NCBI GenBank assembly: GCA_943788505.1
Contig: CALSQR010000001.1
Span: forward strand, 558,001 to 622,000
DNA from: an uncultured bacterium
GTDB taxonomy: Bacteria > Bacteroidota > Rhodothermia > Rhodothermales > UBA10348
Reading direction: 5' to 3'
Length of the DNA stretch: 64,000 nucleotides
Of the stretch, positions 1 through 64,000 are shown one piece after another (position 1 is the first letter of the stretch; every line of letters starts with the position of its first letter). The translations under genes and the position numbers were made by a program. A model generated the notes under the pieces. The model was not told the DNA's origin. It did not search any database and saw only the letters and a list, made by a program, of their open reading frames with translations.

Positions 1-426
1 CATTATTGCAGAAAGTGGGCCGGAATGAGGTTGCTACGAGCCCGTGGGCGGCAGCGGGAGATTGCCTTGCCGGACCTGCCTGCTCGATCCGGTCCCACTA
101 TCGCAGCTCAACGAGCATTTTTATCTGGTTCAAATCAGGAAATGTTCACCTTCTCTATTTCCAGAACCCTGCAATTGTCATCTTCTGACGACTCTTGCGT
201 AATCCTGGGGTTTGAACTAGACGATACATTCAAAGAGGCCGTGCCTTTCTGGAACGACCCGAACATCCCACTCGAGGAGGTAGGCATCACGTGTGAGCGA
301 TGTTCATTACCGCTGGATCGATGTTCAGAACGAGTAGCCGAGGCAGATATGTTGGATAAGGCCTCCATGATTGAGGCGTACGAGGAAGCATTGGATGATA
401 TGGTCCTGCGCTTCGACGCATCGTAG
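1..426 (+). CDS. C-terminal part of a probable XRE-family transcriptional regulator (5' end outside window)
   Basis: The reading frame is open from the first base of the window to a TAG at 424-426, so about 141 residues of a longer protein are present. The visible part has a basic segment with a following ALPD, a segment FTFSISRTLQL, and a pair CERC followed by a CSER. This resembles the C-terminal ligand domain (DUF2083 type) of short-chain-fatty-acid/ImmA-linked XRE regulators, which ends in a conserved Cys-x-x-Cys...Cys-x-x-R pattern after a '...ARTVQ' strand. That family match is from memory of the pattern. The helix-turn-helix would lie upstream of the window, so it cannot be checked here. 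A start inside the window (ATG at 25) is possible but unlikely, because the similarity begins before it. The gene converges on the NHL lipoprotein gene, 127 nt away. Confidence 0.5.
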   Translation, partial: HYCRKWAGMRLLRARGRQREIALPDLPARSGPTIAAQRAFLSGSNQEMFTFSISRTLQLSSSDDSCVILGFELDDTFKEAVPFWNDPNIPLEEVGITCERCSLPLDRCSERVAEADMLDKASMIEAYEEALDDMVLRFDAS

Positions 427-428
427 CG

Positions 429-483
429 GCCGATTAGCCGCCGATTAGCGGCCGATCAGAGGCCGATCAGAGGCCGATTGGCG
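429..483. repeat. Five tandem 11-bp repeats (GCCGATYAGMG-like)
   Basis: Five consecutive 11-bp units begin at 429, 440, 451, 462 and 473. The unit is GCCGATTAGCC/GCCGATTAGCG in the first copies and GCCGATCAGAG in the third and fourth; the last ends GCCGATTGGCG. The array starts two bases after the regulator stop codon and lies between two convergent genes. It does not form an obvious terminator hairpin with a T-tract. It is most simply a small minisatellite; a regulatory role is not shown. Confidence 0.85.
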
Positions 484-553
484 GCACAAGAACTACTACG
501 CGTACGTGAGTTACTACTAGGAAGGCGGCGAAGAAGCTGCGGGCGTTTGGGCA

Positions 554-1552
554 TCAAAGGCCGTATTCGATCCAACTGACCTCAGTTTTCGTCAAGAGCC
601 ACATCCCATTCCGCCCAGGGCTGAAGTCCATCCAATCGCCAGACTGCTTGAATTCGTACGCGCTTGAAGATGGAGGTTTAAAATCAGTGACAAGTCCGTC
701 ACGACTCAGTCTGAGTACTCTACTTGGAAATAGAAGCCAAACTGAGTCATACGCTACTTGAACAGCTCGGACGCCTTGCAGCGAAACTGTCCACTGCTCC
801 GTCTCGCGACCTGAATTATTGAAAAGTCGAATTAAATCGAGAGCAGGTTCCATCAAAACGATGACCCCTTCGCCCGTCGCGAGAACCGAGGTATTGGTTT
901 CCGGGTCGCCTTCCAACTGGGCAAACAAGTCAAATCGCTCAAACACCCTGTCCGATAGCATAATGCTACCCGAAGTAGCATCAAGGACAGCCAAGCGGCC
1001 GTCTTCTGTTTCTGCAATGGCGCTTGGAATCACATCAGAAGCCACCAAGGCTCGAGGGCTAGTCCAATCGTTGAAGTTGTTCGAAGGAGCTTCATTTGAT
1101 TTCCAAGTGTTCGGGAGAGTGATGCTTCCAGCGAAAGCTCCGTCCCGACTGAATCGAAGAATTCGACCGGACGCATCTGCGACCGACACGAACATCCCAG
1201 TGGCCACATCAATATCTAGTGGATCAACGAACTGGTCGTTCTCCATCCCTCGCGTACCAAACTGCCCCAAATTCTCCCCAGCCTCACTCCATTTCGAAAC
1301 GATTCCGACGCCTGATTCTAGGACCCAAATTACGCCATCACCGCCCCGGACGATTCTTCGACCATCTTGGATGGTCGAAATAATTGGCTTGCCGAGAGAT
1401 AACGAGGCCATGGATGCTGCGGGGCCTATGTCAAAACGGGCCAAATCGCTCGTCTTTAGAGCCAATCCTGTACATCCTGCCAAATTGAGCGCGATGACGA
1501 GAAACCCGGCTAAGCCGACAAATCGGCGTGGTTCTCTGTGGCCGTCAGTCAT
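554..1552 (-). CDS. NHL/beta-propeller-type lipoprotein
   Basis: Predicted exported lipoprotein of 332 residues. I place the start at the ATG at 1552, which overlaps the purD stop by 8 nt and puts a clean signal peptide (GLAGFLVIALNLAGC) at the N-terminus. The lipobox is LAGC with the acylated Cys at residue 27. An upstream in-frame ATG at 1636 would add 28 residues in front of the signal peptide and extend 92 nt into purD, which is less plausible. The body contains repeated short blocks such as 'GVIWVLESGVGIVSKWSEAG', 'FVDPLDIDVA' and 'GRILRFSRDGAF', typical of NHL or six-bladed propeller repeats. It is the last gene of the mutS-purD run. Its role is unknown; such proteins usually act as surface scaffolds. 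Confidence 0.7.
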   Translation of the reverse strand: MTDGHREPRRFVGLAGFLVIALNLAGCTGLALKTSDLARFDIGPAASMASLSLGKPIISTIQDGRRIVRGGDGVIWVLESGVGIVSKWSEAGENLGQFGTRGMENDQFVDPLDIDVATGMFVSVADASGRILRFSRDGAFAGSITLPNTWKSNEAPSNNFNDWTSPRALVASDVIPSAIAETEDGRLAVLDATSGSIMLSDRVFERFDLFAQLEGDPETNTSVLATGEGVIVLMEPALDLIRLFNNSGRETEQWTVSLQGVRAVQVAYDSVWLLFPSRVLRLSRDGLVTDFKPPSSSAYEFKQSGDWMDFSPGRNGMWLLTKTEVSWIEYGL

Positions 1553-2855
1553 TGTGGGCCAATCCTTTGTGGCCGATGTCTCGTCGGAATTGAACGCCAT
1601 CAAAATCGATCTGGGATACTGTGCGATATGCTTCATCCAATGCCACTTGCAGCGTTACACCTCTGGCTGCGACGGCGAGGACCCTGCCTCCGTTCGTCTG
1701 CAGTTCGCCCGATTCACTTACACGCGTTCCTGCATGAAAGATGACCGCAGCTTCACCTCCTGCTGAACTACTACCATTCGAATCACTCATTTCGCCGATT
1801 CCAGAGATGGCTTTCCCCTTTGCATACGAGCCTGGGTACCCGGCAGAGGCCAGCACGACACACGCAGCGGCTCCCTCATAAGATTCCACCTCTAACCCTG
1901 ATAATGTGCCATGCGCTAACGCAGCAAACACGTCTACTGCGTCCGTTTTCATCAGTGGCAACACGACTTGAGCTTCAGGGTCTCCAAGACGGCAATTATA
2001 CTCGACAACCTTGGGCCCCTCTTCCGTAATCATGAGACCAACGTACAGAATGCCTTGATAGGGCATTCCTTCATTGACCATGCCCTCTAATGTGGGTCGA
2101 ATGACACGTTCTATGGCGGCATTCATTAAGTCCGTCGTCATTACAGGTGCAGGCGCATAAGCACCCATTCCGCCTGTGTTTGGCCCGATATCACCTTCAC
2201 CAATTCTCTTGTGGTCCTGTGCCGGGGCCAGAATGGAGAAATCAACTCCGTCCGTTAGTACGAACAGGCTTGCTTCCTCGCCCGTCATAAATGATTCGAT
2301 AACGACGGTGCTTCCTGCGTCTCCAAGCATGTCATCCTTCATGAGTCCCCTAACCGCATTTTCCGCCTCGGCCAGGGTCATGCACACCATAGCACCTTTA
2401 CCGGCTGCTAGCCCGCTAGCCTTGACTACGATTGGCACCCCTTCTTCGCGAACGAAATCGAGCGCTTCGTCCGACTGATCGGAAGAAAACGTTCGGTAGG
2501 CCGCTGTAGGGATCCCGTGACGCGACATGAATGATTTCGAAAATGCTTTGCTGCCTTCCAATTGGGCGGCTGCAGCAGAAGGGCCGACCACTGGAATGCT
2601 TTCCTTTCGTAGCGCATCCGACAACCCATCTACCAGTGGCTGTTCTGGCCCCACAATCACGAAGTCAATCGACTCACGACGAACAAACCCAATCACTTCC
2701 TCGTGTCGGGTGACGTCGAAGGACACATTCCGCCCGAGCGCTTGCGTACCTCCATTACCAGGAGCAATGAACAGTTCGGTCGGCTGGGGGCTCTGCTTCA
2801 GGGACCAGGCGATAGCGTGTTCGCGCCCACCACTACCAATGATCAGGATTCGCAT
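1545..2855 (-). CDS. purD: Phosphoribosylamine--glycine ligase
   Basis: Cytosolic GAR synthetase, the second step of de novo purine synthesis: phosphoribosylamine + glycine + ATP gives GAR. The 436-residue length matches the family (about 420-430). The N-terminus MRILIIGSGGREHAIAW is the classic PurD signature. The ATP-grasp core shows 'VVKASGLAAGKGAMVC' around residue 140-160, and 'GPNTGGMGAYAP' and 'EYNCRLGDPEAQ' follow. The C-terminal part has the usual 'GGRVLAVAARG' block. It begins 11 nt after the gamma-carbonic anhydrase-like stop and overlaps the lipoprotein gene downstream, so the four genes are probably one transcript. Confidence 0.97.
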   Translation of the reverse strand: MRILIIGSGGREHAIAWSLKQSPQPTELFIAPGNGGTQALGRNVSFDVTRHEEVIGFVRRESIDFVIVGPEQPLVDGLSDALRKESIPVVGPSAAAAQLEGSKAFSKSFMSRHGIPTAAYRTFSSDQSDEALDFVREEGVPIVVKASGLAAGKGAMVCMTLAEAENAVRGLMKDDMLGDAGSTVVIESFMTGEEASLFVLTDGVDFSILAPAQDHKRIGEGDIGPNTGGMGAYAPAPVMTTDLMNAAIERVIRPTLEGMVNEGMPYQGILYVGLMITEEGPKVVEYNCRLGDPEAQVVLPLMKTDAVDVFAALAHGTLSGLEVESYEGAAACVVLASAGYPGSYAKGKAISGIGEMSDSNGSSSAGGEAAVIFHAGTRVSESGELQTNGGRVLAVAARGVTLQVALDEAYRTVSQIDFDGVQFRRDIGHKGLAHND

Positions 2856-2866
2856 GATTCGGATGG

Positions 2867-3406
2867 TCAGGAGTAAAAGGGGTTGATATCAGGCGTATCG
2901 ACGCCAAGGTATACGTTTTTGTACTTCACGTAGTTGTCGGCGTAGTTCATAATAGACGCTACTTCCTCATCCGTTAGCTGCCTAACTACTTTTCCCGGTG
3001 AGCCAATGACCAAGGAACGCGGAGGAATGGCCTTCCCACTTGTGATCAACGTACCGGCACCAATAATCGTGTCCTCGCCGACCACCACGTGGTCCAAGAG
3101 GATGGCCCCCATCCCAACCAAAACCCGATTACCAATCGTGCATCCGTGAACGATGGCAGAGTGACCAATAGTGACGTTGTCCCCTATTGATGTGGGCGCC
3201 GTCCTATTAGTCACATGTACTACTGCGTTGTCCTGCACATTTGACCGGTCGCCAATGCGAATGCGATGCACATCGCCTCGGATGGTTGCCGAAAACCAAA
3301 CCGATGAATGAATGCCGAGATGAACGTCCCCAATTACCGCCGCATTTTCGGCGATGAAATTGGTTGGTCCCACCGTGGGCTCGACATGAATGAAAGGCTG
3401 GATCAT
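2867..3406 (-). CDS. Gamma-carbonic anhydrase-like left-handed beta-helix protein
   Basis: A 179-residue protein built of hexapeptide repeats (for example 'FIAENAAVIGDVHLG' and 'TSIGDNVTIGHSAIVHGC') forming a left-handed beta-helix trimer. The three zinc-ligand histidine positions of the gamma-CA/YrdA/PaaY family can be seen: one in 'NAVVHVTN' and two in 'IGHSAIVHGC'. The N-terminal 'SVWFSATIRGDV' block is also characteristic. The family includes true carbonic anhydrases and relatives with other or unknown activity, so the reaction is not certain. The start codon overlaps the mutS stop as ATGA (4 nt), implying translational coupling with mutS. The functional link to mismatch repair is not obvious. 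Confidence 0.9.
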   Translation of the reverse strand: MIQPFIHVEPTVGPTNFIAENAAVIGDVHLGIHSSVWFSATIRGDVHRIRIGDRSNVQDNAVVHVTNRTAPTSIGDNVTIGHSAIVHGCTIGNRVLVGMGAILLDHVVVGEDTIIGAGTLITSGKAIPPRSLVIGSPGKVVRQLTDEEVASIMNYADNYVKYKNVYLGVDTPDINPFYS

Positions 3407-6072
3407 AGTTCTTTCGATTTTTGATGCAGCTTCGCGAGAAGGAGCAGCGCATCAATCGGCGTCATGCCGTCTGGGTCCAGATCCGAGATCGCATCTACGA
3501 TTTCTTGATTGAGAGGGTCAGGTTCTGCTACAAAAAGCGACATTTGAGGTGGGTCCGGTATCGGAGTGGGTCTGCGAAGCGATTTGCTAGCTCCGTCCTG
3601 AGAAATCTCCAGCTCCTGTTTCTCCAGTTGATTGAGGATTTGCCTCGATCGATCAAGCACTTCCGCTGGCAATCCAGCCATGCGAGCAACCTCGATCCCA
3701 TACGAGTGATCTGCTCCGCCACGAACTAGCTTTCTAAGGAAGATGACCTTTCCATTATGCTCTTGAACCTGGATGCGGAAGTTGCGCACTCTTTCCAGCT
3801 GCTGCTCTAACTCGTTCAGCTCGTGATAGTGCGTCGCAAACAATGTTCTTGCAGCAACAGCTTGATTGCTGTGCAGATATTCCACCAAAGACCAAGCAAT
3901 CGACATTCCGTCAAACGTGCTAGTGCCTCTTCCCACTTCGTCAAGTAAAATCAGCGAACGTTGCGTTGCGTTGTTGAGGATGTTAGCCGTTTCGTTCATC
4001 TCAACGAGGAACGTACTCTCCCCAGCCGCTAGATTGTCACTAGCTCCAACTCGGGTAAATATTCGATCCGTAAGGCCGATGCGAGCACGCTTCGCTGGGA
4101 CAAACGATCCAATCTGAGCCAGTAAGACAATCAGACCGACCTGCCTGAGAACGACGCTTTTTCCGGCCATATTTGGGCCGGTGATAATCAATATCTGTTC
4201 CGTATCTGCTGATAGCCGCACTGAATTTGGCACAAACGGCTCTCCTGGTGGAAGCAATGATTCCACAACGGGATGCCGCCCATCTTCGATCTCTAGATCC
4301 AAACCCTCATGCAAAAGAGGACGGACGTATCTCTTTGAAACGGCCACCTCGGCAAAGGTTGAAAGAACATCCAGCACAGCCAGCATTCTCGCATTGGACT
4401 GTACGCGATTCAAATGCCGAGCTACTTCGTCACGAAGGTCGGCAAAAAGCGCAGCCTCCAGCGTAGTAAGCCGTTCCTCTGCGCCAAGTATGCGCTCCTC
4501 ATATTCTTTGAGCTCTTCAGTGATGTAGCGCTCCGCATTGACCAGTGTCTGTTTCCTGATCCACGCCGCAGGGACCTTATCCTTGTGAGAGTTTGTCACC
4601 TCCAAGTAGTACCCAAAGACCTTATTGAAACCAATCTTGAGAGAGGATATCCCTGTTTTCTCCGATTCGCTTTTTTGGAGCTCGGCGAGCCACTGTTTCC
4701 CGCCACGTGCGAGCGAACGTAACTCATCCAACTCCTCAGAATGACCAGCCCGAATGACTCCCCCATCCTTTAATGTGGCTGGAGGATCATCGACCATAAT
4801 TGTCGCGATCTGTTCAACGACGTCATCACACGAGACGAACCGTCCAGCTAGTTCATCAAGCGCTTCAAGACTTCCTTTTTCAAGAGCCGACACAAGATCA
4901 GGAATCGCTGACAGAGACAGACGTAAGCCTGACAGGTCCCGCGGCGTTGCCCGGCCCGTTGTTATCCGAACCGCCATTCTCTCGAGATCTCCCACATTGC
5001 CCAACAGGTCTCGGACAGAATCCCTCAGGTGCCTTGATGCATGAAAACATTCGACAAGGGCCTGTCGCCATGCTATTTGATCCAGCTTGCGCAGCGGGCG
5101 AATGAGCCAATGGCGCAACAGTCGCGCACCCATAGGGGTTCGAGTGACATCCAGAATGCCGACCAACGAACCGTCCCTCCTCCCGGCATTCGAGCTGACT
5201 AACTCCAGATTCCGAAGCGTTTGGACATCGAGAGGCATGTACTCTTGATCATCGACGAGTTCGAGGCGCGTCAGTTGGGGTAAAGCGGCCTTCTGTGTGT
5301 CTTGGACGTAGTGCAGCAATGCTCCTGCAGCCGTTAATCCAGCCGTGAGTTTCTCGAGGCCGAATCCCTTTAGAGAATGAACGTCGAAGTGCTCCATTAA
5401 GAGGTTTGTCGCATACTCTTCCGAAAAAACCCAGTCTTCGAGCGCGGTCAACGATTCCTGCGCAAATCCAAGACTTTCGATGGAGTCTCTCATCGAACGC
5501 ACGCAGAGTACTTCTGCCGGACCCATTCCCGTCAGGTAGTTGCCCAGTGCGTCGAGCGAACACTCGGTGACTTTAAACTCACCGGTTGATACATCTGCAT
5601 GGGCCACACCGCACAACAGCGTTTTATCGGCACCACGACCCTGCTCCATAAAAGCTACGGCAGCCAAGAACGTAGACTGATTCGGCTCTAGTAGTTGGCT
5701 TCTCACCGCCACGCCAGGCGTGACGATTTCTACCACATCCCGGTCTACAATTTTTTTGCCTTTTTCTGGCTCCTCCAATTGCTCACAAATCGCCACCCTA
5801 AATCCTGCTTTAACTAGCTTGGAGAGATACGTATCGAGCGCATGGTACGGGAAGCCTGCGAGCGCCACGTCAGCCGCAGAACCATTCGACCGCTTCGTCA
5901 GCGTTATTCCTAGCGCCTGATGCACCTTATGAGCATCTGTATCAAACGTCTCATAAAAGTCCCCCATCCTAAAAAGAAGGATAGTACCAGGATGGCGCTC
6001 CTTCACCGCAAAATACTGCCGCATAAGCGGAGTCTGTCCCTTGGGGTGGGATGTTTTAGCAGTTTGAGGCAT
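3403..6072 (-). CDS. mutS: DNA mismatch repair protein MutS
   Basis: Full-length MutS1 of 889 residues. The N-terminal mismatch-binding domain has the Phe-x-Glu wedge within 'FRMGDFYETF'. The ATPase domain shows Walker A 'ITGPNMAGKSVVLRQ', the 'GRGTSTFDG' region with Walker B 'LILLDEVGRG', and 'ATHYHEL'. The C-terminal helix-turn-helix region ends 'MTPIDALLLLAKL', as in canonical MutS. It recognises mispairs and recruits MutL during methyl-independent mismatch repair. It heads the minus-strand run mutS - gamma-CA - purD - NHL lipoprotein. Its ATG is only 17 nt from the divergent sulfurtransferase ATG, so promoters for one or both genes must lie inside the neighbouring coding region. Confidence 0.98.
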   Translation of the reverse strand: MPQTAKTSHPKGQTPLMRQYFAVKERHPGTILLFRMGDFYETFDTDAHKVHQALGITLTKRSNGSAADVALAGFPYHALDTYLSKLVKAGFRVAICEQLEEPEKGKKIVDRDVVEIVTPGVAVRSQLLEPNQSTFLAAVAFMEQGRGADKTLLCGVAHADVSTGEFKVTECSLDALGNYLTGMGPAEVLCVRSMRDSIESLGFAQESLTALEDWVFSEEYATNLLMEHFDVHSLKGFGLEKLTAGLTAAGALLHYVQDTQKAALPQLTRLELVDDQEYMPLDVQTLRNLELVSSNAGRRDGSLVGILDVTRTPMGARLLRHWLIRPLRKLDQIAWRQALVECFHASRHLRDSVRDLLGNVGDLERMAVRITTGRATPRDLSGLRLSLSAIPDLVSALEKGSLEALDELAGRFVSCDDVVEQIATIMVDDPPATLKDGGVIRAGHSEELDELRSLARGGKQWLAELQKSESEKTGISSLKIGFNKVFGYYLEVTNSHKDKVPAAWIRKQTLVNAERYITEELKEYEERILGAEERLTTLEAALFADLRDEVARHLNRVQSNARMLAVLDVLSTFAEVAVSKRYVRPLLHEGLDLEIEDGRHPVVESLLPPGEPFVPNSVRLSADTEQILIITGPNMAGKSVVLRQVGLIVLLAQIGSFVPAKRARIGLTDRIFTRVGASDNLAAGESTFLVEMNETANILNNATQRSLILLDEVGRGTSTFDGMSIAWSLVEYLHSNQAVAARTLFATHYHELNELEQQLERVRNFRIQVQEHNGKVIFLRKLVRGGADHSYGIEVARMAGLPAEVLDRSRQILNQLEKQELEISQDGASKSLRRPTPIPDPPQMSLFVAEPDPLNQEIVDAISDLDPDGMTPIDALLLLAKLHQKSKEL

Positions 6073-6089
6073 TCGAATTGGTGCGGGCG

Positions 6090-7061
6090 ATGGTATCTTC
6101 GCAAGACTTCGAAACTACGGGTGAGCAGGTGCAAACAAAAGGAACTGTGGATAACCATAATCGACTTTCAGAGGGTCCAAGCCCCATTATCCGTCCGACG
6201 GATTTGATTGACCTTATTTCAGATGTGGATGTCGTAATTTTTGACTGCAGATTCGATCTAGCCGACCCTGCAGCTGGCGAATCAGCATTCCATAATTCAA
6301 GAATCCCAGGGGCTTATTATGCCCATCTCGATCAGGACCTGTCAGGTCCCATTGGAGACGGTACGGCAGGACGCCACCCCTTGCCTGACCCATTATTGTT
6401 TGCTGCCTTTTTGGAATCTTGTGGAGTCAACGATGACACGTTTGTCATCGCGTACGACAGTAGCGGCGGCGCGTTTGCCTCCCGGCTTTGGTGGCTAATC
6501 AGATGGCTTGGGCATGATGCCGTCTCTGTTCTGGATGGGGGCTGGCCTGCATGGATAAAGGCCGGTGGTCTCGTTGATTCGTCAGAACTAAGTACTCCTC
6601 AAGCACCTCAGCACTACAAGTCTGAAGCTTTAGAAAGCACGTCTTCAACAGGATTAACTATTCAAGTGCACAATGATTGGTTGATTTCTGCTGATCAATT
6701 ATCAAACAGCTCGTATCGACTAATCGATTCTCGAATTGCTTCACGATACCTTGGTCTTGAGGAACCTATAGATCCTGTGGCCGGACATATTCCGGGAGCC
6801 ATCAATCGCTCATGGAAGGAGAATCTGGATACTCAGGGGCACTTCTTGCCATCATCAGATCTGAATACTCGATTTAAACCCGTCGAAGGAAAGCAGGATG
6901 TATTCTACTGTGGTTCAGGCGTCACAGCCTGCCACAATATTCTTGCGAGCGTTGCTGCCGGCAACGAAATGCCGCTGCTATACGCTCCTTCGTGGAGCGG
7001 TTGGATTTCAGATCCAAACCGCCCTTTTGAGACAGACACATCAGAAAATCCGGGCAGTTGA
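6090..7061 (+). CDS. Sulfurtransferase with two rhodanese domains
   Basis: A 323-residue protein of the thiosulfate/3-mercaptopyruvate sulfurtransferase family. The first (inactive) rhodanese domain spans about residues 30-160, with 'FDCRFDLADP', 'IPGAYYAHLDQDLSG' and 'VSVLDGGWPAWIKAGG'. The second has 'LIDSRIASRYLG', 'GHIPGAINRSW' and the active-site loop CGSGVTAC, whose first Cys carries the persulfide. A CGSGVTA-type loop is typical of 3-mercaptopyruvate-type enzymes, but the substrate cannot be settled by eye. The reading frame begins with a TTG at 6078; I prefer the ATG at 6090. The first ~30 residues are not family-like, so a later start is possible. The 3' end overlaps the convergent DUF5686 gene by 21 nt. 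Confidence 0.92.
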   Translation: MVSSQDFETTGEQVQTKGTVDNHNRLSEGPSPIIRPTDLIDLISDVDVVIFDCRFDLADPAAGESAFHNSRIPGAYYAHLDQDLSGPIGDGTAGRHPLPDPLLFAAFLESCGVNDDTFVIAYDSSGGAFASRLWWLIRWLGHDAVSVLDGGWPAWIKAGGLVDSSELSTPQAPQHYKSEALESTSSTGLTIQVHNDWLISADQLSNSSYRLIDSRIASRYLGLEEPIDPVAGHIPGAINRSWKENLDTQGHFLPSSDLNTRFKPVEGKQDVFYCGSGVTACHNILASVAAGNEMPLLYAPSWSGWISDPNRPFETDTSENPGS

Positions 7062-9428
7062 AATCCCGATTCTGAACCCTGGTTCATCCAGTCTCCAGGC
7101 GGCATCCAACCTTATTACCGTAAATAATCCGGATAAGGATACGCCAGCTTCGTGATGCCATCCGCCAGATACTGGAACATCGACGCTAGATCTCGCCTCC
7201 GTCAGGCGTGTTCTCCCATGCGCACCATGAAGAATCAGGTGCCAATGACGCTGCACAAATCCATCAAATCCCATCATTTCAAAGGGAATGGTCCTAAATG
7301 AATGCTCCCAAGCGAGGAGTAACCATTCATCGCCGCGATACGGTGGATTGTCAACCGTCTTTAAAACACCAAATACAGACAACAGTCTAGACCCGTCAAC
7401 AAGTCCAAAACGCTGAGGTGGCACAGTTCCGAAGGCCTTACCGGCCACCATTCGGACGTCCAAAACGGTAGGCAGAATTCGCCGTTTGAAAAAAGTTGGG
7501 AGACGCCAAAACCCGGATGCCTCCACCCTGTGGTAGTCGCTTCCCCCAGCAATGTCACCTCCTAAGCCTTTTTCTAAAGCAAGCTTAACCGACTGCTGAG
7601 GGCCAATCGGCAGGGGGAAATCATCCCAAGACCTCTGGAAGACAATCCGAAAGTAGTCTAATGAGCCCTCCGCAACACCTGGATTAACCGACGTTTCCAT
7701 GACCCTGCCAAGAAGCGATTCAGTCAGTTCCTGATCCAGCGAAGCATGGTCCTCCCTTGACAGCCCAACGGAGATATTCAATCGCAGAGGAGTAACTCGT
7801 CTAAAGCTGAGACTAGCGGAGACTCCGCGGCGGCGGTAATAGTCGTAATATGCCGGCGAACCAAGCATGACCCTAGCGACATTAGGTAGCTGACTCTTTA
7901 TTTCAGAGGGCACTTGCAGTGCCGTCTGATCGAAGCCTTCTAGTCGCACTCTTGCCTTTTTACCGATTCCTATTCCGGCTCCTCTGCTCCAGTCCCCTCT
8001 TGCTGTTTCAATGGCTGCGGTCCCATCAATCGATAGCCATGGCTTTACTCCGAGCCGAAGCCTGCCACCAGCATGCCACCCTTCTACGCGGTTATACCAG
8101 AGTGCGGGTCGAAACCCAACGTCCAACGAGCCTACCCTCCTAGAAACCCCTCCCGGACCATTTGAAGAAGAAGAAGAGGAAGAACCACTACTATTATCTT
8201 CTGTATTGACAAATCGGGAGAGAGCTCCGCTCGGCTCATACGCCTTCTCAATCGTCATCGTCGAATCAATAGTCTCGTATGCTTTTAGTTCTTGCTCTGT
8301 GAGAGGGACCGCGGACACATCCGGTGGACGAACCGTAGGTCTAGATACTGTGCTGTCTACCGCAATAATAGTATCGGACTCGTACAACGAATCAGGTACG
8401 ACCACATTCAGCTCAAAGTCAGACAGCCTCGACATCTGCCGGACTCGAACTTCCGGAAACACTAACAGGCCGTTGATGCCAACCTTGATCGCCATATCAG
8501 ACTGCATATCGATAGGAAGCCAGGCATCAAGACCAAATGAAGAGAATTGTTGACGATACGTTGCCTGGACATACTGTATAGGCGGAGGAAACAGGAAAGC
8601 CTCACTCGGCTGCAGTTCAGCAGCAATCATAGCATACTCACCATCTAGAACGCGGATGGTCCCATCAAAACCAGAAAAGGTCCCCCGTTTGGGACGCACC
8701 GAAATAACATAAACTTCTGACTCATCTCTGGCCTCGATCGACTCCAACGAGAAACGGTAGTGATCTAGTGCATCTGGATGTGTGACGCCCATCAAACGAT
8801 AACCGGCTACCTCCAGATCGTCATCATACAGGTTCATAACGAATAGAGCGGCAGGGAGCATGCCATCAAAATCCATATTACGGGTTTGTTGCTGCCAAAC
8901 TGACACTTCCCTTACCCCACGTTCGCGATCCCAATAGGCTTTAGTACCGCTTTCCCAAATCGATACGATCCCCGTATCGTTTTCCATTCTAAAACGGTTG
9001 TAGGCCTCCACTGAATACGTATTCAATCCTTCGCGCCAGCGCTGTTTTTCTTCAACAACGCGCCGCATGATGGCTATGGCAGGATCTTCACCCGTAATGG
9101 TCACGCCCCCAAGCTCGATCGTTGAAGGCTCAAGCCGAATGGATATAGTTGATGACGAGTCTCTATCAACGGAGACTCTAGCCGATTGAAAACCAATAAA
9201 TCGAACGATCAATACGGCTGAATCAGTAGCTAAATTGAGCGAGAAGCTCCCTTCTGCATTGGTAATCGTTCCCGTGTACGTGCCTTCAACCTGAAGCGAT
9301 GCTCCATAAAGAGACTGCCCCGTAGATGCATCCACAACCTGACCAGAAACAGCCATCTGGGCATGAACGACCATCGTTGGCATCCCTATCATCAAGATGG
9401 TGAAAAGCCATACTTGGAATCGATGCAT
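7041..9428 (-). CDS. DUF5686 outer-membrane protein with carboxypeptidase-like regulatory domain
   Basis: A 795-residue exported protein. Residues 1-23 are a signal peptide (MHRFQVWLFTILMIGMPTMV...VHAQ). Residues ~26-110 form a carboxypeptidase-D-regulatory-like beta-sandwich ('VSGQVVDASTGQSLYGASLQ', 'AEGSFSLNL', 'VRFIGFQSARV'), as found at the N-terminus of SusC-type proteins. The segment 'IMRRVVEEKQRWREGLNTYS' with 'EAYNRFRMEN' is the hallmark of DUF5686. The C-terminal half looks like an outer-membrane beta-barrel with a terminal aromatic (STARIF). A serine-rich stretch (SSGSSSSSSS) near residue 420 separates N-terminal and barrel parts. Function is unknown; family members often sit with envelope genes in Bacteroidota. 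Confidence 0.85.
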   Translation of the reverse strand: MHRFQVWLFTILMIGMPTMVVHAQMAVSGQVVDASTGQSLYGASLQVEGTYTGTITNAEGSFSLNLATDSAVLIVRFIGFQSARVSVDRDSSSTISIRLEPSTIELGGVTITGEDPAIAIMRRVVEEKQRWREGLNTYSVEAYNRFRMENDTGIVSIWESGTKAYWDRERGVREVSVWQQQTRNMDFDGMLPAALFVMNLYDDDLEVAGYRLMGVTHPDALDHYRFSLESIEARDESEVYVISVRPKRGTFSGFDGTIRVLDGEYAMIAAELQPSEAFLFPPPIQYVQATYRQQFSSFGLDAWLPIDMQSDMAIKVGINGLLVFPEVRVRQMSRLSDFELNVVVPDSLYESDTIIAVDSTVSRPTVRPPDVSAVPLTEQELKAYETIDSTMTIEKAYEPSGALSRFVNTEDNSSGSSSSSSSNGPGGVSRRVGSLDVGFRPALWYNRVEGWHAGGRLRLGVKPWLSIDGTAAIETARGDWSRGAGIGIGKKARVRLEGFDQTALQVPSEIKSQLPNVARVMLGSPAYYDYYRRRGVSASLSFRRVTPLRLNISVGLSREDHASLDQELTESLLGRVMETSVNPGVAEGSLDYFRIVFQRSWDDFPLPIGPQQSVKLALEKGLGGDIAGGSDYHRVEASGFWRLPTFFKRRILPTVLDVRMVAGKAFGTVPPQRFGLVDGSRLLSVFGVLKTVDNPPYRGDEWLLLAWEHSFRTIPFEMMGFDGFVQRHWHLILHGAHGRTRLTEARSSVDVPVSGGWHHEAGVSLSGLFTVIRLDAAWRLDEPGFRIGISTARIF

Positions 9429-9461
9429 TGTCTTTTCTAGAATGAATTGAATCCGTGATTG

Positions 9462-10250
9462 CTACTGCAAAGTATCTGCCGCAAAAGCTGCAGCTGAGCC
9501 CAAAAGAAACCCAGTCAGCACGTCGGTGGGATAATGGACACCCTTCCAGATCCTGGACGTGCCAATAGAAACAGCCCAAAAAGCGGCTGCTGGACCAGCA
9601 AGCCTAGGTTGTTTCCGCAATATCCAATAGGAAGCGGATACAGCTGCCAGGGACGAATGACCTGAAGGAAACGAGGAATAATCTCCTAACCCCCGACGCT
9701 GCTCCGAAGATAGCCGACTCCCCAACGCAGGAACTGAAACGTACGGGCGTGATCGCTGCGAGATGCGTTTGAGTAGAAATGTGCTACCTGCCGTAGCAAT
9801 CCAAGCACCAGAGAAGCCTAGTGCGTCGGATGAAGAGACAGAATTAGACACCAATGCAGCCACCCACCAGGCAGGCACCGAGCCAAACATCAATGGGTAC
9901 GAAGACTTATCTGCTGCTCCCATCCAGGCGGAAAACAACCGGCTATCGGTGCCATTGAGCGCCACAACAAGTCGTAGCTCGATACCTGTATTTCGGGAAT
10001 AGGAGCCGTTTAGGGCAGGATTGCCTACGAAATGATTAGAAGTTGCGGGCTCCAGTAGTTGCTGATTCGACGGCTGCTTGAAATCAGCAGCAAGTATCTC
10101 GTGCTGTATCGAAGAACGAGTTACGTCTAGTTCTACCACAAACGATTGGGCTGCTGCCGGCAACCCTGTTGCCGGCAGCAGCCCAATTATCACAAACAGA
10201 ATTGATTGGGAAGGACCCCTATGCTTCAGCCACTTCTTTAGCCACACCAT
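9462..10250 (-). CDS. PAP2-family phosphatase with signal peptide
   Basis: A 262-residue PAP2/vanadium-haloperoxidase-fold phosphatase, probably acting on lipid phosphates in the envelope. All three catalytic motifs are visible: KRISQRSRP (about 161-169), PSGH (195-198) and [12 protein letters not shown] (232-243), containing the nucleophilic His and its Asp partner. The N-terminus has a cleavable-looking signal ([20 protein letters not shown]). The open frame begins with a TTG at 10262. I choose the ATG at 10250, which still overlaps the end of recA by 32 nt. A perfect 20-bp inverted repeat lies inside the signal-peptide codons (see 10145-10187). Confidence 0.88.
10145..10187. repeat. Perfect 20-bp inverted repeat inside PAP2 signal-peptide codons, just downstream of recA
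   Basis: Arms 10145-10164 and 10168-10187 are perfectly complementary and enclose a 3-nt loop (CCT). The RNA hairpin would be very stable. In the recA/PAP2 direction it starts 32 nt after the recA stop codon and is not followed by a T-tract. It could act as a 3'-end stabiliser or partial terminator for recA, or throttle PAP2 translation. It also encodes part of the PAP2 signal peptide ([14 protein letters not shown]). Confidence 0.9.
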
Positions 10251-11265
10251 TCGTGCTCTCAACTATTGGAATAAGGCCTAGAATTTCCTTGACCTTAAGA
10301 GTGATCTCTTCCCTGATAGAGTCGTTTTCACGTAGCCACGCCTTAGCTGAGTCACGGCCTTGCCCAATCTTTATGTCTCCATAGGAGAACCAAGACCCAG
10401 CCTTGTTAATGACTTCATTTTCGACGGCTACATCGACAAGCTCACCCATGGATGATATGCCTTCTCCGTATATGATGTCGAATTCAGCCTCACGGAAAGG
10501 TGGCGCTACTTTGTTTTTGACCACTTTTACGCGCGTCCTATTTCCAACAACCTCTGTGCCATCCTTGATAGCCCCAATACGCCGAATGTCCATACGAACG
10601 GACGCATAAAACTTGAGAGCACGCCCGCCTGTAGTCGTTTCTGGACTTCCAAACATCACGCCGATCTTCATCCTAATCTGGTTGATAAATATCAACACCG
10701 TCTTGGTCCGGTTGATGGTGCCTGTCAGCTTGCGAAGGGCCTGACTCATGAGCCGTGCCTGAAGACCCATGTGACTGTCTCCCATGTCGCCTTCGATCTC
10801 TGCGCGTGGAACCAATGCTGCCACTGAATCGATAACGATTACGTCGAGTGCACCACTACGAACTAGAGTATCACAGATGTTAAGGGCATCTTCCCCTGTA
10901 TCTGGCTGTGAAACGAGTAGATCGTCTACCATCACGCCCAACTTTTCAGCATAGCTGGCATCAAAAGCATGTTCGGCATCAATGAATGCGCAGGCCCCTC
11001 CCGCTTTCTGAGCTTCCGCAATGATATGCGTGGCCAATGTGGTCTTTCCAGATGATTCGGGACCGTAGATCTCGACGATACGTCCACGCGGAACGCCGCC
11101 TATACCTAGTGCTGAGTCGAGCAACAAGGATCCGCTGGAAATGGAAGCAATACGCTCAGTAGGGCTGTCCCCGAGCCGCATAATAGCTCCTTTTCCATAG
11201 TTTTTTTCGATCTGTTTCAGAGCCAGATCAAGGGCTCGCTGCTTGGCAGAATCCTGCGTGCTCAT
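10219..11265 (-). CDS. recA: Recombinase RecA
   Basis: Canonical 348-residue RecA. The N-terminal helix '[20 protein letters not shown]' is followed by Walker [10 protein letters not shown], the 'FIDAEHAFD' and '[18 protein letters not shown]' Walker B region, the MAW motif and loops L1/L2 ('[18 protein letters not shown]', '[14 protein letters not shown]'). It drives homologous recombination and, in organisms with LexA, co-proteolysis. cinA lies upstream on the same strand, as in several other phyla, but separated by 399 nt holding several dyad-symmetric elements, so recA probably has its own promoter. The start is an ATG. The end overlaps the PAP2 phosphatase. Confidence 0.99.
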
Positions 11266-11407
11266 GGGCTTGGAAAATTATGGTCTGTGATAATCAGGAA
11301 GAGATTGCGAAAGCGTTGAACCGGCCCTGCGCACTTGGCTAAGGTTGGGTTCTGACGCACGGCGATCAACCACTGTTGATAAGTGTAGCTGAACTACTGT
11401 GCAATAT

Positions 11408-11438
11408 ATGTGACACACATAACATATGCTACATATGT
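11408..11438. promoter_or_regulatory. Twin AT-rich dyads upstream of recA
   Basis: Two adjacent inverted repeats, ATGTG-N3-CACAT (11408-11420) and ACATATG-N3-CATATGT (11422-11438), lie 143-173 nt before the recA ATG. Their arms share the CATA/TATG core. Size and symmetry suit a dimeric repressor or activator; the regulator is unknown. Confidence 0.4.
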
Positions 11439-11520
11439 TTGATGTTATTCATCCGGACGGACTAGAAACGCTTATCTCAGCATCTTTGCATCCGACTCGA
11501 ACGAACAAACCTAAGGTAAA

Positions 11521-11551
11521 CAAGGGGGGTGTCACCCCAATGTCATAGGCT
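11521..11551. promoter_or_regulatory. Candidate operator shared with the addB/exonuclease intergenic region (copy A)
   Basis: The element reads GGTGTCACC, four bases, TGTCA, one base, AGG, preceded by a G-run. It matches the element near 51948-51969 at 17 of 22 aligned positions with no gap, plus the G-run in front. The two TGTCA/TGACA half-sites are spaced exactly 11 bp (one helical turn) in both copies. It lies about 260 nt upstream of recA. Confidence 0.5.
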
Positions 11552-11664
11552 AGCAAATTGACTGTGCCGTCTCAATATCATGTGTGTAATTGACACTCAT
11601 TTCCCCCACTCATAACCAATCACTACCCAATCCAGCATCACTATCTACCATCATGACCTTGCAA

Positions 11665-12936
11665 TTACTCTGGCTCAAATGCCAAAACCACGTTTTTCAG
11701 TATCGCTAAAGCTGATACCACGGCGCGCTCCTTGTTTCGCAGCCTCTCCTTGCCGAGCGTCATTTTCACAGCTGATGTTCTTTTTTCGGTAGAGACCCCT
11801 ATCCAGAGGGTGCCGACAGGCTTTTCTCCAGATCCTCCCCCCGGACCCAAGACACCCGTTGTACTTATGCCGATTGAAGCATTCAAGCGATGCCGAACCC
11901 CTTCTGCCATTTCGCAAGCGGTTTGACGGCTTACCGCTCCGTAGGAATCCAATGTATCCGGTTGAACTCCTAGTGACTCTATCTTTACAGCATTGTCGTA
12001 ACTGATGATGCCCCCAAGCAGATAATCAGACGAACCCGGCACGTTGGTTAGCCGATCAGCTAACCTTCCACCTGTACAACTCTCAGCTGTTGCAACCGTC
12101 ATTTTTCGGTCCCGCAGCAACCTGCCGATCACGGCCTCCAACGTATCTAGGCCTTCTCCATAGATCCACTCGTTTGCCCGGCTACGGATAAATGATTCAA
12201 GCTCTGCAAGCCGTTCCTCTGCAATTGTTGGAGAGTCATCAACGCTAGTAAGACGAAGTCGTAGCGTACTCAGGTTTGGTAGGTACGCCAGAGAGCGGCC
12301 GCCGGTAAGTAATGCTTCGACACCTTCCAGCGCTTCGTGTAAGTGAGATTCTCCCGCGCCCACGGTTAGTAATGTTTTCTGCAGCACGATCGGTGCTCCT
12401 TCCAACTTGGCAATTCTACCTAAAACGTGTTCCGACATGAAATGCTGCATTTCATAGGGTACTCCTGGAAGTACAGCAAGTAATGCTTCTCCATCCTCGT
12501 GGTCAAAACCCCTGAGCAAAGCCGGCGCTGTCCCAGCAGGATTGACAATTGCTTCAAACCCTTCTGGCACCATGCTTTGCGAGATATTGGAAGCCGGCAT
12601 TTCCTTACCGCGCCTAGTAAATCGTTCTCGAACGATGGCTAGAATTTCCTCATCGGAGCATAGCGCAACACCAAAAACATCGGCCACTACGTCCCGAGTT
12701 ATGTCATCATGGGTTGGCCCAAGCCCACCTGTAACGATGACCACTCGGCTCTCTTCCATAGCCCGAAGGAGGGAATCCTTGATTTTTGCGGCTTCATCCC
12801 CAACTGTTTCCATCCTAAGAGGACGCACTCCCAGCGTCGTCAACTGTTCACCAATCCAAGCCGCATTGGTATTGACGATTTGTCCGATCAGAATTTCATC
12901 ACCAATGGTGAGTACGGTTGCTGTGATACTCTTCAA
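11665..12936 (-). CDS. cinA: CinA-like protein (competence/damage-inducible; NMN amidohydrolase type)
   Basis: A 423-residue two-domain protein. Residues 1-170 are the MoCF/molybdopterin-binding-like domain ('VLTIGDEILIGQIVNTNAAW', 'VIVTGGLGPTHDD'). Residues ~260-420 are the CinA C-terminal amidohydrolase domain ('TVATAESCTGGRLADRLTNV', 'GISTTGVLGPGG'), which in characterised homologues deamidates nicotinamide mononucleotide; the N-terminal domain of some hydrolyses ADP-ribose. The start is a TTG at 12936, 3 nt after the pyrE stop. No ATG exists near the conserved N-terminus, so the TTG is well supported by homology. It lies between pyrE and recA on the same strand. Confidence 0.95.
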   Translation of the reverse strand: MKSITATVLTIGDEILIGQIVNTNAAWIGEQLTTLGVRPLRMETVGDEAAKIKDSLLRAMEESRVVIVTGGLGPTHDDITRDVVADVFGVALCSDEEILAIVRERFTRRGKEMPASNISQSMVPEGFEAIVNPAGTAPALLRGFDHEDGEALLAVLPGVPYEMQHFMSEHVLGRIAKLEGAPIVLQKTLLTVGAGESHLHEALEGVEALLTGGRSLAYLPNLSTLRLRLTSVDDSPTIAEERLAELESFIRSRANEWIYGEGLDTLEAVIGRLLRDRKMTVATAESCTGGRLADRLTNVPGSSDYLLGGIISYDNAVKIESLGVQPDTLDSYGAVSRQTACEMAEGVRHRLNASIGISTTGVLGPGGGSGEKPVGTLWIGVSTEKRTSAVKMTLGKERLRNKERAVVSALAILKNVVLAFEPE

Positions 12937-12939
12937 CCC

Positions 12940-13599
12940 TCAACGCCCCCCACGATCTGAAGACCATCGTGCTGGATTACGATACCAGGCCTGAAGCGAT
13001 ATAATATCATCTTCGGAGAGCGAATCGGATAACGCTGCCTCCTGAATCAACGTGGGGAAATCGGACAACGTAAAGAGCGGCACCCCCGCCTTCTCAAAAG
13101 CAGCCTCCGCCGCGACCAGTCCATAGGTAAAAATGGCCATGACTGCCTCAACTTTCACACCCGCATCGGCCAAAGGAGCCAGCACAGCAGTCGAAGACAT
13201 GCCTGTTGAAACGAGGTCTTCAACCACGACGGCGTGAGCTCCTTCCGGAGCCAACCCCTCAATCTGGTTGCCTCGGCCATGCTCCTTTGCTTTGCTTCTG
13301 ACGTAGGCCATGGGCAATTCCATGCGATCCGCCAACCAAGAAGCGTGTGGAATGCCAGCCGTTGCTGTTCCAATAATCACGTCGCAGGGAATACTGTTTT
13401 CCTTTAGTAACGTCGCGAATCCAGCGGAAATATCTCTTCGAACATCTGGGTAGCCCAATGTCAGGCGATTATCGCAATACACGGGTGATAGCCTACCACT
13501 TGCCCATGTAAAAGGGCTGGTTGGCGACAAATTGACAGCTCCTATTCTAAGAAGATCCCGGGCGATCTTACGGGATAAGTCAGTGGGCTTGGGGTTCAT
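12940..13599 (-). CDS. pyrE: Orotate phosphoribosyltransferase
   Basis: A 219-residue cytosolic enzyme converting orotate and PRPP to OMP in pyrimidine synthesis. Visible signatures are 'SPFTWASGRLSPVYCDNR' near the N-terminus, the flexible catalytic loop with 'VRSKAKEHGRGNQIEG', and the PRPP-binding motif 'AVVVEDLVSTGMSS'. Length agrees with the family. The start (ATG 13599) lies inside the end of pgsA by 20 nt and the stop is 3 nt from the cinA TTG, so pgsA-pyrE-cinA look co-transcribed. Confidence 0.96.
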   Translation of the reverse strand: MNPKPTDLSRKIARDLLRIGAVNLSPTSPFTWASGRLSPVYCDNRLTLGYPDVRRDISAGFATLLKENSIPCDVIIGTATAGIPHASWLADRMELPMAYVRSKAKEHGRGNQIEGLAPEGAHAVVVEDLVSTGMSSTAVLAPLADAGVKVEAVMAIFTYGLVAAEAAFEKAGVPLFTLSDFPTLIQEAALSDSLSEDDIISLQAWYRNPARWSSDRGGR

Positions 13600-14182
13600 T
13601 CAGGTCCGAATCTTGTTCAGTTTCTGGCTTGATAAAATAGCCGAGTCCGGTGAGGACTGTTACGATCGTTACGACCACAAGAGCCCAGAAAATCAAGCTA
13701 GAGGCAAGGAGAGCTTCCATCCAGGAAACAACCGGCTCAACAGTATGAGCTCCGGTCAAAAACAGCAGTAGTGCAATCAGGAATGTCAACTGAAAAGCCG
13801 TCTTCCACTTAGCATTTCGGCTAGTCTTTAGCACCTGACCATTACGCTTCAGCCAAAGTCGATAAAGGGTCACTGAGAGGTCTCGACCTCCAATGATGGC
13901 TACCAACCACCATGGCACGTGTTCTGGCAGGATGAATACGAGGGCGATGAACGTTCCTAAGACCAAGATCTTGTCAGCCACTGGATCAAGAAATTGGCCG
14001 AGTCGCGAGCCAACACCAAAGCGACGCGCTAGGTTACCATCTGCCCAATCAGAAATCGAGGCGAACACGAATAGCGCTAACGCCCAGCCAAAACCGGCTA
14101 GCGAATCCAAAAACAACAGAACTAGAAGTATTGGCGTGACCACTATACGGGCGATGGTCAACGCATTTGGGACGTGCTTCAT
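13580..14182 (-). CDS. pgsA: CDP-alcohol phosphatidyltransferase (PgsA-like)
   Basis: A 200-residue integral membrane enzyme using CDP-diacylglycerol, most likely glycerol-3-phosphate as acceptor (phosphatidylglycerophosphate synthase). The start is the ATG at 14182 (MKHVPNALTIARIVVTPILL); an in-frame upstream extension to 14317 has no family similarity. The catalytic motif D-x2-DG-x2-AR-x8-G-x3-D-x3-D is complete in 'SDWADGNLARRFGVGSRLGQ' and the 'FLDPVADK' that follows it. Several hydrophobic helices follow. The acidic C-terminal tail (ETEQDSDLNE) overlaps pyrE. The gene is divergent from dnaK, sharing a 190-nt control region. Confidence 0.88.
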   Translation of the reverse strand: MKHVPNALTIARIVVTPILLVLLFLDSLAGFGWALALFVFASISDWADGNLARRFGVGSRLGQFLDPVADKILVLGTFIALVFILPEHVPWWLVAIIGGRDLSVTLYRLWLKRNGQVLKTSRNAKWKTAFQLTFLIALLLFLTGAHTVEPVVSWMEALLASSLIFWALVVVTIVTVLTGLGYFIKPETEQDSDLNEPQAH

Positions 14183-14372
14183 GCGTGTGTGTCGGCGTCT
14201 GCACCAATATAGGCAAGAGACATCGCCAGAAGAAGAGCATATCACAGAGTTGAGGCTGACATTTTGTCCGAATAGCGGAATGGCATTGTTCTTGTATCTG
14301 CACTTCTGCAGGTCCACCAGAGGGTCGGCCTGACATTTTTACATCTATCACTCAACTTCCGACCCGATCACG

Positions 14373-16289
14373 ATGGGAAAGATCATAGGCATTGACCTCG
14401 GTACGACCAACTCTGTCGTAGCCGTCATGGAGGGCGGAGAACCCGTCGTCATCAATAACGCTGAAGGCGCGCGTACGACACCTTCCATTATTGCATTCAA
14501 GAAAGACGGTGAACGTCTTGTTGGTGCCCCGGCCAAGCGCCAGGCCATCACTAATCCTGAGCACACCATTTTCTCGATCAAAAGATTCATGGGGCGCAAG
14601 TTCGCAGAGGTGGGTTCAGAATTGAAGACAGTACCGTACGAGGTCGTCAAAGGCGACAACGATACGGCACGTGTCAAAATTGATGAGCGCGTCTATACGC
14701 CACAGGAAATTTCAGCCATGATACTCGGAAAGCTGAAACAGACAGCTGAAGACTACCTGGGCGAGAAGGTTACCGAAGCCGTTATCACGGTTCCGGCCTA
14801 CTTCAATGATGCACAGCGTACTGCTACCAAGGAAGCTGGTGAGATCGCTGGCCTCCAGGTTCGACGCATCATTAACGAGCCAACGGCCGCTGCACTCGCT
14901 TATGGACTGGACAACAAGAATGCTGAAGAGGTCATTGCAGTTTTCGACCTTGGCGGTGGTACCTATGACATCTCCATTCTTGAGCTTGGAGACGGTGTCT
15001 TTGAAGTCAAGTCCACCAACGGTGACTCCCATCTAGGAGGGGACGATTTCGATCAGTGCCTGATTGACTGGATTGCTGACGAGTTTAAGAAGGCCGAAGG
15101 AATCGATCTGCGTAAAGACGCCATGGCGTTGCAGCGCTTGAAAGAAGCAGCTGAAAAAGCCAAGGTTGAACTCTCCTCTTCTTCTCAGACCACAATCAAC
15201 CTTCCGTTTATTACAGCGACGCAAGACGGACCCAAGCACCTTACGCTCGATTTGAGCAGGGCTCAGTTTGAAAAATTGGTCGACAGTTTGGTCAAGCGCA
15301 CAATTCCTCCAATGGAGAAAGCGCTCAAGGATGCTGGCCTGAGCAAGGGACAAGTTGACGAGATTATTCTAGTCGGTGGTTCTTCGCGTATTCCGAAAAT
15401 CCAGGAAGTAGTCGAAGAGTTCTTCGGCAAGAAGCCTAATCGCTCTGTCAACCCTGATGAAGTGGTAGCCATAGGTGCTGCTATTCAAGGTGGTGTTCTT
15501 TCGGGTGATGTATCTGACGTTCTGCTCCTGGACGTAACACCGCTCAACCTGGGAATTGAAACCCTCGGTGGTGTTGCTACGCCGCTAATCAAGGCTAATA
15601 CAACCATCCCGACGAAAAAGAGCGAAACGTTTTCGACCGCCGCTGACAATCAGCCATCGGTAGAGATCCACGTATTGCAAGGCGACCGTTCTATGGCTGC
15701 GGATAACCGTACTATCGGTCGTTTTCACCTCGACGGAATTCCGCCGTCACCACGTGGGACTCCTCAGGTCGAGGTCACGTTTGATATTGATGCAAACGGA
15801 ATCCTCAGCGTCTCAGCTAAAGACAAGGCAACCGGTAAGGAACAGTCGATTCGCATCGAGGCTTCTTCAGGTTTGACCGATAAGGAAATCGAGAAAATGC
15901 GCGAAGATGCCAAATCCCATGCGGATGATGACAAAAAGCGTCGCGAAGAGGTAGATAAGTTTAACACAGCCGATTCGCTGATTTTCTCGTCTGAAAAAAA
16001 CCTAGCTGACTACGGTGAAAAGCTTCCAGAGGAAAAGAAAGCGAAGATCGAATCTGCGCTTGAACGCCTCAAAGAAGCTCACAAAGAGCATAACGGAGAT
16101 GAGCTAGACTCAGCCATGCAGCAGCTCAACGAAGCGTGGAGCGAAGCGAGTCAGGATCTTTACCAAGCCCAGCAAGAGGCTGAAGCCGCTAGCGGTGGTG
16201 AAGGCGAACCTTCGGATGCTTCGGATGACGACGCCGATGAAGTAAAGGATGTCGATTACGAAGTAGTCGAGGACGAAGAAGAGAAATAG
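14373..16289 (+). CDS. dnaK: Chaperone DnaK (Hsp70)
   Basis: A 638-residue Hsp70. The nucleotide-binding domain has '[17 protein letters not shown]', '[17 protein letters not shown]', '[16 protein letters not shown]' and '[15 protein letters not shown]'. The substrate-binding domain starts at '[17 protein letters not shown]'. The C-terminus is the usual acidic, low-complexity tail with [10 protein letters not shown]. Neither grpE nor dnaJ is adjacent, so here it is a single-gene unit, closed by a strong terminator at 16321. In the 190-nt upstream region the string CTGACATTTT occurs twice (near 14252 and 14330); no CIRCE element was seen. Confidence 0.99.
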
Positions 16290-16320
16290 TCTTCCGTCTG
16301 ACATTCTGAGTGAATGAGAA

Positions 16321-16367
16321 GGGGCTGGCGCTGGCGATTAAGAATCGCCAACTCGCCAGCCCCTTTT
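16321..16367 (+). terminator. Intrinsic terminator after dnaK
   Basis: Outer arms GGGGCTGGCG (16321-16330) and CGCCAGCCCC (16354-16363) and inner arms TGGCGATT (16332-16339) and AATCGCCA (16343-16350) give an ~18-bp stem with a 3-nt loop, followed by TTTT. It also separates dnaK from the convergent CRTAC1-type gene. Confidence 0.9.
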
Positions 16368-16383
16368 CTTATCTCCAAAAAGC

Positions 16384-18177
16384 TCACCGCTTGATGAACG
16401 TCCTGCTTTTTCGTGTTCTGGATAGTAAGGGCTCTGGCCATACTGACTCAATCTGAACGAAATAGACCCCTGCTGGTAGCGCTTGTATGTCTATTCTGGC
16501 CTGCCCGTCGCTGCTAATTGCATCACGAAGAACCACTCTACCTAAGATGTCGACAATCTGAATGGAGACCTGCTTGCCCACGTGCTCCCGCATCCGAATC
16601 GAAAGCACGGTAGAAACTGGGTTTGGCCACAGTGCCACCGTATCGGCATCGAAGGATGGGTTCAACGGCTGCAGAGGGTGATCGTGAGCCGAGGTTGAGG
16701 TGGACTGAGCTCCTTTCAAAACACGATATCGGTTTCCGGCTTTTAGGCCCTGAACAACCTGAATGGTTCCGTCTGGCCAAAATACCCGCAACTCTGCAGC
16801 TTCTACTTCCCCACCTAATCCGAAGTGCAGACGCGAGGAGTTCTGCCCGTTGTATCCATCACCACCGTGTACGAGTCTAAGCAGAGTTTTATCTCCCACA
16901 TCTAATTCTAGCCTCGCTCCTACGCCCGCAGGAAGAGAATCTGGTTCTCGAAGCTCGACCGTGAGCCAGTTTCCCGTAGTCAGTGTTTCATTAATCATCA
17001 ATCGGTGTTGGCCGCGGGAATTAGCAATCACTAGGTCCTGTCTGCCATCTAAATCGAAATCGCCGACTGCCAATCCTAGATCCGAGAGTACAAATTGAAA
17101 ATCTCCCGCTTCTTGAATCGGTTGAAACCAAGGTCCCAGATTTGTAAACATAGTGGGCGGCACAAAACCCGATGCAGCAGAGGAAACCATGACAAGATCT
17201 TCGTCCATGTCATTGTCTAGATCTACGAAAGAGACTCCCCAGCCAACACCATTCGGGGCGACCCGATACTGAGTGGCTTTGTCGCTATAGCGTTGTGTGA
17301 CGGCATCCCATACATAGAACCCTGCGACACGGATGCGCGTGACGTAGACATCTAGGTCCCCATCTTGATCAGGATCCCCCCACGCTACGCCCATAGAATT
17401 ACCTTCCCCAACCTCCCGAATATTCAATTCTTGGGCACGATCTTCAAAGGTCGTTCCATCCTGATTTATGTAGAACCGATTATAAACCTCCTCATCATGT
17501 GTCACGAATAGATCCTGGTCACCATCAAAATCGACATCGAGAAATGTCGCCTGCATGGCAAACCATCCCGGATCTCCGCCGATACCAAAAGCATCCGACA
17601 CGTCCTCAAATCCTTTTCCCTCAACGCTGCGGTATAGTAAATCCGGTTTCCCGTCTACACCCATAAATAGATCCGGAAAACCATCTCCAGAAAAATCACC
17701 AAATACCGCTGTTCCTGTCCGGGCAGTTGTGTTGATCCCCCAATCGGCAGCTACTTCTGAAAATGTACCATCTCCTTGGTTGAGCCAAAGAGCGTTTGCT
17801 CCCATGCTGGCCTGCCCTAAAAAAAGATCAGGCAGTGCATCCCTGTTTACATCGACCCAAATAGGTACTAGGATATTTCCTGTAGAGGTAATCCCACTTG
17901 CTAGTGCCACGTCCGTGAATGTGCCATCACCGTTGTTAACAAGCAGAGCTGGCGGGGCATCACGGCGTGCAATCGTGATATCATCGAGGCCATCATCATT
18001 AAAATCAAACGCGGATACGCCCGTTCCACCGGCACTTAGATCGAGTCCAGACCCCAAGACGTGATTTGTGAACACGATGTCAGCCACGTCTTGTGCATAC
18101 CCTGGCGACGTGCTGACCACAAAACTCGCTGCAATGAAGCAATAAGCCAGCCCACGTCTAATAGTCGGACTCATCAT
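16384..18177 (-). CDS. CRTAC1-family FG-GAP/VCBS protein with ASPIC/UnbV and T9SS sorting domains
   Basis: A 597-residue secreted protein. Residues 1-28 are a signal peptide ending near GYAQ. Multiple FG-GAP/VCBS repeats with calcium-loop motifs follow ('FDFNDDGLDDITIARRDA', 'WVDVNRDALPDLFLGQ', 'DQDGDLDVYVTR'). Residues ~400-485 are an ASPIC/UnbV module ('GVGARLELDVG', 'HFGLGGEVEAAELRVFWPDG'). The last ~80 residues form a T9SS type-A sorting domain ('LWPNPVSTVLSIRMREH', 'VQIVDILGRVVL' type pattern, 'LPAGVYFVQIES'). It is translationally coupled to the redoxin lipoprotein: its ATG overlaps that stop by 1 nt. Likely surface-exposed or released; substrate unknown. Confidence 0.92.
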   Translation of the reverse strand: MMSPTIRRGLAYCFIAASFVVSTSPGYAQDVADIVFTNHVLGSGLDLSAGGTGVSAFDFNDDGLDDITIARRDAPPALLVNNGDGTFTDVALASGITSTGNILVPIWVDVNRDALPDLFLGQASMGANALWLNQGDGTFSEVAADWGINTTARTGTAVFGDFSGDGFPDLFMGVDGKPDLLYRSVEGKGFEDVSDAFGIGGDPGWFAMQATFLDVDFDGDQDLFVTHDEEVYNRFYINQDGTTFEDRAQELNIREVGEGNSMGVAWGDPDQDGDLDVYVTRIRVAGFYVWDAVTQRYSDKATQYRVAPNGVGWGVSFVDLDNDMDEDLVMVSSAASGFVPPTMFTNLGPWFQPIQEAGDFQFVLSDLGLAVGDFDLDGRQDLVIANSRGQHRLMINETLTTGNWLTVELREPDSLPAGVGARLELDVGDKTLLRLVHGGDGYNGQNSSRLHFGLGGEVEAAELRVFWPDGTIQVVQGLKAGNRYRVLKGAQSTSTSAHDHPLQPLNPSFDADTVALWPNPVSTVLSIRMREHVGKQVSIQIVDILGRVVLRDAISSDGQARIDIQALPAGVYFVQIESVWPEPLLSRTRKSRTFIKR

Positions 18178-18845
18178 CAGAATTCCTGGTAGATTTCCGC
18201 TGCTGCCATCAGTAGTTCCCCGGATATTCGCTGCCGATAATCAGGATTGCTGTATTGGAATTTGATTTGACCATCGGTTCCAACGACAAAGACGCTTGGC
18301 ACGGGCAGTACTCCATGACCCACGCCCGATTCTTGTGCAAGATCAAGGCCCGACTCCAAATAACGATTTAATGTAGACTCAGCAACGTGGAAGGCAATTC
18401 CATATGATTGCGCAATCTGCATCGTGCTGTCCGAGAGTAAGGTGATGGGTACGTCATCACCAAGAGATCCCTCCCTCAGCTTCGCAGGCCGATCTGCACT
18501 CAAAAACAGCAAGTCATACCCCATATCGACTAACTCTACGTCAATCTTTCGGAGTTCGGATAGTTGCATACTACAATACGGGCACCATCCACCTCTGTAA
18601 AAGACAATGATGGCTGGTCGGTCCATCTGAGACGAATCAAAGACAAAGGACTCATCTGTTGATGTTCGGGTCTCAAATGATTGTGCCGTCATCCCCGGCA
18701 TCAGCGGATTGGCAGATTCCGCGTCAGGCGCTATGCCTCCGCGGGACACCATCGCCGTTGTTGCTGATTGATCAACTGCTTTGGGATCGGTGGCGCATCC
18801 GACAAGGAATGTTAGTAGTAGACAAATCAGGCATCCGATTCGCAT
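18177..18845 (-). CDS. AhpC/TSA-type redoxin lipoprotein
   Basis: A 222-residue thioredoxin-fold peroxiredoxin-like protein anchored as a lipoprotein. The lipobox is LVGC with Cys17. The redox-active pair is Cys88 and Cys91 in 'FYRGGWCPYCSMQLSEL', the pattern of the peroxiredoxin-like2/AhpC-TSA group. A second conserved block is 'SVFVVGTDGQIKFQYSNPDY'. It would reduce peroxides or thiols on the periplasmic side of the membrane. It overlaps the YceI gene by 19 nt upstream and touches the CRTAC1-type gene downstream, so the three are probably one transcript. Confidence 0.88.
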   Translation of the reverse strand: MRIGCLICLLLTFLVGCATDPKAVDQSATTAMVSRGGIAPDAESANPLMPGMTAQSFETRTSTDESFVFDSSQMDRPAIIVFYRGGWCPYCSMQLSELRKIDVELVDMGYDLLFLSADRPAKLREGSLGDDVPITLLSDSTMQIAQSYGIAFHVAESTLNRYLESGLDLAQESGVGHGVLPVPSVFVVGTDGQIKFQYSNPDYRQRISGELLMAAAEIYQEF

Positions 18846-19417
18846 TCTTCCTCACAGGTTGATGCCAATAGAAGATCGAAGGCAATTTGCACGTCGTCCT
18901 TTGTATGCAACGATCCGAACATCGCTGTCGGCGGTTTCATGCCAAAGTCTGTCATCTTTAATTCGTGCGCTCCTGAGTACCGTATTGTCCTGTTGTTGGA
19001 TCGTTCTTCGGTCAGCACAACTGATACAGGAAGTGTCACGCCTGAAATAGTGAGATTTCCCGCCATGGTCCACTGATCCTCGCCCGTTGCCTCTGCAGAG
19101 TCTAGAAGAAAACTAATTTGTGGGTGCTCATCGGCATTGAAGGAGGAGTACATCAGGCGATCCATAATGAGGCTGCGCCCGCCTTTCATCTCCTTAACGT
19201 CTATAGTGAGCGTACCGGATTGAGGAACACCTTCTGTGACCTCAAACGATCCAGAGAATCCGTTTGCGTTGACACTCCAATCAGATTTATTGGATGAGCC
19301 GTCAACGCGGATTGTTGATCCATCGCCGAGAACATACGTTTCCTGTGCTGAAACGGCTGACGCGGAGAACACAAAGAAAAGGATAGCAGTGAAAAAGCGG
19401 AGGACAGATATTCGCAT
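18827..19417 (-). CDS. YceI-family lipocalin-like periplasmic protein
   Basis: A 196-residue protein of the YceI family, which binds isoprenoid-type lipids in a lipocalin-like barrel. The start is the ATG at 19417, which gives a clean signal peptide (FFTAILFFVFSASAVSAQ). An upstream extension to 19525 lacks family features. Family marks are 'GSTIRVDGSSNKSDW', 'RLMYSSFNADEHPQISF', 'MAGNLTISGVTLPVSV' and 'MTDFGMKPPTAMFG'. The C-terminal tail CEEECESDA with two Cys is unusual. It is the first gene of the unit with the redoxin and CRTAC1-type proteins and divergent from the Gfo/Idh gene over a 230-nt intergenic region. Confidence 0.92.
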   Translation of the reverse strand: MRISVLRFFTAILFFVFSASAVSAQETYVLGDGSTIRVDGSSNKSDWSVNANGFSGSFEVTEGVPQSGTLTIDVKEMKGGRSLIMDRLMYSSFNADEHPQISFLLDSAEATGEDQWTMAGNLTISGVTLPVSVVLTEERSNNRTIRYSGAHELKMTDFGMKPPTAMFGSLHTKDDVQIAFDLLLASTCEEECESDA

Positions 19418-19647
19418 TGAATTGGGTCGCAAATTGCGCTCTAGATGATTCGTAACCCCCCGGTGCTGGGCGGAACAGTTAAATCCTCGATGCCAATCTC
19501 GTGGATTTATCACGAGGAACGGCACATGTCGTCGTGAGGATCCCGAACTGATTTTCCACTCTTCCTAAAACAGACGTTGACCTATCCCCTCCACATTGTA
19601 TCTTCATCATCCTATTCTGACATGAAGCCTACAAGGTACATCCTACC

Positions 19648-21078
19648 ATGAGCAAGAAGCCTTCCGGTTCGCCGGCAAAAGATTCCCGTCGCAAATTCCT
19701 AAAGAAAGGCGCTTTAGCTGCCGGTGCCCTAGTTACCGGAGTTGGTTCTGCCGAAGCCGCTCCTAAAAAGGTTCGCCGCTATTCCGGTTCGCCGGCCAAG
19801 GGCAGCGTGCTCGGAGCTAATGATCGTCTACTCGTGGGACATGTTGGTGTCGGTGGGCAGGGGTTCACCCACGTCCGTGCTGTCACGAATATGAACCAAG
19901 ACGGGACGAACTGGCATGACTTCGAATACAATGTCGCGGACGTTGCAGGATGTGATCTGTATTCCGGGCGCCGGGACCGTGTGAAGGATCATCTCGAAAT
20001 GGTACGTGATGCCAAGGGCCAAGACTTCACAGTTGAGGCTCACGAAGATCACCGTAAGCTGTTAGAGAACAAAGACATCGATGTCATTTTCATCGGTGCT
20101 GTGGACCATTGGCACGCTCAGATAGCTATTGATGCCATGGAAGCAGGAAAGCACGTTTATTGCGAAAAGCCAATGACGCGCTACCTTGGAGAAGCCTTCG
20201 GCGTTTACGATGCCGTCAAACGGACAGGCATGAAATTCCAGATTGGATCCCAGTATTGCTCCGAAGCCAAGTGGCATCAGGCTGCTGAACTGGTCAAAGC
20301 TGGCAAGATTGGCCCGGCTACGTTCGCGCAGAACTCCTACATGCGCAACTCACCCGACGGAGAGTGGAATTACTATGGGCTGGAAGAAGGTGTCACGACT
20401 GAGACCCTCAATTGGGATCACTGGCTAGGCCAAGTCGCTCACAAGCCGGACTTCAACCGCGAGCACTACCACCGTTGGAGAAAGTACTATCCATACTGTG
20501 CTGGCATCTTGGGAGACCTCCTAGCGCACATGATTCATCCTCTGGTCATTGCCGCAAACATTACAGAAATGCCTAAGCGCGTGGTTTGTATTGGTAACAA
20601 GCTGGTGACGGACATGCTGGTCGGCCCTGACGATCGCTCCGTTGATGACAATACACAGTTGTTGGCTGAATTCCCTTCAGGCCTCTGTATGATGATTGCC
20701 GGATCGACCGTCAATGAACAAGGCGTTAGTCAGGTTATTCGCGGCCATGAGGCTACCCTCTACTTCGGTGGTGGATCAGTCGAATTACGCCCTGAGCGTC
20801 CTTATGCAGATCTTGTCGATGCAGAGATTTACGAAAACCTGACCCCAGGTCCGGACATTCCAGCCCACGTGGACAACCTATTCTCAGCTATCCGCAACGA
20901 CCACGACACGAATGGTAACATCGATGTAGCGATTATAGCCCAGGCTATCATCTCGATGGCCGAGGCATCCAATCGTTACGGAGAAGCCATCTACCTGAAA
21001 GCAGATGATCGGACGTTTCATACCGGTGGCGGGACAATTCTCGACGTTCCCACATACGGTACGTTTGATCAGTCCTGA
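19648..21078 (+). CDS. Tat-exported Gfo/Idh/MocA-family oxidoreductase
   Basis: A 476-residue NAD(P)-dependent sugar or inositol dehydrogenase-like protein with a twin-arginine signal: SRRKFLKKGALAAGA (Arg14-Arg15). After the signal comes the Rossmann motif GVGGQG (67-72) and the family's catalytic 'HVYCEKPMTRYLGEA' with EKPM at 173-176. The substrate domain contains 'LLAHMIHPLVIAANI' and 'EQGVSQVIRGHEATLYFGGG'. A small duplication SGSPAK occurs before and after the signal peptide (residues 6-11 and 46-51). Tat-exported Gfo/Idh proteins are abundant in planctomycetes and Bacteroidota and often act on glycans; the substrate is not identifiable. A strong terminator follows. Confidence 0.9.
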   Translation: MSKKPSGSPAKDSRRKFLKKGALAAGALVTGVGSAEAAPKKVRRYSGSPAKGSVLGANDRLLVGHVGVGGQGFTHVRAVTNMNQDGTNWHDFEYNVADVAGCDLYSGRRDRVKDHLEMVRDAKGQDFTVEAHEDHRKLLENKDIDVIFIGAVDHWHAQIAIDAMEAGKHVYCEKPMTRYLGEAFGVYDAVKRTGMKFQIGSQYCSEAKWHQAAELVKAGKIGPATFAQNSYMRNSPDGEWNYYGLEEGVTTETLNWDHWLGQVAHKPDFNREHYHRWRKYYPYCAGILGDLLAHMIHPLVIAANITEMPKRVVCIGNKLVTDMLVGPDDRSVDDNTQLLAEFPSGLCMMIAGSTVNEQGVSQVIRGHEATLYFGGGSVELRPERPYADLVDAEIYENLTPGPDIPAHVDNLFSAIRNDHDTNGNIDVAIIAQAIISMAEASNRYGEAIYLKADDRTFHTGGGTILDVPTYGTFDQS

Positions 21079-21112
21079 TCGCGATTCGTCTACTGCTACT
21101 TTCTGAAGCCGT

Positions 21113-21152
21113 GGGGCCGGATGGCAAGGGCCATCCGGCCCCGCTTCGTTTT
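21113..21152 (+). terminator. Intrinsic terminator after the first Gfo/Idh gene
   Basis: A perfect 13-bp stem, GGGGCCGGATGGC (21113-21125) with GCCATCCGGCCCC (21130-21142), a 4-nt loop, then GCTTCGTTTT. It overlaps the most upstream in-frame ATG of apbE (21121), which argues that apbE starts later, at 21184. Confidence 0.9.
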
Positions 21153-21183
21153 ATCCATAATCGTTTCGACTTTCAAGCATGGT

Positions 21184-22143
21184 ATGCCCCCTATCCGTCT
21201 AGCGGTCCATTCCATGGCCACCCGTTTCGAGTTACTTCTACTCGGAGAGGATGATGTACATCTTCGAGCTGCCGGAGAGGAGGCTATCCGCGAAATTCAG
21301 CTAGCCGAGAGACGGTTTAGTTACTACGACCCTTCATCCGAGCTTTCTCGCGTCAATCGTCAGGCCGCCAAAGAAAAAACCCCCGTTTCCGCGACCATGG
21401 CGCGTATTCTGGAGATCTGTTTCAGCGTGCACGAAAACAGTAGTGGGGCATTTGATCCAACAATTGCTCCCCTCTTGCGTGCTTGGGGCTTGAGGAATAG
21501 GGACGATGAGGGGCGCATACCTTCCGAGAGTGAATTACGGACCCTTTTGGATGATGTTGGGCTTAAACACGCCGAATTCGACCGAAAAAATCGGACCATC
21601 CAGTTTCACCGTAATGGAATGAGGCTGGATTTGGGGGGTGTGGTAAAGGGATGGGTGCTCGATGAATGTCGGATGCTGCTGCAAGACTATGACATAGAAC
21701 ATGCCTTTCTGCATGGCGGCACGAGCACAGCTGTTGCTATGGGTTTAGATCCCTCTGGTAACCCTTGGCGTGTAGGCCTGATGGACCCTTTTGAGACGTC
21801 TGACGAGCCAACTTGGTTTGCCCACGTTGATCTCATAAACCAAGCACTTTCCGTCTCTGGCATACAAGGAAAGTCATTTTCTGAAGATGGGAATCTCCAT
21901 GGCCATGTAATACACCCGAAAACAGGCATGTCTGTTCAAGGAGAACGCATTGCCGCTTGCTGTCACAAGTCTGCCGCTGCTGCTGATGCATGGTCCACTG
22001 CGCTACTTGCTGATCCCGATCGCCCCATTATTTCAGACGGCTCTCGAGCCACGTTCTTGAAATCGAAAGCTGGGTGGATACTAACCGCCGGCACATGGTC
22101 CGGTTTTGAAGACACAGACACACTCCGTATCCATCCGACATAA
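21184..22143 (+). CDS. apbE: FAD:protein FMN transferase (ApbE family)
   Basis: A 319-residue ApbE-type enzyme that attaches FMN through a phosphoester bond to Thr of target flavoproteins. Family marks are 'HSMATRFELLL' at the N-terminus, 'AERRFSYYDPSSELSRVN', 'GAFDPTIAPLLRAWG', 'RLDLGGVVKGWVLDECR', 'AFLHGGTSTAVAMG' and 'HGHVIHPKTG', with the metal-binding C-terminal 'SAAAADAWSTALLA'. The start is taken at the ATG at 21184, because the earlier ATG at 21121 lies inside the preceding terminator stem. No lipobox or clear signal peptide is visible, so it may act in the cytoplasm. It lies between two Gfo/Idh oxidoreductases. No obvious FMN-target protein is encoded in the window. Confidence 0.9.
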   Translation: MPPIRLAVHSMATRFELLLLGEDDVHLRAAGEEAIREIQLAERRFSYYDPSSELSRVNRQAAKEKTPVSATMARILEICFSVHENSSGAFDPTIAPLLRAWGLRNRDDEGRIPSESELRTLLDDVGLKHAEFDRKNRTIQFHRNGMRLDLGGVVKGWVLDECRMLLQDYDIEHAFLHGGTSTAVAMGLDPSGNPWRVGLMDPFETSDEPTWFAHVDLINQALSVSGIQGKSFSEDGNLHGHVIHPKTGMSVQGERIAACCHKSAAAADAWSTALLADPDRPIISDGSRATFLKSKAGWILTAGTWSGFEDTDTLRIHPT

Positions 22144-22199
22144 GGGTATCCATAGAAATCGTACCGAACGAATTCCTCTGGGTCGTATCTTGGTATAGC

Positions 22200-22297
22200 C
22201 TTGTGCCACCATGTTTGTGCTGCCAACTTTGTGCCGCCATGTTTGTGCTGCCAACTTTGTGCCGCCATGTTTGTGCCGCCAACTTTGTGCCGCCGGC
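22200..22297. repeat. Seven tandem 14-bp repeats (TTTGTGCCGCCATG / TTTGTGCTGCCAAC)
   Basis: Units start at 22200, 22214, 22228, 22242, 22256, 22270 and 22284; the first and last are imperfect. Two 14-bp subunit types, ending ATG or AAC, alternate, so the array is also a 28-bp higher-order repeat. Because 14 is not a multiple of 3, successive units fall in different codon phases. The open frame across it is therefore a by-product, not a conserved protein segment. It fills the gap between apbE and the second Gfo/Idh gene. Confidence 0.9.
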
Positions 22298-22376
22298 CCC
22301 GCACCGACCGGTACACCACCCGCACCGACACAGGCTCTGCCTGAAAAACGAATCATCATCCAGACCTGAAGCTGCC

Positions 22377-23651
22377 GTGAGCAACCAACGCCTGACCCGT
22401 CGTAATTTTCTTAAAACCGGTTCCCTAGGGACGCTTGCAGGTGTACTGGCCTCGGGCGAACGCATTCCAAGCGCTGCCGCACAACCAAGGACAAAGCGCA
22501 CATCGGATGACCCACTTCGCTGCGCCGTAATTGGTTATGGAGAATGGGGACGTGAAATAGCCGCGGCCATCAATGATGTCGAAGAAACGGAACTGACGGC
22601 TATTTGCGATAGCTTCCCACTCATGCTCCGTAGAGCCCAGAGAGATTATCCGGAGGCAGCTCGTATTGCGGAGGTGCAAGAGATTATTGATGACGAGACG
22701 ATCCCGGCAATTTTCATTGCAACTCCGACGCACAAGCACCGTGAGCTCGTGATTGCAGCCCTTGCAGCAGGTAAACACGTGTATTGTGAAGCTCCCCTGG
22801 CTCACACCATGGATGATGCCCGCGCAATTGCACAAGCAGCCTTAGACGCACCGGATCAGATTTTCCAGGGCGGGCTAGTGTATCGAACAGAACCCCAGTA
22901 TCGCAGTGTGTTCGGATTCGTTCGGAGTGGAGCTATTGGCAAAGCCATCATGTCCCGCTCGCAGTGGCACACAAAACAGTCCTGGCGTCGAGCTTCTTCA
23001 AGTCAGCAACGGGCTGATGAGTTGAATTGGAGGCTCTATCAAGAGACCTCTCTTGGCCTTGTCGGTGAGATTGGGATGCATCCAGTAGATATTATGTCCT
23101 GGATGAAAGGAGAATTACCGACCGCCGTATCTGGATTCGGAAATGTGCTTTACTGGCGAGATGGAAGGACCGAGCCAGATACCATTCAGGCTGTCTTTGA
23201 ATATCCAGGCGGAGAGAACATGCTCTTCGATGCGTCTCTGGTAAGCGGATTCGATTCCGCATACGACCTGCTTTTTGGAAGCGACTCGACCATCATTCTT
23301 CGGGATCAGAAAGCATGGATGTTCAAAGAGGTTGATGCCCCCATGTTAGGATGGGAGGTGTACGCTCGCCGCGATCGTTTCTACAAAGAAACAGGTATTG
23401 CATTGCTAGCCAATGCGACAAAGCTGGATGCCCTTGGAACGGATCCCACCGAAGACGACCCCAATCTGAAAGCTCCTATCTGGCATGCAGTGAAAGCTTT
23501 TGCCGAAAATTACATTTACGGCCCATTTGACGCGGCTGCAAGTGCCGAGCGCTCCTACGAAGCAACCGTGGTGGCAATCAAGGCTGCCGAAGCAGTTCAT
23601 TCGAAGTCTCGCGTCGAGATCACTCCGGAAGATTATTCAGTCCAAGGCTAA
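22377..23651 (+). CDS. Second Tat-exported Gfo/Idh/MocA-family oxidoreductase (GTG start)
   Basis: A 424-residue oxidoreductase with a twin-arginine signal directly after a GTG start: SNQRLTRRNFLKTGSLG (Arg8-Arg9). The frame is open further upstream through the 14-bp repeats but carries no protein-like sequence there, so the GTG at 22377 is preferred. The Rossmann motif is 'CAVIGYGEWGREIA'. The family's usual EKP motif is replaced by EAPL in 'GKHVYCEAPLAHTMDDA'; the Lys-to-Ala change removes the residue often credited with substrate positioning, though some exported subfamilies seem to show it. Later motifs include 'LGLVGEIGMHPVDIMSWMKG'. It converges with the tatD-like gene, 5 nt away. Confidence 0.87.
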   Translation: MSNQRLTRRNFLKTGSLGTLAGVLASGERIPSAAAQPRTKRTSDDPLRCAVIGYGEWGREIAAAINDVEETELTAICDSFPLMLRRAQRDYPEAARIAEVQEIIDDETIPAIFIATPTHKHRELVIAALAAGKHVYCEAPLAHTMDDARAIAQAALDAPDQIFQGGLVYRTEPQYRSVFGFVRSGAIGKAIMSRSQWHTKQSWRRASSSQQRADELNWRLYQETSLGLVGEIGMHPVDIMSWMKGELPTAVSGFGNVLYWRDGRTEPDTIQAVFEYPGGENMLFDASLVSGFDSAYDLLFGSDSTIILRDQKAWMFKEVDAPMLGWEVYARRDRFYKETGIALLANATKLDALGTDPTEDDPNLKAPIWHAVKAFAENYIYGPFDAAASAERSYEATVVAIKAAEAVHSKSRVEITPEDYSVQG

Positions 23652-23656
23652 CGGTT

Positions 23657-24436
23657 CTAGGGTAGATCGAACAGCTTTTTGGCGTTTTCGGTAGTGGCAT
23701 TGGCCACCTCCTCGAGAGAAAGTCCCCTGATCTCGGCTAGTTTTTCAGCAACTAGTCTGACATAGGAAGGCTCATTTCGCTTGCCACGATGTGGCGCCGG
23801 AGTCAAGAATGGAGAATCTGTCTCGAGAATGATTCGATCGATGGGCACAGTGGCCGTCGCATCTGGGACACCGCCATTTTTGAACGTGTAGGTCCCCCCG
23901 ATTCCCATGTAAAAATCCAGGTCCATTACGGCTTCGGTAACGTCCGCTGGACCTCCGAAGCAGTGAAAGACCCCACGAATCTGCTCGGGCTTTGACGATG
24001 CCTCCTTTTCCTCGCGTACAATCCGGATGAGGTCCCAGGTTGCCTCACGATCATGAAAGACGAGCGGTTTGTTCAGCTCAGATGCTAAACGGATGTGACG
24101 GCGAAGGAAGTCGTGCTGCTTCTCGTTGAAGCTCTGATCCCAATAGTAATCCAAGCCCGTTTCTCCGATGGCGATGATGCGTTCATCACTCGCGAGCTTA
24201 GCAATGGCTTCGAAATCCTCATCCGTTGCCTTTTTCACTTCAGACGGGTGAAGTCCGGCCATCGCAAAAAGGGCTGGATGCCGATCTGCGAGCTCAAGTG
24301 ATCTATGGACCGACGCTACATCAATGGCGGGCAACAGGATCTGGCTTACACCAGCCCCATTCGCCCGCTCTAGAACCTGATCAAAGTCCGATTCAAACTG
24401 TTCGAGGAAAATATGGGCGTGCGTATCGACGAGCAT
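23657..24436 (-). CDS. TatD-family metal-dependent hydrolase
   Basis: A 259-residue TIM-barrel DNase-like enzyme. Metal ligands are visible in 'DTHAHIF' (two His), 'IGETGLDYYWD' (Glu), 'LVFHDREA' (His), 'FHCFGG' (His) and 'ILETDSPFLTPAPHRGKRN' (Asp). TatD homologues act as 3'-5' exonucleases or deoxyribonucleases in repair and DNA turnover; the exact substrate here is unknown. Length and start (ATG 24436) match the family. It converges on the Gfo/Idh gene and is followed upstream by a 156-nt region shared with the histidine kinase gene. That region holds a small hairpin (GGACAG...CTGTCC, 24490-24508). Confidence 0.93.
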   Translation of the reverse strand: MLVDTHAHIFLEQFESDFDQVLERANGAGVSQILLPAIDVASVHRSLELADRHPALFAMAGLHPSEVKKATDEDFEAIAKLASDERIIAIGETGLDYYWDQSFNEKQHDFLRRHIRLASELNKPLVFHDREATWDLIRIVREEKEASSKPEQIRGVFHCFGGPADVTEAVMDLDFYMGIGGTYTFKNGGVPDATATVPIDRIILETDSPFLTPAPHRGKRNEPSYVRLVAEKLAEIRGLSLEEVANATTENAKKLFDLP

Positions 24437-24592
24437 GGAACCGGATGTGCTACTTTAACGCTCAAGGAAGCGTTGGGGAGACAGGAATTGGACAGCTAAA
24501 AACTGTCCGTCCCTTCTAAGTCCCATCGGAGCAGGCGTTCCGACTCGCCAACCCATTCTTTATTTTCGAAAGAGTTCAGGCAGCTCACCGCC

Positions 24593-27094
24593 ATGAAACG
24601 CACTCGAATCATACCGCATTTGCTACTGCTTTTAGCCACCCTACTTGCCGGGTGGCCCATGGTGAATGCCGTGCAGGAGTGGATGGATGTGAGAGCCTTT
24701 GAAGATGGTCTCATAGTCGTCAAACGCCCATCAGCTCGGGCATCTGATTGGGTCGTCTGGGACGATATAGACGGCAGTATTACCGCATCGTGGGTGTATC
24801 CGGGTGGACCCGGGTATCGTGGAGGTATTCGAACTGGCGATGAGTTCTATGCTCTTGAGTTTCAGCAGTATTTCAACGCGGAGGACCTAACTAATGCCAT
24901 TGCAGGCATTGATCCAGGACAGGTTCGTGACCTAATTCTTGTGCGAGAGGGAAAGCCGATTGATGTCTCCGTGACGTTTTCCCGGCAACCGACTTTCCTC
25001 TACCCCAGTTCAAGGGGCGTCTGGCAATTCGCTCTCTGGGCCTTCACGATTGGCGCCTTTTTTCATGTCCTCGGACTCATCATAGCGACCCCGTTGGCAA
25101 CACACCATCGGCGTTCCAGGACGGACATAGTGATGATAGCCGTCTCAGCGCTTTGGGTCGTGGGCAATATGCTCCGACTTGTATTGGTCGAGCTGTTTGG
25201 CCCACCAGGAGCAGACACATTTTACGATGACCTATTTCAGGCATTGACAATCGTGGGACTGATCGGTTGGGTTGGCTTCCCCGCCATTTTGATTGATACG
25301 CTGGCCAAGGATGCTTCCCTTTTTAAATTTCGAGGTGGCTTCCTTTATCGGCTAGTGTATCTGATTCCAGTTACGCTTTTGGCAGGTGTTCTGACCGCGG
25401 CTGTGAAAGGACATATCGGGCCGTTCACCTTAGAAAAACTGCTCGTCCCGATCTTGTTCTATGCATCGTGCTACATCGGTGGTGCCGCCCTTGTCTCTTT
25501 GACGGCAAGCTTCCGAGGGCACGCTTCAGGTGAGGGCGAAACCACAGGTTGGGGCCCATTTGAAGGTTTGTTTATCTTGATATTCTCGGCTGGAGCAGCA
25601 CTCTCAGTTACTGAAATCGTGCCTATTTTCTCGACAATGAGCGAGTCTGCCTCAGCATGGATTATCGTTGCAGCGCAATTACTTGCAGCCGTTCCTATTA
25701 CACTCTACACCATAGGAACACTACGGTATGGCAAGGTTGACGAAGTTCTGAACAGGGCAATCGTTTACACGCTAGTTCTGGGCCTAATTTTCTTTGCCTT
25801 TGTAGGTGGTGTAACCCTACTAGATACCTTTCTTGAATCGACAGGGAGCTCTCGAACGGTACTCGAAGGACTGCTCGTTGTCGTACTCCTGATTGTTTTC
25901 GAACGAATCTCCCGCCGCCTCAGAACCCTTGCTATATCCATTTTTGCAACGGATCGTCAACGTGGCCGCCAAGTCATCAACCGGTTCCAGGAAACAGCGA
26001 CTGAAGTGCTGGATGCTGACACGTTGGCTCAACAAGCGATTGATGTGGCTGGCCGTGTATTTGGATCACGCAGTTCCATCATTTTTCTTCGCTCTCCGGC
26101 TGATAATTCATGGGTCATTAAGCGCCACAACCCTGATCCGCCCTATCTGACCGAGCAGGTATTCGAATCTATTTGGTCTCATTTCGAATATGCGCCGACC
26201 ATCTGGGCTCGGAATCCAGAACTAAACGAGCATCGTATTTCCAAAAGCCACGAAAATGAATTGCGACGCTATCACGCATCACTCGCGGTTCCAATTCGAG
26301 GCGAAGGAAAATCAGTAGGTTTGATCATTCTCAGCAACAAGACGCGGCGCGGCTCGGTCTATAACCTCGACGACCTTGATCAGCTCCGCTCCCTTGCCGG
26401 CAACCTAGCCCTTGCTGTGGACCGCCTCGGCCTAGTGGAACGCGAGAAATCATTGGCTGCGGAAAGCTCCGAGGCTCATCTGGTTGCACTTCGAGCCCAG
26501 ATCAACCCTCATTTCCTGTTCAATGCCTTGAACACATTACTGTCTCTGATCGGCGAAAAGCCGAAAGAGGCGGAAGCGGTGGTTGAACACCTAGCGGCCA
26601 TTTTTAGGCATACGCTCCATGCGGGCAGCAAAGCGTTTGTCTCATTGGAGTCGGAAATGACCTTGGTACAGTGTTACCTGGCCATTGAAAAGGCCCGTTT
26701 TGGCGATCGGCTGACAGTGAACATAGAATGGGATGACTCCCTTCGATCCCATCCCGTGCCGGCGTTTACCATTCAGACCCTTGTAGAAAACTCCATCAAG
26801 CACGGTCTCGAAAAGAAGCGGGAAGCTGGCATCTTGACCATTAAGATGACTCGAACTGATGACCATCATGCTATCCTAACCATACAAGACACTGGCAATG
26901 GCATTCCCGCTCTGTTCGGCCGCAAGGGTCCAGCGTCAGAAATACATGACTTTTTCGGAATTGGACTGAGCAACGTCTACGAGCGTCTCCGTCAGTTATT
27001 TGCACGGGAGGATCTCCTGCGATTTAGTAGTGACCCAGAGACAGGCACTACAGTCGAAGTTGTGCTCCCTGCCTCCCGGACGCCCTCCTCCTGA
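24593..27094 (+). CDS. LytS-type sensor histidine kinase with PDZ-like, multi-TM and GAF regions
   Basis: An 833-residue membrane kinase. Residues 1-25 are a first hydrophobic segment. Residues ~60-130 look like a PDZ domain placed outside the membrane ('SWVYPGGPGYRGGIRTGDEF', 'DLILVREGKPIDVSVTF'). About six to eight membrane helices span residues ~140-440. A GAF-like domain covers ~455-600 ('DADTLAQQAIDVAGRVFGSR', 'SLAVPIRGEGKSVGLIIL'). The His_kinase/HATPase part has 'AQINPHFLFNALNTLLSLIG' with the phospho-acceptor His after NP, 'TLVENSIKHGLEKK' and 'IQDTGNGIP'. The adjacent LytTR regulator (42 nt downstream) is its evident partner. The signal sensed is unknown. Confidence 0.9.
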   Translation: MKRTRIIPHLLLLLATLLAGWPMVNAVQEWMDVRAFEDGLIVVKRPSARASDWVVWDDIDGSITASWVYPGGPGYRGGIRTGDEFYALEFQQYFNAEDLTNAIAGIDPGQVRDLILVREGKPIDVSVTFSRQPTFLYPSSRGVWQFALWAFTIGAFFHVLGLIIATPLATHHRRSRTDIVMIAVSALWVVGNMLRLVLVELFGPPGADTFYDDLFQALTIVGLIGWVGFPAILIDTLAKDASLFKFRGGFLYRLVYLIPVTLLAGVLTAAVKGHIGPFTLEKLLVPILFYASCYIGGAALVSLTASFRGHASGEGETTGWGPFEGLFILIFSAGAALSVTEIVPIFSTMSESASAWIIVAAQLLAAVPITLYTIGTLRYGKVDEVLNRAIVYTLVLGLIFFAFVGGVTLLDTFLESTGSSRTVLEGLLVVVLLIVFERISRRLRTLAISIFATDRQRGRQVINRFQETATEVLDADTLAQQAIDVAGRVFGSRSSIIFLRSPADNSWVIKRHNPDPPYLTEQVFESIWSHFEYAPTIWARNPELNEHRISKSHENELRRYHASLAVPIRGEGKSVGLIILSNKTRRGSVYNLDDLDQLRSLAGNLALAVDRLGLVEREKSLAAESSEAHLVALRAQINPHFLFNALNTLLSLIGEKPKEAEAVVEHLAAIFRHTLHAGSKAFVSLESEMTLVQCYLAIEKARFGDRLTVNIEWDDSLRSHPVPAFTIQTLVENSIKHGLEKKREAGILTIKMTRTDDHHAILTIQDTGNGIPALFGRKGPASEIHDFFGIGLSNVYERLRQLFAREDLLRFSSDPETGTTVEVVLPASRTPSS

Positions 27095-27136
27095 CTAGTT
27101 TAAGACTTTTTTCACCACCTTGAACCCCAACATCCT

Positions 27137-27961
27137 ATGGCACGCATCCTACTTGTAGATGACGAAGCTCCAGCACGGAAGCGACTGCAAAAGTTGCTTG
27201 CAGAACCTTCCCTTGCTTCGATGGTGACATCTGTAGATCAGGCAGCGGACGGCGTCGATGCACTGGAAAAGCTCACATCCGACCATTTTGATGTCATTTT
27301 TCTGGATATTCAGATGCCCGGAATGGACGGATTCGAGGTGTTGGACCGGCTGGACCCTGAAAATCGACCTGCAGTAGTCTTTACGACAGCTTATGACGAG
27401 TACGCTATCCGAGCTTTCGAAGCCAACGCGGTGGATTACCTCCTGAAACCAGTTCCTGTTGACCGACTTTCCGAAGCACTGAAGCGGGTTCATAAAACGC
27501 TTGGAGAACCAGCTGCCCAGGACGACCGGCTAGGCAAATTGCTTGAATGGATGGACGAGAAAGCCATGTCCAAAGCGGACCCATCCTCCTCGGAAGGTGG
27601 TTGGCTCGAAAAACTTTCAATCCCTTACCGGGACCGGATCTTGATTATCCCGATTGATCACGTTGTATCTATCGAAATCTCGGAAGGGATCACGCGCGTC
27701 TACATCCTAGAGGATGACCCAACCAGCACTCGGCCTCGTTTGCGTCAACACATTGTCAATTATACGCTCGACCAACTGGGTAGTATGCTCAGTCCTGACG
27801 CCTTCATGCGTGTCCACCGATCTGCCATTGTCCAATTCTCTCACATCCGAGAACTAATCCCGTGGTTTTCAGGGCGCTATAAGCTGGCGCTGACGGGAAG
27901 CCACGAGGTAATAGCAAGCCGAGAACGCTCTAAAGTGGTAAAAGAGCGACTGAAGATCTGA
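27137..27961 (+). CDS. LytTR-family response regulator
   Basis: A 274-residue response regulator. The receiver domain (1-120) has the acidic pair in 'ILLVDDEAPARKRL', the phospho-acceptor Asp in 'VIFLDIQMPGMDGFEVL', Thr in 'VVFTTAYDEYAIRAFE' and Lys in 'VDYLLKPVPVDRL'. The C-terminal LytTR DNA-binding domain (about 165-270) shows 'DHVVSIEISEGITRVYI', 'DAFMRVHRSAIVQFSHI' and 'GSHEVIASRERSKVVKERL'. It pairs with the LytS-type kinase upstream. LytTR proteins bind paired direct repeats about 20 bp apart; no such target was identified in the window. Confidence 0.95.
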   Translation: MARILLVDDEAPARKRLQKLLAEPSLASMVTSVDQAADGVDALEKLTSDHFDVIFLDIQMPGMDGFEVLDRLDPENRPAVVFTTAYDEYAIRAFEANAVDYLLKPVPVDRLSEALKRVHKTLGEPAAQDDRLGKLLEWMDEKAMSKADPSSSEGGWLEKLSIPYRDRILIIPIDHVVSIEISEGITRVYILEDDPTSTRPRLRQHIVNYTLDQLGSMLSPDAFMRVHRSAIVQFSHIRELIPWFSGRYKLALTGSHEVIASRERSKVVKERLKI

Positions 27962-28031
27962 GAGGGGTGTTTTTCTCCGCAGCTACGCGCTACTGGATCC
28001 GTTTTTTTCCTCTGCCCTGTCGCTCACACAG

Positions 28032-29969
28032 CTACGGCAACACCACTACAGATTTGACGGCACGCATGGAACCTGTGCGAACCACGATCTGGTAGACGCC
28101 AGCGGCCGCCCCGCGGCCTGAGATCGTCATCAAGTCCCAGGTCAGTTCCAACTTGCCCGGTGAGCGCATACCTGAGCCGCCGGGCGGCCGCGCCACCTCG
28201 TGACCCAGCATGTCCAGCACGCGTACGTCAATATCGACAGATTCGCCCAGTTCTAGGATGATGGTTGCACGCTGTGAGACAGGGTTCGGATACACAGAAA
28301 TGTCTCGCAACGCAGTCGTGGAAGGAAACGCCTCTTTACCTGTGGACGTGATGGACACTGTCGCAAAATTGGTTTCAGCCCCTTCTATCGAGTTTGCACT
28401 CAGACCGGTCACTGCATAGTAGTACGTCCCTCCTACCTCAAGCGCTTCGTCATCGACGTAGTCGGGGTCCCATGAGATGGCAATCAGGTTTTTCACATCA
28501 TTGGTCATGTCACGAGCATCCGGCGTCGAGGCATCCGAGCGCATCCGGTAAACCCCCCATTTGTTGGCAACCGAAAAGCCCCCAAGCGGAGGGTCCCATC
28601 TGAGAGCAACGCCATTGCTTCCAGATACGGCCGTAAGACTGGTCGACGCGTCTGGAGGCCACGTGTCCTTGTACAGCATATAGGGTGTAAAAGCCTTTGT
28701 GCCATAAAAATCCGATATAAGAGCTTGGGTTAGTCCTTGATTCTGTGCTCGCCCCAGATTGTCGGCGCGAAAAAACACACTCCCTTGAATGCCGTCCATG
28801 ACTCGCCCTAAGCTCAATTGAGCTGGGATCTCGAAACCGTCAAACTCAGGTGCACCTCCATTAGCGAATGCCATATCTGCTTTATAAGCCGCAATCCCCG
28901 GATAAATGTGAATCCCATTTGCCTGATCCACCCACCACTCGGCGAGCTTTTCATGGTCCTGCGCTCCTCCAATCTTCCAGTACAATAGAGGTACCAAGTA
29001 ATCCACGCTTTCTACCAAGAGCCAATTTACAGGGTCTGAGAAGATGACGTTGAAAGCATCTAGACCCGAAATCCCTGGTGGTACTTGGTCTTTCCAAATG
29101 GGAAATGGGCTAACACCAAAACGGACGCCTGTTTTCAGGTTCTCAATTGCTGAATTGACCTCAACGATGAAGGCATTGATATTGTCACGTCGCCAATCCC
29201 CCATCGAGGTATATCCGAAACCAAACTGATTAAAGGTTTCCTCGTCTTCCATTGCGATTTGATAGGGCGGATAGGGATAAAAGTAGTCGTCAAAATGGAT
29301 ACCGTCGACATCATATCTGCGCACAATATCCTCGACGACATGAACGATGTGCTCTCGTGCCTGAGGTATTCCTGGGTTAATAATCGATAGAATAGATCCA
29401 ATTTTGTTGTCATCGGATCCCTTATAGGACGTCTCCAAAATCCATTCGGGATGTGTTTTTGTGATATGATTTCCGGCCAGATTAAAAGAGCCCACATCCG
29501 AAATAGCCCGAAATGGATTTAACCATGCGTGTAGTTCCATCCCGCGTTCATGCGCCAGATCAATTGCTACCGCCAGCGGATCCCAGTACGGGCTTGGCGT
29601 CCGCCCTTGCGTACCAGTAAGAAATTGAGACCAGGGCTCCAGGGCTGATGGATACATTGCATCTGCTTCAGAGCGGACCTGAAAAAAGACAGTATTTATT
29701 CCGGTACGGGCTAGCTCGTCGAACAAAAAGGCTAAGTCAGCCTGTTGTGTGGCCGGCGAATCAAACCTCGATTCAGGCCAATCGAGATTGTAAACAGTGG
29801 TTACCCACACCCCACGCATCTCATACTTGGGGTTTTGGGCTAAGGACGCCAAGCTCATCGATAACAGCCCCATCATCAGGCCCCTCAAAACAACGTATCT
29901 CGTTGCGCTATAGGGAGTCACGATTGTTTCATACGTTTTCACGATTATAGTTGACAGGATCCGTTTCAT
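28032..29969 (-). CDS. GHL10-type glycoside hydrolase-like protein with T9SS sorting domain
   Basis: A 645-residue secreted protein. The glycosyl-hydrolase-like 10 (DUF187) barrel spans about 45-440, beginning 'EMRGVWVTTVYNLDWPESR' and including 'GMELHAWLNPFRAISD' and 'DGIHFDDYFYPYP'. A fibronectin-III-like segment follows (about 455-545). The last ~85 residues are a T9SS sorting domain ('ISVYPNPVSQRATIILELG', 'VRVLDMLGHEVARPPG', 'GVYQIVVRTG'). The ATG at 29969 gives 25-30 residues before the hydrophobic signal (GLMMGLLSMSLASLAQ), so a later start inside the LRGLMM region is possible. Family members are thought to cleave peptidoglycan or polysaccharides; substrate unproven. Confidence 0.88.
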   Translation of the reverse strand: MKRILSTIIVKTYETIVTPYSATRYVVLRGLMMGLLSMSLASLAQNPKYEMRGVWVTTVYNLDWPESRFDSPATQQADLAFLFDELARTGINTVFFQVRSEADAMYPSALEPWSQFLTGTQGRTPSPYWDPLAVAIDLAHERGMELHAWLNPFRAISDVGSFNLAGNHITKTHPEWILETSYKGSDDNKIGSILSIINPGIPQAREHIVHVVEDIVRRYDVDGIHFDDYFYPYPPYQIAMEDEETFNQFGFGYTSMGDWRRDNINAFIVEVNSAIENLKTGVRFGVSPFPIWKDQVPPGISGLDAFNVIFSDPVNWLLVESVDYLVPLLYWKIGGAQDHEKLAEWWVDQANGIHIYPGIAAYKADMAFANGGAPEFDGFEIPAQLSLGRVMDGIQGSVFFRADNLGRAQNQGLTQALISDFYGTKAFTPYMLYKDTWPPDASTSLTAVSGSNGVALRWDPPLGGFSVANKWGVYRMRSDASTPDARDMTNDVKNLIAISWDPDYVDDEALEVGGTYYYAVTGLSANSIEGAETNFATVSITSTGKEAFPSTTALRDISVYPNPVSQRATIILELGESVDIDVRVLDMLGHEVARPPGGSGMRSPGKLELTWDLMTISGRGAAAGVYQIVVRTGSMRAVKSVVVLP

Positions 29970-30075
29970 TCAATACACTACTGGTTCAATCGTTTCGCTT
30001 TCGAGATGGCGGCTCCCACCCTTCTGCCGCAATATCCGAACGGCAAGATAAAATCTCATTCGAATTGGAGGCCTT

Positions 30076-31926
30076 ATGCGTAGAGTTACAAATTTGATGC
30101 TGTTGGTTGCATTCCTGTTTGCAGGAAGCGCCGCAGCACAAAGCACAGATTATTCGTGGACGGTTCCGCTGTCAGACGATGCACAGCGAGCTTTTTCGGC
30201 TGGACATTCCGGTGCTCGTACAGTTGCAGGTCCTTTTGATCTGGACAATGACGGCAAAATGGAAGTTTTGGTTTCGGACTACACAGGCGGCGCGCGTGTG
30301 CACGTTCTGGAAGTTGTAGGTCCTGACCAGTGGGAATGGGTCTACTCGACTCCCTTTCTAGACGTTGACGCATCGACCAACAACGGACGCGCCATCGCTG
30401 GTGGTGACATGGACGGTGACGGCAACGGAGAAATTTATTTCTTCGGTGGCGCAGGTTACGCTGACGGTTCGCCCTACCCATATGGACTTTACGTTTTCGA
30501 ATTTACCGGAACGGATAATGACTATGGCACAGAGCCTGCCACGGTGTACGAAATGCCGAACGCACCGAACCGCTGGCGTCAGGAGCAGATCGTCGTTCAA
30601 GACGTCGACAATGATGGCGTTCAGGAAATGATGTTTGGAAACAACGGAAATAACGCCGGTGACAACTGGTGGATTATTTCTGTTGATGGAGACATCGGAT
30701 CCGGTTTTGAAACGTGGTCAGATGAGGCCTACCTCAACTCCCGCGTTACCGACTGGGACCCTGTGAACCGTGGTGGTGGATCACCATACGGAATGGTTGC
30801 AGCTGACGTTGATGGCAACGGCATCAATGAAATCGTGATGTCAAGCTGGAATAACTTGAACATCACGATCGGTCAAGCAACAGGCGCTAACACTTACTAC
30901 TGGCCAGATGGATCGCTCGGCGATTACTGGCAGCATTTGTCGGGCTCCGACACCGTCACTCTTTTCGGTCTTGATGTTATTGATATCGATGGTGATGGTA
31001 ACGAAGAAGTATTTGGTTCGGAATACAATACTGGTGACGTTTTCGTCATCAACTATAATCCGGGTGAAAACGTCTTCACGCTTACGCCAGACAACTACTC
31101 ATACGCAGTAGTACCTGATCTTTCCTCATTGGGTCTCACCGCTGGTGACCTGGACGGTGACGGTCATATGGACCTAATCGGAACGGGCTCATCCTACACG
31201 TCTCAGCAGTTCAACAACGGTTTATCTCCCAACTGGGTGAACATCGTTGAGTTCACGGGGACGGATCCTGAAGACCCAACTCATTACTCGGATATCACGC
31301 AGGTATTCTTCCCGAATGACGTGGCTGATGACTTCGACCGCGTTACGCGTGATTCTGCAGGTGTTATGACCGAATACCGTGAAAATGGTGATCAGGGTCC
31401 TCAGTTTGCTTCCAAGTTCGCCTTCTTGGGTGACGTGGACGGAGATACCTACAACGAGGTAGCTCTGTCTATCCAGGGTGTTGATGATTCGCTGTACACG
31501 TACCACGAAGTCTTCAACCCTGCAGACTCTACCTACACTCGTACACTCACCTCTGTCGAAGCTGGACCAGCTCGCGTGTTCATGCGCATCCTGTCAGCAG
31601 GTGCCACCGGCATCTCGATCGAAGATGAGCGCGTTGTCATCCCAACGGACTATGTTCTCGAGCAGAACTATCCAAACCCGTTCAACCCGACAACAAACAT
31701 CCGCTTCGAATTGCCTCTCGACAAAGCCGTCTCGCTGACGATCTTTGATGTATCGGGACGTATCGTGAAGAAGCTTGTGGACAATCAGTACCTGTCTCAG
31801 GGCGTCCATGAAATTCAGTGGGATGGAACGAGCGATGCAGGTGGACAGGTTGCAAGTGGTACCTACCTCTACCAGCTGAAGTTTGGTAACTTTGCGCACA
31901 CCAAGACTATGGTGTTGCTGAAATAA
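30076..31926 (+). CDS. FG-GAP/VCBS-repeat secreted protein with T9SS sorting domain
   Basis: A 616-residue secreted protein with a signal peptide (MRRVTNLMLLVAFLFAGSAA AQ) and repeated Asp-rich calcium loops of FG-GAP type ('FDLDNDGKMEVLVSDY', 'GGDMDGDGNGEIYFFGG', 'DVDNDGVQEMMFGN', 'DIDGDGNEEVFGSEY', 'GDLDGDGHMDLIGTG'), suggesting a beta-propeller. The C-terminal ~85 residues are a strong T9SS type-A signal ('LEQNYPNPFNPTTNIRFELP', 'FDVSGRIVKKLVD', 'ASGTYLYQLKFG'). A purine-rich GGAGG at 30067-30071 lies 4 nt before the ATG. A strong terminator follows. Codon usage looks smoother than in its neighbours, compatible with high expression. Function unknown. Confidence 0.9.
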   Translation: MRRVTNLMLLVAFLFAGSAAAQSTDYSWTVPLSDDAQRAFSAGHSGARTVAGPFDLDNDGKMEVLVSDYTGGARVHVLEVVGPDQWEWVYSTPFLDVDASTNNGRAIAGGDMDGDGNGEIYFFGGAGYADGSPYPYGLYVFEFTGTDNDYGTEPATVYEMPNAPNRWRQEQIVVQDVDNDGVQEMMFGNNGNNAGDNWWIISVDGDIGSGFETWSDEAYLNSRVTDWDPVNRGGGSPYGMVAADVDGNGINEIVMSSWNNLNITIGQATGANTYYWPDGSLGDYWQHLSGSDTVTLFGLDVIDIDGDGNEEVFGSEYNTGDVFVINYNPGENVFTLTPDNYSYAVVPDLSSLGLTAGDLDGDGHMDLIGTGSSYTSQQFNNGLSPNWVNIVEFTGTDPEDPTHYSDITQVFFPNDVADDFDRVTRDSAGVMTEYRENGDQGPQFASKFAFLGDVDGDTYNEVALSIQGVDDSLYTYHEVFNPADSTYTRTLTSVEAGPARVFMRILSAGATGISIEDERVVIPTDYVLEQNYPNPFNPTTNIRFELPLDKAVSLTIFDVSGRIVKKLVDNQYLSQGVHEIQWDGTSDAGGQVASGTYLYQLKFGNFAHTKTMVLLK

Positions 31927-31946
31927 ACCGGCTTGCTTAAAAACAT

Positions 31947-31978
31947 GGGGAGGCCCTTTTCGGGCCTCCCCTTTTTTT
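31947..31978 (+). terminator. Intrinsic terminator after the FG-GAP gene
   Basis: Stem GGGGAGGCCC (31947-31956) and GGGCCTCCCC (31962-31971), 5-nt loop, then seven T. A textbook rho-independent terminator isolating this gene from the TonB-receptor operon. Confidence 0.95.
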
Positions 31979-32046
31979 GCCGTTAAAGTGCTGTTAACGG
32001 TATTTTCGGGCTTCACGTCCGAATAAAGATTCATTCCGCAGAATCC

Positions 32047-34809
32047 ATGCGCAGACAGAGCCTCCTTTTCCTATTCGTCCTTGCCATTACTGCGCAAACT
32101 GCGTTCGCTCAGGGCAAAATTGCCGGTCGTGTCTTGGACGCGATTACCGGTGAAGGTCTCATCGGTGTGAACGTAGTGCTTGATGGCACCACACAAGGGA
32201 CGACCACCGATGTGGAAGGTAATTACATCATCCTGAATGTCAGACCCGGCGAGTATACCCTCCGGTTCTCCTATATCGGATTCTCGACACAGTTGATCGC
32301 GGGCATTAACGTCCAAACTGGTCAGACAACCCGATACGATCTGGATATGAGGGAAGAGGTCATCGAGGGGGAGGAAATCGTCATTCAAGCCGAGCGACCG
32401 CTCGTACAAAAAGACTTGACATCATCCTCCGTAACGGTGAATGCCGAGGAAATTGATGCGCTGCCGGTTGAAGGGTTCTTTGGCGTACTAGTTACTCAGG
32501 CTGGGGTCAATCAAGGTCCAGGAGGCGAAGTTCATATTCGCGGTGGGCGGTCAAACGAGATTGCCTACCTCGTTGATGGTATGTCGGTAGGCAACCCGTT
32601 CGAAACAAACGGTCTTGCCACGTCAGTCGCTGCAGATGCCATCCAGGAAATGACGGTCATATCTGGCGCATTTAATGCAGAGTACGGAAAGGCCATGTCT
32701 GGTATCGTGAACCTGGTCACCAAAGAAGGTGAGGAGCGATATGCTGGTTCTGTTAGTTTTTATGGTGGTGATAATGTCACCAAGCATTCCAACATCTTTG
32801 GCCCTCCGACGTCCACCGGCAACATCGGTGTCAATGTCTACACCATGGAAGGCACATTATCAGGCCCGCTGCCTTTCTACAAAAAAATAAGGTTCTTCAT
32901 CTCTGGCCGCTATGATGAGAACAAGGGTACAATCTTCGGGAAGGACATCCACCTCCCCTCTGATTCGGCCAACTTCAACGGTGGCCCTGATGTATTAGAC
33001 AACATTCGGGAATTCATTCCAGACTACGATGGTCCGGCTTGGTATTACGAACTCCACGGAAAGCCCTGGTATGAATTCGGCGCTGGTGATCCTCTTCCTG
33101 GAAAAGACCGGGCTATGAACCCACGCGAAAGCGGCAATATTATCGCCAAGTTCAGCATGCGCCCCATTCGGAGTGCCAGGTTGGAATACTCCTTCCTCTT
33201 GGACGGCGCGAAAAGCAAGCTCTATAGCTTCGCCTACACGTATAATCCAGATGGAACGGCTAGCTACAGAGACAAAAGCACGAATCACAGCCTTCACTGG
33301 ACCCAGACACTGAGCGAAAGAGCCTTTTACACACTTCGGATGTCGTATGCCAATTCTGAAGCGAAAACGTTCTTATATGAGGATCCGCTCAACCCTCTTT
33401 ACGTCTCCTCTGGCGACGTAGTTGGGTTTCCTGGCAATCAGTTCCTCTTCGGTGGCGATCAGAAAGGTCATACGTATGAGTCTTCCACCTCATTACGCAT
33501 CAAGGGTGACATAACACAGCAATTAGGCATCATCCACGAGGCTAAAGCTGGGTTTGAAATTAACCGGCACTCACTGGACCGACGCAATTTTGCCGTGCTA
33601 TATGACGGAGATAACTACCCCGTCCCAACGGTTCCAGATGTGTCTACGCCTGCGCACGATTACTACGCTGACCAGAAGGTCACTGAGTTCAGTGCGTATG
33701 CGCAGGACAAGCTGGAATTCGATGATTTCATCATCAACGCCGGACTGCGATTCGAATACTTTGAGCCCAACGGCAAGTTTATCCCGAATCTGCTGGATCC
33801 CATGGCCGAGGATGACCCGCTTCAGAGCGCCGAGGCAACTACCATCGTAATGCCCCGCCTTGGAGTGTCGTTCCCCATCACGGAAACCGGAATCATTCAC
33901 TTCTCCTACGGTCATTTTGCTCAGATGCCCCGTCTGCGCAACCTGTATCTAAATCCGGAATTTGAATTCAGCCTTTCGTCTGCACCAACGTTCGGTAATA
34001 CGAACATGCGTCCAGAGCGTACTGTGCAGTATGAGATTGGCCTTCAGCAAGGACTGACGGATGACCTCGCCTTCGACATCACTGGGTTCTTCAAGGATAT
34101 TCGAGATTACCTCGCTCTTCAGACCATTCGTTTCTCTACGATTTCTGGAGAAGACCTGTACAACATCTATCTGAACCGAGACTACGCTAACGTGAAGGGC
34201 GTCACCTTTGCGCTCACCAAGCGTCGTCCACGTGATGGGATGCTTTCTGCTTCTGTGGATTACACCTTCCAAATGGCCGAAGGAAACAACAACCAGACCA
34301 ACTCCTTCTTCTTCAACTCGTTGTCGGGCAGAGAGAATGAGCTAGAATTGATTCCGCTCAGCTTCGACCAGCGGCACATCGTTTCCGGAACGGTCACCTT
34401 GACGAAACCGGGCAGATGGGGTGCTTCATTCATCTCTTCGTACTCAACAGGTTACCCGTACACGCCCCAGCTCTTCGATCAGAAGATCGATCAGCTACCG
34501 AACCAGGAGCGCAAGCCAAGTCTGTTCAAGATGGATGCCCACCTCTATTACAATGTACCACTTTCAGGTCGCGGATCGATGCGAGTGTTCGCCAAAGTGT
34601 TCAACGTCTTTGATCACTTGAACGAACAGTTCGTCTTCAACGACACGGGTCGAGCCACGTATTCGCTGAATGGCCAACGCGGCGTGCACGCGTCATGGGA
34701 GTCTGCCTACGGGTTACCCGGCATTGCCGATTTGGACGAGTACAACACCCGTCCGAGTTACTACAGTTCTCCGCGCGAAGTGCGCCTTGGAGCCACCCTT
34801 TCATTCTGA
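32047..34809 (+). CDS. TonB-dependent receptor (carboxypeptidase-regulatory-like N-terminus)
   Basis: A 920-residue outer-membrane receptor. Signal peptide 1-21 (MRRQSLLFLFVLAITAQTAF AQ). Residues ~24-105 are a CarboxypepD_reg-like domain ('KIAGRVLDAITGEGLIGVNV', 'LRFSYIGFSTQLIAGINV'). The plug runs from ~120 ('VNAEEIDALPVEGFFGVLVT', 'EVHIRGGRSNEIAYLVDGM', 'FNAEYGKAMSGIVNLVTKEG'). A C-terminal beta-barrel of ~650 residues ends in 'REVRLGATLSF' with the terminal Phe. Unlike SusC it has no adjacent SusD lipoprotein. It heads an operon with a large T9SS protein and a PorV-like protein. Substrate unknown. Confidence 0.93.
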   Translation: MRRQSLLFLFVLAITAQTAFAQGKIAGRVLDAITGEGLIGVNVVLDGTTQGTTTDVEGNYIILNVRPGEYTLRFSYIGFSTQLIAGINVQTGQTTRYDLDMREEVIEGEEIVIQAERPLVQKDLTSSSVTVNAEEIDALPVEGFFGVLVTQAGVNQGPGGEVHIRGGRSNEIAYLVDGMSVGNPFETNGLATSVAADAIQEMTVISGAFNAEYGKAMSGIVNLVTKEGEERYAGSVSFYGGDNVTKHSNIFGPPTSTGNIGVNVYTMEGTLSGPLPFYKKIRFFISGRYDENKGTIFGKDIHLPSDSANFNGGPDVLDNIREFIPDYDGPAWYYELHGKPWYEFGAGDPLPGKDRAMNPRESGNIIAKFSMRPIRSARLEYSFLLDGAKSKLYSFAYTYNPDGTASYRDKSTNHSLHWTQTLSERAFYTLRMSYANSEAKTFLYEDPLNPLYVSSGDVVGFPGNQFLFGGDQKGHTYESSTSLRIKGDITQQLGIIHEAKAGFEINRHSLDRRNFAVLYDGDNYPVPTVPDVSTPAHDYYADQKVTEFSAYAQDKLEFDDFIINAGLRFEYFEPNGKFIPNLLDPMAEDDPLQSAEATTIVMPRLGVSFPITETGIIHFSYGHFAQMPRLRNLYLNPEFEFSLSSAPTFGNTNMRPERTVQYEIGLQQGLTDDLAFDITGFFKDIRDYLALQTIRFSTISGEDLYNIYLNRDYANVKGVTFALTKRRPRDGMLSASVDYTFQMAEGNNNQTNSFFFNSLSGRENELELIPLSFDQRHIVSGTVTLTKPGRWGASFISSYSTGYPYTPQLFDQKIDQLPNQERKPSLFKMDAHLYYNVPLSGRGSMRVFAKVFNVFDHLNEQFVFNDTGRATYSLNGQRGVHASWESAYGLPGIADLDEYNTRPSYYSSPREVRLGATLSF

Positions 34810-34860
34810 CCAGGCAGCTCCATGACAAACGACCAATCAACTTTTGACTTTTCTTCCATC

Positions 34861-37800
34861 ATGTCGATATCGACTCGATTGACATCATCAGCCCTGCTCC
34901 TCCTCATTGCGATTGTTGCGCTTCCTGATGGTGCAAATGCACAGGAACGCGAGCGTGGATGGGATTATTCGGAGCAGCGAAACTGGATCAACCGCCAGAC
35001 CAATAAAGGCGGTGAAATGGCCGTCGCCGACTGCTTCGAGGATACCACGAACCGTCGCGACGTTATTCTAAACGGAAACCGAATCACCACTCAGATTCTG
35101 AACTTCGGTTCGATCTCCGCTCCCGGAAACACGATTACTGACATCGTTTGGAATGGACTCGGTTACGGATACGAATTTGGCCCGTTCGTAGCTGCGGAAG
35201 TTGTCGATGTGGGACACAAAGACCCGAAAAGCGTCCTGAAAAGGGATGAAAACGGCCAGGTCGTCACGGACGAAAACGGCGATCCAGTTTGGGTGATGCA
35301 CATCGTTTCCGATGGTATTGCATCCAATGGCGGTGAAGTGTCACCTGATGGATCAGAACGCTGGGGATGGCATCCGATTCCGTGCGCCGAGCCTGTCGGT
35401 AGCTTCGAAGGAATTGAAGTGGTTAGCCCCGAATCTGACTTTATTCCTACGTCCGATGCCGCGGACGACAATCTGGATGGCAAGCCTGACTCGTGGCCAA
35501 CGACCTGGTACAATGACGTCTTGAAGGACTATGTATGGCCAGGTGCCTTGCAGCAGGGAGCCTCCAACGCTGACAAGGAAGCCCTGTACTTCATGAATGA
35601 CTATTCCAACAGGGAATTCCACTACTACCCATTTCCGTCCGATTCGACGAAGAAAGGATTGGGTCTCGAAGTCGAAGTCCGTCTCTATCAGTGGGCGAAC
35701 CCGCTTGCGGAAGACGCCATCTTCTTGATCTACAAGATTTCCAATAAGAGTGAAACCGATCTCGACAAAGTCACTTTTGGAATGTGGGGTGACCCACACG
35801 TCGGAGGGCCTGGTGACTGGGCCGATGACCTCGCCTTTTTCGACAAAGAGCGTAACATGGTCTTCGCGTGGGACAACAACCAGGTCGGTGACATTCCAGG
35901 ACGGATTCCTGGGTATTTCGGCTACAAGTTTTTGGAAAGCCCTGGCCTCGGCAACGAGATCATCAACGGTGTCTTCTATGCAGGTGATGGCATCGACAAT
36001 GACAACGACGGCATGATCGATGAATCCTGGACGGATGGTATCGACAACGACAACGATTGGAATCCGGAACGGGACGACGTTGGAATTGACGGCATCCCAG
36101 GAACGGGTGATCAGGGTGAAAATGACGGATTCCCAACGGCAGGTGATCAATTCGATATCACCAAGCCGGGCGAGCCAAACTTTGAGTTCACCGATATCGA
36201 CGAGTCCGATATGATCGGACTGACCTCCTTCTCCTCTCCCCGATTCGCTGGATCATCTATTTCCGACGATGAACGGGTGTATGCGCTCGTAGAGCCAGGC
36301 AATTTCGATGAAGTCCCGTCCGAACCTGGGGATTACGTCTTTTTGTATGGATCGGGAAGTTTCCCGCTGCGTGCAGGCGAAACGAAACGGTTCTCCATCG
36401 CTCTTCTTGTTGGCGAAAACCTTTCTGACTTGAGGCTTAATGCTGAAACGGTGCAGCAGATATTCGACGTCGGATATCGCTTTGCCCGTCCACCTGAAAA
36501 ACCACGGCTTCGAGCAGTCCCTGGCGACGGCGAAGTAACCCTGTATTGGGACAATAACGCCGAGCTTTCTGTCGACCCTTTATCTCGTACCCGAGATTTC
36601 GAGGGATATGCGATTTACCGTTCAACCGACAATGAATTCAGCGATCAGCAGACGATCACTGACATCAATGGGTCGAAATTCCTTTTCCAACCGCTGCAGA
36701 ATGAACTGGGAGTGGAGGCCAAATTTGATCTCGACAACGGTTTAGCTGGTCCAAGCCCCATCGTCTTCCCAAATCGGGGAGTCTCATTTGACCTGGGTGA
36801 TGACACAGGACTCTTTCATACCTACACAGACACGGACGTCGTCAACGGACAGACCTATTACTACGGCGTCACCGCGTACGACCGCGGCTATGCACCAGGT
36901 CAGGAAGGCGACTTTGGGAATGGTATTCCCCCAAGCGAAACGTCAAAAACCGTCACGTTCAACCCTGTCACGGACAGTTACATCTACGATGTTAATACCG
37001 CCTCCGTCATTCCCCGACCGCGCGTGGCCGGCTATGTAGCGCCGTCTATAGAGGCGGCCGGTGGCATTATCCGACAAAGTGGACACGGAACGGGCGACAT
37101 CACGATCCGAATCATCGACGAAATGTCGGTTCGCAATGGTGCGTCGTATGACATCGTATTCCACGAAGAAACTGGCAGAGATATTAGCTACTCAATCGAG
37201 GACCTGAACACGATTCAGACCAAGATTCGTGCGGTTGTAGGAAAGACCAGCTCCCTGGGATATCAGAATATTAGTGAGGCTTCATTCGTCCTTTCCCGTT
37301 CCGACGGAACAGTATTATCGTCACTTGACGACTACTTGCTTGTCCCTGAGTCCGGCGTGGTTCAGATTGTAGGCTCGACAATCAGCGATGGAGATTCGCT
37401 GTCAGCCTCATTCCGCTACTTCCCCATTGCTCAAAGCAAACTCATGGCCGGTGAAGAAGCCAATCCTGTATTCGATGGAATGCACATCTTCGTCGAAGAT
37501 GCTGAGCTGACCGTGGATGAGGACGAAACGGGTTGGTCTTCCGGAGGTGAAGGCATCAGCTTTGAAATTGATGTCGCCCGGGCTGGTCCCGGAAGAAAAC
37601 GGCAGCCCTTCGATTATGAGGTGACGTTTGATGATGGGTTCATCTCGAATGGTTTCTCGAACAACCTGCCACTGCCCTTCACAGTAACCAACCTTACGCA
37701 AGCCAATCAGCAGATCGAAGTTTTCGCAACTGATGTGGACCGTGACGGTGAATGGGATCTAAACGAGCCTGTTATCTTCCTTGATATTGTAGACGACAGC

Positions 37801-38274
37801 ATGGTGGCAAGTTGGCAAGTTACATTCACCGATAATGGCAGCATGCCTGGGAGTGGAGATGTTCTGTATATCGAGACGAACAAACCATTTGCAAGCGATG
37901 ATCACTTTACGTTCGGAACGGTTTCGGCGATGACGGACGCGGACCTTCTCAAAGAAGAGCTGCGTGAGATCTACACCGTTCCCAACCCTTACGTCGCAAC
38001 CAATGAACTGGAACCAAGAAATCCAGTATCTCGCTCTGAGCGCGGCGATAGGCGATTGTACTTCGCGAATGTCCCTGCTCAGGCTACCATACGAATTTAC
38101 ACTCTGGCGGGTGAGTTGGTTGATACAATCAACCACAACAGCACCCTTGACGACGGAAAGGCCTTTTGGGACCTCCGAACCAAGGACAACATGAACATCG
38201 CGTACGGCCTCTACATCTTCCATGTAGACTCTGCAGAAGGCTCGTATATCGGCAAATTCGCGGTGATCAAATGA
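34861..38274 (+). CDS. Large T9SS-secreted surface protein (1,137 aa)
   Basis: No family recognised for the bulk. The start is put at the ATG at 34861, which gives a direct signal peptide (RLTSSALLLLIAIVALPDGA); an ATG at 34822 would add 13 polar residues in front. Mid-protein there is an Asp/Asn-rich segment ('GIDNDNDGMIDESWTDGIDN', 'DDVGIDGIPGTGDQGEND') resembling thrombospondin-3-type calcium loops. A fibronectin-III-like part follows ('PRLRAVPGDGEVTLYWDNNA', 'TYYYGVTAYDRGY'). The C-terminus is a T9SS-like sorting domain ('IYTVPNPYVATNELE', 'IRIYTLAGELVDTINH', 'AYGLYIFHVDSAEGSYIGKF'). It lies 51 nt after the TonB receptor and overlaps the PorV-like start by 4 nt. Confidence 0.85.
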   Translation: MSISTRLTSSALLLLIAIVALPDGANAQERERGWDYSEQRNWINRQTNKGGEMAVADCFEDTTNRRDVILNGNRITTQILNFGSISAPGNTITDIVWNGLGYGYEFGPFVAAEVVDVGHKDPKSVLKRDENGQVVTDENGDPVWVMHIVSDGIASNGGEVSPDGSERWGWHPIPCAEPVGSFEGIEVVSPESDFIPTSDAADDNLDGKPDSWPTTWYNDVLKDYVWPGALQQGASNADKEALYFMNDYSNREFHYYPFPSDSTKKGLGLEVEVRLYQWANPLAEDAIFLIYKISNKSETDLDKVTFGMWGDPHVGGPGDWADDLAFFDKERNMVFAWDNNQVGDIPGRIPGYFGYKFLESPGLGNEIINGVFYAGDGIDNDNDGMIDESWTDGIDNDNDWNPERDDVGIDGIPGTGDQGENDGFPTAGDQFDITKPGEPNFEFTDIDESDMIGLTSFSSPRFAGSSISDDERVYALVEPGNFDEVPSEPGDYVFLYGSGSFPLRAGETKRFSIALLVGENLSDLRLNAETVQQIFDVGYRFARPPEKPRLRAVPGDGEVTLYWDNNAELSVDPLSRTRDFEGYAIYRSTDNEFSDQQTITDINGSKFLFQPLQNELGVEAKFDLDNGLAGPSPIVFPNRGVSFDLGDDTGLFHTYTDTDVVNGQTYYYGVTAYDRGYAPGQEGDFGNGIPPSETSKTVTFNPVTDSYIYDVNTASVIPRPRVAGYVAPSIEAAGGIIRQSGHGTGDITIRIIDEMSVRNGASYDIVFHEETGRDISYSIEDLNTIQTKIRAVVGKTSSLGYQNISEASFVLSRSDGTVLSSLDDYLLVPESGVVQIVGSTISDGDSLSASFRYFPIAQSKLMAGEEANPVFDGMHIFVEDAELTVDEDETGWSSGGEGISFEIDVARAGPGRKRQPFDYEVTFDDGFISNGFSNNLPLPFTVTNLTQANQQIEVFATDVDRDGEWDLNEPVIFLDIVDDSMVASWQVTFTDNGSMPGSGDVLYIETNKPFASDDHFTFGTVSAMTDADLLKEELREIYTVPNPYVATNELEPRNPVSRSERGDRRLYFANVPAQATIRIYTLAGELVDTINHNSTLDDGKAFWDLRTKDNMNIAYGLYIFHVDSAEGSYIGKFAVIK

Positions 38275-39344
38275 TGTCTACACTGAATTCCATCGATCAG
38301 AAGATGAACGTTCTCCTGCCTAGTATCCTTTGCCTTTTGTTAGTCCTTCCGTCTAGCGCTCAAAGCCTGAAAGACGGCGGCGAGACGGAAACGATCACAA
38401 AAGTAGGCACGACTGCGGCTCAATTCCTGAAAATTGGGGTTGGCGCCCGTGCCGTAGGTATGGGAGGCAGTTTCGTGGCAGAAGCAAACGACCTCTCTGC
38501 CCTTTATTGGAACCCTGCAGGCCTCTCGAAAATCCGAGGTGGGGCGGTTCAGTTCTCTACGACCCAATACCTAGCGGATATCAGCTATAGCTACGCTGCC
38601 GTTGGATTTAATCTGGGTGGTATGGGGACCATGGCAGCCAGCCTACTGTACCTTGATTCGGGTGATATGGAGGTCCGAACAGTCAATGAACCCGGCGGGA
38701 CGGGTGAGAAGTTCAGCAAGCAGGATATGGCTCTGCAGGTTTCGTACGCCCGTTCGCTCACGGATCGATTCTCCATTGGTACGACCGTGAAGTACATCCG
38801 CGAAAAGATCTGGCACAGCACAGCCTCTGCCACGGCCTTCGATATCGGGATTCTCTTCACTACGCCCTACGAAGACCTGAGGCTTGGGGCATCCATGTCG
38901 AACTTCGGTCCAAAGATGCAGATGACAGGACGAGACATCATTTTCGCGATTGATCCAACGGTCAATCAGGAGGGTACTGTTGAAATCGTCAACTCGGAAT
39001 ACCTTCTGGACAGCTACCCACTTCCGCTCATGTTCCGTGTTGGACTTGCATGGGACGCTATCGATACGGCGGATCACAGAGTGGTTCTGACTACAGATGC
39101 CGCCCACCCGAACGACAATAGTGAGTACGTTAATACTGGCGCTGAGTACTCCTTTCGCGATCTTTTAGCGCTCAGAGCAGGATATCGGAATGCTTTCGAG
39201 AAGGATGGCGAACAGGGCTTGACGTGGGGCGCAGGCCTCAATTTCCGAATCGACCGCTCCACACGTGCGAGCTTTGACTATGCGTACGCAGACTTCGGTC
39301 GTCTGGAACAGACCCATTGGTATTCCTTTAACCTGATGTTCTAA
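38271..39344 (+). CDS. PorV/PorQ-family outer-membrane protein
   Basis: A 357-residue beta-barrel protein of the PorV/PorQ (FadL-like) family. The start is the ATG at 38271, which overlaps the preceding TGA as ATGA; the longer frame from 38166 lies inside the upstream gene. Signal peptide: 'LLPSILCLLLVLPSSAQ'. The family signature is 'FLKIGVGARAVGMGGSFVAE' followed by 'NDLSALYWNPAGLSKIRGG'. The barrel ends 'WYSFNLMF' with terminal Phe. In T9SS, PorV is the shuttle that carries folded cargo from translocon to attachment complex. Coupling to a T9SS cargo gene makes a cargo-dedicated paralogue plausible. Confidence 0.92.
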   Translation: MMSTLNSIDQKMNVLLPSILCLLLVLPSSAQSLKDGGETETITKVGTTAAQFLKIGVGARAVGMGGSFVAEANDLSALYWNPAGLSKIRGGAVQFSTTQYLADISYSYAAVGFNLGGMGTMAASLLYLDSGDMEVRTVNEPGGTGEKFSKQDMALQVSYARSLTDRFSIGTTVKYIREKIWHSTASATAFDIGILFTTPYEDLRLGASMSNFGPKMQMTGRDIIFAIDPTVNQEGTVEIVNSEYLLDSYPLPLMFRVGLAWDAIDTADHRVVLTTDAAHPNDNSEYVNTGAEYSFRDLLALRAGYRNAFEKDGEQGLTWGAGLNFRIDRSTRASFDYAYADFGRLEQTHWYSFNLMF

Positions 39345-39392
39345 AGCGTACCGTGAATAGCGGTCAGAATACTAGGCCCTTAACAGGTACCA

Positions 39393-41036
39393 ATGCACAT
39401 GGCGGATGTTGTGAAGATGAGAAGGCTGTCCTTGACAGCGATGTTAGTAGTAGTTCTTTTGAGCGCGCCAGCCTCCCAGGGTCAGGCCTTGGGTGACTTG
39501 GTCGATATTGCCGCTCCGTTTGTGCGCACAGATTTACAGGTCGCTGGTAAGCAACTGACCGTTGGGGTCCGCGGCTTCCTTCCTCCTGGCGTGTTCAATG
39601 GTCTCGCTGTTGAGGTTGGGTATTCAGATACCAATCTGGCCGCAGAGATCCGGTTTGGAGATTCAGAGCCGTGGCAACGCATGCATATAGTCACTTCTGC
39701 CACTGGAGGAACGGCCGTTGCAGGATATAGACAGGACGGCCAATTCGAATCATCGTTGTACGAAGTTCGGGTCATGGGACAATCCGGCGGAACGCTGACG
39801 ATCAGGGATGTGGGCGTTTTCAATGCGCAACCAGAGTCAGAATCACGTCCTTTGTTAGACGTGGAACCTCTAATTGGTGCAAAAAGTGGCACAATTATCC
39901 CTCCCGCCCTAATTACTCGCGCTCAGTGGAGTGCACAAGCGTTTCGGGGCACACCCTCCAATCTTGCTAGGCCAGGGTATGAATACATGACCTGGCATCA
40001 CGCTGCTGGATATTCTGCTGAAACGCTGGACGAAGGGAAGGCTCAAATGCGGGCCATGCAGGATTTGCACCAAAACATTAGGGGCTGGTCTGATATTGGA
40101 TACCAGTTTGCCATCGACCGTGGAGGTCGCCTCTATCAAGGCCGTCCTTTCATGGACAACAGCACTTCCTTGTCTCAGGTGCCCATTCTGGCAATGGGGG
40201 CGCATGCCGGCGGAGCCAATACAGGCAACGTTGGTGTGGTGATCATGGGATGCTACCATCCTCCTGAAGGCGCCTACTGCGAACAAGAAATCACACCGAA
40301 AGCCTTCGCCACCTACATAAATCTGTTTGCATTCTTGAGCGAACGCTATGGCGTTGAGCCCGAACGTATTCGAGGTCATCGGGATTTCGGGCAAACCGCT
40401 TGTCCTGGGGATAATAATTATGTTCTGATCCCTGAGCTGATATCGCGAGTATCCACTGTTCTCGTTACTGGCAATGAACCATTAGGTGAAGCCACGATCT
40501 CAGGGACGGTTGATGATACTGGAGTCGTCACCTTTTCCTGGGCAGTCAATTCGGATTTTGGTATTGAAAGTCTGCAAATCGAGCGAATTACAGCGGATGG
40601 GACAACAGTCTTGAATCTTGACCCAGCAGCTATTTCTACCTTCACGGATAGATCTCTCGCTGGCCTGCAGTCAGCAACGTATTTGCTGATTGCAACAGCC
40701 GCTGACGGTCGGCGCCAGGAACTAGCCCGCCTAGAACTTGACATCGAAAACCCAGATTCATTCGTGTTATCTAGTGCCTTTCCGAATCCGACCTCAGACC
40801 GGTTCGAAGTACGATACTTCTTATCAGCAGAGGGATTCGTGACCTTGTCCATGCATGATTCCATGGGTCGAGAAGTCCTGAAGCATCCATCTGAATTCCA
40901 GGACGCAGACGAGTGGTACACGCAGCGTATCGACGTGGATAGACTCGCAGCTGGCGTCTACTTCGTACGGCTCCATATTGAGAGCTTTGGAGGCACTTCC
41001 TTCGACAAGACCATTCCCTTGGTCATCGTGCGATAA
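39393..41036 (+). CDS. Secreted N-acetylmuramoyl-L-alanine amidase (PGRP type) with T9SS sorting domain
   Basis: A 547-residue protein. The signal peptide begins near the second ATG at 39417 (MRRLSLTAMLVVVLLSAPAS), which may be the real start; 39393 adds 8 residues. Residues ~25-150 are a beta-rich N-terminal domain of unknown type. Residues ~170-350 form an Amidase_2/PGRP domain: 'ITRAQWSAQAFRG', zinc His in 'MTWHHAAGYS', 'GWSDIGYQFAIDRGGRLYQG', 'GAHAGGANTGNVGVVIMG', and His/Cys in 'GHRDFGQTACPGDN'. A fibronectin-like segment precedes the T9SS signal ('SSAFPNPTSDRFEVRYFLS', 'LAAGVYFVRLHIESFGG'). It would cut the peptide stem from peptidoglycan, outside the cell if T9SS-exported. Confidence 0.92.
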   Translation: MHMADVVKMRRLSLTAMLVVVLLSAPASQGQALGDLVDIAAPFVRTDLQVAGKQLTVGVRGFLPPGVFNGLAVEVGYSDTNLAAEIRFGDSEPWQRMHIVTSATGGTAVAGYRQDGQFESSLYEVRVMGQSGGTLTIRDVGVFNAQPESESRPLLDVEPLIGAKSGTIIPPALITRAQWSAQAFRGTPSNLARPGYEYMTWHHAAGYSAETLDEGKAQMRAMQDLHQNIRGWSDIGYQFAIDRGGRLYQGRPFMDNSTSLSQVPILAMGAHAGGANTGNVGVVIMGCYHPPEGAYCEQEITPKAFATYINLFAFLSERYGVEPERIRGHRDFGQTACPGDNNYVLIPELISRVSTVLVTGNEPLGEATISGTVDDTGVVTFSWAVNSDFGIESLQIERITADGTTVLNLDPAAISTFTDRSLAGLQSATYLLIATAADGRRQELARLELDIENPDSFVLSSAFPNPTSDRFEVRYFLSAEGFVTLSMHDSMGREVLKHPSEFQDADEWYTQRIDVDRLAAGVYFVRLHIESFGGTSFDKTIPLVIVR

Positions 41037-41440
41037 GGGTCTAGGCGCCTCCCGGGGACGTCCCAGCGCCCCTTGCCCTCACTTCAGCTCGCCGGTTCCA
41101 ACTGGATGACAAAAGCATGCCCGGGCTCCGTTAGGAGTCCGGGCAGCTTCACCCAGAACCAATCATCACTGAGAGGTGATGCGCCGACTCGATCACGGCA
41201 CTTGCCTGCGTCGATCGGCTTCGAAGGTCATTGTACCCCAAAGACAAAGAGTGAGTTGTAGGTGTTTTTTCGAACGCTCTGTAATGTGATGCCCTACTAA
41301 CGTTTGAACGCTTATGAATTGCCTTGATTGGTCGATAAGGAAGAAGAAGGGTAGCGTTCCCTCCTGCTTACCTATTTGTAGCAGGTGGGTTTGTCCCCGA
41401 ACTGAATTATATCAGACCCACCTTAACTCGCTCCTACACA
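41037..41440. other. 404-nt gene-free region between amidase and UDP-glucuronate decarboxylase-like genes
   Basis: No credible gene. It holds a strong hairpin at 41119-41146 (12-bp stem with one G-U, GTTA loop), a smaller one CATCAC-N6-GTGATG at 41164-41181, and a leader-like hairpin AGGTGGGTTTG (41383-41393) with CAGACCCACCT (41413-41423), 17 nt before the next ATG. The first probably ends the amidase transcript although no T-tract follows. No tRNA-like cloverleaf was found. Confidence 0.5.
41119..41146. terminator. Hairpin downstream of the amidase gene
   Basis: TGCCCGGGCTCC (41119-41130), loop GTTA, GGAGTCCGGGCA (41135-41146): a 12-bp stem with one G-U pair. There is no T-run, so termination is likely but not proven. 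Confidence 0.4.
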
Positions 41441-42538
41441 ATGGCCTCGTCCAAACCACAGACCCTCATCGCGGGTGGTGCCGGCTTTCTCGGCTCCCAC
41501 TTATGCGATCGGTTTATTCGCGATGGTCACCACGTTACCTGCGTTGATAACCTTCTTACGGGCCGCCTAGAAAACGTCGACCACCTTCTCGGCGACCCTG
41601 ATTTCACGTTTGTGCATCGGGATATATCAACGTCTACCGATTTGGGAACGGGTTATGACTTCATTCTGAACTTCGCCTGCCCAGCCTCTCCAATCGATTA
41701 CTTAAGGTATCCCTTGGAAACCCTTGATGTCGGTTCGCTTGGAATGAGGAACCTGCTTGGTATAGCTAAAGCATCCAATGCCCGGATCTTACAAGCATCT
41801 ACCAGCGAAGTATATGGCGACCCGTTGGTACATCCTCAGGACGAATCGTACTGGGGTCATGTCAATCCAATAGGACCGCGAAGCGTGTATGATGAATCCA
41901 AACGCTTTGCAGAGGCCATAATGGCATCTTACCACCGGGAATTCGGTCTTGAGACTCGCATTGCCCGAATCTTCAATACGTATGGAACTCGGATGCGTCT
42001 CGATGACGGCCGAGTCCTACCAACGTTCATAAAGCAGGCATTGTGTGATGAACCCATTTCGATTTTTGGAGACGGGTCTCAGACTCGACCATTCTGCTAC
42101 GTAGACGACCTGGTCGAAGGAATTGTCCGGCTCCTCTACTCTGATGAATCTGATCCAGTCAACATTGGGAATCCAGAAGAGATCACCATTGGTGAGTTTG
42201 CTGAGGAAGTGGTCAAACTTACGGGCAGCCGTAGTTCCATAACGTATCTCCCGTTGCCGGAAGACGACCCCAAAGTTCGCAAACCAGATATCACAAAGGC
42301 TCGTGTGATTCTAGGCTGGTCGCCGGCTACGAATCGAACAGATGGAGTAGCCTCAACGCTCGACTATTTCTTTGATGAGGTTTCTCGTCTTGGAATCGCG
42401 CCCATTAATCGTCGCCCTATCCAACGGCCTTTTGGTCGCGCTGGCAATCGCAGTGCAATTCAACGACGGCGTAGTCAGGGCCGCCTATTTCGCAATCGCG
42501 CTGGGAAAAACAAACGTATTTCGGACCCAAGGACATGA
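41441..42538 (+). CDS. UDP-glucuronate decarboxylase-like NAD-dependent epimerase/dehydratase with aberrant C-terminus
   Basis: A 365-residue extended SDR protein. It has the NAD-binding '[16 protein letters not shown]' (GxxGxxG), '[19 protein letters not shown]' (a hallmark of UDP-glucuronate decarboxylase/UXS), '[16 protein letters not shown]' and the catalytic YxxxK in '[12 protein letters not shown]'. '[20 protein letters not shown]' is also typical. It would make UDP-xylose from UDP-glucuronate for surface polysaccharide. The family-like part ends around residue 315 ('[13 protein letters not shown]'). The last ~47 residues (very Arg-rich) read out of frame through remains of a sugar-transferase gene, suggesting loss of the native stop codon. 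Confidence 0.88.
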
Positions 42539-42813
42539 ACTGGTTAAACAAATCCGATTCTGGACATCAAGCAGCTGGTCCCTCCCGCCGGGAGACCGAT
42601 GGCCAGCGTACGCCCTCTGATCGGCTGACCAGCCGCCAAGGACGTCGTCCGGGTATGACAGGTTTATGGCAGGTATCTGGACGGTCGGACACTGGAACCG
42701 ACGGTATGGAGCAGTTTGACTCCTACTATGTCCGTAATTGGTCAATTTGGCTGGACATCGTCGTGATAACAAGAACATTGAGTGCCGTAATGAAGTCCTC
42801 AGGTGCCTACTAA
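42400..42813 (+). pseudogene. Decayed sugar transferase (polyprenyl glycosylphosphotransferase) remnant
   Basis: The frame from about 42560 to the TAA at 42811-42813 encodes a clear bacterial sugar-transferase C-terminus: 'GRRPGMTGLWQVSGRSD', then 'FDSYYVRNWSIWLDIVVITR' and a final GAY. A different frame just upstream (about 42405-42550) reads '[14 protein letters not shown]' and 'GKTNVFR', which resembles the start of the same domain (LLxxALAIKLxDGG...GKxGxxF). The conserved middle (GPRP block) is missing. Frameshift plus internal deletion of roughly 60-80 codons is the simplest reading. The identity of the upstream piece is less certain than that of the downstream one. Confidence 0.7.
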
Positions 42814-43001
42814 GGCGAAGTGGAACTTGCCAGGCCAGTCAGGATAGACCGGCTACACCCGTTTTAGAATTTCCTAGTACAAATTCGGGTTTTCGATGGG
42901 TGCGTTGGTCAGAAACAATGCAACTCCTATCTTTCATGTGAGGGCCTCCCGCCGGGCCCAGTCGTACCCCTTTTCGACAATTCGGCAAGTCAGAAAACTT
43001 C

Positions 43002-44192
43002 ATGAGTCAGGCAAAAGACGCATCTAAGCGTTCCTGGTCCCTTGATTGGACCAACGTTCTCTTCCTTTCAGGATATCACCTTCTCCTTTTTATTCTCCTG
43101 CCCATCTACATCATCAACTATGATGCATCCGCATCGTTGATATGGAGTACGGTAGCTCTTTGGTGCCTATGTCTTTTGGCCATCACTATGGGCTACCATA
43201 GACTTTATGCGCACGTGACATACAAAACGCACCCTGCCATTGAAGCCTTTTTGAGCTTTTGGGGCACGGTTGCTACTGAGGGCAGCATTTTTTCTTGGTC
43301 TCACGATCACCGCATCCACCATCGCCATGTGGATACAGATCTCGATCCGTACAGTGCACCTCAAGGATTCTGGCATTCACACATGCTTTGGATGTTCAAG
43401 ACGCGTCCTGAAATCAACCCTCGCGTGATTCATGACCTCTGGGAACGCCCTGCTTTGCAATTCCAGCACAAGCATTACGCCGTCATAATGGTCGTTGTTA
43501 ACACCATGGTTTGGGGCGCACTTTGGGCAATCACGGGTGATCCACTGGGGTCGTTTGTGATTGGAACGCTACTACGCATGTTCTTTGTACATCACTGTAC
43601 ATGGTTTATCAATTCGCTCGCCCACATTTGGGGCTCGCAGCCATTTAGCACCGAACATACAGCCGTCAATAATTTTCTCCTCTCCATCCTCACTTTTGGA
43701 GAAGGGTATCACAACTATCACCATACGTTTGCTGGTGATTATCGCAATGGCGTTCGCTGGTATCAGTTCGATCCAGCTAAAATTGTTATTTGGTCACTCA
43801 GTAAGATTGGACTGGCCTACGACTTGAAGAAGGTGAATCACCTCACGATCAAACGCAGATTGGTAGCCGCAGATCGACACCTCATGTTGGAACGGATCGA
43901 GGAACTGAAGCACCGTATTGATTACGACAGTTGGAGTGCGCGTGTCGAGGAAGCAGCCGAATCCCTGACAGCCAACCTTAACGGACTGAAGACAACCTCA
44001 GATAAAATTCAGCGACTGAAGGATGAGAAAATCCAGCAGATGAAAACAGCTCGTGACGAGGAGCTTGAATTATTGCATCAGAGGTTCGACGAGCTCAAAA
44101 AGAACGTAACGGACGAGATGGATGCTTGGAAAGCCATGGTTCACCTCATCTTGGAAAGCCCAGAATCTCGCTTGACTTCGTTAGCGGCCTAA
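43002..44192 (+). CDS. Membrane fatty-acid (delta-9-type acyl-CoA) desaturase with coiled-coil tail
   Basis: A 396-residue diiron membrane desaturase. Histidine boxes are complete: HRLYAH, HRIHHRH and HNYHH (in 'GEGYHNYHHTFAGDYRNG'), in the order and spacing of stearoyl-CoA/acyl-lipid delta-9 desaturases. Two hydrophobic pairs lie around 20-75 and 155-205. It introduces double bonds into membrane fatty acids using O2 and electron donors. The last ~100 residues ('LMLERIEELKHRI', 'SDKIQRLKDEKIQQMKTARD', 'ELLHQRFDELKKNV') are charged and heptad-like, an extension the core enzymes lack. It is a single gene. Confidence 0.93.
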   Translation: MSQAKDASKRSWSLDWTNVLFLSGYHLLLFILLPIYIINYDASASLIWSTVALWCLCLLAITMGYHRLYAHVTYKTHPAIEAFLSFWGTVATEGSIFSWSHDHRIHHRHVDTDLDPYSAPQGFWHSHMLWMFKTRPEINPRVIHDLWERPALQFQHKHYAVIMVVVNTMVWGALWAITGDPLGSFVIGTLLRMFFVHHCTWFINSLAHIWGSQPFSTEHTAVNNFLLSILTFGEGYHNYHHTFAGDYRNGVRWYQFDPAKIVIWSLSKIGLAYDLKKVNHLTIKRRLVAADRHLMLERIEELKHRIDYDSWSARVEEAAESLTANLNGLKTTSDKIQRLKDEKIQQMKTARDEELELLHQRFDELKKNVTDEMDAWKAMVHLILESPESRLTSLAA

Positions 44193-44221
44193 GTGTAATC
44201 AGGATCTATTGAGAACGAGCA

Positions 44222-45565
44222 CTAGGCCTCGTCCGAAGAACCAAGCTCCAGCTGGCGAGGCGTTCCCTCGATTTGCTTCATTTCGGGTAGTTCACTAGAC
44301 GTGGAAGAACCCAACTCCTTGAACTTGCGAGCCGAAACGAGAACTCGGCTTTCCATCGAGGCTGCCGCCTTGTTGTAGCTTGTGACGGCTGAATTGAGGC
44401 CACGCCCGACTTTGTTGATGTGTTCGGAAAGAACACTTAGACGCTCATACAGCTCCTGCCCCAACCTAGAGATCTTCTGCGCATTCTCGGTTAGCTGTTC
44501 CTGGCGCCATCCATACGCAACAGCCTTCAACAACGTAATTAGGGTGGTTGGCGTGGCAATAACCACGTTGTTTTCCACTCCCTGTTCGATCAGCGTTGGG
44601 TCTATCTCCTGAGCAGCATAGTAGAAGGATTCACCGGGGAGAAACAGAACAACCATGTCTGGAGTGCTATCAAATTGATCCTGATAGGCTTTGGTCGAAA
44701 GTTGCCGAATGTGGATTTTGACCTGCTCGGCATGCTTGCGCATGAAACGTTCTCGTTCGTCTTCATCATCGGTCTCGATGGCGTCCAAATACGCAGAAAG
44801 CGGCGCCTTGGCATCGACTACGATGGTCTTTCCGCCGGCAAGATGAACGATCATATCCGGCCGCAACCTACCACTGTCGGAATGCACAGTATGCTGTTCC
44901 TCGAAGTCGCAGTGGTCAAGCATTCCAGCCATTTCAACGACACGTTTGAGCTGAATTTCACCCCATCGGCCTCTGACAGACGGCTTACGAAGGGCGTTTA
45001 CCAGATTTGCCGCTTCCTTTCGAATCGACTCCTGCGCAACAGATAGTCCTTTTACCTGCTCCGTTATTGAGGTATAGGCACGTTCCCTCTCCTTTTCGAC
45101 TTCCCGAACATGCTTTGAAACGTCTTCTAAGGTCTTGGACAACGGTGAAACGAGCTTTTCGAGCTCTAATTTTCGTTTCTCTTCCTTGGTATCGACGTCT
45201 TGGACCATCTTCTCGATTTGCGTCTTCGCAAGCTCCATGAAGCTTTTGCTATTCGAGTCGAGCGCTTTCCGCGAGAGCGCGTCGAACTGCTTCATCAACT
45301 CCTCTTGGGCCTGAATATGAGCCTCCTGCTTTTCAGCCCACCCCTTTATCTCCTGCTCTCTGGCAGCCCTTTCGGCAGCTAGATCGGCGCGCAGCGAGGA
45401 GTTGGTCTCGCGCAGTACCGCCATTTCAGCCGTTGCTTCCTCCCGAGCGCGCACCAGTTCCTCGCTGCGCGCCGCTAGTCCAGAAGCTTTTGCCTTGAGG
45501 ATAAGAAATACAATACCTGCTCCGATGAGCACTCCGACTGCGCCGGAAACGAATAGTTCAGTCAT
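44222..45565 (-). CDS. rmuC: DNA recombination protein RmuC
   Basis: A 447-residue RmuC-family protein. The start is the ATG at 45565, giving an N-terminal membrane anchor (FVSGAVGVLIGAGIVFLI); an upstream GTG frame to 45637 overlaps addA. Residues ~30-190 are coiled coil. The RmuC nuclease-fold domain includes 'RKPSVRGRWGEIQLKRVVEM', 'RLRPDMIVHLAGGKTIVVDA' and 'MVVLFLPGESFYYAAQEID'. RmuC limits inversions and DNA rearrangements in E. coli. It starts 14 nt after the addA stop, so it is likely the third gene of an addB-addA-rmuC operon. Confidence 0.94.
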   Translation of the reverse strand: MTELFVSGAVGVLIGAGIVFLILKAKASGLAARSEELVRAREEATAEMAVLRETNSSLRADLAAERAAREQEIKGWAEKQEAHIQAQEELMKQFDALSRKALDSNSKSFMELAKTQIEKMVQDVDTKEEKRKLELEKLVSPLSKTLEDVSKHVREVEKERERAYTSITEQVKGLSVAQESIRKEAANLVNALRKPSVRGRWGEIQLKRVVEMAGMLDHCDFEEQHTVHSDSGRLRPDMIVHLAGGKTIVVDAKAPLSAYLDAIETDDEDERERFMRKHAEQVKIHIRQLSTKAYQDQFDSTPDMVVLFLPGESFYYAAQEIDPTLIEQGVENNVVIATPTTLITLLKAVAYGWRQEQLTENAQKISRLGQELYERLSVLSEHINKVGRGLNSAVTSYNKAAASMESRVLVSARKFKELGSSTSSELPEMKQIEGTPRQLELGSSDEA

Positions 45566-45579
45566 CTTGATAGGCTCAA

Positions 45580-48500
45580 TCAATGGTTGACGGGTATCGC
45601 CCGCCCGAGTGCAGTTGACCAGATAATTCCCTTGCACGACTGGTCGTCAAAAAGAGACATCCAAGCGTCAACGTATGCTTCTATCTGAGAGGCATGACGC
45701 GTGATTAGGGTCTTTTCGTCTGCTGCATCCGATTTGTAGTCTACAATGGTCCAGCTGTCATCCGTTCGGAAGGCAAGGTCTACGATGCCCGAATAGAGTA
45801 CGTCTTCTCCCTCTTCGTCACGCTGAAGAGTGAATGGAACCTCCGTTAGTACTCGATCAGCATTTTTCAACGTCTGCCACACTTCCGACTCCACAAATTT
45901 TAGGAGTCCGATTTCGGCTACATTCTGTAGTGCTGAGCGCACAGTGCTATCCGCCGAAGACAGGACTGCTTGAACGATATCCTGAACATCCGTCTCTGAC
46001 ACGCTCTTCTTTCGATATGCAACAAGAGACTCGAACATCGTGTGCCATGCCGTTCCCACTTTGCGACCATCGGGACGAGACGACTGTTTGGGTCCTTCAT
46101 ACGAACTCTGGGCTTTCTCCAACTCGCCCTCCTCAGACTCACTTGGACGTAAAACTCTCCATGTACTCGTTTCAAGCGCCGAAATCCGGTCCAGCAGATC
46201 TCCTTCGGCATTTTCACGCGCCCAGTCAGTTGGTCGTTTGCGACGTCTGAACCCGGGCAACGTATCCGATGCGGTGGGAAGCACCTCTAGGGAGTCAACC
46301 TCCGCTGCCACTAATGCAGGGATGAGTTGATCCCATGTACCCTTTCCTTCTTCAGCATGAGTACAAACGATAAGTTGCTCAATGGCCCTTGTTGCTGCGA
46401 CATAAATCAGACGGTTTTCCTCGGCCTGCTCGTATCTTTTTTCCTCCAGGGCAGCTTGAACCCATCCAAAAGGCTCGAGCAGGCGCGTGCTGTATTGACC
46501 AACCGTTGACTTTACTACAGCTAATCCGTTCAGAGCAGGACCGTCCCGCCAAATATGACGGTCCGGCTTGTGATCCTTTTTGGCTATAACATCCGCTAAA
46601 ACAACTCGCTTTGCCTGTAACCCCTTGGCTCCGTGAATGGTCATAATCCTCACACTGTCTCTGAAGGGCACATTGTCCGAGAAAAGCTCTAGACTTCGCT
46701 CACCAGATTGATACCTAGCTATTTCCCGGACACAAGCAGGCATGTCCTTGCCTTCGCCTTGAAGCCTGGAAAAAAGCTCACCAATCATTTCCATCATTCC
46801 AACGGCAACATCTCCATCTGCGCGCTGCCTTAAAGCACCCTCTATTCCACTGTCAGCCAAAATCTTTTCCCAAAGAGTTAGCGGGGCGTATAGTCGAGTC
46901 CACTCTGCCCATTCCCTGAGCTTTAGAGAGGCGTTTCGCATGGACTCGGGAATGTCAGGATTTCCCACGGGAATCGTCAACCAAGCATTCCATGATCCTC
47001 CAGCGATGCGATATGCATGCAAATCCGCATCAGATACGCCGAACCACAGAGATGTCAATGTCGCAGCAAGGGATACATGGTCAGTTGGATCCACCAGACA
47101 CCGCAGCAGATTGTGAACGAGAGAAATGACATCTGACACCTCGTCTCCCTTCCCTCCTTCTAAGGCAACTGGGATACCTTCCTCACTAAGGATATTGAGG
47201 AAAGCTGGCACCCGCGAGTGTCCCCTGACCAAAATAAGCCAGTCTCCATATCCTACTTCAGCCTTTCCCGACGCTCCATCCACTGACTCGTGGATAATGG
47301 ATGCTATTGCACGTGCTTCGGCCACTGTGCGCGTCGTGGGCGCTCTTCCTGCTTGTTTACCGACGCACACCCTCCGGACTGCCTCGCCCTCGTGCAGCGT
47401 CCCTTTTGCGGGCTCTAATGGTTGCCAATTTGCTTGATATGGTGCCACATCCTCATCGAAGAGAGGTTTGATTGCTTCATTTACCCAAGCACACACCCGC
47501 TGATCCGACCGGAAATTTGCCGTAAGCTGGAGATGTCTGCCCCCCTTTTCGGAGAGTGCAGAACAAACAGCTGAAAATGCCTGGAAATCAGCCTTCCTAA
47601 ACCTGTAAACCGACTGCTTATCATCCCCAACAACGAAAAGCCTGCCGGGAAGTAAGTCGTTTTTTCGCCAGTCATCAGGATTCAAAGAGCTTGCGCACAG
47701 GTTGAACATCAAAGATGCCTGCACGGGGTCAGTATCCTGAAATTCATCGACTAAAACACGAGTAAAACGCTGCTGAAGCATCTCCCGTACTCGCTCATGA
47801 TCACGGACAATTCTATTCGCTTCCCTAAGTAAATCATCGTAGGTCAACCACCCCAACGAGAGGCGTTCGTCCCGATAGGCGTCTGTAAGAGAGGTGACAA
47901 ATCGAAGTGCTGCATCATGTAGCCAATGTTGCCACTGTTTCAGGGCAGGCTGTACCGTATCGATGACATACTCCAACAACGCCCCCCCAGCACAAAGGTC
48001 GTCTTCTCCGTCCCGAAGAGCGTAGGCTAGTGCTCCGCTTTCAGATGCCTTCTTTCCCCACTGCCGAACGGTTACGTTGAACGTTGGTGGGTCGGCCGTT
48101 TTTAGTGACGACACGATAATTTCCAGTACCTGGATTCGTTCAAGATCGGTAGTCACCGCAACAGGTTGAACCAATTGCCAAGCGCGTTCAATTGCCAACT
48201 GAAATGGCCCGGGCTTTCCAGTTTGTGGCAGAAGAGGGTAGATCTTCTTCATGCAATCAGCTATTGGCACAAAGACAGAGACCACCTCAGGACGCTCTAC
48301 TCCGCTCTGAGTGAAGGTCACACCTGCGTTTTTAATACACGTGTCAAACAGATGGAACAGAGCTTCATCAGGAATCTCCATTTCGCGTAGAAGCGCCAGA
48401 TCCAAGTCTCCCTCTTCCGTGCGTTCTCGGATAGAACGGTTCCAGAAAGTCTTTCGCAGTTTTTGCTCATCGGCATCGTCAACTTGCTCGAAATCCGGTG

Positions 48501-48990
48501 GTATTCCTGCCGCAACGGGGTGATATCGGAGCAGACGTGCACAAAAAGAGTGAATCGTTCCCACAAAAGCATCTTCGCTGCGCTCCAACGCTGCCTCAAT
48601 TCGCTGTGATTCTAGCAGCCACTCAGCCTTCACCTCACCAGAACTACTGTTAATCCTCTTTCCGATATCCTCACGCGCTTCCATTAAGCCTGCAAAAAAC
48701 CTTTCTTGAAGCTCTCCAGCCGCCTTCTTTGTAAACGTAATAGCGACGAGCTCATTGACAGGAATACCTGATCGAATGAGAGCAATCAACCGCTCAATGA
48801 GAGCCGTCGTTTTTCCAGAACCTGCGCCCGCACTCACAATGATATTAGATGTGAGATCAAGGTCTTTATCTAGAGACACGGGTACTGAAAGACCTCGTAT
48901 TCCTCGAATTATTCGACGGCCCGCTTCGTCAGGAGCGTCATCAAACGAAGGGGGAGTTTCCATTCCTGTCGTGTCGTTGTTCGTTTTCAT
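45580..48990 (-). CDS. addA: AddA/RecB-like helicase-nuclease (UvrD family with C-terminal PD-(D/E)XK nuclease)
   Basis: A 1,136-residue SF1 helicase-nuclease. Walker A is VSAGAGSGKTTALIERL (near residue 55); other helicase motifs are 'LVAITFTKKAAGELQERF', 'RVLVDEFQDTDPVQASLMF' (Walker B), 'LFVVGDDKQSVYRFRKADF' and 'VRIMTIHGAKGLQAKRVVLA'. The C-terminal nuclease has 'GTAWHTMFESL' and 'GIVDLAFRTD' with 'WTIVDYKSDAAD'. With AddB it would process double-strand ends for RecA loading. The start overlaps the addB stop as ATGA. The gene order addB-addA matches the classic arrangement. Confidence 0.93.
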   Translation of the reverse strand: MKTNNDTTGMETPPSFDDAPDEAGRRIIRGIRGLSVPVSLDKDLDLTSNIIVSAGAGSGKTTALIERLIALIRSGIPVNELVAITFTKKAAGELQERFFAGLMEAREDIGKRINSSSGEVKAEWLLESQRIEAALERSEDAFVGTIHSFCARLLRYHPVAAGIPPDFEQVDDADEQKLRKTFWNRSIRERTEEGDLDLALLREMEIPDEALFHLFDTCIKNAGVTFTQSGVERPEVVSVFVPIADCMKKIYPLLPQTGKPGPFQLAIERAWQLVQPVAVTTDLERIQVLEIIVSSLKTADPPTFNVTVRQWGKKASESGALAYALRDGEDDLCAGGALLEYVIDTVQPALKQWQHWLHDAALRFVTSLTDAYRDERLSLGWLTYDDLLREANRIVRDHERVREMLQQRFTRVLVDEFQDTDPVQASLMFNLCASSLNPDDWRKNDLLPGRLFVVGDDKQSVYRFRKADFQAFSAVCSALSEKGGRHLQLTANFRSDQRVCAWVNEAIKPLFDEDVAPYQANWQPLEPAKGTLHEGEAVRRVCVGKQAGRAPTTRTVAEARAIASIIHESVDGASGKAEVGYGDWLILVRGHSRVPAFLNILSEEGIPVALEGGKGDEVSDVISLVHNLLRCLVDPTDHVSLAATLTSLWFGVSDADLHAYRIAGGSWNAWLTIPVGNPDIPESMRNASLKLREWAEWTRLYAPLTLWEKILADSGIEGALRQRADGDVAVGMMEMIGELFSRLQGEGKDMPACVREIARYQSGERSLELFSDNVPFRDSVRIMTIHGAKGLQAKRVVLADVIAKKDHKPDRHIWRDGPALNGLAVVKSTVGQYSTRLLEPFGWVQAALEEKRYEQAEENRLIYVAATRAIEQLIVCTHAEEGKGTWDQLIPALVAAEVDSLEVLPTASDTLPGFRRRKRPTDWARENAEGDLLDRISALETSTWRVLRPSESEEGELEKAQSSYEGPKQSSRPDGRKVGTAWHTMFESLVAYRKKSVSETDVQDIVQAVLSSADSTVRSALQNVAEIGLLKFVESEVWQTLKNADRVLTEVPFTLQRDEEGEDVLYSGIVDLAFRTDDSWTIVDYKSDAADEKTLITRHASQIEAYVDAWMSLFDDQSCKGIIWSTALGRAIPVNH

Positions 48991-51857
48991 GACGTGATGG
49001 ATTTTTCCCGGAATGCCCAGCCTTCATAAGCGTCAGTTTCGGCAGGATCTGAATCCCTAAACTTCTCCCTGATCATATGCTTTCTCGCATTGAGATCGCC
49101 GCAAATAGCTTTAAAATCACACCATTGACATGTCGTATTCGGGTCAGGCGCTGGCATAAAGTGATTTGAAGCGACTCTTTTCAAAACACTATCAAGCAAG
49201 GGTTCAACTTGCTCCCGCGAAGGAGCCGCAACTTGACTCACCCAACCAGATCCCTTTCTGGATGTAAATACATACTCAGCCAAAGACACCTTTTTCCCGG
49301 TGGTTTCAGACGCTGCCCACGCATACAGTGCCCATTGGATTTTTTCATTCATCGATAAGAGCTTGTCCGGCACAAAACCATCCGGCTTGCTGGTTTTGAA
49401 ATCGATGATCACCCATGACCCATCATTGAGCTCATCAATTCGATCAATGCGCCCGGTTACCGTGATCTCTCCCTGATCGGACCGAAATCGAGCCGGTGGA
49501 GCGTCCGACGATTCATGATCGGAAAACGAAAACTCAGCATGCACTGGCTCACGCTCATCGGCAAGCTGTCTTTCTCGCCTGAAATACGTCCGGACCCCGT
49601 GAGCCAGAGACAGATATCGAGCATGCACCATAGCTTCAACATCGTCCCCTGAGCGAAGCGCCTGACGCTCTACAGCAGCCCTAAGATCGCGCAACATCTG
49701 CTCTTCGTCTGAAGAAGCGAACCCTGCCATTTTCTGAATTCGAGCACGGGTATGACGTTCAAACAACTCATGCAGAACATTGCCCTCCGAGGCAGCGTCC
49801 ATCCATTCCTCTTCGTTTTCGGCTCCAGCGCGAAGCTTAAGGACGCTACTTAGGAAATATCTATACGGGCAGGAGAGCATCACCTCAAGTCTGGAAGGCG
49901 ACATCCTCAATTCTATTAGCTGCTCTTCATCTGAGGAGCCGTTCTTATAGTGAGATGCAACCATTCCATCATATTCGGTCCACCCTGACTCATTTCGTTT
50001 GGCTTCTGCCTGTAAGCCACGCAAAACAGAGGGAAATGCCGGGGCTTCCACACGCCAAGGATCCCGACAAAATCGATCGGCCATGTCAATACCGCCCATA
50101 CGATGCTCGGCACGGATTTCCTTCATCTTCGCGATTTCGACTAAGGAGCTACCTGGAAAGAGAATGCGTTCATCAGCAACGTCCCATGCAGGCACCGAAC
50201 AAATCAATCGGTCTCCAAATCGCCGTTTTAGTTCGGCAACAAGGTGCCTTGCGGGTGTTGGATCACCATAGCCAGAAGGTATAGTCGATTCGTGTCCTAC
50301 AGGATGCGTGGATCGTTCCGAAGCGCTGGTCGATGAGGCTTGATCATCCAAACCCAGCACATAACATGTACTCCTGGGACCATAGCCCGCCTCAGACAAG
50401 GCGGTAACGTGTAAACCAGATCCATCGTCACGGATGATCCGCCGATGGCTCGATAGCTGATCCAAAATCGATCCGGCTAACCACGTTGATTCCACCGGAA
50501 GAAAATCGCTCTCTAGTAATGGTTCTAGCGCCTTCTCTAGATTCGACCTGTCTTTATTTCCCTCCAGACTTTTGACCCCTGCTAGACGCAATAGGCTCCA
50601 GATGCGCTCCACGAAAGTTGATGGGGACGTTACGCTATCAGGTAATCTCTCTCTAATTGACATAAACCATTTCAAGAGCCTATCGACGTCCTCCCTGCTC
50701 ACGCGATCCCGTGCCGCTCCCTCAAGGAGGATTGATCTAAGATCCGGATTTGATAGGGCTGCCGGCGTAAGCCTGAATACGGAGAGCAATCGTGCTATTT
50801 CCAACGGATCAAGCAACTGATCACGTCTGGATGCTGAAGCGCGGGTATCCTGCTGAACCTCAATCGGATTGAAGACCGTGCCACTTCGCAATAAATCCTG
50901 GAGTTCCTCGACCTTATATCCAGAAGCAACCCATGACAAAAACCCTCTAAGAGCTATATCTACCGGATGAATCGTTCCATCCTCGTTGCCACTTGATGTC
51001 AACGGAATCGATAATCTGCGACAGGCCGCCTCGATGTGGGGCCTATATAAGTCATTAGACGAGACAGCCAATTCGACATCATCAAACGATTCGCACCGTG
51101 TCAGGATATCCGAAAAAACGGACCACACTTCCTCTCGCCTGGTTGCTGCCTGAATGACACGAACGTTGGAGCCAGTGTCCAAGGAGACCTTTGGTACCGT
51201 CCAATCAGTGAATACGCTTCCAGCCTGCAATGGCTCATTAAAGCCTGGGGCTGATTGATCACCCAATAAAATGCTTACGCGAGCCCCATTGGACAGGCCA
51301 ACCAAGAGGTCTTTTTGTGCAGGAAGCAATTGCACATTCCTACATACTACCAGTCCTTCAAGATGACGGGCTTCGCAGAACTCCTCAACCTGTTCAACAG
51401 CCACTCTATGGACATCGGCCATGTCCAATCTACCCGTTCCATTCAGATAGTGTTCGTACGCTCCAAAAAGCTCTGCATATACCTCCTGACTTGGATTTCG
51501 CTGGCGTTTTGCAGCCCATGATGCGTCGCGCCCTGCAAGCCGATCTGCTTGGATTGACTGCACGAGCGTAGAAAGAGAGGAAGAGAATAACCGGCCCTCT
51601 GGGTTTGAGGTTGTCCGCAAAGCCGATGCTAAGACGACTTCAAGTTGCCAGGATGAGACAAGTCGCGCTGCCTGCCAGGGCTGCATGGCTCGCCAAACGT
51701 GCAAGGCTAAACCTGCAACAGATACCGCCTCCACATTTACGAGAGAGCGCCCAACCCGTGCAGCAGCAGTTTTTAGGGCAACTGCCATTTGTGCAGATGG
51801 TGCAACAATCAACTTTAAGCCGGATGGATCGGCGCAAGCTTCAAGACCAGACAACAA
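48987..51857 (-). CDS. addB: AddB-like PD-(D/E)XK nuclease subunit
   Basis: About 956 residues. The C-terminal nuclease is clear: 'MSPSRLEVMLSCPYRYFLSS', 'EGNVLHELFERH', 'VTGRIDRIDELNDGSWVIID' and then FKTSKPDG. Four cysteines expected to hold an Fe-S cluster are present (the Cys of CPYR, and CQWCDFKAIC). The N-terminal helicase-like part lacks a visible GKT Walker A ('LIVAPSAQMAVALKTAAARV'), as in RexB-type partners. No in-frame ATG exists near the N-terminus: the listed start is a TTG at 51857. The frame stays open upstream to a TAA at 51906-51908, reading 'HPSSYLHRQLL', so a slightly earlier non-ATG start is possible. Confidence 0.85.
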   Translation of the reverse strand: MLSGLEACADPSGLKLIVAPSAQMAVALKTAAARVGRSLVNVEAVSVAGLALHVWRAMQPWQAARLVSSWQLEVVLASALRTTSNPEGRLFSSSLSTLVQSIQADRLAGRDASWAAKRQRNPSQEVYAELFGAYEHYLNGTGRLDMADVHRVAVEQVEEFCEARHLEGLVVCRNVQLLPAQKDLLVGLSNGARVSILLGDQSAPGFNEPLQAGSVFTDWTVPKVSLDTGSNVRVIQAATRREEVWSVFSDILTRCESFDDVELAVSSNDLYRPHIEAACRRLSIPLTSSGNEDGTIHPVDIALRGFLSWVASGYKVEELQDLLRSGTVFNPIEVQQDTRASASRRDQLLDPLEIARLLSVFRLTPAALSNPDLRSILLEGAARDRVSREDVDRLLKWFMSIRERLPDSVTSPSTFVERIWSLLRLAGVKSLEGNKDRSNLEKALEPLLESDFLPVESTWLAGSILDQLSSHRRIIRDDGSGLHVTALSEAGYGPRSTCYVLGLDDQASSTSASERSTHPVGHESTIPSGYGDPTPARHLVAELKRRFGDRLICSVPAWDVADERILFPGSSLVEIAKMKEIRAEHRMGGIDMADRFCRDPWRVEAPAFPSVLRGLQAEAKRNESGWTEYDGMVASHYKNGSSDEEQLIELRMSPSRLEVMLSCPYRYFLSSVLKLRAGAENEEEWMDAASEGNVLHELFERHTRARIQKMAGFASSDEEQMLRDLRAAVERQALRSGDDVEAMVHARYLSLAHGVRTYFRRERQLADEREPVHAEFSFSDHESSDAPPARFRSDQGEITVTGRIDRIDELNDGSWVIIDFKTSKPDGFVPDKLLSMNEKIQWALYAWAASETTGKKVSLAEYVFTSRKGSGWVSQVAAPSREQVEPLLDSVLKRVASNHFMPAPDPNTTCQWCDFKAICGDLNARKHMIREKFRDSDPAETDAYEGWAFREKSITS

Positions 51858-51940
51858 CTGCCTGTGTAGATATGAGGAGGGATGCTTGATGAGTCGTAAG
51901 TTAGGTTAAGCGAAATATTGGTCGCGATTGGATTATACGA

Positions 51941-51977
51941 AACAGGGGGTGACACCAGATTGTCACAGGGGTCCCCT
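51941..51977. promoter_or_regulatory. Candidate operator shared with the recA upstream region (copy B)
   Basis: The element reads G-run, GGTGACACC, four bases, TGTCA, one base, AGG. The half-sites TGACA and TGTCA form an inverted repeat with a 6-nt spacer. It matches copy A near 11526-11547 at 17 of 22 ungapped positions. A further palindrome AGGGG-T-CCCCT (51967-51977) overlaps its end. It lies ~85-120 nt upstream of addB and ~105-140 nt upstream of the DEDD exonuclease ATG, so it could control both divergent units. Confidence 0.5.
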
Positions 51978-52080
51978 ACCTTTCAATTGCCCGCGCGATA
52001 ACAAAGGAGTTCCTCTCCAAACACTTCGGCCGATTAGGGTCCGGAGCCCATTAGAAGAAACAGAACTGCAGCGAGATTCC

Positions 52081-52917
52081 ATGAGCAAAATAATGATCGC
52101 CTTCGATGTCGAGACAACCGGTCGCAATCCGGATACTGACCAGATTGTCGAGTTGTCGATGTGTCTGTACGAAGGAGGCACGGAAGAGTCATACTATCAG
52201 CTTTTCAAGCCGGAAGTACCCATTGCAAAAGGAGCCCAGGCCGTTCATGGGATTAGTATGGAAGACCTCGCCCATGAACCGACATTCGCTGAGGTTGCGG
52301 ATGAGGTTGAGGCGTTTCTCGCTCGAGCAGACGTTATTGTAGGGTATAACGTACGGTTTGATATCCGATGTGTCGAGAAGGAATTTGAACGGATCGGGCG
52401 AACGATCGATTTGTCATCTAGGCTAGTGGTAGACCCATACAGAATATGGCAATCGCTAGAGCCTCGTAGCCTTACCGATGCCTACAAGCGCTTTGTTGGG
52501 GGCGAATTCGAAGATGCCCACTCTGCCGAGGCTGATGTTCAGGCAGCGGTTGATGTACTTCGCGGGATACGACGCACGTTTAATCTGGAAGAAACATCGT
52601 GGGAAGAGCTCGCCAAGATGACCAACCCGGAAAAAGAATATTGGGTTGGACCAACAAATCATTTTACCTGGTCGGTCGGTGAAATTGTTTTCAGCTTCGG
52701 TAAATACAACGGCCGTCCACTGTTCGAAGTGAAGGATCGTGAGGCTAGCTATCTACAATGGGTGGAACGGTCTGACTTCCCTGCTCATGTCAAAAGCTTG
52801 TGCAAAGGGGCCCTTTCCGGCATATCAGAAGAAGACTTCAACAAACGCATCCTTGAGCACTATGGATCACCTCCTCCGGACGGGCTGGGCATTGTTTCAG
52901 AAGAGCCCGAGGGCTAG
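52081..52917 (+). CDS. DEDD-family 3'-5' exonuclease (DnaQ/epsilon-like)
   Basis: A 278-residue exonuclease-fold protein. The start is the ATG at 52081 (MSKIMIAFDVETTG); the frame is open upstream only via a TTG and overlaps the putative operator. ExoI is 'FDVETTGRNPDTDQIVELSM' (Asp, Glu). ExoII is in 'VIVGYNVRFDIRCVEKEF' (Asp) and ExoIII in 'FEDAHSAEADVQAAVDVLRG' (His, Asp). Residues ~200-260 ('FSFGKYNGRPLFEVKDREAS', 'YLQWVERSDFPAHVKSLCKG') are a small C-terminal domain like the one in some predicted RNase T/DnaQ proteins (DUF3820-like). It is divergent from addBA-rmuC and suits DNA repair or proofreading. Confidence 0.92.
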   Translation: MSKIMIAFDVETTGRNPDTDQIVELSMCLYEGGTEESYYQLFKPEVPIAKGAQAVHGISMEDLAHEPTFAEVADEVEAFLARADVIVGYNVRFDIRCVEKEFERIGRTIDLSSRLVVDPYRIWQSLEPRSLTDAYKRFVGGEFEDAHSAEADVQAAVDVLRGIRRTFNLEETSWEELAKMTNPEKEYWVGPTNHFTWSVGEIVFSFGKYNGRPLFEVKDREASYLQWVERSDFPAHVKSLCKGALSGISEEDFNKRILEHYGSPPPDGLGIVSEEPEG

Positions 52918-53035
52918 AGATCTAGGCAAATTCACTATGCAAGGAGCCCGAGTCATGCCGCTAGTAATTGCACATTCAGATCGAAACGCCGATTATTTGC
53001 GATAAGAATACCCCTCACACCATTCCATACCCATT

Positions 53036-53452
53036 ATGTACTCTGACATTAATTATTGGGCGGTCCTAGTTGCCAGTTTGATTCCAATGGCTACAGGAGC
53101 CCTATGGTACGGCCCTCTTTTCGGCCAGAAATGGATGGATTTGATCGGCAAAACCGAGGAAGAGCTTCGTGCGGGGTTCAATCCCACGAAGTCGTATGGT
53201 GTTACATGGGTATTCGCCCTTCTTATGGCTCTGGTTTTGGCCCATGTTTCAGGGGCTTGGTACGATGCCTATCAGGTTGAGGGTGTGATGTCAGGTATCC
53301 AAACAGGATTCTGGATTTGGCTAGGCTTCGTCCTCACCATCGGATGGCAACGTGTTGCGTTTGAAGGCACCGACCTGATGCTTTGGATGCTTAATTCGCT
53401 CTATAACCTTGTCACGCTCATGGCGATGGGAGCTCTGATCGGCGGATGGTAG
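53036..53452 (+). CDS. DUF1761 family membrane protein
   Basis: A 138-residue protein with four hydrophobic segments (about 7-25, 55-75, 88-108 and 115-137). The pattern 'PMATGALWYGPLFGQKWMDL' and 'SYGVTWVFALLMALVLAHVS' is typical of DUF1761, an inner-membrane family of unknown function. Start ATG at 53036; monocistronic appearance. Confidence 0.88.
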   Translation: MYSDINYWAVLVASLIPMATGALWYGPLFGQKWMDLIGKTEEELRAGFNPTKSYGVTWVFALLMALVLAHVSGAWYDAYQVEGVMSGIQTGFWIWLGFVLTIGWQRVAFEGTDLMLWMLNSLYNLVTLMAMGALIGGW

Positions 53453-53567
53453 GTTGATTTGAGTTGTGCGTCTTCGTTCATCTATGGCTCTTGGTACCTG
53501 ATTTGTAACCCTAGAGCCTCTCTTCACGTACGCCGCTAGAACCGTTTCAATTTAACCAATCAATGCC

Positions 53568-53774
53568 ATGGCCAGCGAATACAAAACCGCCATTTACACC
53601 CACGAACAGGTGGAGAATGCTCGTACTAAAGGTCAACTGGTTGGATGGGTCCAAGGTGGATTGGCCGTAGGGGGACTACTGTTCCTATTGCAATTTATTG
53701 GGTGGATTCCGCTCATCGGAGTTGCTGGCCTAGTTTTGTTTGCCGGATATCGATTCACGCAGCGAAAAAAGTGA
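53568..53774 (+). CDS. Small membrane protein (68 aa)
   Basis: A 68-residue protein with two hydrophobic stretches ('LVGWVQGGLAVGGLLFLLQF', 'IPLIGVAGLVLFAGYRF') and a basic end (TQRKK). The sequence looks protein-like and has an ATG at 53568. I do not recognise a family. It stands alone between DUF1761 and the dehydrogenase genes. Confidence 0.6.
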   Translation: MASEYKTAIYTHEQVENARTKGQLVGWVQGGLAVGGLLFLLQFIGWIPLIGVAGLVLFAGYRFTQRKK

Positions 53775-53873
53775 ATTGTCAGGCCAGAAATGAAGGACGC
53801 CGTAAAAAATGATTGATCGGGTTGGATGATCGAGCATTGGTCCATTACCTTCGGTTAACCATTTCCCCAGCCA

Positions 53874-54419
53874 ATGGATCGACGTACCGCCTTGTCTCGC
53901 ATAACGCTACTCTTCGGAGCCGCAGCGTCTGCCTCTACCGTTTCCGCCATTCTCGCTGGCTGTTCCACCCCTTCTGTAGATGGCTTTTCTCCCCGGGTGC
54001 TCTCCTCCAGTGAATTAGATTTGCTCGGGCGATTATCAAATCTGGTGATTCCCGATACAGACACTCCAGGTGCACTGGCCGCTGGCGTCCCCCGATTTAT
54101 CGACACCTTGCTTGCCGAGTATTTACTCGATACAGATGCCCAATCATTCAAACAGAATCTAGCGACTTTTGCCGAAAGTACGGGTGCCTCCTCCCTCTCG
54201 GATAATGAGCTTCTTGCGTTGGTCACAAATCTTGATGAGCGGACATATTCTGGAAGCGACGACACCCAAAAGCCTTTCTGGGGCGATCTAAAAATGTGGA
54301 CTGTTTTCGGTTACTATACATCTGAAATCGGCATGACGCAGGAATTGCGTCTTCGGCCTTATGTGAAGGCTCGCATGGATATGCCACGTGCAGAAATCGA
54401 TCGAACCTGGTCCAACTGA
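53874..54419 (+). CDS. Gluconate 2-dehydrogenase subunit 3-family protein (Tat/lipoprotein signal)
   Basis: A 181-residue exported subunit. The N-terminus combines an RR (MDRRTALSRITLLFGAAAS) with a lipobox-like LAGC at Cys30, suggesting Tat-dependent export and possible lipid anchoring. Family features are 'LLGRLSNLVIPDTDTPGALA', 'RFIDTLLAEYL' and the C-terminal 'MTQELRLRPYVKARMDM'. Subunit 3 usually assists export of the flavin subunit, which is encoded 18 nt downstream. No cytochrome c subunit is adjacent. Confidence 0.88.
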   Translation: MDRRTALSRITLLFGAAASASTVSAILAGCSTPSVDGFSPRVLSSSELDLLGRLSNLVIPDTDTPGALAAGVPRFIDTLLAEYLLDTDAQSFKQNLATFAESTGASSLSDNELLALVTNLDERTYSGSDDTQKPFWGDLKMWTVFGYYTSEIGMTQELRLRPYVKARMDMPRAEIDRTWSN

Positions 54420-54437
54420 CGCCAATTCAGCACCTTT

Positions 54438-56138
54438 ATGACGTATCTCGCAAAAAACGAATTTGACGCCATTGTGGTCGGCTCTGGCATGGCAGGAGGC
54501 ATGGCTGCCAAAGAATTATGTGAGCGTGGCCTGAAAACGCTAGTTCTTGATCGAGGTGGTGCCTTTGAACATGCTGAAAGCTTCGTTACGGAGCACAAGC
54601 AGGCATATGAGCTTCCCCGCCACGGCCGGGTGCCGCTCAAGGAGCAGCAGGATGACTACGAGGTCCAGAGTAAAGTGTACCTGTTCGATGAAGCAACCAA
54701 GCACCTGTTCGTCAAAGACAGTGAGCAACCTTATATCCAAGAAAAGCCATACGACTGGATTCGGGCCAATCAGGTAGGCGGTCGCAGCTTAATGTGGGCT
54801 CGACAGACGTATCGGTGGGGACCGCAGGACTTTCTAGCCAATCTAGAAGATGGCCATGGCGTTGACTGGCCCATTCGTTACGAGGACATCGCCCCCTGGT
54901 ATGACTATGCGGAACGATTCATGGGAATCTCGGGACAGGCCGAAGACCTGCACCAGTTGCCGGATGGTCAGTTTCTCCCCCCGATGGAGATGACGGCAGT
55001 AGAGAAGCACATGAAACAGCAGGTCGAGGCCGCTTTCCCTGATCGCTGTATGACCATCGGTCGGTGCGCCGTCCTAACCGAGGTACACAATGGTCGGGCT
55101 GCTTGCCATTATTGCGGCACGTGCGAAAGAGGCTGTACAACGAAATCGTATTTCTCTTCAGTGTCCGTGGCACTGCCTGCAGCGGCTGCAACAGGCAACA
55201 TGACGCTCATCCCAAATTCAATCGTGCACAGCGTCATTCATGATCCACAAACAGATCGTGCAACAGGGGTTCGGGTGATCGATGCAAATACGGGGGAGAT
55301 GGTTGAGTACTACAGCAAATTAGTCTTCCTAGCAGCTTCGTGCCTTGGCACAACTCAAATTATGCTGAACTCGAAGGATTCGAGGTATCCTGACGGTATC
55401 GCTAATTCAAGCGGCACGTTGGGGCATTACTTGGGCGATCACCACATGGGAATTAACGCATCTGGAGTCGCCGAAGGATTCGATGATCGATTTTATAACG
55501 CCACCAGACCAAACGGCATCTATATCCCTCGATTTAGAAATCTAGATGCCAGGTCCATGCGATCAGACTACGTTCGTGGATTTGCCTATCAAGGATCAAG
55601 TTGGCGAGCCGGGCCTCAACGAGGCGGATTTGAAGCGGGTATCGGCGAAGACTTTAAGCAGAGTCTGCGTGATCCTGGACCGTGGGAAATGCAGCTTTGG
55701 GGATATGGCGAAACGCTCCCGCGATATGAAAACCATTGCCGGCTTTCGGAAACGGAAACAGATAAATGGGGCATTCCTCAACTCATTGTGAGCGCTGATT
55801 GGGGCGAGAATGAGCTGGCGATGCGCAAGGATTGTGCTGAAAGTGCTCAGGAGATGATGGAGACTGCTGGATTCAAGGATATTCGAGTAACTGACGACAT
55901 CGAAAATAATCCTCAAGGTCTGGCAATCCACGAAATGGGCACGGCGCGAATGGGTAGAGACCCCAAAACATCCGTCTTGAATGCCTTCAACCAGTCCCAC
56001 GACATACCCAATCTGTTTGTGACGGACGGCGCATGCATGACAAGTACGGCCGTGCAGAACCCGTCGGTTACCTACATCGCGCTAACGGCAAGGGCAGTTG
56101 ACTACGCCGTAAACGCGCTAAAACGAGGCGACATCTAG
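54438..56138 (+). CDS. GMC-family FAD oxidoreductase
   Basis: A 566-residue FAD-dependent dehydrogenase. The FAD-binding motif is 'AIVVGSGMAGGMAAKELCER' (residues ~12-30). 'QVGGRSLMWARQTYRWGPQD' and the C-terminal 'NPSVTYIALTARAVDYAVNA' are GMC-like; the catalytic His region is 'LAIHEMGTARMGRDPKTSVL'. A Cys-rich segment 'CHYCGTCERGCTTKSY' (residues ~220-236) is present, seen in a subgroup of bacterial GMC enzymes. With subunit 3 it resembles gluconate/fructose-dehydrogenase-type oxidases of sugars or alcohols. No Tat signal is on this subunit, so it would be exported as a complex with its partner. Substrate unknown. Confidence 0.93.
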   Translation: MTYLAKNEFDAIVVGSGMAGGMAAKELCERGLKTLVLDRGGAFEHAESFVTEHKQAYELPRHGRVPLKEQQDDYEVQSKVYLFDEATKHLFVKDSEQPYIQEKPYDWIRANQVGGRSLMWARQTYRWGPQDFLANLEDGHGVDWPIRYEDIAPWYDYAERFMGISGQAEDLHQLPDGQFLPPMEMTAVEKHMKQQVEAAFPDRCMTIGRCAVLTEVHNGRAACHYCGTCERGCTTKSYFSSVSVALPAAAATGNMTLIPNSIVHSVIHDPQTDRATGVRVIDANTGEMVEYYSKLVFLAASCLGTTQIMLNSKDSRYPDGIANSSGTLGHYLGDHHMGINASGVAEGFDDRFYNATRPNGIYIPRFRNLDARSMRSDYVRGFAYQGSSWRAGPQRGGFEAGIGEDFKQSLRDPGPWEMQLWGYGETLPRYENHCRLSETETDKWGIPQLIVSADWGENELAMRKDCAESAQEMMETAGFKDIRVTDDIENNPQGLAIHEMGTARMGRDPKTSVLNAFNQSHDIPNLFVTDGACMTSTAVQNPSVTYIALTARAVDYAVNALKRGDI

Positions 56139-56215
56139 TTTTATAGCCACATCAGCCATTGGTACCCTCGAGATAGACCGTTTCGGTGTACCGATATGCA
56201 GCGAAACTGCCTGTA

Positions 56216-56965
56216 TCAGACTATGATTCTGTACGCCAAAAGGACAATAGCTGTAAGAATAATGACACCTAAGACTCGTTGAATCGTTCGAGCAGCCCAT
56301 TTTGAGGATCCAAAAAATGATCCTGCCAAACCGCCAACGAATACGGTCGCTGCCAGCGGCAGCATGAGCTCCCAAGGCAACTCATCAAACCGAGCCCTCG
56401 CCATCAATCCCGATATAGAGTTGATCAGGATAAAGGCAGCTCCCGTTGCGGCGGCTTCTCTGGCCGTACCAATTCCTGTTAGCAAAATGAGGGGTACCAA
56501 ATAAATTCCGCCACCGATTCCGACGACGCTAGCGACAAATCCTAACAAAGCACCCGAAACAACGGACAGCCCAATCCTGAATCCCTTTGAGGACGGAAGC
56601 TTAAGAATGGGGTCTTTCCACAAATAAATCCGCGCAGCCACTGCGATCAAAGAAAGAAGCAGCACGATTTGAAACGTGTTTTCCTCAAGGTGCAGACTGC
56701 CTCCGAAAAAGGCCATGGGAATAGATGAGAAAACAAACGGCAGCAGGATACCTGCTTTCAAATGACCTTTTCTGGCAAATTGTACCGTAGCTGAAGCCGT
56801 AACAACGGTATTTAGCGTAAGTGACAGCGTCGGAATCAGGACAAATGACAATCCCAGGATCGTAAACAAGGACGTATACGAGGAGCCCCCACCTAGGCCG
56901 ACTGAGGAGTAGGCAAAGGAAATGAGCAATACGGCAGGAAGCAGAATGTAAAGGCTTGATTCCAA
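56216..56965 (-). CDS. TauE/SafE-family sulfite/anion exporter-like permease
   Basis: A 249-residue protein with about eight hydrophobic helices. 'VGLGGGSSYTSLFTILGL' near the N-terminus and 'GFVASVVGIGGGIYLVPLIL' in the second half are the two GxGGG-type repeats of TauE/SafE. The family transports sulfite, sulfoacetate or related anions, or is uncharacterised. The frame starts with a TTG at 56965; no in-frame ATG is nearby. The gene converges with the GMC gene and is divergent from the S1/P1 nuclease gene (90 nt). Confidence 0.85.
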   Translation of the reverse strand: MESSLYILLPAVLLISFAYSSVGLGGGSSYTSLFTILGLSFVLIPTLSLTLNTVVTASATVQFARKGHLKAGILLPFVFSSIPMAFFGGSLHLEENTFQIVLLLSLIAVAARIYLWKDPILKLPSSKGFRIGLSVVSGALLGFVASVVGIGGGIYLVPLILLTGIGTAREAAATGAAFILINSISGLMARARFDELPWELMLPLAATVFVGGLAGSFFGSSKWAARTIQRVLGVIILTAIVLLAYRIIV

Positions 56966-57055
56966 TGGATCGAAACAAACAGAAAGGAAGTTTAATTGCG
57001 GCTGAAGATACTACTACCCATATTCCTTCGCGTCGTCCACTCATATCGCTAGCAA

Positions 57056-57910
57056 ATGATTCTTAATCTACTTCTCTCCTTACTGCTTTCATCGTCCCCA
57101 AGGACAGTGGCCGCAGAACCGCATGCAAGTAACCATCAAACCAACCAAGAAGAGACCCCTGGGTCGACCCTTCGCTGGGGTTGGGATGCCCATAAGATGG
57201 TGTGCACCATTGCTTGGTGGGATATGAAGGAATCCACCCGCCAAGCTATACAAACGCTCTTAAAAACAGATGCCGGGTTTGACCGTTTTATGGAAAGCTG
57301 TCTTTGGGCTGACGAAGTCCGTGGCCGGCTCCCAGAATACGATCGATGGACCACAGCACATTATGTCAATCTTCCTAGAGGTGCCTCCGCATTTGTTCTC
57401 GAGCGCGACTGTGCAGATACATTGTGTGTGGTCGAGGGCATCATGGAGTCGAGAATAGCGCTGCGAGACACCACACGTCCCACGAAAGAAAGGCTAGACG
57501 CACTAAAATTCCTGTCTCATTTCATTGGGGATATCCATCAACCTCTCCATGCTGGATACGCCGATGACCGGGGGGGCAATGATACCCGCGTCACGTTATT
57601 CGGCCGGGATACCAATGTGCATGCGACCTGGGACTACGGCTTATTAGAGCATTCTGGCATGTCCTGGATAGATTATGCCTCGCATCTCTTTTTCCAAATC
57701 ACTCCTAACGAGCGAGATGACTGGGCCTCGGACGATCCTGCTCTGTGGTCTAAGGAATCTTTTGATATCCTGTTGAAAGGGGCCTACGATATCGGAGATG
57801 GACAGCTTGGTGAATCATATTACGAGCAGAACATCGGTTTCGTCGAACAACGCATCCAGCAGGCCGGTGTGAGGCTGGCCGATCAATTGGATGTTATTCT
57901 AGGAAACTGA
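57056..57910 (+). CDS. S1/P1-type zinc nuclease
   Basis: A 284-residue secreted nuclease-like protein. A hydrophobic signal is at the start. Zinc ligands of S1/P1 nucleases are seen in order: the Trp/His in 'RWGWDAHKMVCTIAWWDM', Asp in 'CLWADEVRGRLPEY', His in 'TAHYVNLPRG', the pair in 'FLSHFIGDIHQPLHAGYADD', and 'NVHATWDYGLLE'. These enzymes cut single-stranded DNA and RNA outside the cytoplasm and may scavenge nucleic acids. It lies divergent from TauE and 21 nt upstream of the YdeI-like gene. Confidence 0.92.
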   Translation: MILNLLLSLLLSSSPRTVAAEPHASNHQTNQEETPGSTLRWGWDAHKMVCTIAWWDMKESTRQAIQTLLKTDAGFDRFMESCLWADEVRGRLPEYDRWTTAHYVNLPRGASAFVLERDCADTLCVVEGIMESRIALRDTTRPTKERLDALKFLSHFIGDIHQPLHAGYADDRGGNDTRVTLFGRDTNVHATWDYGLLEHSGMSWIDYASHLFFQITPNERDDWASDDPALWSKESFDILLKGAYDIGDGQLGESYYEQNIGFVEQRIQQAGVRLADQLDVILGN

Positions 57911-57931
57911 CCCTTCGCCCCGCAACCCTTC

Positions 57932-58435
57932 ATGGATACGCCTCCTGTTTTTGAATTTCCTGCCCCGGTTTTACTGAATTGGAAGCATCCACAATGGACG
58001 TTCCACTATATCCCTGTGCCGCCTGACGTTGCGAAGACACTTATGCAGCGTGGTACGAGGCGAGTAATCCTCATTGTGAATGGCCGAGAAACGAAGCGAG
58101 CGCTGTTTAGCAACAAGGACGGAGAATTTCATCTCGTTGTAGGCCTCACTGTCCTCCGCGACCTCGGTATTCGGCCAGATGATGTGATCATTGCGACCCT
58201 GCGCTCAGATCCTGATCCCAATACCGTTGATATTCCACCAGAGTTTGAAGAAGCTCTGGAACATGATGCCGCGGCTTCTAAAAGATTTGCGACGTTCTCA
58301 CCCGGTAAAAAGCGGTCCGTGGCCTCTTACATTACGCAAGCCAAGCGGGAAGAAACACGCATGAAGCGGGCCTACGAAATAGCACATAAGCTAAGCAGCT
58401 ACACATTACACGGGGATATCCCCACTGAATCCTAA
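57932..58435 (+). CDS. YdeI/OmpD-associated-family protein with DUF1905-like domain
   Basis: A 167-residue soluble protein. The N-terminal ~95 residues resemble DUF1905 ('HYIPVPPDVAKTLMQRGTRR', 'VNGRETKRALFSNKDGEFHL'). The C-terminal segment 'FSPGKKRSVASYITQAKREE' with 'TRMKRAYEIAHKL' is the YdeI/OmdA helix pair. Family proteins are widespread and linked to stress resistance, with no defined enzyme activity. Encoded 21 nt after the nuclease gene; may be co-transcribed. Confidence 0.85.
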   Translation: MDTPPVFEFPAPVLLNWKHPQWTFHYIPVPPDVAKTLMQRGTRRVILIVNGRETKRALFSNKDGEFHLVVGLTVLRDLGIRPDDVIIATLRSDPDPNTVDIPPEFEEALEHDAAASKRFATFSPGKKRSVASYITQAKREETRMKRAYEIAHKLSSYTLHGDIPTES

Positions 58436-58489
58436 TCAGTAGTATCTTTCCCTTTCTCTTCCATCATCATCTACAAGACGCTCACTACT

Positions 58490-60148
58490 ATGTCCCGTTT
58501 CCGATCACTATTTGTACTGGTACTCGGCCTTGTCGTGCTGACGTCCTGTTCTCAGGCTCCGACAAACCTTGACATGCCGTCGCAGACGCACGAGGATCTT
58601 GTATCTTTTTTCGAAGCGTGGCGTGAGTTCCGTGTTCCTCCTGCTGTCGATGGCGTACCCGATTTCAGCCGAGAAACCATTGCTGCGCAATGGAATGACT
58701 TCCCTTCTTGGCGTTCCACGCTGGACTCCTTCCCTATTGAAGAATGGGCTGTAAACGAACAGGTAGACTGGCATCTGGTAAATGCGGAGCTCAACGGCCT
58801 ACAGTTTGACCATGAGGTGCTCAAACCGTGGCAGAGGGATCCTGCTTATTACGTCTACTTTTATCCGAGCCCCACAGATGTCCCAAATCGTGAGGGACCC
58901 ATGATCGAAGGCTCGTTGGAAGTATCCTACTACGAATATCCCCTTTCCGATGAGGATGCGGCACACATCGAAGCGGGCTTACGCATCATGCCTGCTCTGT
59001 TTGAATCGGCACAGGAAAACCTGACCGGTAATGCCCGGGATCTATGGATCAAGGGAGCGGAAAGCATTCGGGAGCAGAGCACAGCACTTCACGCATATGC
59101 CGAGCGCATGGCAACGAGTCGTCCGGGCATTGCAGAAGCCGCAGGAGAAGCGCAAGCTGCTAGCGATAATTTTGCTGACTGGCTGGACAGGCAGGCAGAC
59201 AGCAAGACGGGTGAATCTGGTGTTGGTAAGGATAACATGACCTGGGCCCTCAAAAATATCCATTATTTACCACTAACGTGGGAAGAAGAGGTAGTACTTG
59301 TAAAACGGGAGCTTGCCCGCTCGCATGCAGCACTGCGTCTTGAAGAAAATCGCAATCGCAGTCTGCCCGAACTAGAACGAATTGCTTCACCTGCGGAGTA
59401 TGACCAGAAGCTGAATGCGGCCGTTGATGAATACATGGCTTTCCTTGAGGAAGAGGAAATTCTTCCCCTGAAAGACTACATGGATCTCGCACTCAGGGAA
59501 CGAATCGGCTCATTCAGTCCTATCTCATCGGATGATGAGCTGCGTGGCTTCTTCTCTGAGGTTGGTTATCGAGATGAAATGGCGATGCGCACTCACCACT
59601 ACCATTGGATCGATCTTGCCCGCATGAGAGACGAGCCTACGGACTCCCCCATTCGTAATTCACCTCTTTGGTATAACATCTTCGATGGCCGCGCCGAAGG
59701 GCTAGCCACAGGTATGGAAGAGATGATGATGCACGCAGGATTAATGGACGACAGACCGCGTGGACGGGAGATGATTTGGATCCTGCTTGCCCAACGGGCC
59801 GCTCGCGCCTTGGGTGGACTATACCAGCACGCAAACATGATGACCCTTGAGGAGGCTGCCAGATTCGCCGACAAGTGGACCCCACGCGGATTTCTTCCTT
59901 GGGATGGCAGTACAATCCAACACGAACAGCATTTCTACCTACGGCAGCCTGCCTATGGTGAGAGCTACGTGATTGGGAAGATTGAAATCGAGAAACTGCT
60001 AGCCGAATACGCTCGCGAGCGAGCTGAAGACTTTACCCTGTATCAGTTCATGGATGACATGAACTCGATGGGGATCATTCCAGTCTCCCTGATCAACTGG
60101 GAGCTTAATGGAGACGACTCCGAAATTCAGATGATGATCGGTAGATAA
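58490..60148 (+). CDS. DUF885-like lipoprotein lacking the usual zinc motif
   Basis: A 552-residue lipoprotein; lipobox LTSC at Cys20 (FVLVLGLVVLTSC). The C-terminal 'PAYGESYVIGKIEIEKLLAE' and 'EGLATGMEEMMMHAG' resemble DUF885, a family of predicted metallopeptidases that normally carries HExxGH. In that region this protein has 'MAMRTHHYHWIDLARMRDEP'; no HExxH was found anywhere. It may be a degenerate, non-catalytic member or have an altered metal site. The N-terminal part is helical, with 'EAWREFRVPPAVDGVPDFSR'. A strong terminator follows. Confidence 0.7.
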   Translation: MSRFRSLFVLVLGLVVLTSCSQAPTNLDMPSQTHEDLVSFFEAWREFRVPPAVDGVPDFSRETIAAQWNDFPSWRSTLDSFPIEEWAVNEQVDWHLVNAELNGLQFDHEVLKPWQRDPAYYVYFYPSPTDVPNREGPMIEGSLEVSYYEYPLSDEDAAHIEAGLRIMPALFESAQENLTGNARDLWIKGAESIREQSTALHAYAERMATSRPGIAEAAGEAQAASDNFADWLDRQADSKTGESGVGKDNMTWALKNIHYLPLTWEEEVVLVKRELARSHAALRLEENRNRSLPELERIASPAEYDQKLNAAVDEYMAFLEEEEILPLKDYMDLALRERIGSFSPISSDDELRGFFSEVGYRDEMAMRTHHYHWIDLARMRDEPTDSPIRNSPLWYNIFDGRAEGLATGMEEMMMHAGLMDDRPRGREMIWILLAQRAARALGGLYQHANMMTLEEAARFADKWTPRGFLPWDGSTIQHEQHFYLRQPAYGESYVIGKIEIEKLLAEYARERAEDFTLYQFMDDMNSMGIIPVSLINWELNGDDSEIQMMIGR

Positions 60149-60171
60149 AACCGATCTCTAATCAACAGTAT

Positions 60172-60215
60172 GTGAGCAGAACGGCCCGTTCCGGGCCGTT
60201 CTGCTCACGCTTTTT
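60172..60215. terminator. Bidirectional terminator between convergent genes
   Basis: A perfect 17-bp stem (60172-60188 with 60192-60208), 3-nt loop, then GCTTTTT on the plus strand. It lies between the DUF885-like stop and the convergent HmuY-like stop and may serve both. Confidence 0.92.
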
Positions 60216-60229
60216 CTGCGGCGTGAAGC

Positions 60230-60769
60230 CTATTTCAGCGATGTGGAGCCATCTTTCTGAACGGACCAGCGGAAGGAAAGCATACGCGGGATCGGGTCTT
60301 GGCCAAAAACAGTCTTGTAATAGTCTGTAATATTGAGCTTGCCCCAATGGCCATTTTTTGTCTGGAAAATGGCTGTCCGATCCGGCTTAGCTGAGATGAT
60401 GTGTGTATTGAAATCGTAATTAAACCACCGAGTCTCCGCATCAGTGGGGAGCTCGGAGGTACCGTCCTCAGAGGTAGCAAATCCTTCGGCCGGGGCTTCC
60501 TCGACCGCGTCATACGCAGCCGCAAGCAACTGGGAAGGCCCATTGAATTTCACTGTGGTGCCCTGAAACGCCACATCCCAAGAGCCAAACGCAGCCTCCT
60601 GAGTCGTCACTTCCCTGTTTTCAGACAGGTTATAGTAAACGAAATCATCTGATGACGTATCGAGATGTAGTTTGAAGCCTTCCATCAAGTCTTGCGCGCT
60701 TCCTGCCGCTGGAAAGAGAAGCAGAACGCCTAGAAGGGTCAGAATGAGGGTCGATCGTTTGGTTTGCAT
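60230..60769 (-). CDS. HmuY-like exported protein
   Basis: A 179-residue protein with signal peptide (STLILTLLGVLLLFPAAGSA) from the ATG at 60769; a longer frame to 60820 has no signal. 'FVYYNLSENREVTTQEAAFG', 'SWDVAFQGTTVKFNGPSQ' and 'HWGKLNITDYYKTVF' fit the HmuY family, whose Porphyromonas prototype is a heme-binding lipoprotein. No lipobox Cys is present here, and no TonB receptor or heme-transport genes are adjacent, so a heme role is only a suggestion. Divergent from the sulfatase gene. Confidence 0.8.
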   Translation of the reverse strand: MQTKRSTLILTLLGVLLLFPAAGSAQDLMEGFKLHLDTSSDDFVYYNLSENREVTTQEAAFGSWDVAFQGTTVKFNGPSQLLAAAYDAVEEAPAEGFATSEDGTSELPTDAETRWFNYDFNTHIISAKPDRTAIFQTKNGHWGKLNITDYYKTVFGQDPIPRMLSFRWSVQKDGSTSLK

Positions 60770-60863
60770 GTCCGATTGCCGTTGTTTGGACCGTTGATTT
60801 TCGTATGTAAGACACGGCAACTAACAAGTTCTCTCTTCACACCGGATTCAGAAGACATTTATC

Positions 60864-62324
60864 ATGAAATCGGAAACCAGACCAACTACCACCCAATCTC
60901 ACAGTGCCCCAGCATGGGCAGCAGGTGCAAAAGCCCAGACCACTACCATCGGTCTCCTCGGCTTCTTTTTTCTAGCCTTTATTGCGCCGATGGGATGCAC
61001 GACAGACACTCCTCGCCCTAACCTGATCATCCTCTTTTCAGACGATGCCGGCTATGCAGACTTCGGATTCCAGGGGAGCGAGTTCATGCAAACCCCGTAC
61101 CTCGACAAATTGGCTGCTTCTGGCGCTCGCTTCACCAGCGGATATGTCACGGCTTCCGTTTGCTCCCCATCTCGGGCTGGTCTCTTGACCGGGCGCTACC
61201 AACAGCGATTCGGTCACGAACTCAACCTTCCTGGAAAACCTGATCCCGCAGTCCCAGACTCCCTTCGTGGACTGCCACTTTCGGAGAGGACTATCGCCGA
61301 CTGGCTTGCTGACGCTGGCTATGCAACGAGTCTTATTGGGAAGTGGCACCTAGGCTTAGAGGATCGATTTCATCCACAGCAGCGCGGCTTTCAAGAGTTC
61401 TTTGGACTACGCGCCGGAAGCGGGCCGTACTTCACGGGCCTGAACAGTCGCGTAGAAACCGGAACCACACCCGTTCCGGCCGATTCCCTCGATTACCTCA
61501 CGGACGAGTTCGGCGATCGAGCCGTCGATTTCATTGCGCGACATAGAGATGAGCCTTTCTTGCTCTTCTTGAGCTTTACCACACCTCATACGCCGATGCA
61601 AGCGCGCGCGGACTATTTGGCGCAAGACAGCGCCCGGTTTGAAACGGATGTCCGAGCAAAATATGCCTCTATGACCCGCTCTCTGGATGAGAATGTTGGC
61701 AAGGTGCTAGAAACGCTGGACCTATTCAACCTTCGAGAAAACACCCTCGTTTTCTTCGCCAATGATAACGGCGGTGCTATGCCCTACAACGGTTCTCTCA
61801 ATGCTCCCTTACGTGGCGCAAAGGGAACAGCACTGGAGGGAGGAAACCGCGTCCCCTACCTCCTCTCTTGGCCCGGGCATATTCCAGCAGACCTGGTAAC
61901 AGACGATCCGGTCTCAACGCTGGACGTCTTACCTACTTTCCTGGCGGCGGCGGGCGTAGATCTTCCGACCGATCGTTCATTTGACGGAGTCGACTTGATG
62001 CCTCATCTGAACGGACAAAGCGCTTCAGCACCTCATGACACCCTGTATTGGAAAATGCAGTGGGGTGCCGCCATTCGCGCTGGCAATTGGAAGCTCGTTC
62101 GGACTCCCGATGCCCAGCATTGGCTATTCGACTTAGCCAACGACCTTTCAGAAACGACGGACCTCTCGAACCAGGAGCCGGAACGGGCAGCCGCCCTCAG
62201 AAAGAGCCTGGAAGCGTGGGAATCAACGCATCCAGATCCGATCTGGCTGATTAATGATGCATGGCATGCTCGCACGCTGGAGCGTTATGACCAGAGTGTG
62301 GTCGAAGGATACGTGCGGAACTGA
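60864..62324 (+). CDS. Sulfatase (formylglycine-dependent, S1 type)
   Basis: A 486-residue type I sulfatase. Calcium ligands are in 'PNLIILFSDDAGYADFGFQG'. The sulfatase signature CSPSRAGLLTGR holds the Cys (or its maturation to formylglycine) that forms the active aldehyde. 'GKWHLG' and 'ANDNGGAMPYNGSLNAPLRG' complete the site. The N-terminus has ~27 polar residues before a hydrophobic stretch 'TIGLLGFFFLAFIAPMGC' with a possible lipobox Cys, so it may be a lipoprotein with a later true start. It hydrolyses sulfate esters, often from marine polysaccharides. No formylglycine-generating enzyme is in the window. Confidence 0.94.
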   Translation: MKSETRPTTTQSHSAPAWAAGAKAQTTTIGLLGFFFLAFIAPMGCTTDTPRPNLIILFSDDAGYADFGFQGSEFMQTPYLDKLAASGARFTSGYVTASVCSPSRAGLLTGRYQQRFGHELNLPGKPDPAVPDSLRGLPLSERTIADWLADAGYATSLIGKWHLGLEDRFHPQQRGFQEFFGLRAGSGPYFTGLNSRVETGTTPVPADSLDYLTDEFGDRAVDFIARHRDEPFLLFLSFTTPHTPMQARADYLAQDSARFETDVRAKYASMTRSLDENVGKVLETLDLFNLRENTLVFFANDNGGAMPYNGSLNAPLRGAKGTALEGGNRVPYLLSWPGHIPADLVTDDPVSTLDVLPTFLAAAGVDLPTDRSFDGVDLMPHLNGQSASAPHDTLYWKMQWGAAIRAGNWKLVRTPDAQHWLFDLANDLSETTDLSNQEPERAAALRKSLEAWESTHPDPIWLINDAWHARTLERYDQSVVEGYVRN

Positions 62325-62349
62325 TCTTGCGTAGTCACCCCGACTCTAC

Positions 62350-62826
62350 CTATTGTCCGGACAATGCATCCCACTCCGACTGAGTTGCTGGCGTTTTTTG
62401 ATACTCCATCATCATTAGCCAGGTACCTTTCTTAACGAGAAGAGCTGCAAGGTGAATGTGTTGTACAACCTCTTCACCACCTTCCGGCGTGAAATGATAC
62501 CGAAAGATGCCAGTTTCGTGTGCCGTCGTTTCAGATAACAACCGCTGAGAGAAACGCAATTCGACGCCCGCGGACTGCTTACCGGCTTTCGTGTCATCAA
62601 AACCTGGCTTCCATCCTGCGAGAGCGTCCGCTATCGGATAGCTATTGCTCGAAGCCATGCTGACCAATACCGCATCAGGATGATACGTAGCAGAGTATCC
62701 TTCGAAATCCCCCTCAGCGACTGTGCGCCCTACTTCTAACCAGTAAGCATCCAGTTCAGCAACCTGTGCGGATGCCATCAATGGAAGAAACAGAATTGGA
62801 AACAGCAGTGATGTGCGACGGATCAT
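62350..62826 (-). CDS. NTF2-like/SnoaL-type exported protein
   Basis: A 158-residue protein with signal peptide (LLFPILFLPLMASAQ). The rest ('DAYWLEVGRTVAEGDFEGYS', 'ATYHPDAVLVSMASS', 'HLAALLVKKGTWLMMMEYQK') fits the DUF4440/SnoaL-like NTF2 fold. No catalytic role can be assigned. Its start overlaps the stop of the upstream glycogen-synthase gene as ATGA. Confidence 0.8.
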   Translation of the reverse strand: MIRRTSLLFPILFLPLMASAQVAELDAYWLEVGRTVAEGDFEGYSATYHPDAVLVSMASSNSYPIADALAGWKPGFDDTKAGKQSAGVELRFSQRLLSETTAHETGIFRYHFTPEGGEEVVQHIHLAALLVKKGTWLMMMEYQKTPATQSEWDALSGQ

Positions 62827-64000
62827 TGGCTTAGTACCTGTTGATGTACTTCGTGATAGTGATGGATTAGATGCGTCCAGTCGAAGTTCTGGGCGAATGC
62901 TTCAGAGCGGTTCCTCTGAGCGATGCGCTGGCGTCTATTCTGTTGACAGAATCGGAATAACATGTCTGTGAGTTGATTCACAGCTTCCTCCTTTGGCTTG
63001 CCTCTTCGGTTTACAAGATAGAGACCTGCCTTCTCGTGACTCTCCCTAAGCGCTGATGCATACACACCGAAACCAGCCAGATCAGAGCTGACAGCCGGAA
63101 CACCCATCGCAAGGGTTTCTAACGGTGTGTATCCCCAAGGCTCATAAAAACTTGGGAAAATACCAAGATGGCATCCTCTGATGAGTTCTTCATAGTCTAA
63201 ACTAAATAGCGGGTTGGTCGAGCGCACAAAATCCGGATGGTATACAACCTTGACCTTGTCGTGAGCATTGTTGAACAACTCCAGTTCACGAAGCTTATTG
63301 ATGACCTCATCATTGCCATCATCAAGCAAGTCGTGTGTTACGATCGGCGGCAGCCAATCCCTGTGCCATGCATGTTGGGCCCTGCGAATACGAAGCTTCC
63401 AGACTTCAGGCACCATTTCGTTGAGATCTAAGGGATGCCCTGCTGCTAATTCTTCAATCAAATGCTTTCGGATCTCTTCCGTGACGCTCCTAGCAATAGT
63501 CTTGAACTCACGAAACATGGCAGCATACTCAAGACTGCCAACGGACATGCTTCGAACGGGCTGCTTCGTGATAAGCAGGAAAACCACGGTTTTTCTCGAA
63601 CCAGTGTCTATCAAGCGCTGATTCAACTTCGATAGCGCCTCCAGCGTTAAGTCCATTCCTTTATTGCGGAATTCAAATCGCCCGGAGGAAAAGAAATACA
63701 GTGTCTGATCTAGTTCAAAGTTGTAGCTGGGGAAGAAATACCCCATCGTGAATTCATGCAGCTTTTCCTTGTATTCCGTGTGCATCTGCTGGAACTCATG
63801 CAACGCAAGGAAGCGGTTGATATTTAACCCATTGGGTACCAGTTCATCGACTTCTCGCCCTAGAAGATGTTTACATTCTAACGCCGTAATACCTGATACT
63901 GTAGTGAACTTATCGGCGTCACGGGCTGAAGCTTTTTCCAGCATGTGCTGAGCCATTATCCCATGCTTCTTGGCCTCCACCATATCATCAAAGTCTTCAA
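62823..64000 (-). CDS. GT3-type glycogen synthase (5' end outside window)
   Basis: About 390 C-terminal residues of a glycogen(starch) synthase of the animal/fungal GT3 family. Hallmarks: 'DKFTTVSGITALECKHLLGR' and 'LVPNGLNINRF', 'YFFSSGRFEFRNKGMDLTLE', and 'GCHLGIFPSFYEPWGYTPLE' with 'TLAMGVPAVSSDLAGFG'. The frame stays open to the window edge, so the catalytic N-terminal domain lies beyond it; the internal ATG at 63983 is not the real start. The enzyme would extend glycogen with UDP- or ADP-glucose. It is coupled to the NTF2-like gene by a 4-nt overlap. Confidence 0.9.
   Translation of the reverse strand, partial: EDFDDMVEAKKHGIMAQHMLEKASARDADKFTTVSGITALECKHLLGREVDELVPNGLNINRFLALHEFQQMHTEYKEKLHEFTMGYFFPSYNFELDQTLYFFSSGRFEFRNKGMDLTLEALSKLNQRLIDTGSRKTVVFLLITKQPVRSMSVGSLEYAAMFREFKTIARSVTEEIRKHLIEELAAGHPLDLNEMVPEVWKLRIRRAQHAWHRDWLPPIVTHDLLDDGNDEVINKLRELELFNNAHDKVKVVYHPDFVRSTNPLFSLDYEELIRGCHLGIFPSFYEPWGYTPLETLAMGVPAVSSDLAGFGVYASALRESHEKAGLYLVNRRGKPKEEAVNQLTDMLFRFCQQNRRQRIAQRNRSEAFAQNFDWTHLIHHYHEVHQQVLSQ

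Follow-up and report, generated by a model that had tools for sequence, protein, structure and literature searches.

The window analysed here is a 64,000-nt stretch (C1:558001-622000) of the genome of an uncultured Rhodothermales bacterium (G000; 2.75 Mb, 2 contigs). Two of its intergenic gaps, one between a cinA-like gene and recA and the other between an addB-like gene and a DEDD exonuclease gene, each hold a copy of a short element with two half-sites. The features of the two loci are as follows.

10219-11265, minus strand: recA (NCBIfam TIGR02012, 570 bits), predicted target gene
11513-11547, minus strand: candidate WYL-type promoter element of recA, TATGACA-TTGGGG-TGACA (11547-11530), reading towards recA
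11518-11513, minus strand: -10 box TACCTT of the recA element, 16 nt from the second half-site
11665-12936, minus strand: cinA-like gene upstream of recA (NF001813, 389 bits)
44222-45637, minus strand: rmuC (PF02646, 5.5e-103), overlapping addA
45580-48990, minus strand: addA-like helicase gene, overlapping addB and probably in the same operon
48987-51857, minus strand: addB-like gene, with a PD-(D/E)XK nuclease domain at the C-terminus
51932-51965, minus strand: the palindrome read towards addB, TGACA-ATCTGG-TGTCA, with -10 box TATAAT at 51937-51932
51950-51982, plus strand: the same palindrome facing the exonuclease gene, TGACA-CCAGAT-TGTCA, with -10 box TACCTT at 51977-51982, 16 nt from the second half-site
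52081-52917, plus strand: DEDD/DnaQ-type 3'-5' exonuclease gene (exo; PF00929, 9e-21), predicted target gene

The overlapping addB, addA and rmuC genes probably form one operon, and in two relatives (G015 and G019) the element also targets rmuC on its own. The palindrome between addB and exo can be read both ways, with TACCTT leading to exo and TATAAT to addB, and the divergent layout of addB-addA-rmuC and exo recurs in many relatives. At recA, a second box, TAGGTT, lies 5 nt beyond the TACCTT box of the element.

The two copies had been noticed earlier as a 22-bp pattern, GGTGWCACCN4TGTCANAGG, and both were found when the genome was searched with it: GGTGTCACCCCAATGTCATAGG at 11528-11549 (2 bp from the start at 11526 given in the earlier note) and GGTGACACCAGATTGTCACAGG at 51948-51969 are its only exact matches in the genome. 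Their ungapped identity at 17 of 22 positions and the spacing of exactly 11 bp between the half-sites of each were confirmed. Within the window the coincidence is modest, with at least two matches at up to 3 mismatches arising in 4 of 100 shuffles. Genome-wide, with 3 mismatches allowed, the 22-bp pattern gave 10 matches (forward and reverse) versus 9 for a reversed control, no better than the control because it included flanks that are not conserved. The G-run, GG/CC and AGG, described in the earlier note as parts of the element, do not belong to it: the flanks vary, the conserved unit is TRTGACA-N6-TGWCAY with a -10 box, and the signal emerged only once the pattern was reduced to TGWCA-N6-TGWCR plus the -10 box. 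The pair within the window is by itself only mildly unexpected and the reality of the element is settled by conservation; on this comparison of sequences, the observed element is confirmed as real, far beyond chance.

Alignment of the sites gives T-[AG]-TGACA-N6-TG[TA]C[AG] as the conserved sequence. Its core is TGACA-N6-TGWCA, with a distance of 11 bp between the two half-sites, and a TAnnTT(TG) -10 box follows 16-17 nt downstream. TGWCA-N6-TGNCR was present upstream of recA in 30 of 30 loci (the own genome and 29 Rhodothermales relatives), ~77-290 bp from the gene, the conservation that the earlier note proposed to look for. Of the loci examined, 16 had an equivalent element before the exonuclease gene, nearly always as TRTGACA-N6-TGTCAY; none was seen in genus g3, in which addB and exo directly adjoin. 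In 38 of the 46 recA and exo sites (83%), a TAnnTT box began 16 or 17 nt downstream of the first base of the second half-site, compared with 25% when the downstream bases were shuffled. When the T of TAnnTT is taken as position -12, the dyad extends from ~-39 to -24 and its centre falls at ~-31.5 to -32.5, on the -35 box.

Many genomes carry a second conserved element upstream of recA (e.g., L045, L048 and L052), GGTTATATT-N~13-GTGTC, between cinA and the WYL-type element. Read on the opposite strand, it resembles GACAC...TATAAC.

The genes behind the element were collected with a strict, promoter-linked pattern, TGACA-N6-TGWCR-N11/12-TAnnTT, which gave ~130 matches in 41 genomes versus 4 for the reversed control. 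Among 100 distinct sites in the loci fetched from these matches, with some gene assignments made by eye, the recurrent downstream genes were ssb (9), TnpB (9), an orphan family of 200-240 aa (9), an orphan family of ~118 aa (8), addB (6), radA (5), recA (4 in this locus set), Rad52-like genes (4), exo (4), a ruvB-type cluster (3), recR (2), rmuC (2) and holA (2); polA, ruvA, uvrB, an sbcD-like gene, a DNA-alkylation-repair enzyme and others had a single site. The predicted targets are mainly DNA-repair genes. Of the genes that the earlier note named for a genome-wide check, ruvA/B were among the targets and lexA was not. A relaxed pattern applied to the own genome gave 10 matches versus 0 for the control, located at recA, addB, exo, radA, a sigma-70 family factor gene and two orphan families (one site counted twice, once per strand), together with two doubtful ones. 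The latter, C2:386058 on the minus strand (before a thioredoxin-like gene) and C2:535609 on the plus strand (inside a coding region), look like chance matches.

Several of the downstream genes have features of their own. The first orphan family (~205-240 aa, with the motif TPxGExxVDIVLExGGRRIAI; e.g., L154:1280-1906, minus strand; alignment A1) has the element upstream in ten genomes and gave no Pfam or NCBIfam match; the assignment of a 208-aa target family as ImuA was likewise unsupported by any Pfam or NCBIfam match. The second (~118 aa, with an invariant HRATLN; e.g., L153:1992-2441, plus strand; alignment A2) has the element upstream in eight genomes, and its gene in the own genome adjoins dinB in convergent orientation. 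The own genome and G010 each have a sigma-70-family (ECF-like) factor gene with the element (L325:739-1482, minus strand; L186:609-1211, plus strand), a possible second regulatory tier. The uvrB gene of G034 (L158:514-2601, plus strand), seemingly split by an intein-like insertion, also carries it, and in G027 it lies upstream of a CBASS cGAS-like gene (L215:925-1968, minus strand). At the genes for TnpB, an IS200/IS605-type RNA-guided nuclease, the element sits a few bases before the open reading frame (L180, L181, L182 and L133 [Rhodothermus genomes G040 and G026; plasmid NC_013502.1, 88399-89999], L175, L179, L195 and L198), as if these genes were wired into the host damage response.

The element co-occurs with one gene for a WYL protein. 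Across 98 genomes of the order, strict-pattern matches occurred in 53 of the 60 genomes with an orthologue of this gene (called at E < 1e-50) and in 5 of the 38 without it (Fisher 4e-14, a value that overstates independence because the co-occurrence is phylogenetically structured). Seven genomes had the orthologue and no strict-pattern match (G107, G116, G128, G142, G153, G162 and G174); of the five with matches and no orthologue, four are at most 92% complete and the fifth, G081, has a single match. Family f14, genera g24, g26 and g32 of f15, and genera g22, g27, g33 and g40 of f13 lack the orthologue and contained one match in all, and both the orthologue and matches were present in g28 and g34 of f13 and in g29 and g36 of f15. 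One genome each from f13/g22 (G036, which we take to be Salinibacter ruber), f14 (G037) and f15/g24 (G038), all without the orthologue, had no element upstream of recA.

The pattern was also seen in other Bacteroidota outside the order, with family f28 not beyond the control level. In G093, from another order of the class and which we infer to be Balneolales-like, the element stands at recA. Among the targets outside the order, DinB-family, glyoxalase-like and GyrI-like genes and others of this kind are frequent. A WYL gene lay within the same 2.5-4 kb at 16 of 42 motif loci from the phylum outside the order, loci that were hand-picked, not random, from the motif list and blind to WYL genes, versus 0 of 84 loci around recA, lexA and exo that served as background.

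The own genome encodes exactly one WYL protein (C2:1022787-1023755, outside the window; 323 aa), and a single WYL gene is also found in most family-level relatives. By eye, the gene lies downstream of an mnmG/rsmG-like pair. In the Rhodothermus genome G040 its orthologue is at C1:3192297-3193253. The protein has the domain order HTH-WYL-WCX (PF08279/PF19187, PF13280 and PF25583, all over the cut-off), and its sequence matches in the PDB are PafBC (1e-21), PafC (3e-12) and DriD (7e-5). A structure model of an orthologue with 82% identity was of modest confidence (mean pLDDT 75.5, pTM 0.48), and its best Foldseek matches were the structures of DriD (1.9e-16) and PafBC. In an alignment of 21 orthologues, three recognition-helix arginines (R40, R41 and R45) are invariant, as is the RNFRLD loop of the WYL domain, which has two Arg and a Phe as in the ssDNA-binding beta4/beta5 loop of PafBC (residues matched by eye). 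With the G-[IV]-P-L turn as anchor and an alignment by eye, R41 and R45 line up with R46 and R50 of PafB from M. smegmatis, recognition-helix residues that are essential for its function (PMC6789036); the motif SRRT-x-FRD is widespread among proteins of this HTH family.

We consider it likely, with a probability of roughly 80%, that the element is the site of a WYL-family activator and that its reader is most likely the only WYL protein of the genome. Because there is a single WYL gene, the regulator would probably be a homodimer. No copy of the element was found in the promoter of the WYL gene itself; PafBC levels are reported to be unchanged on damage.

The most obvious other candidate is LexA, with the element as an SOS box that represses recA and addB/exo. 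The sites do stand before recA and other repair genes, and a lexA gene is present in the genome (C1:1096545-1097129; 109.3 bits, just below the cut-off of 110.95). However, lexA is nearly always autoregulated, and the element was found in 0 of 30 lexA upstream regions, which hold a different, AT-rich palindrome of the ATATGT / ATGTGT...ACACAT type. Moreover, G036, G037 and G038, without the WYL orthologue, keep a lexA-like gene, yet their recA has no element. The LexA reading is accordingly very improbable, and the suggestion in the earlier note of a site for a DNA-damage regulator, "LexA-like or other", survives in its second half: the marking of repair genes throughout the order and the conservation at recA and exo/addB speak for such a regulator, not for LexA. 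The ATATGT / ATGTGT...ACACAT palindrome also occurs separately upstream of recA in several genomes, so that in several genera recA seemingly has a LexA-type box and the element side by side. The own genome has several tandem CTTCCCAACGTTGACG-like units immediately before lexA (L063, C1 near 1097129); these were not seen in the lexA upstream regions of the relatives examined.

Another dimeric regulator with a 16-bp core, for instance of the CRP/FNR family, would fit the 5+6+5 layout of the dyad, and the WYL protein is a candidate proposed from sequence comparison. Class II CRP/FNR sites are centred at -41.5, whereas the dyad is centred at ~-31.5 to -32.5, on the -35 box, and such a regulator would leave the co-occurrence and adjacency with WYL genes unexplained; we regard this as unlikely, although less so than the other alternatives. 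TGACA might instead simply be the -35 element of a housekeeping or ECF sigma-factor promoter common to repair genes, which would agree with the constant spacing to a TAnnTT(TG) box of the Bacteroidota type. The two half-sites, however, begin 16-17 and 27-28 nt upstream of the -10 box instead of ~23 nt, conservation covers both halves as a dyad that drives the divergent addB and exo promoters, 4-10 promoters are reached per genome and not hundreds, and the element is lost together with the WYL gene, which makes a plain promoter improbable, only a shade less so than LexA. The possibility raised in the earlier note that the copies are remnants of a small intergenic repeat family agrees with two look-alike intergenic copies and with several copies before TnpB genes of mobile elements. 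We reject it as hardly credible: the 22-bp pattern occurs only twice in 2.75 Mb, the flanks vary while the core and the -10 spacing hold, orthologous positions are kept across an order, and the ~4-10 copies per genome are placed at promoters with a fixed spacing to the -10 box.

A model with the WYL protein as the reader can be built on the conserved element and its geometry, the repair targets, the absence from lexA promoters, and the co-occurrence and adjacency with WYL genes, all of which the genome comparison demonstrates; binding by the WYL protein, its homodimeric state, activation rather than repression and an ssDNA signal are what we infer by analogy. In this model, a WYL dimer would read the two TGWCA half-sites, one on either side of the -35 position, at promoters that have a TAnnTT -10 box at a fixed distance from the dyad and no good -35. 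DNA damage would generate ssDNA, which would be bound in the WYL domains and switch the activator on; such gating by ssDNA seems reasonably probable, with somewhat less assurance than the site assignment. The active protein would then recruit or adapt the housekeeping RNA polymerase, and recA, addB-addA-rmuC, the exonuclease gene, radA and other repair genes would be turned on alongside LexA but independently of it.

These sequence relationships suggest a LexA-independent and apparently one-protein WYL repair regulon in Bacteroidota. On a larger scale, we slightly favor a history in which a WYL damage regulon is old in Bacteroidota; in Rhodothermia a single, non-local homodimer would have become the main LexA-independent activator of a core recombination set (recA, ssb, radA, addAB-rmuC, ruv, recR and polA), a one-protein counterpart of PafBC, while some lineages, including Salinibacter, would later have lost the regulator and its sites together and the TnpB genes of Rhodothermus would have been wired in. 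If true, a clade with a cultured thermophile, Rhodothermus marinus, would gain a defined motif together with its regulator gene and a list of targets, one homodimer with a two-headed site would do the job of the PafB/PafC pair, and WYL-based damage control of recA would be far more widespread than known. TGACA-N6-TGWCA located 16-17 nt before TAnnTT might also serve as a predictive rule for WYL targets across the phylum.

Repair genes under ssDNA-sensing control independent of LexA are well described for PafBC in mycobacteria and, with a small regulon, for DriD in Caulobacter; in the literature searched, we found no such response in Bacteroidota or Rhodothermia. The non-canonical LexA networks of Bacteroidetes concern the same phylum and their SOS genes include recA, but their regulators are S24 peptidase repressors, their motifs are GGA-N5-TCC and CTAA-N5-TTAG, both different from the WYL element, and the paper mentions no WYL protein (PMC8565304). 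SiwR of M. smegmatis is a homodimeric WYL activator that binds a palindrome between -35 and -10 and drives neighbouring DinB/YfiT-family genes (PMC10693628), similar to the neighbours of many WYL-adjacent copies outside the order. Compared by layout and not by site letters, SiwR is a local regulator, whereas the Rhodothermales protein is encoded away from its putative targets, which are repair genes throughout the genome.

DriD and PafBC are both ssDNA-gated WYL activators. DriD is a homodimer encoded by one gene, and its site, ATACGAC-N7-GTCGTAT, covers part of the -35 and keeps a fixed distance to the -10 (PMC12340889). A palindrome on the -35 read by a single-gene homodimeric WYL activator is what we propose for Rhodothermales, where the homodimer is presumed. 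The half-site and spacing of DriD differ from TATGACA-N6-TGTCATA, its targets are few (didA, bapE, recJ and dnaG) in contrast to the core recombination set, and by sequence the Rhodothermales WYL protein is closer to PafC/PafBC (1e-21), with DriD more distant (7e-5). PafBC runs the LexA-independent DNA damage response of mycobacteria (PMC5656591, PMC6789036, PMC11804915), and its P1 motif, tTGTCRgtg-8nt-TAnnnT, has 16 nt from TGTC to TA (PMC5656591). The two systems share the HTH-WYL-WCX class-A architecture, a TGTC half-site whose distance to the -10 box is 16 nt and a recA-led repair regulon parallel to LexA. In mycobacteria, recA is transcribed from P2 under LexA and from P1 under PafBC (PMC11804915), an arrangement that the dual boxes upstream of recA in several Rhodothermales genera resemble. 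The two systems differ in that PafB and PafC form a heterodimer from two paralogous genes at the pup-proteasome locus, next to pafA, and bind one half-site, whereas in Rhodothermales a single gene, which follows mnmG-rsmG-like genes, probably provides a homodimer for an element with two.
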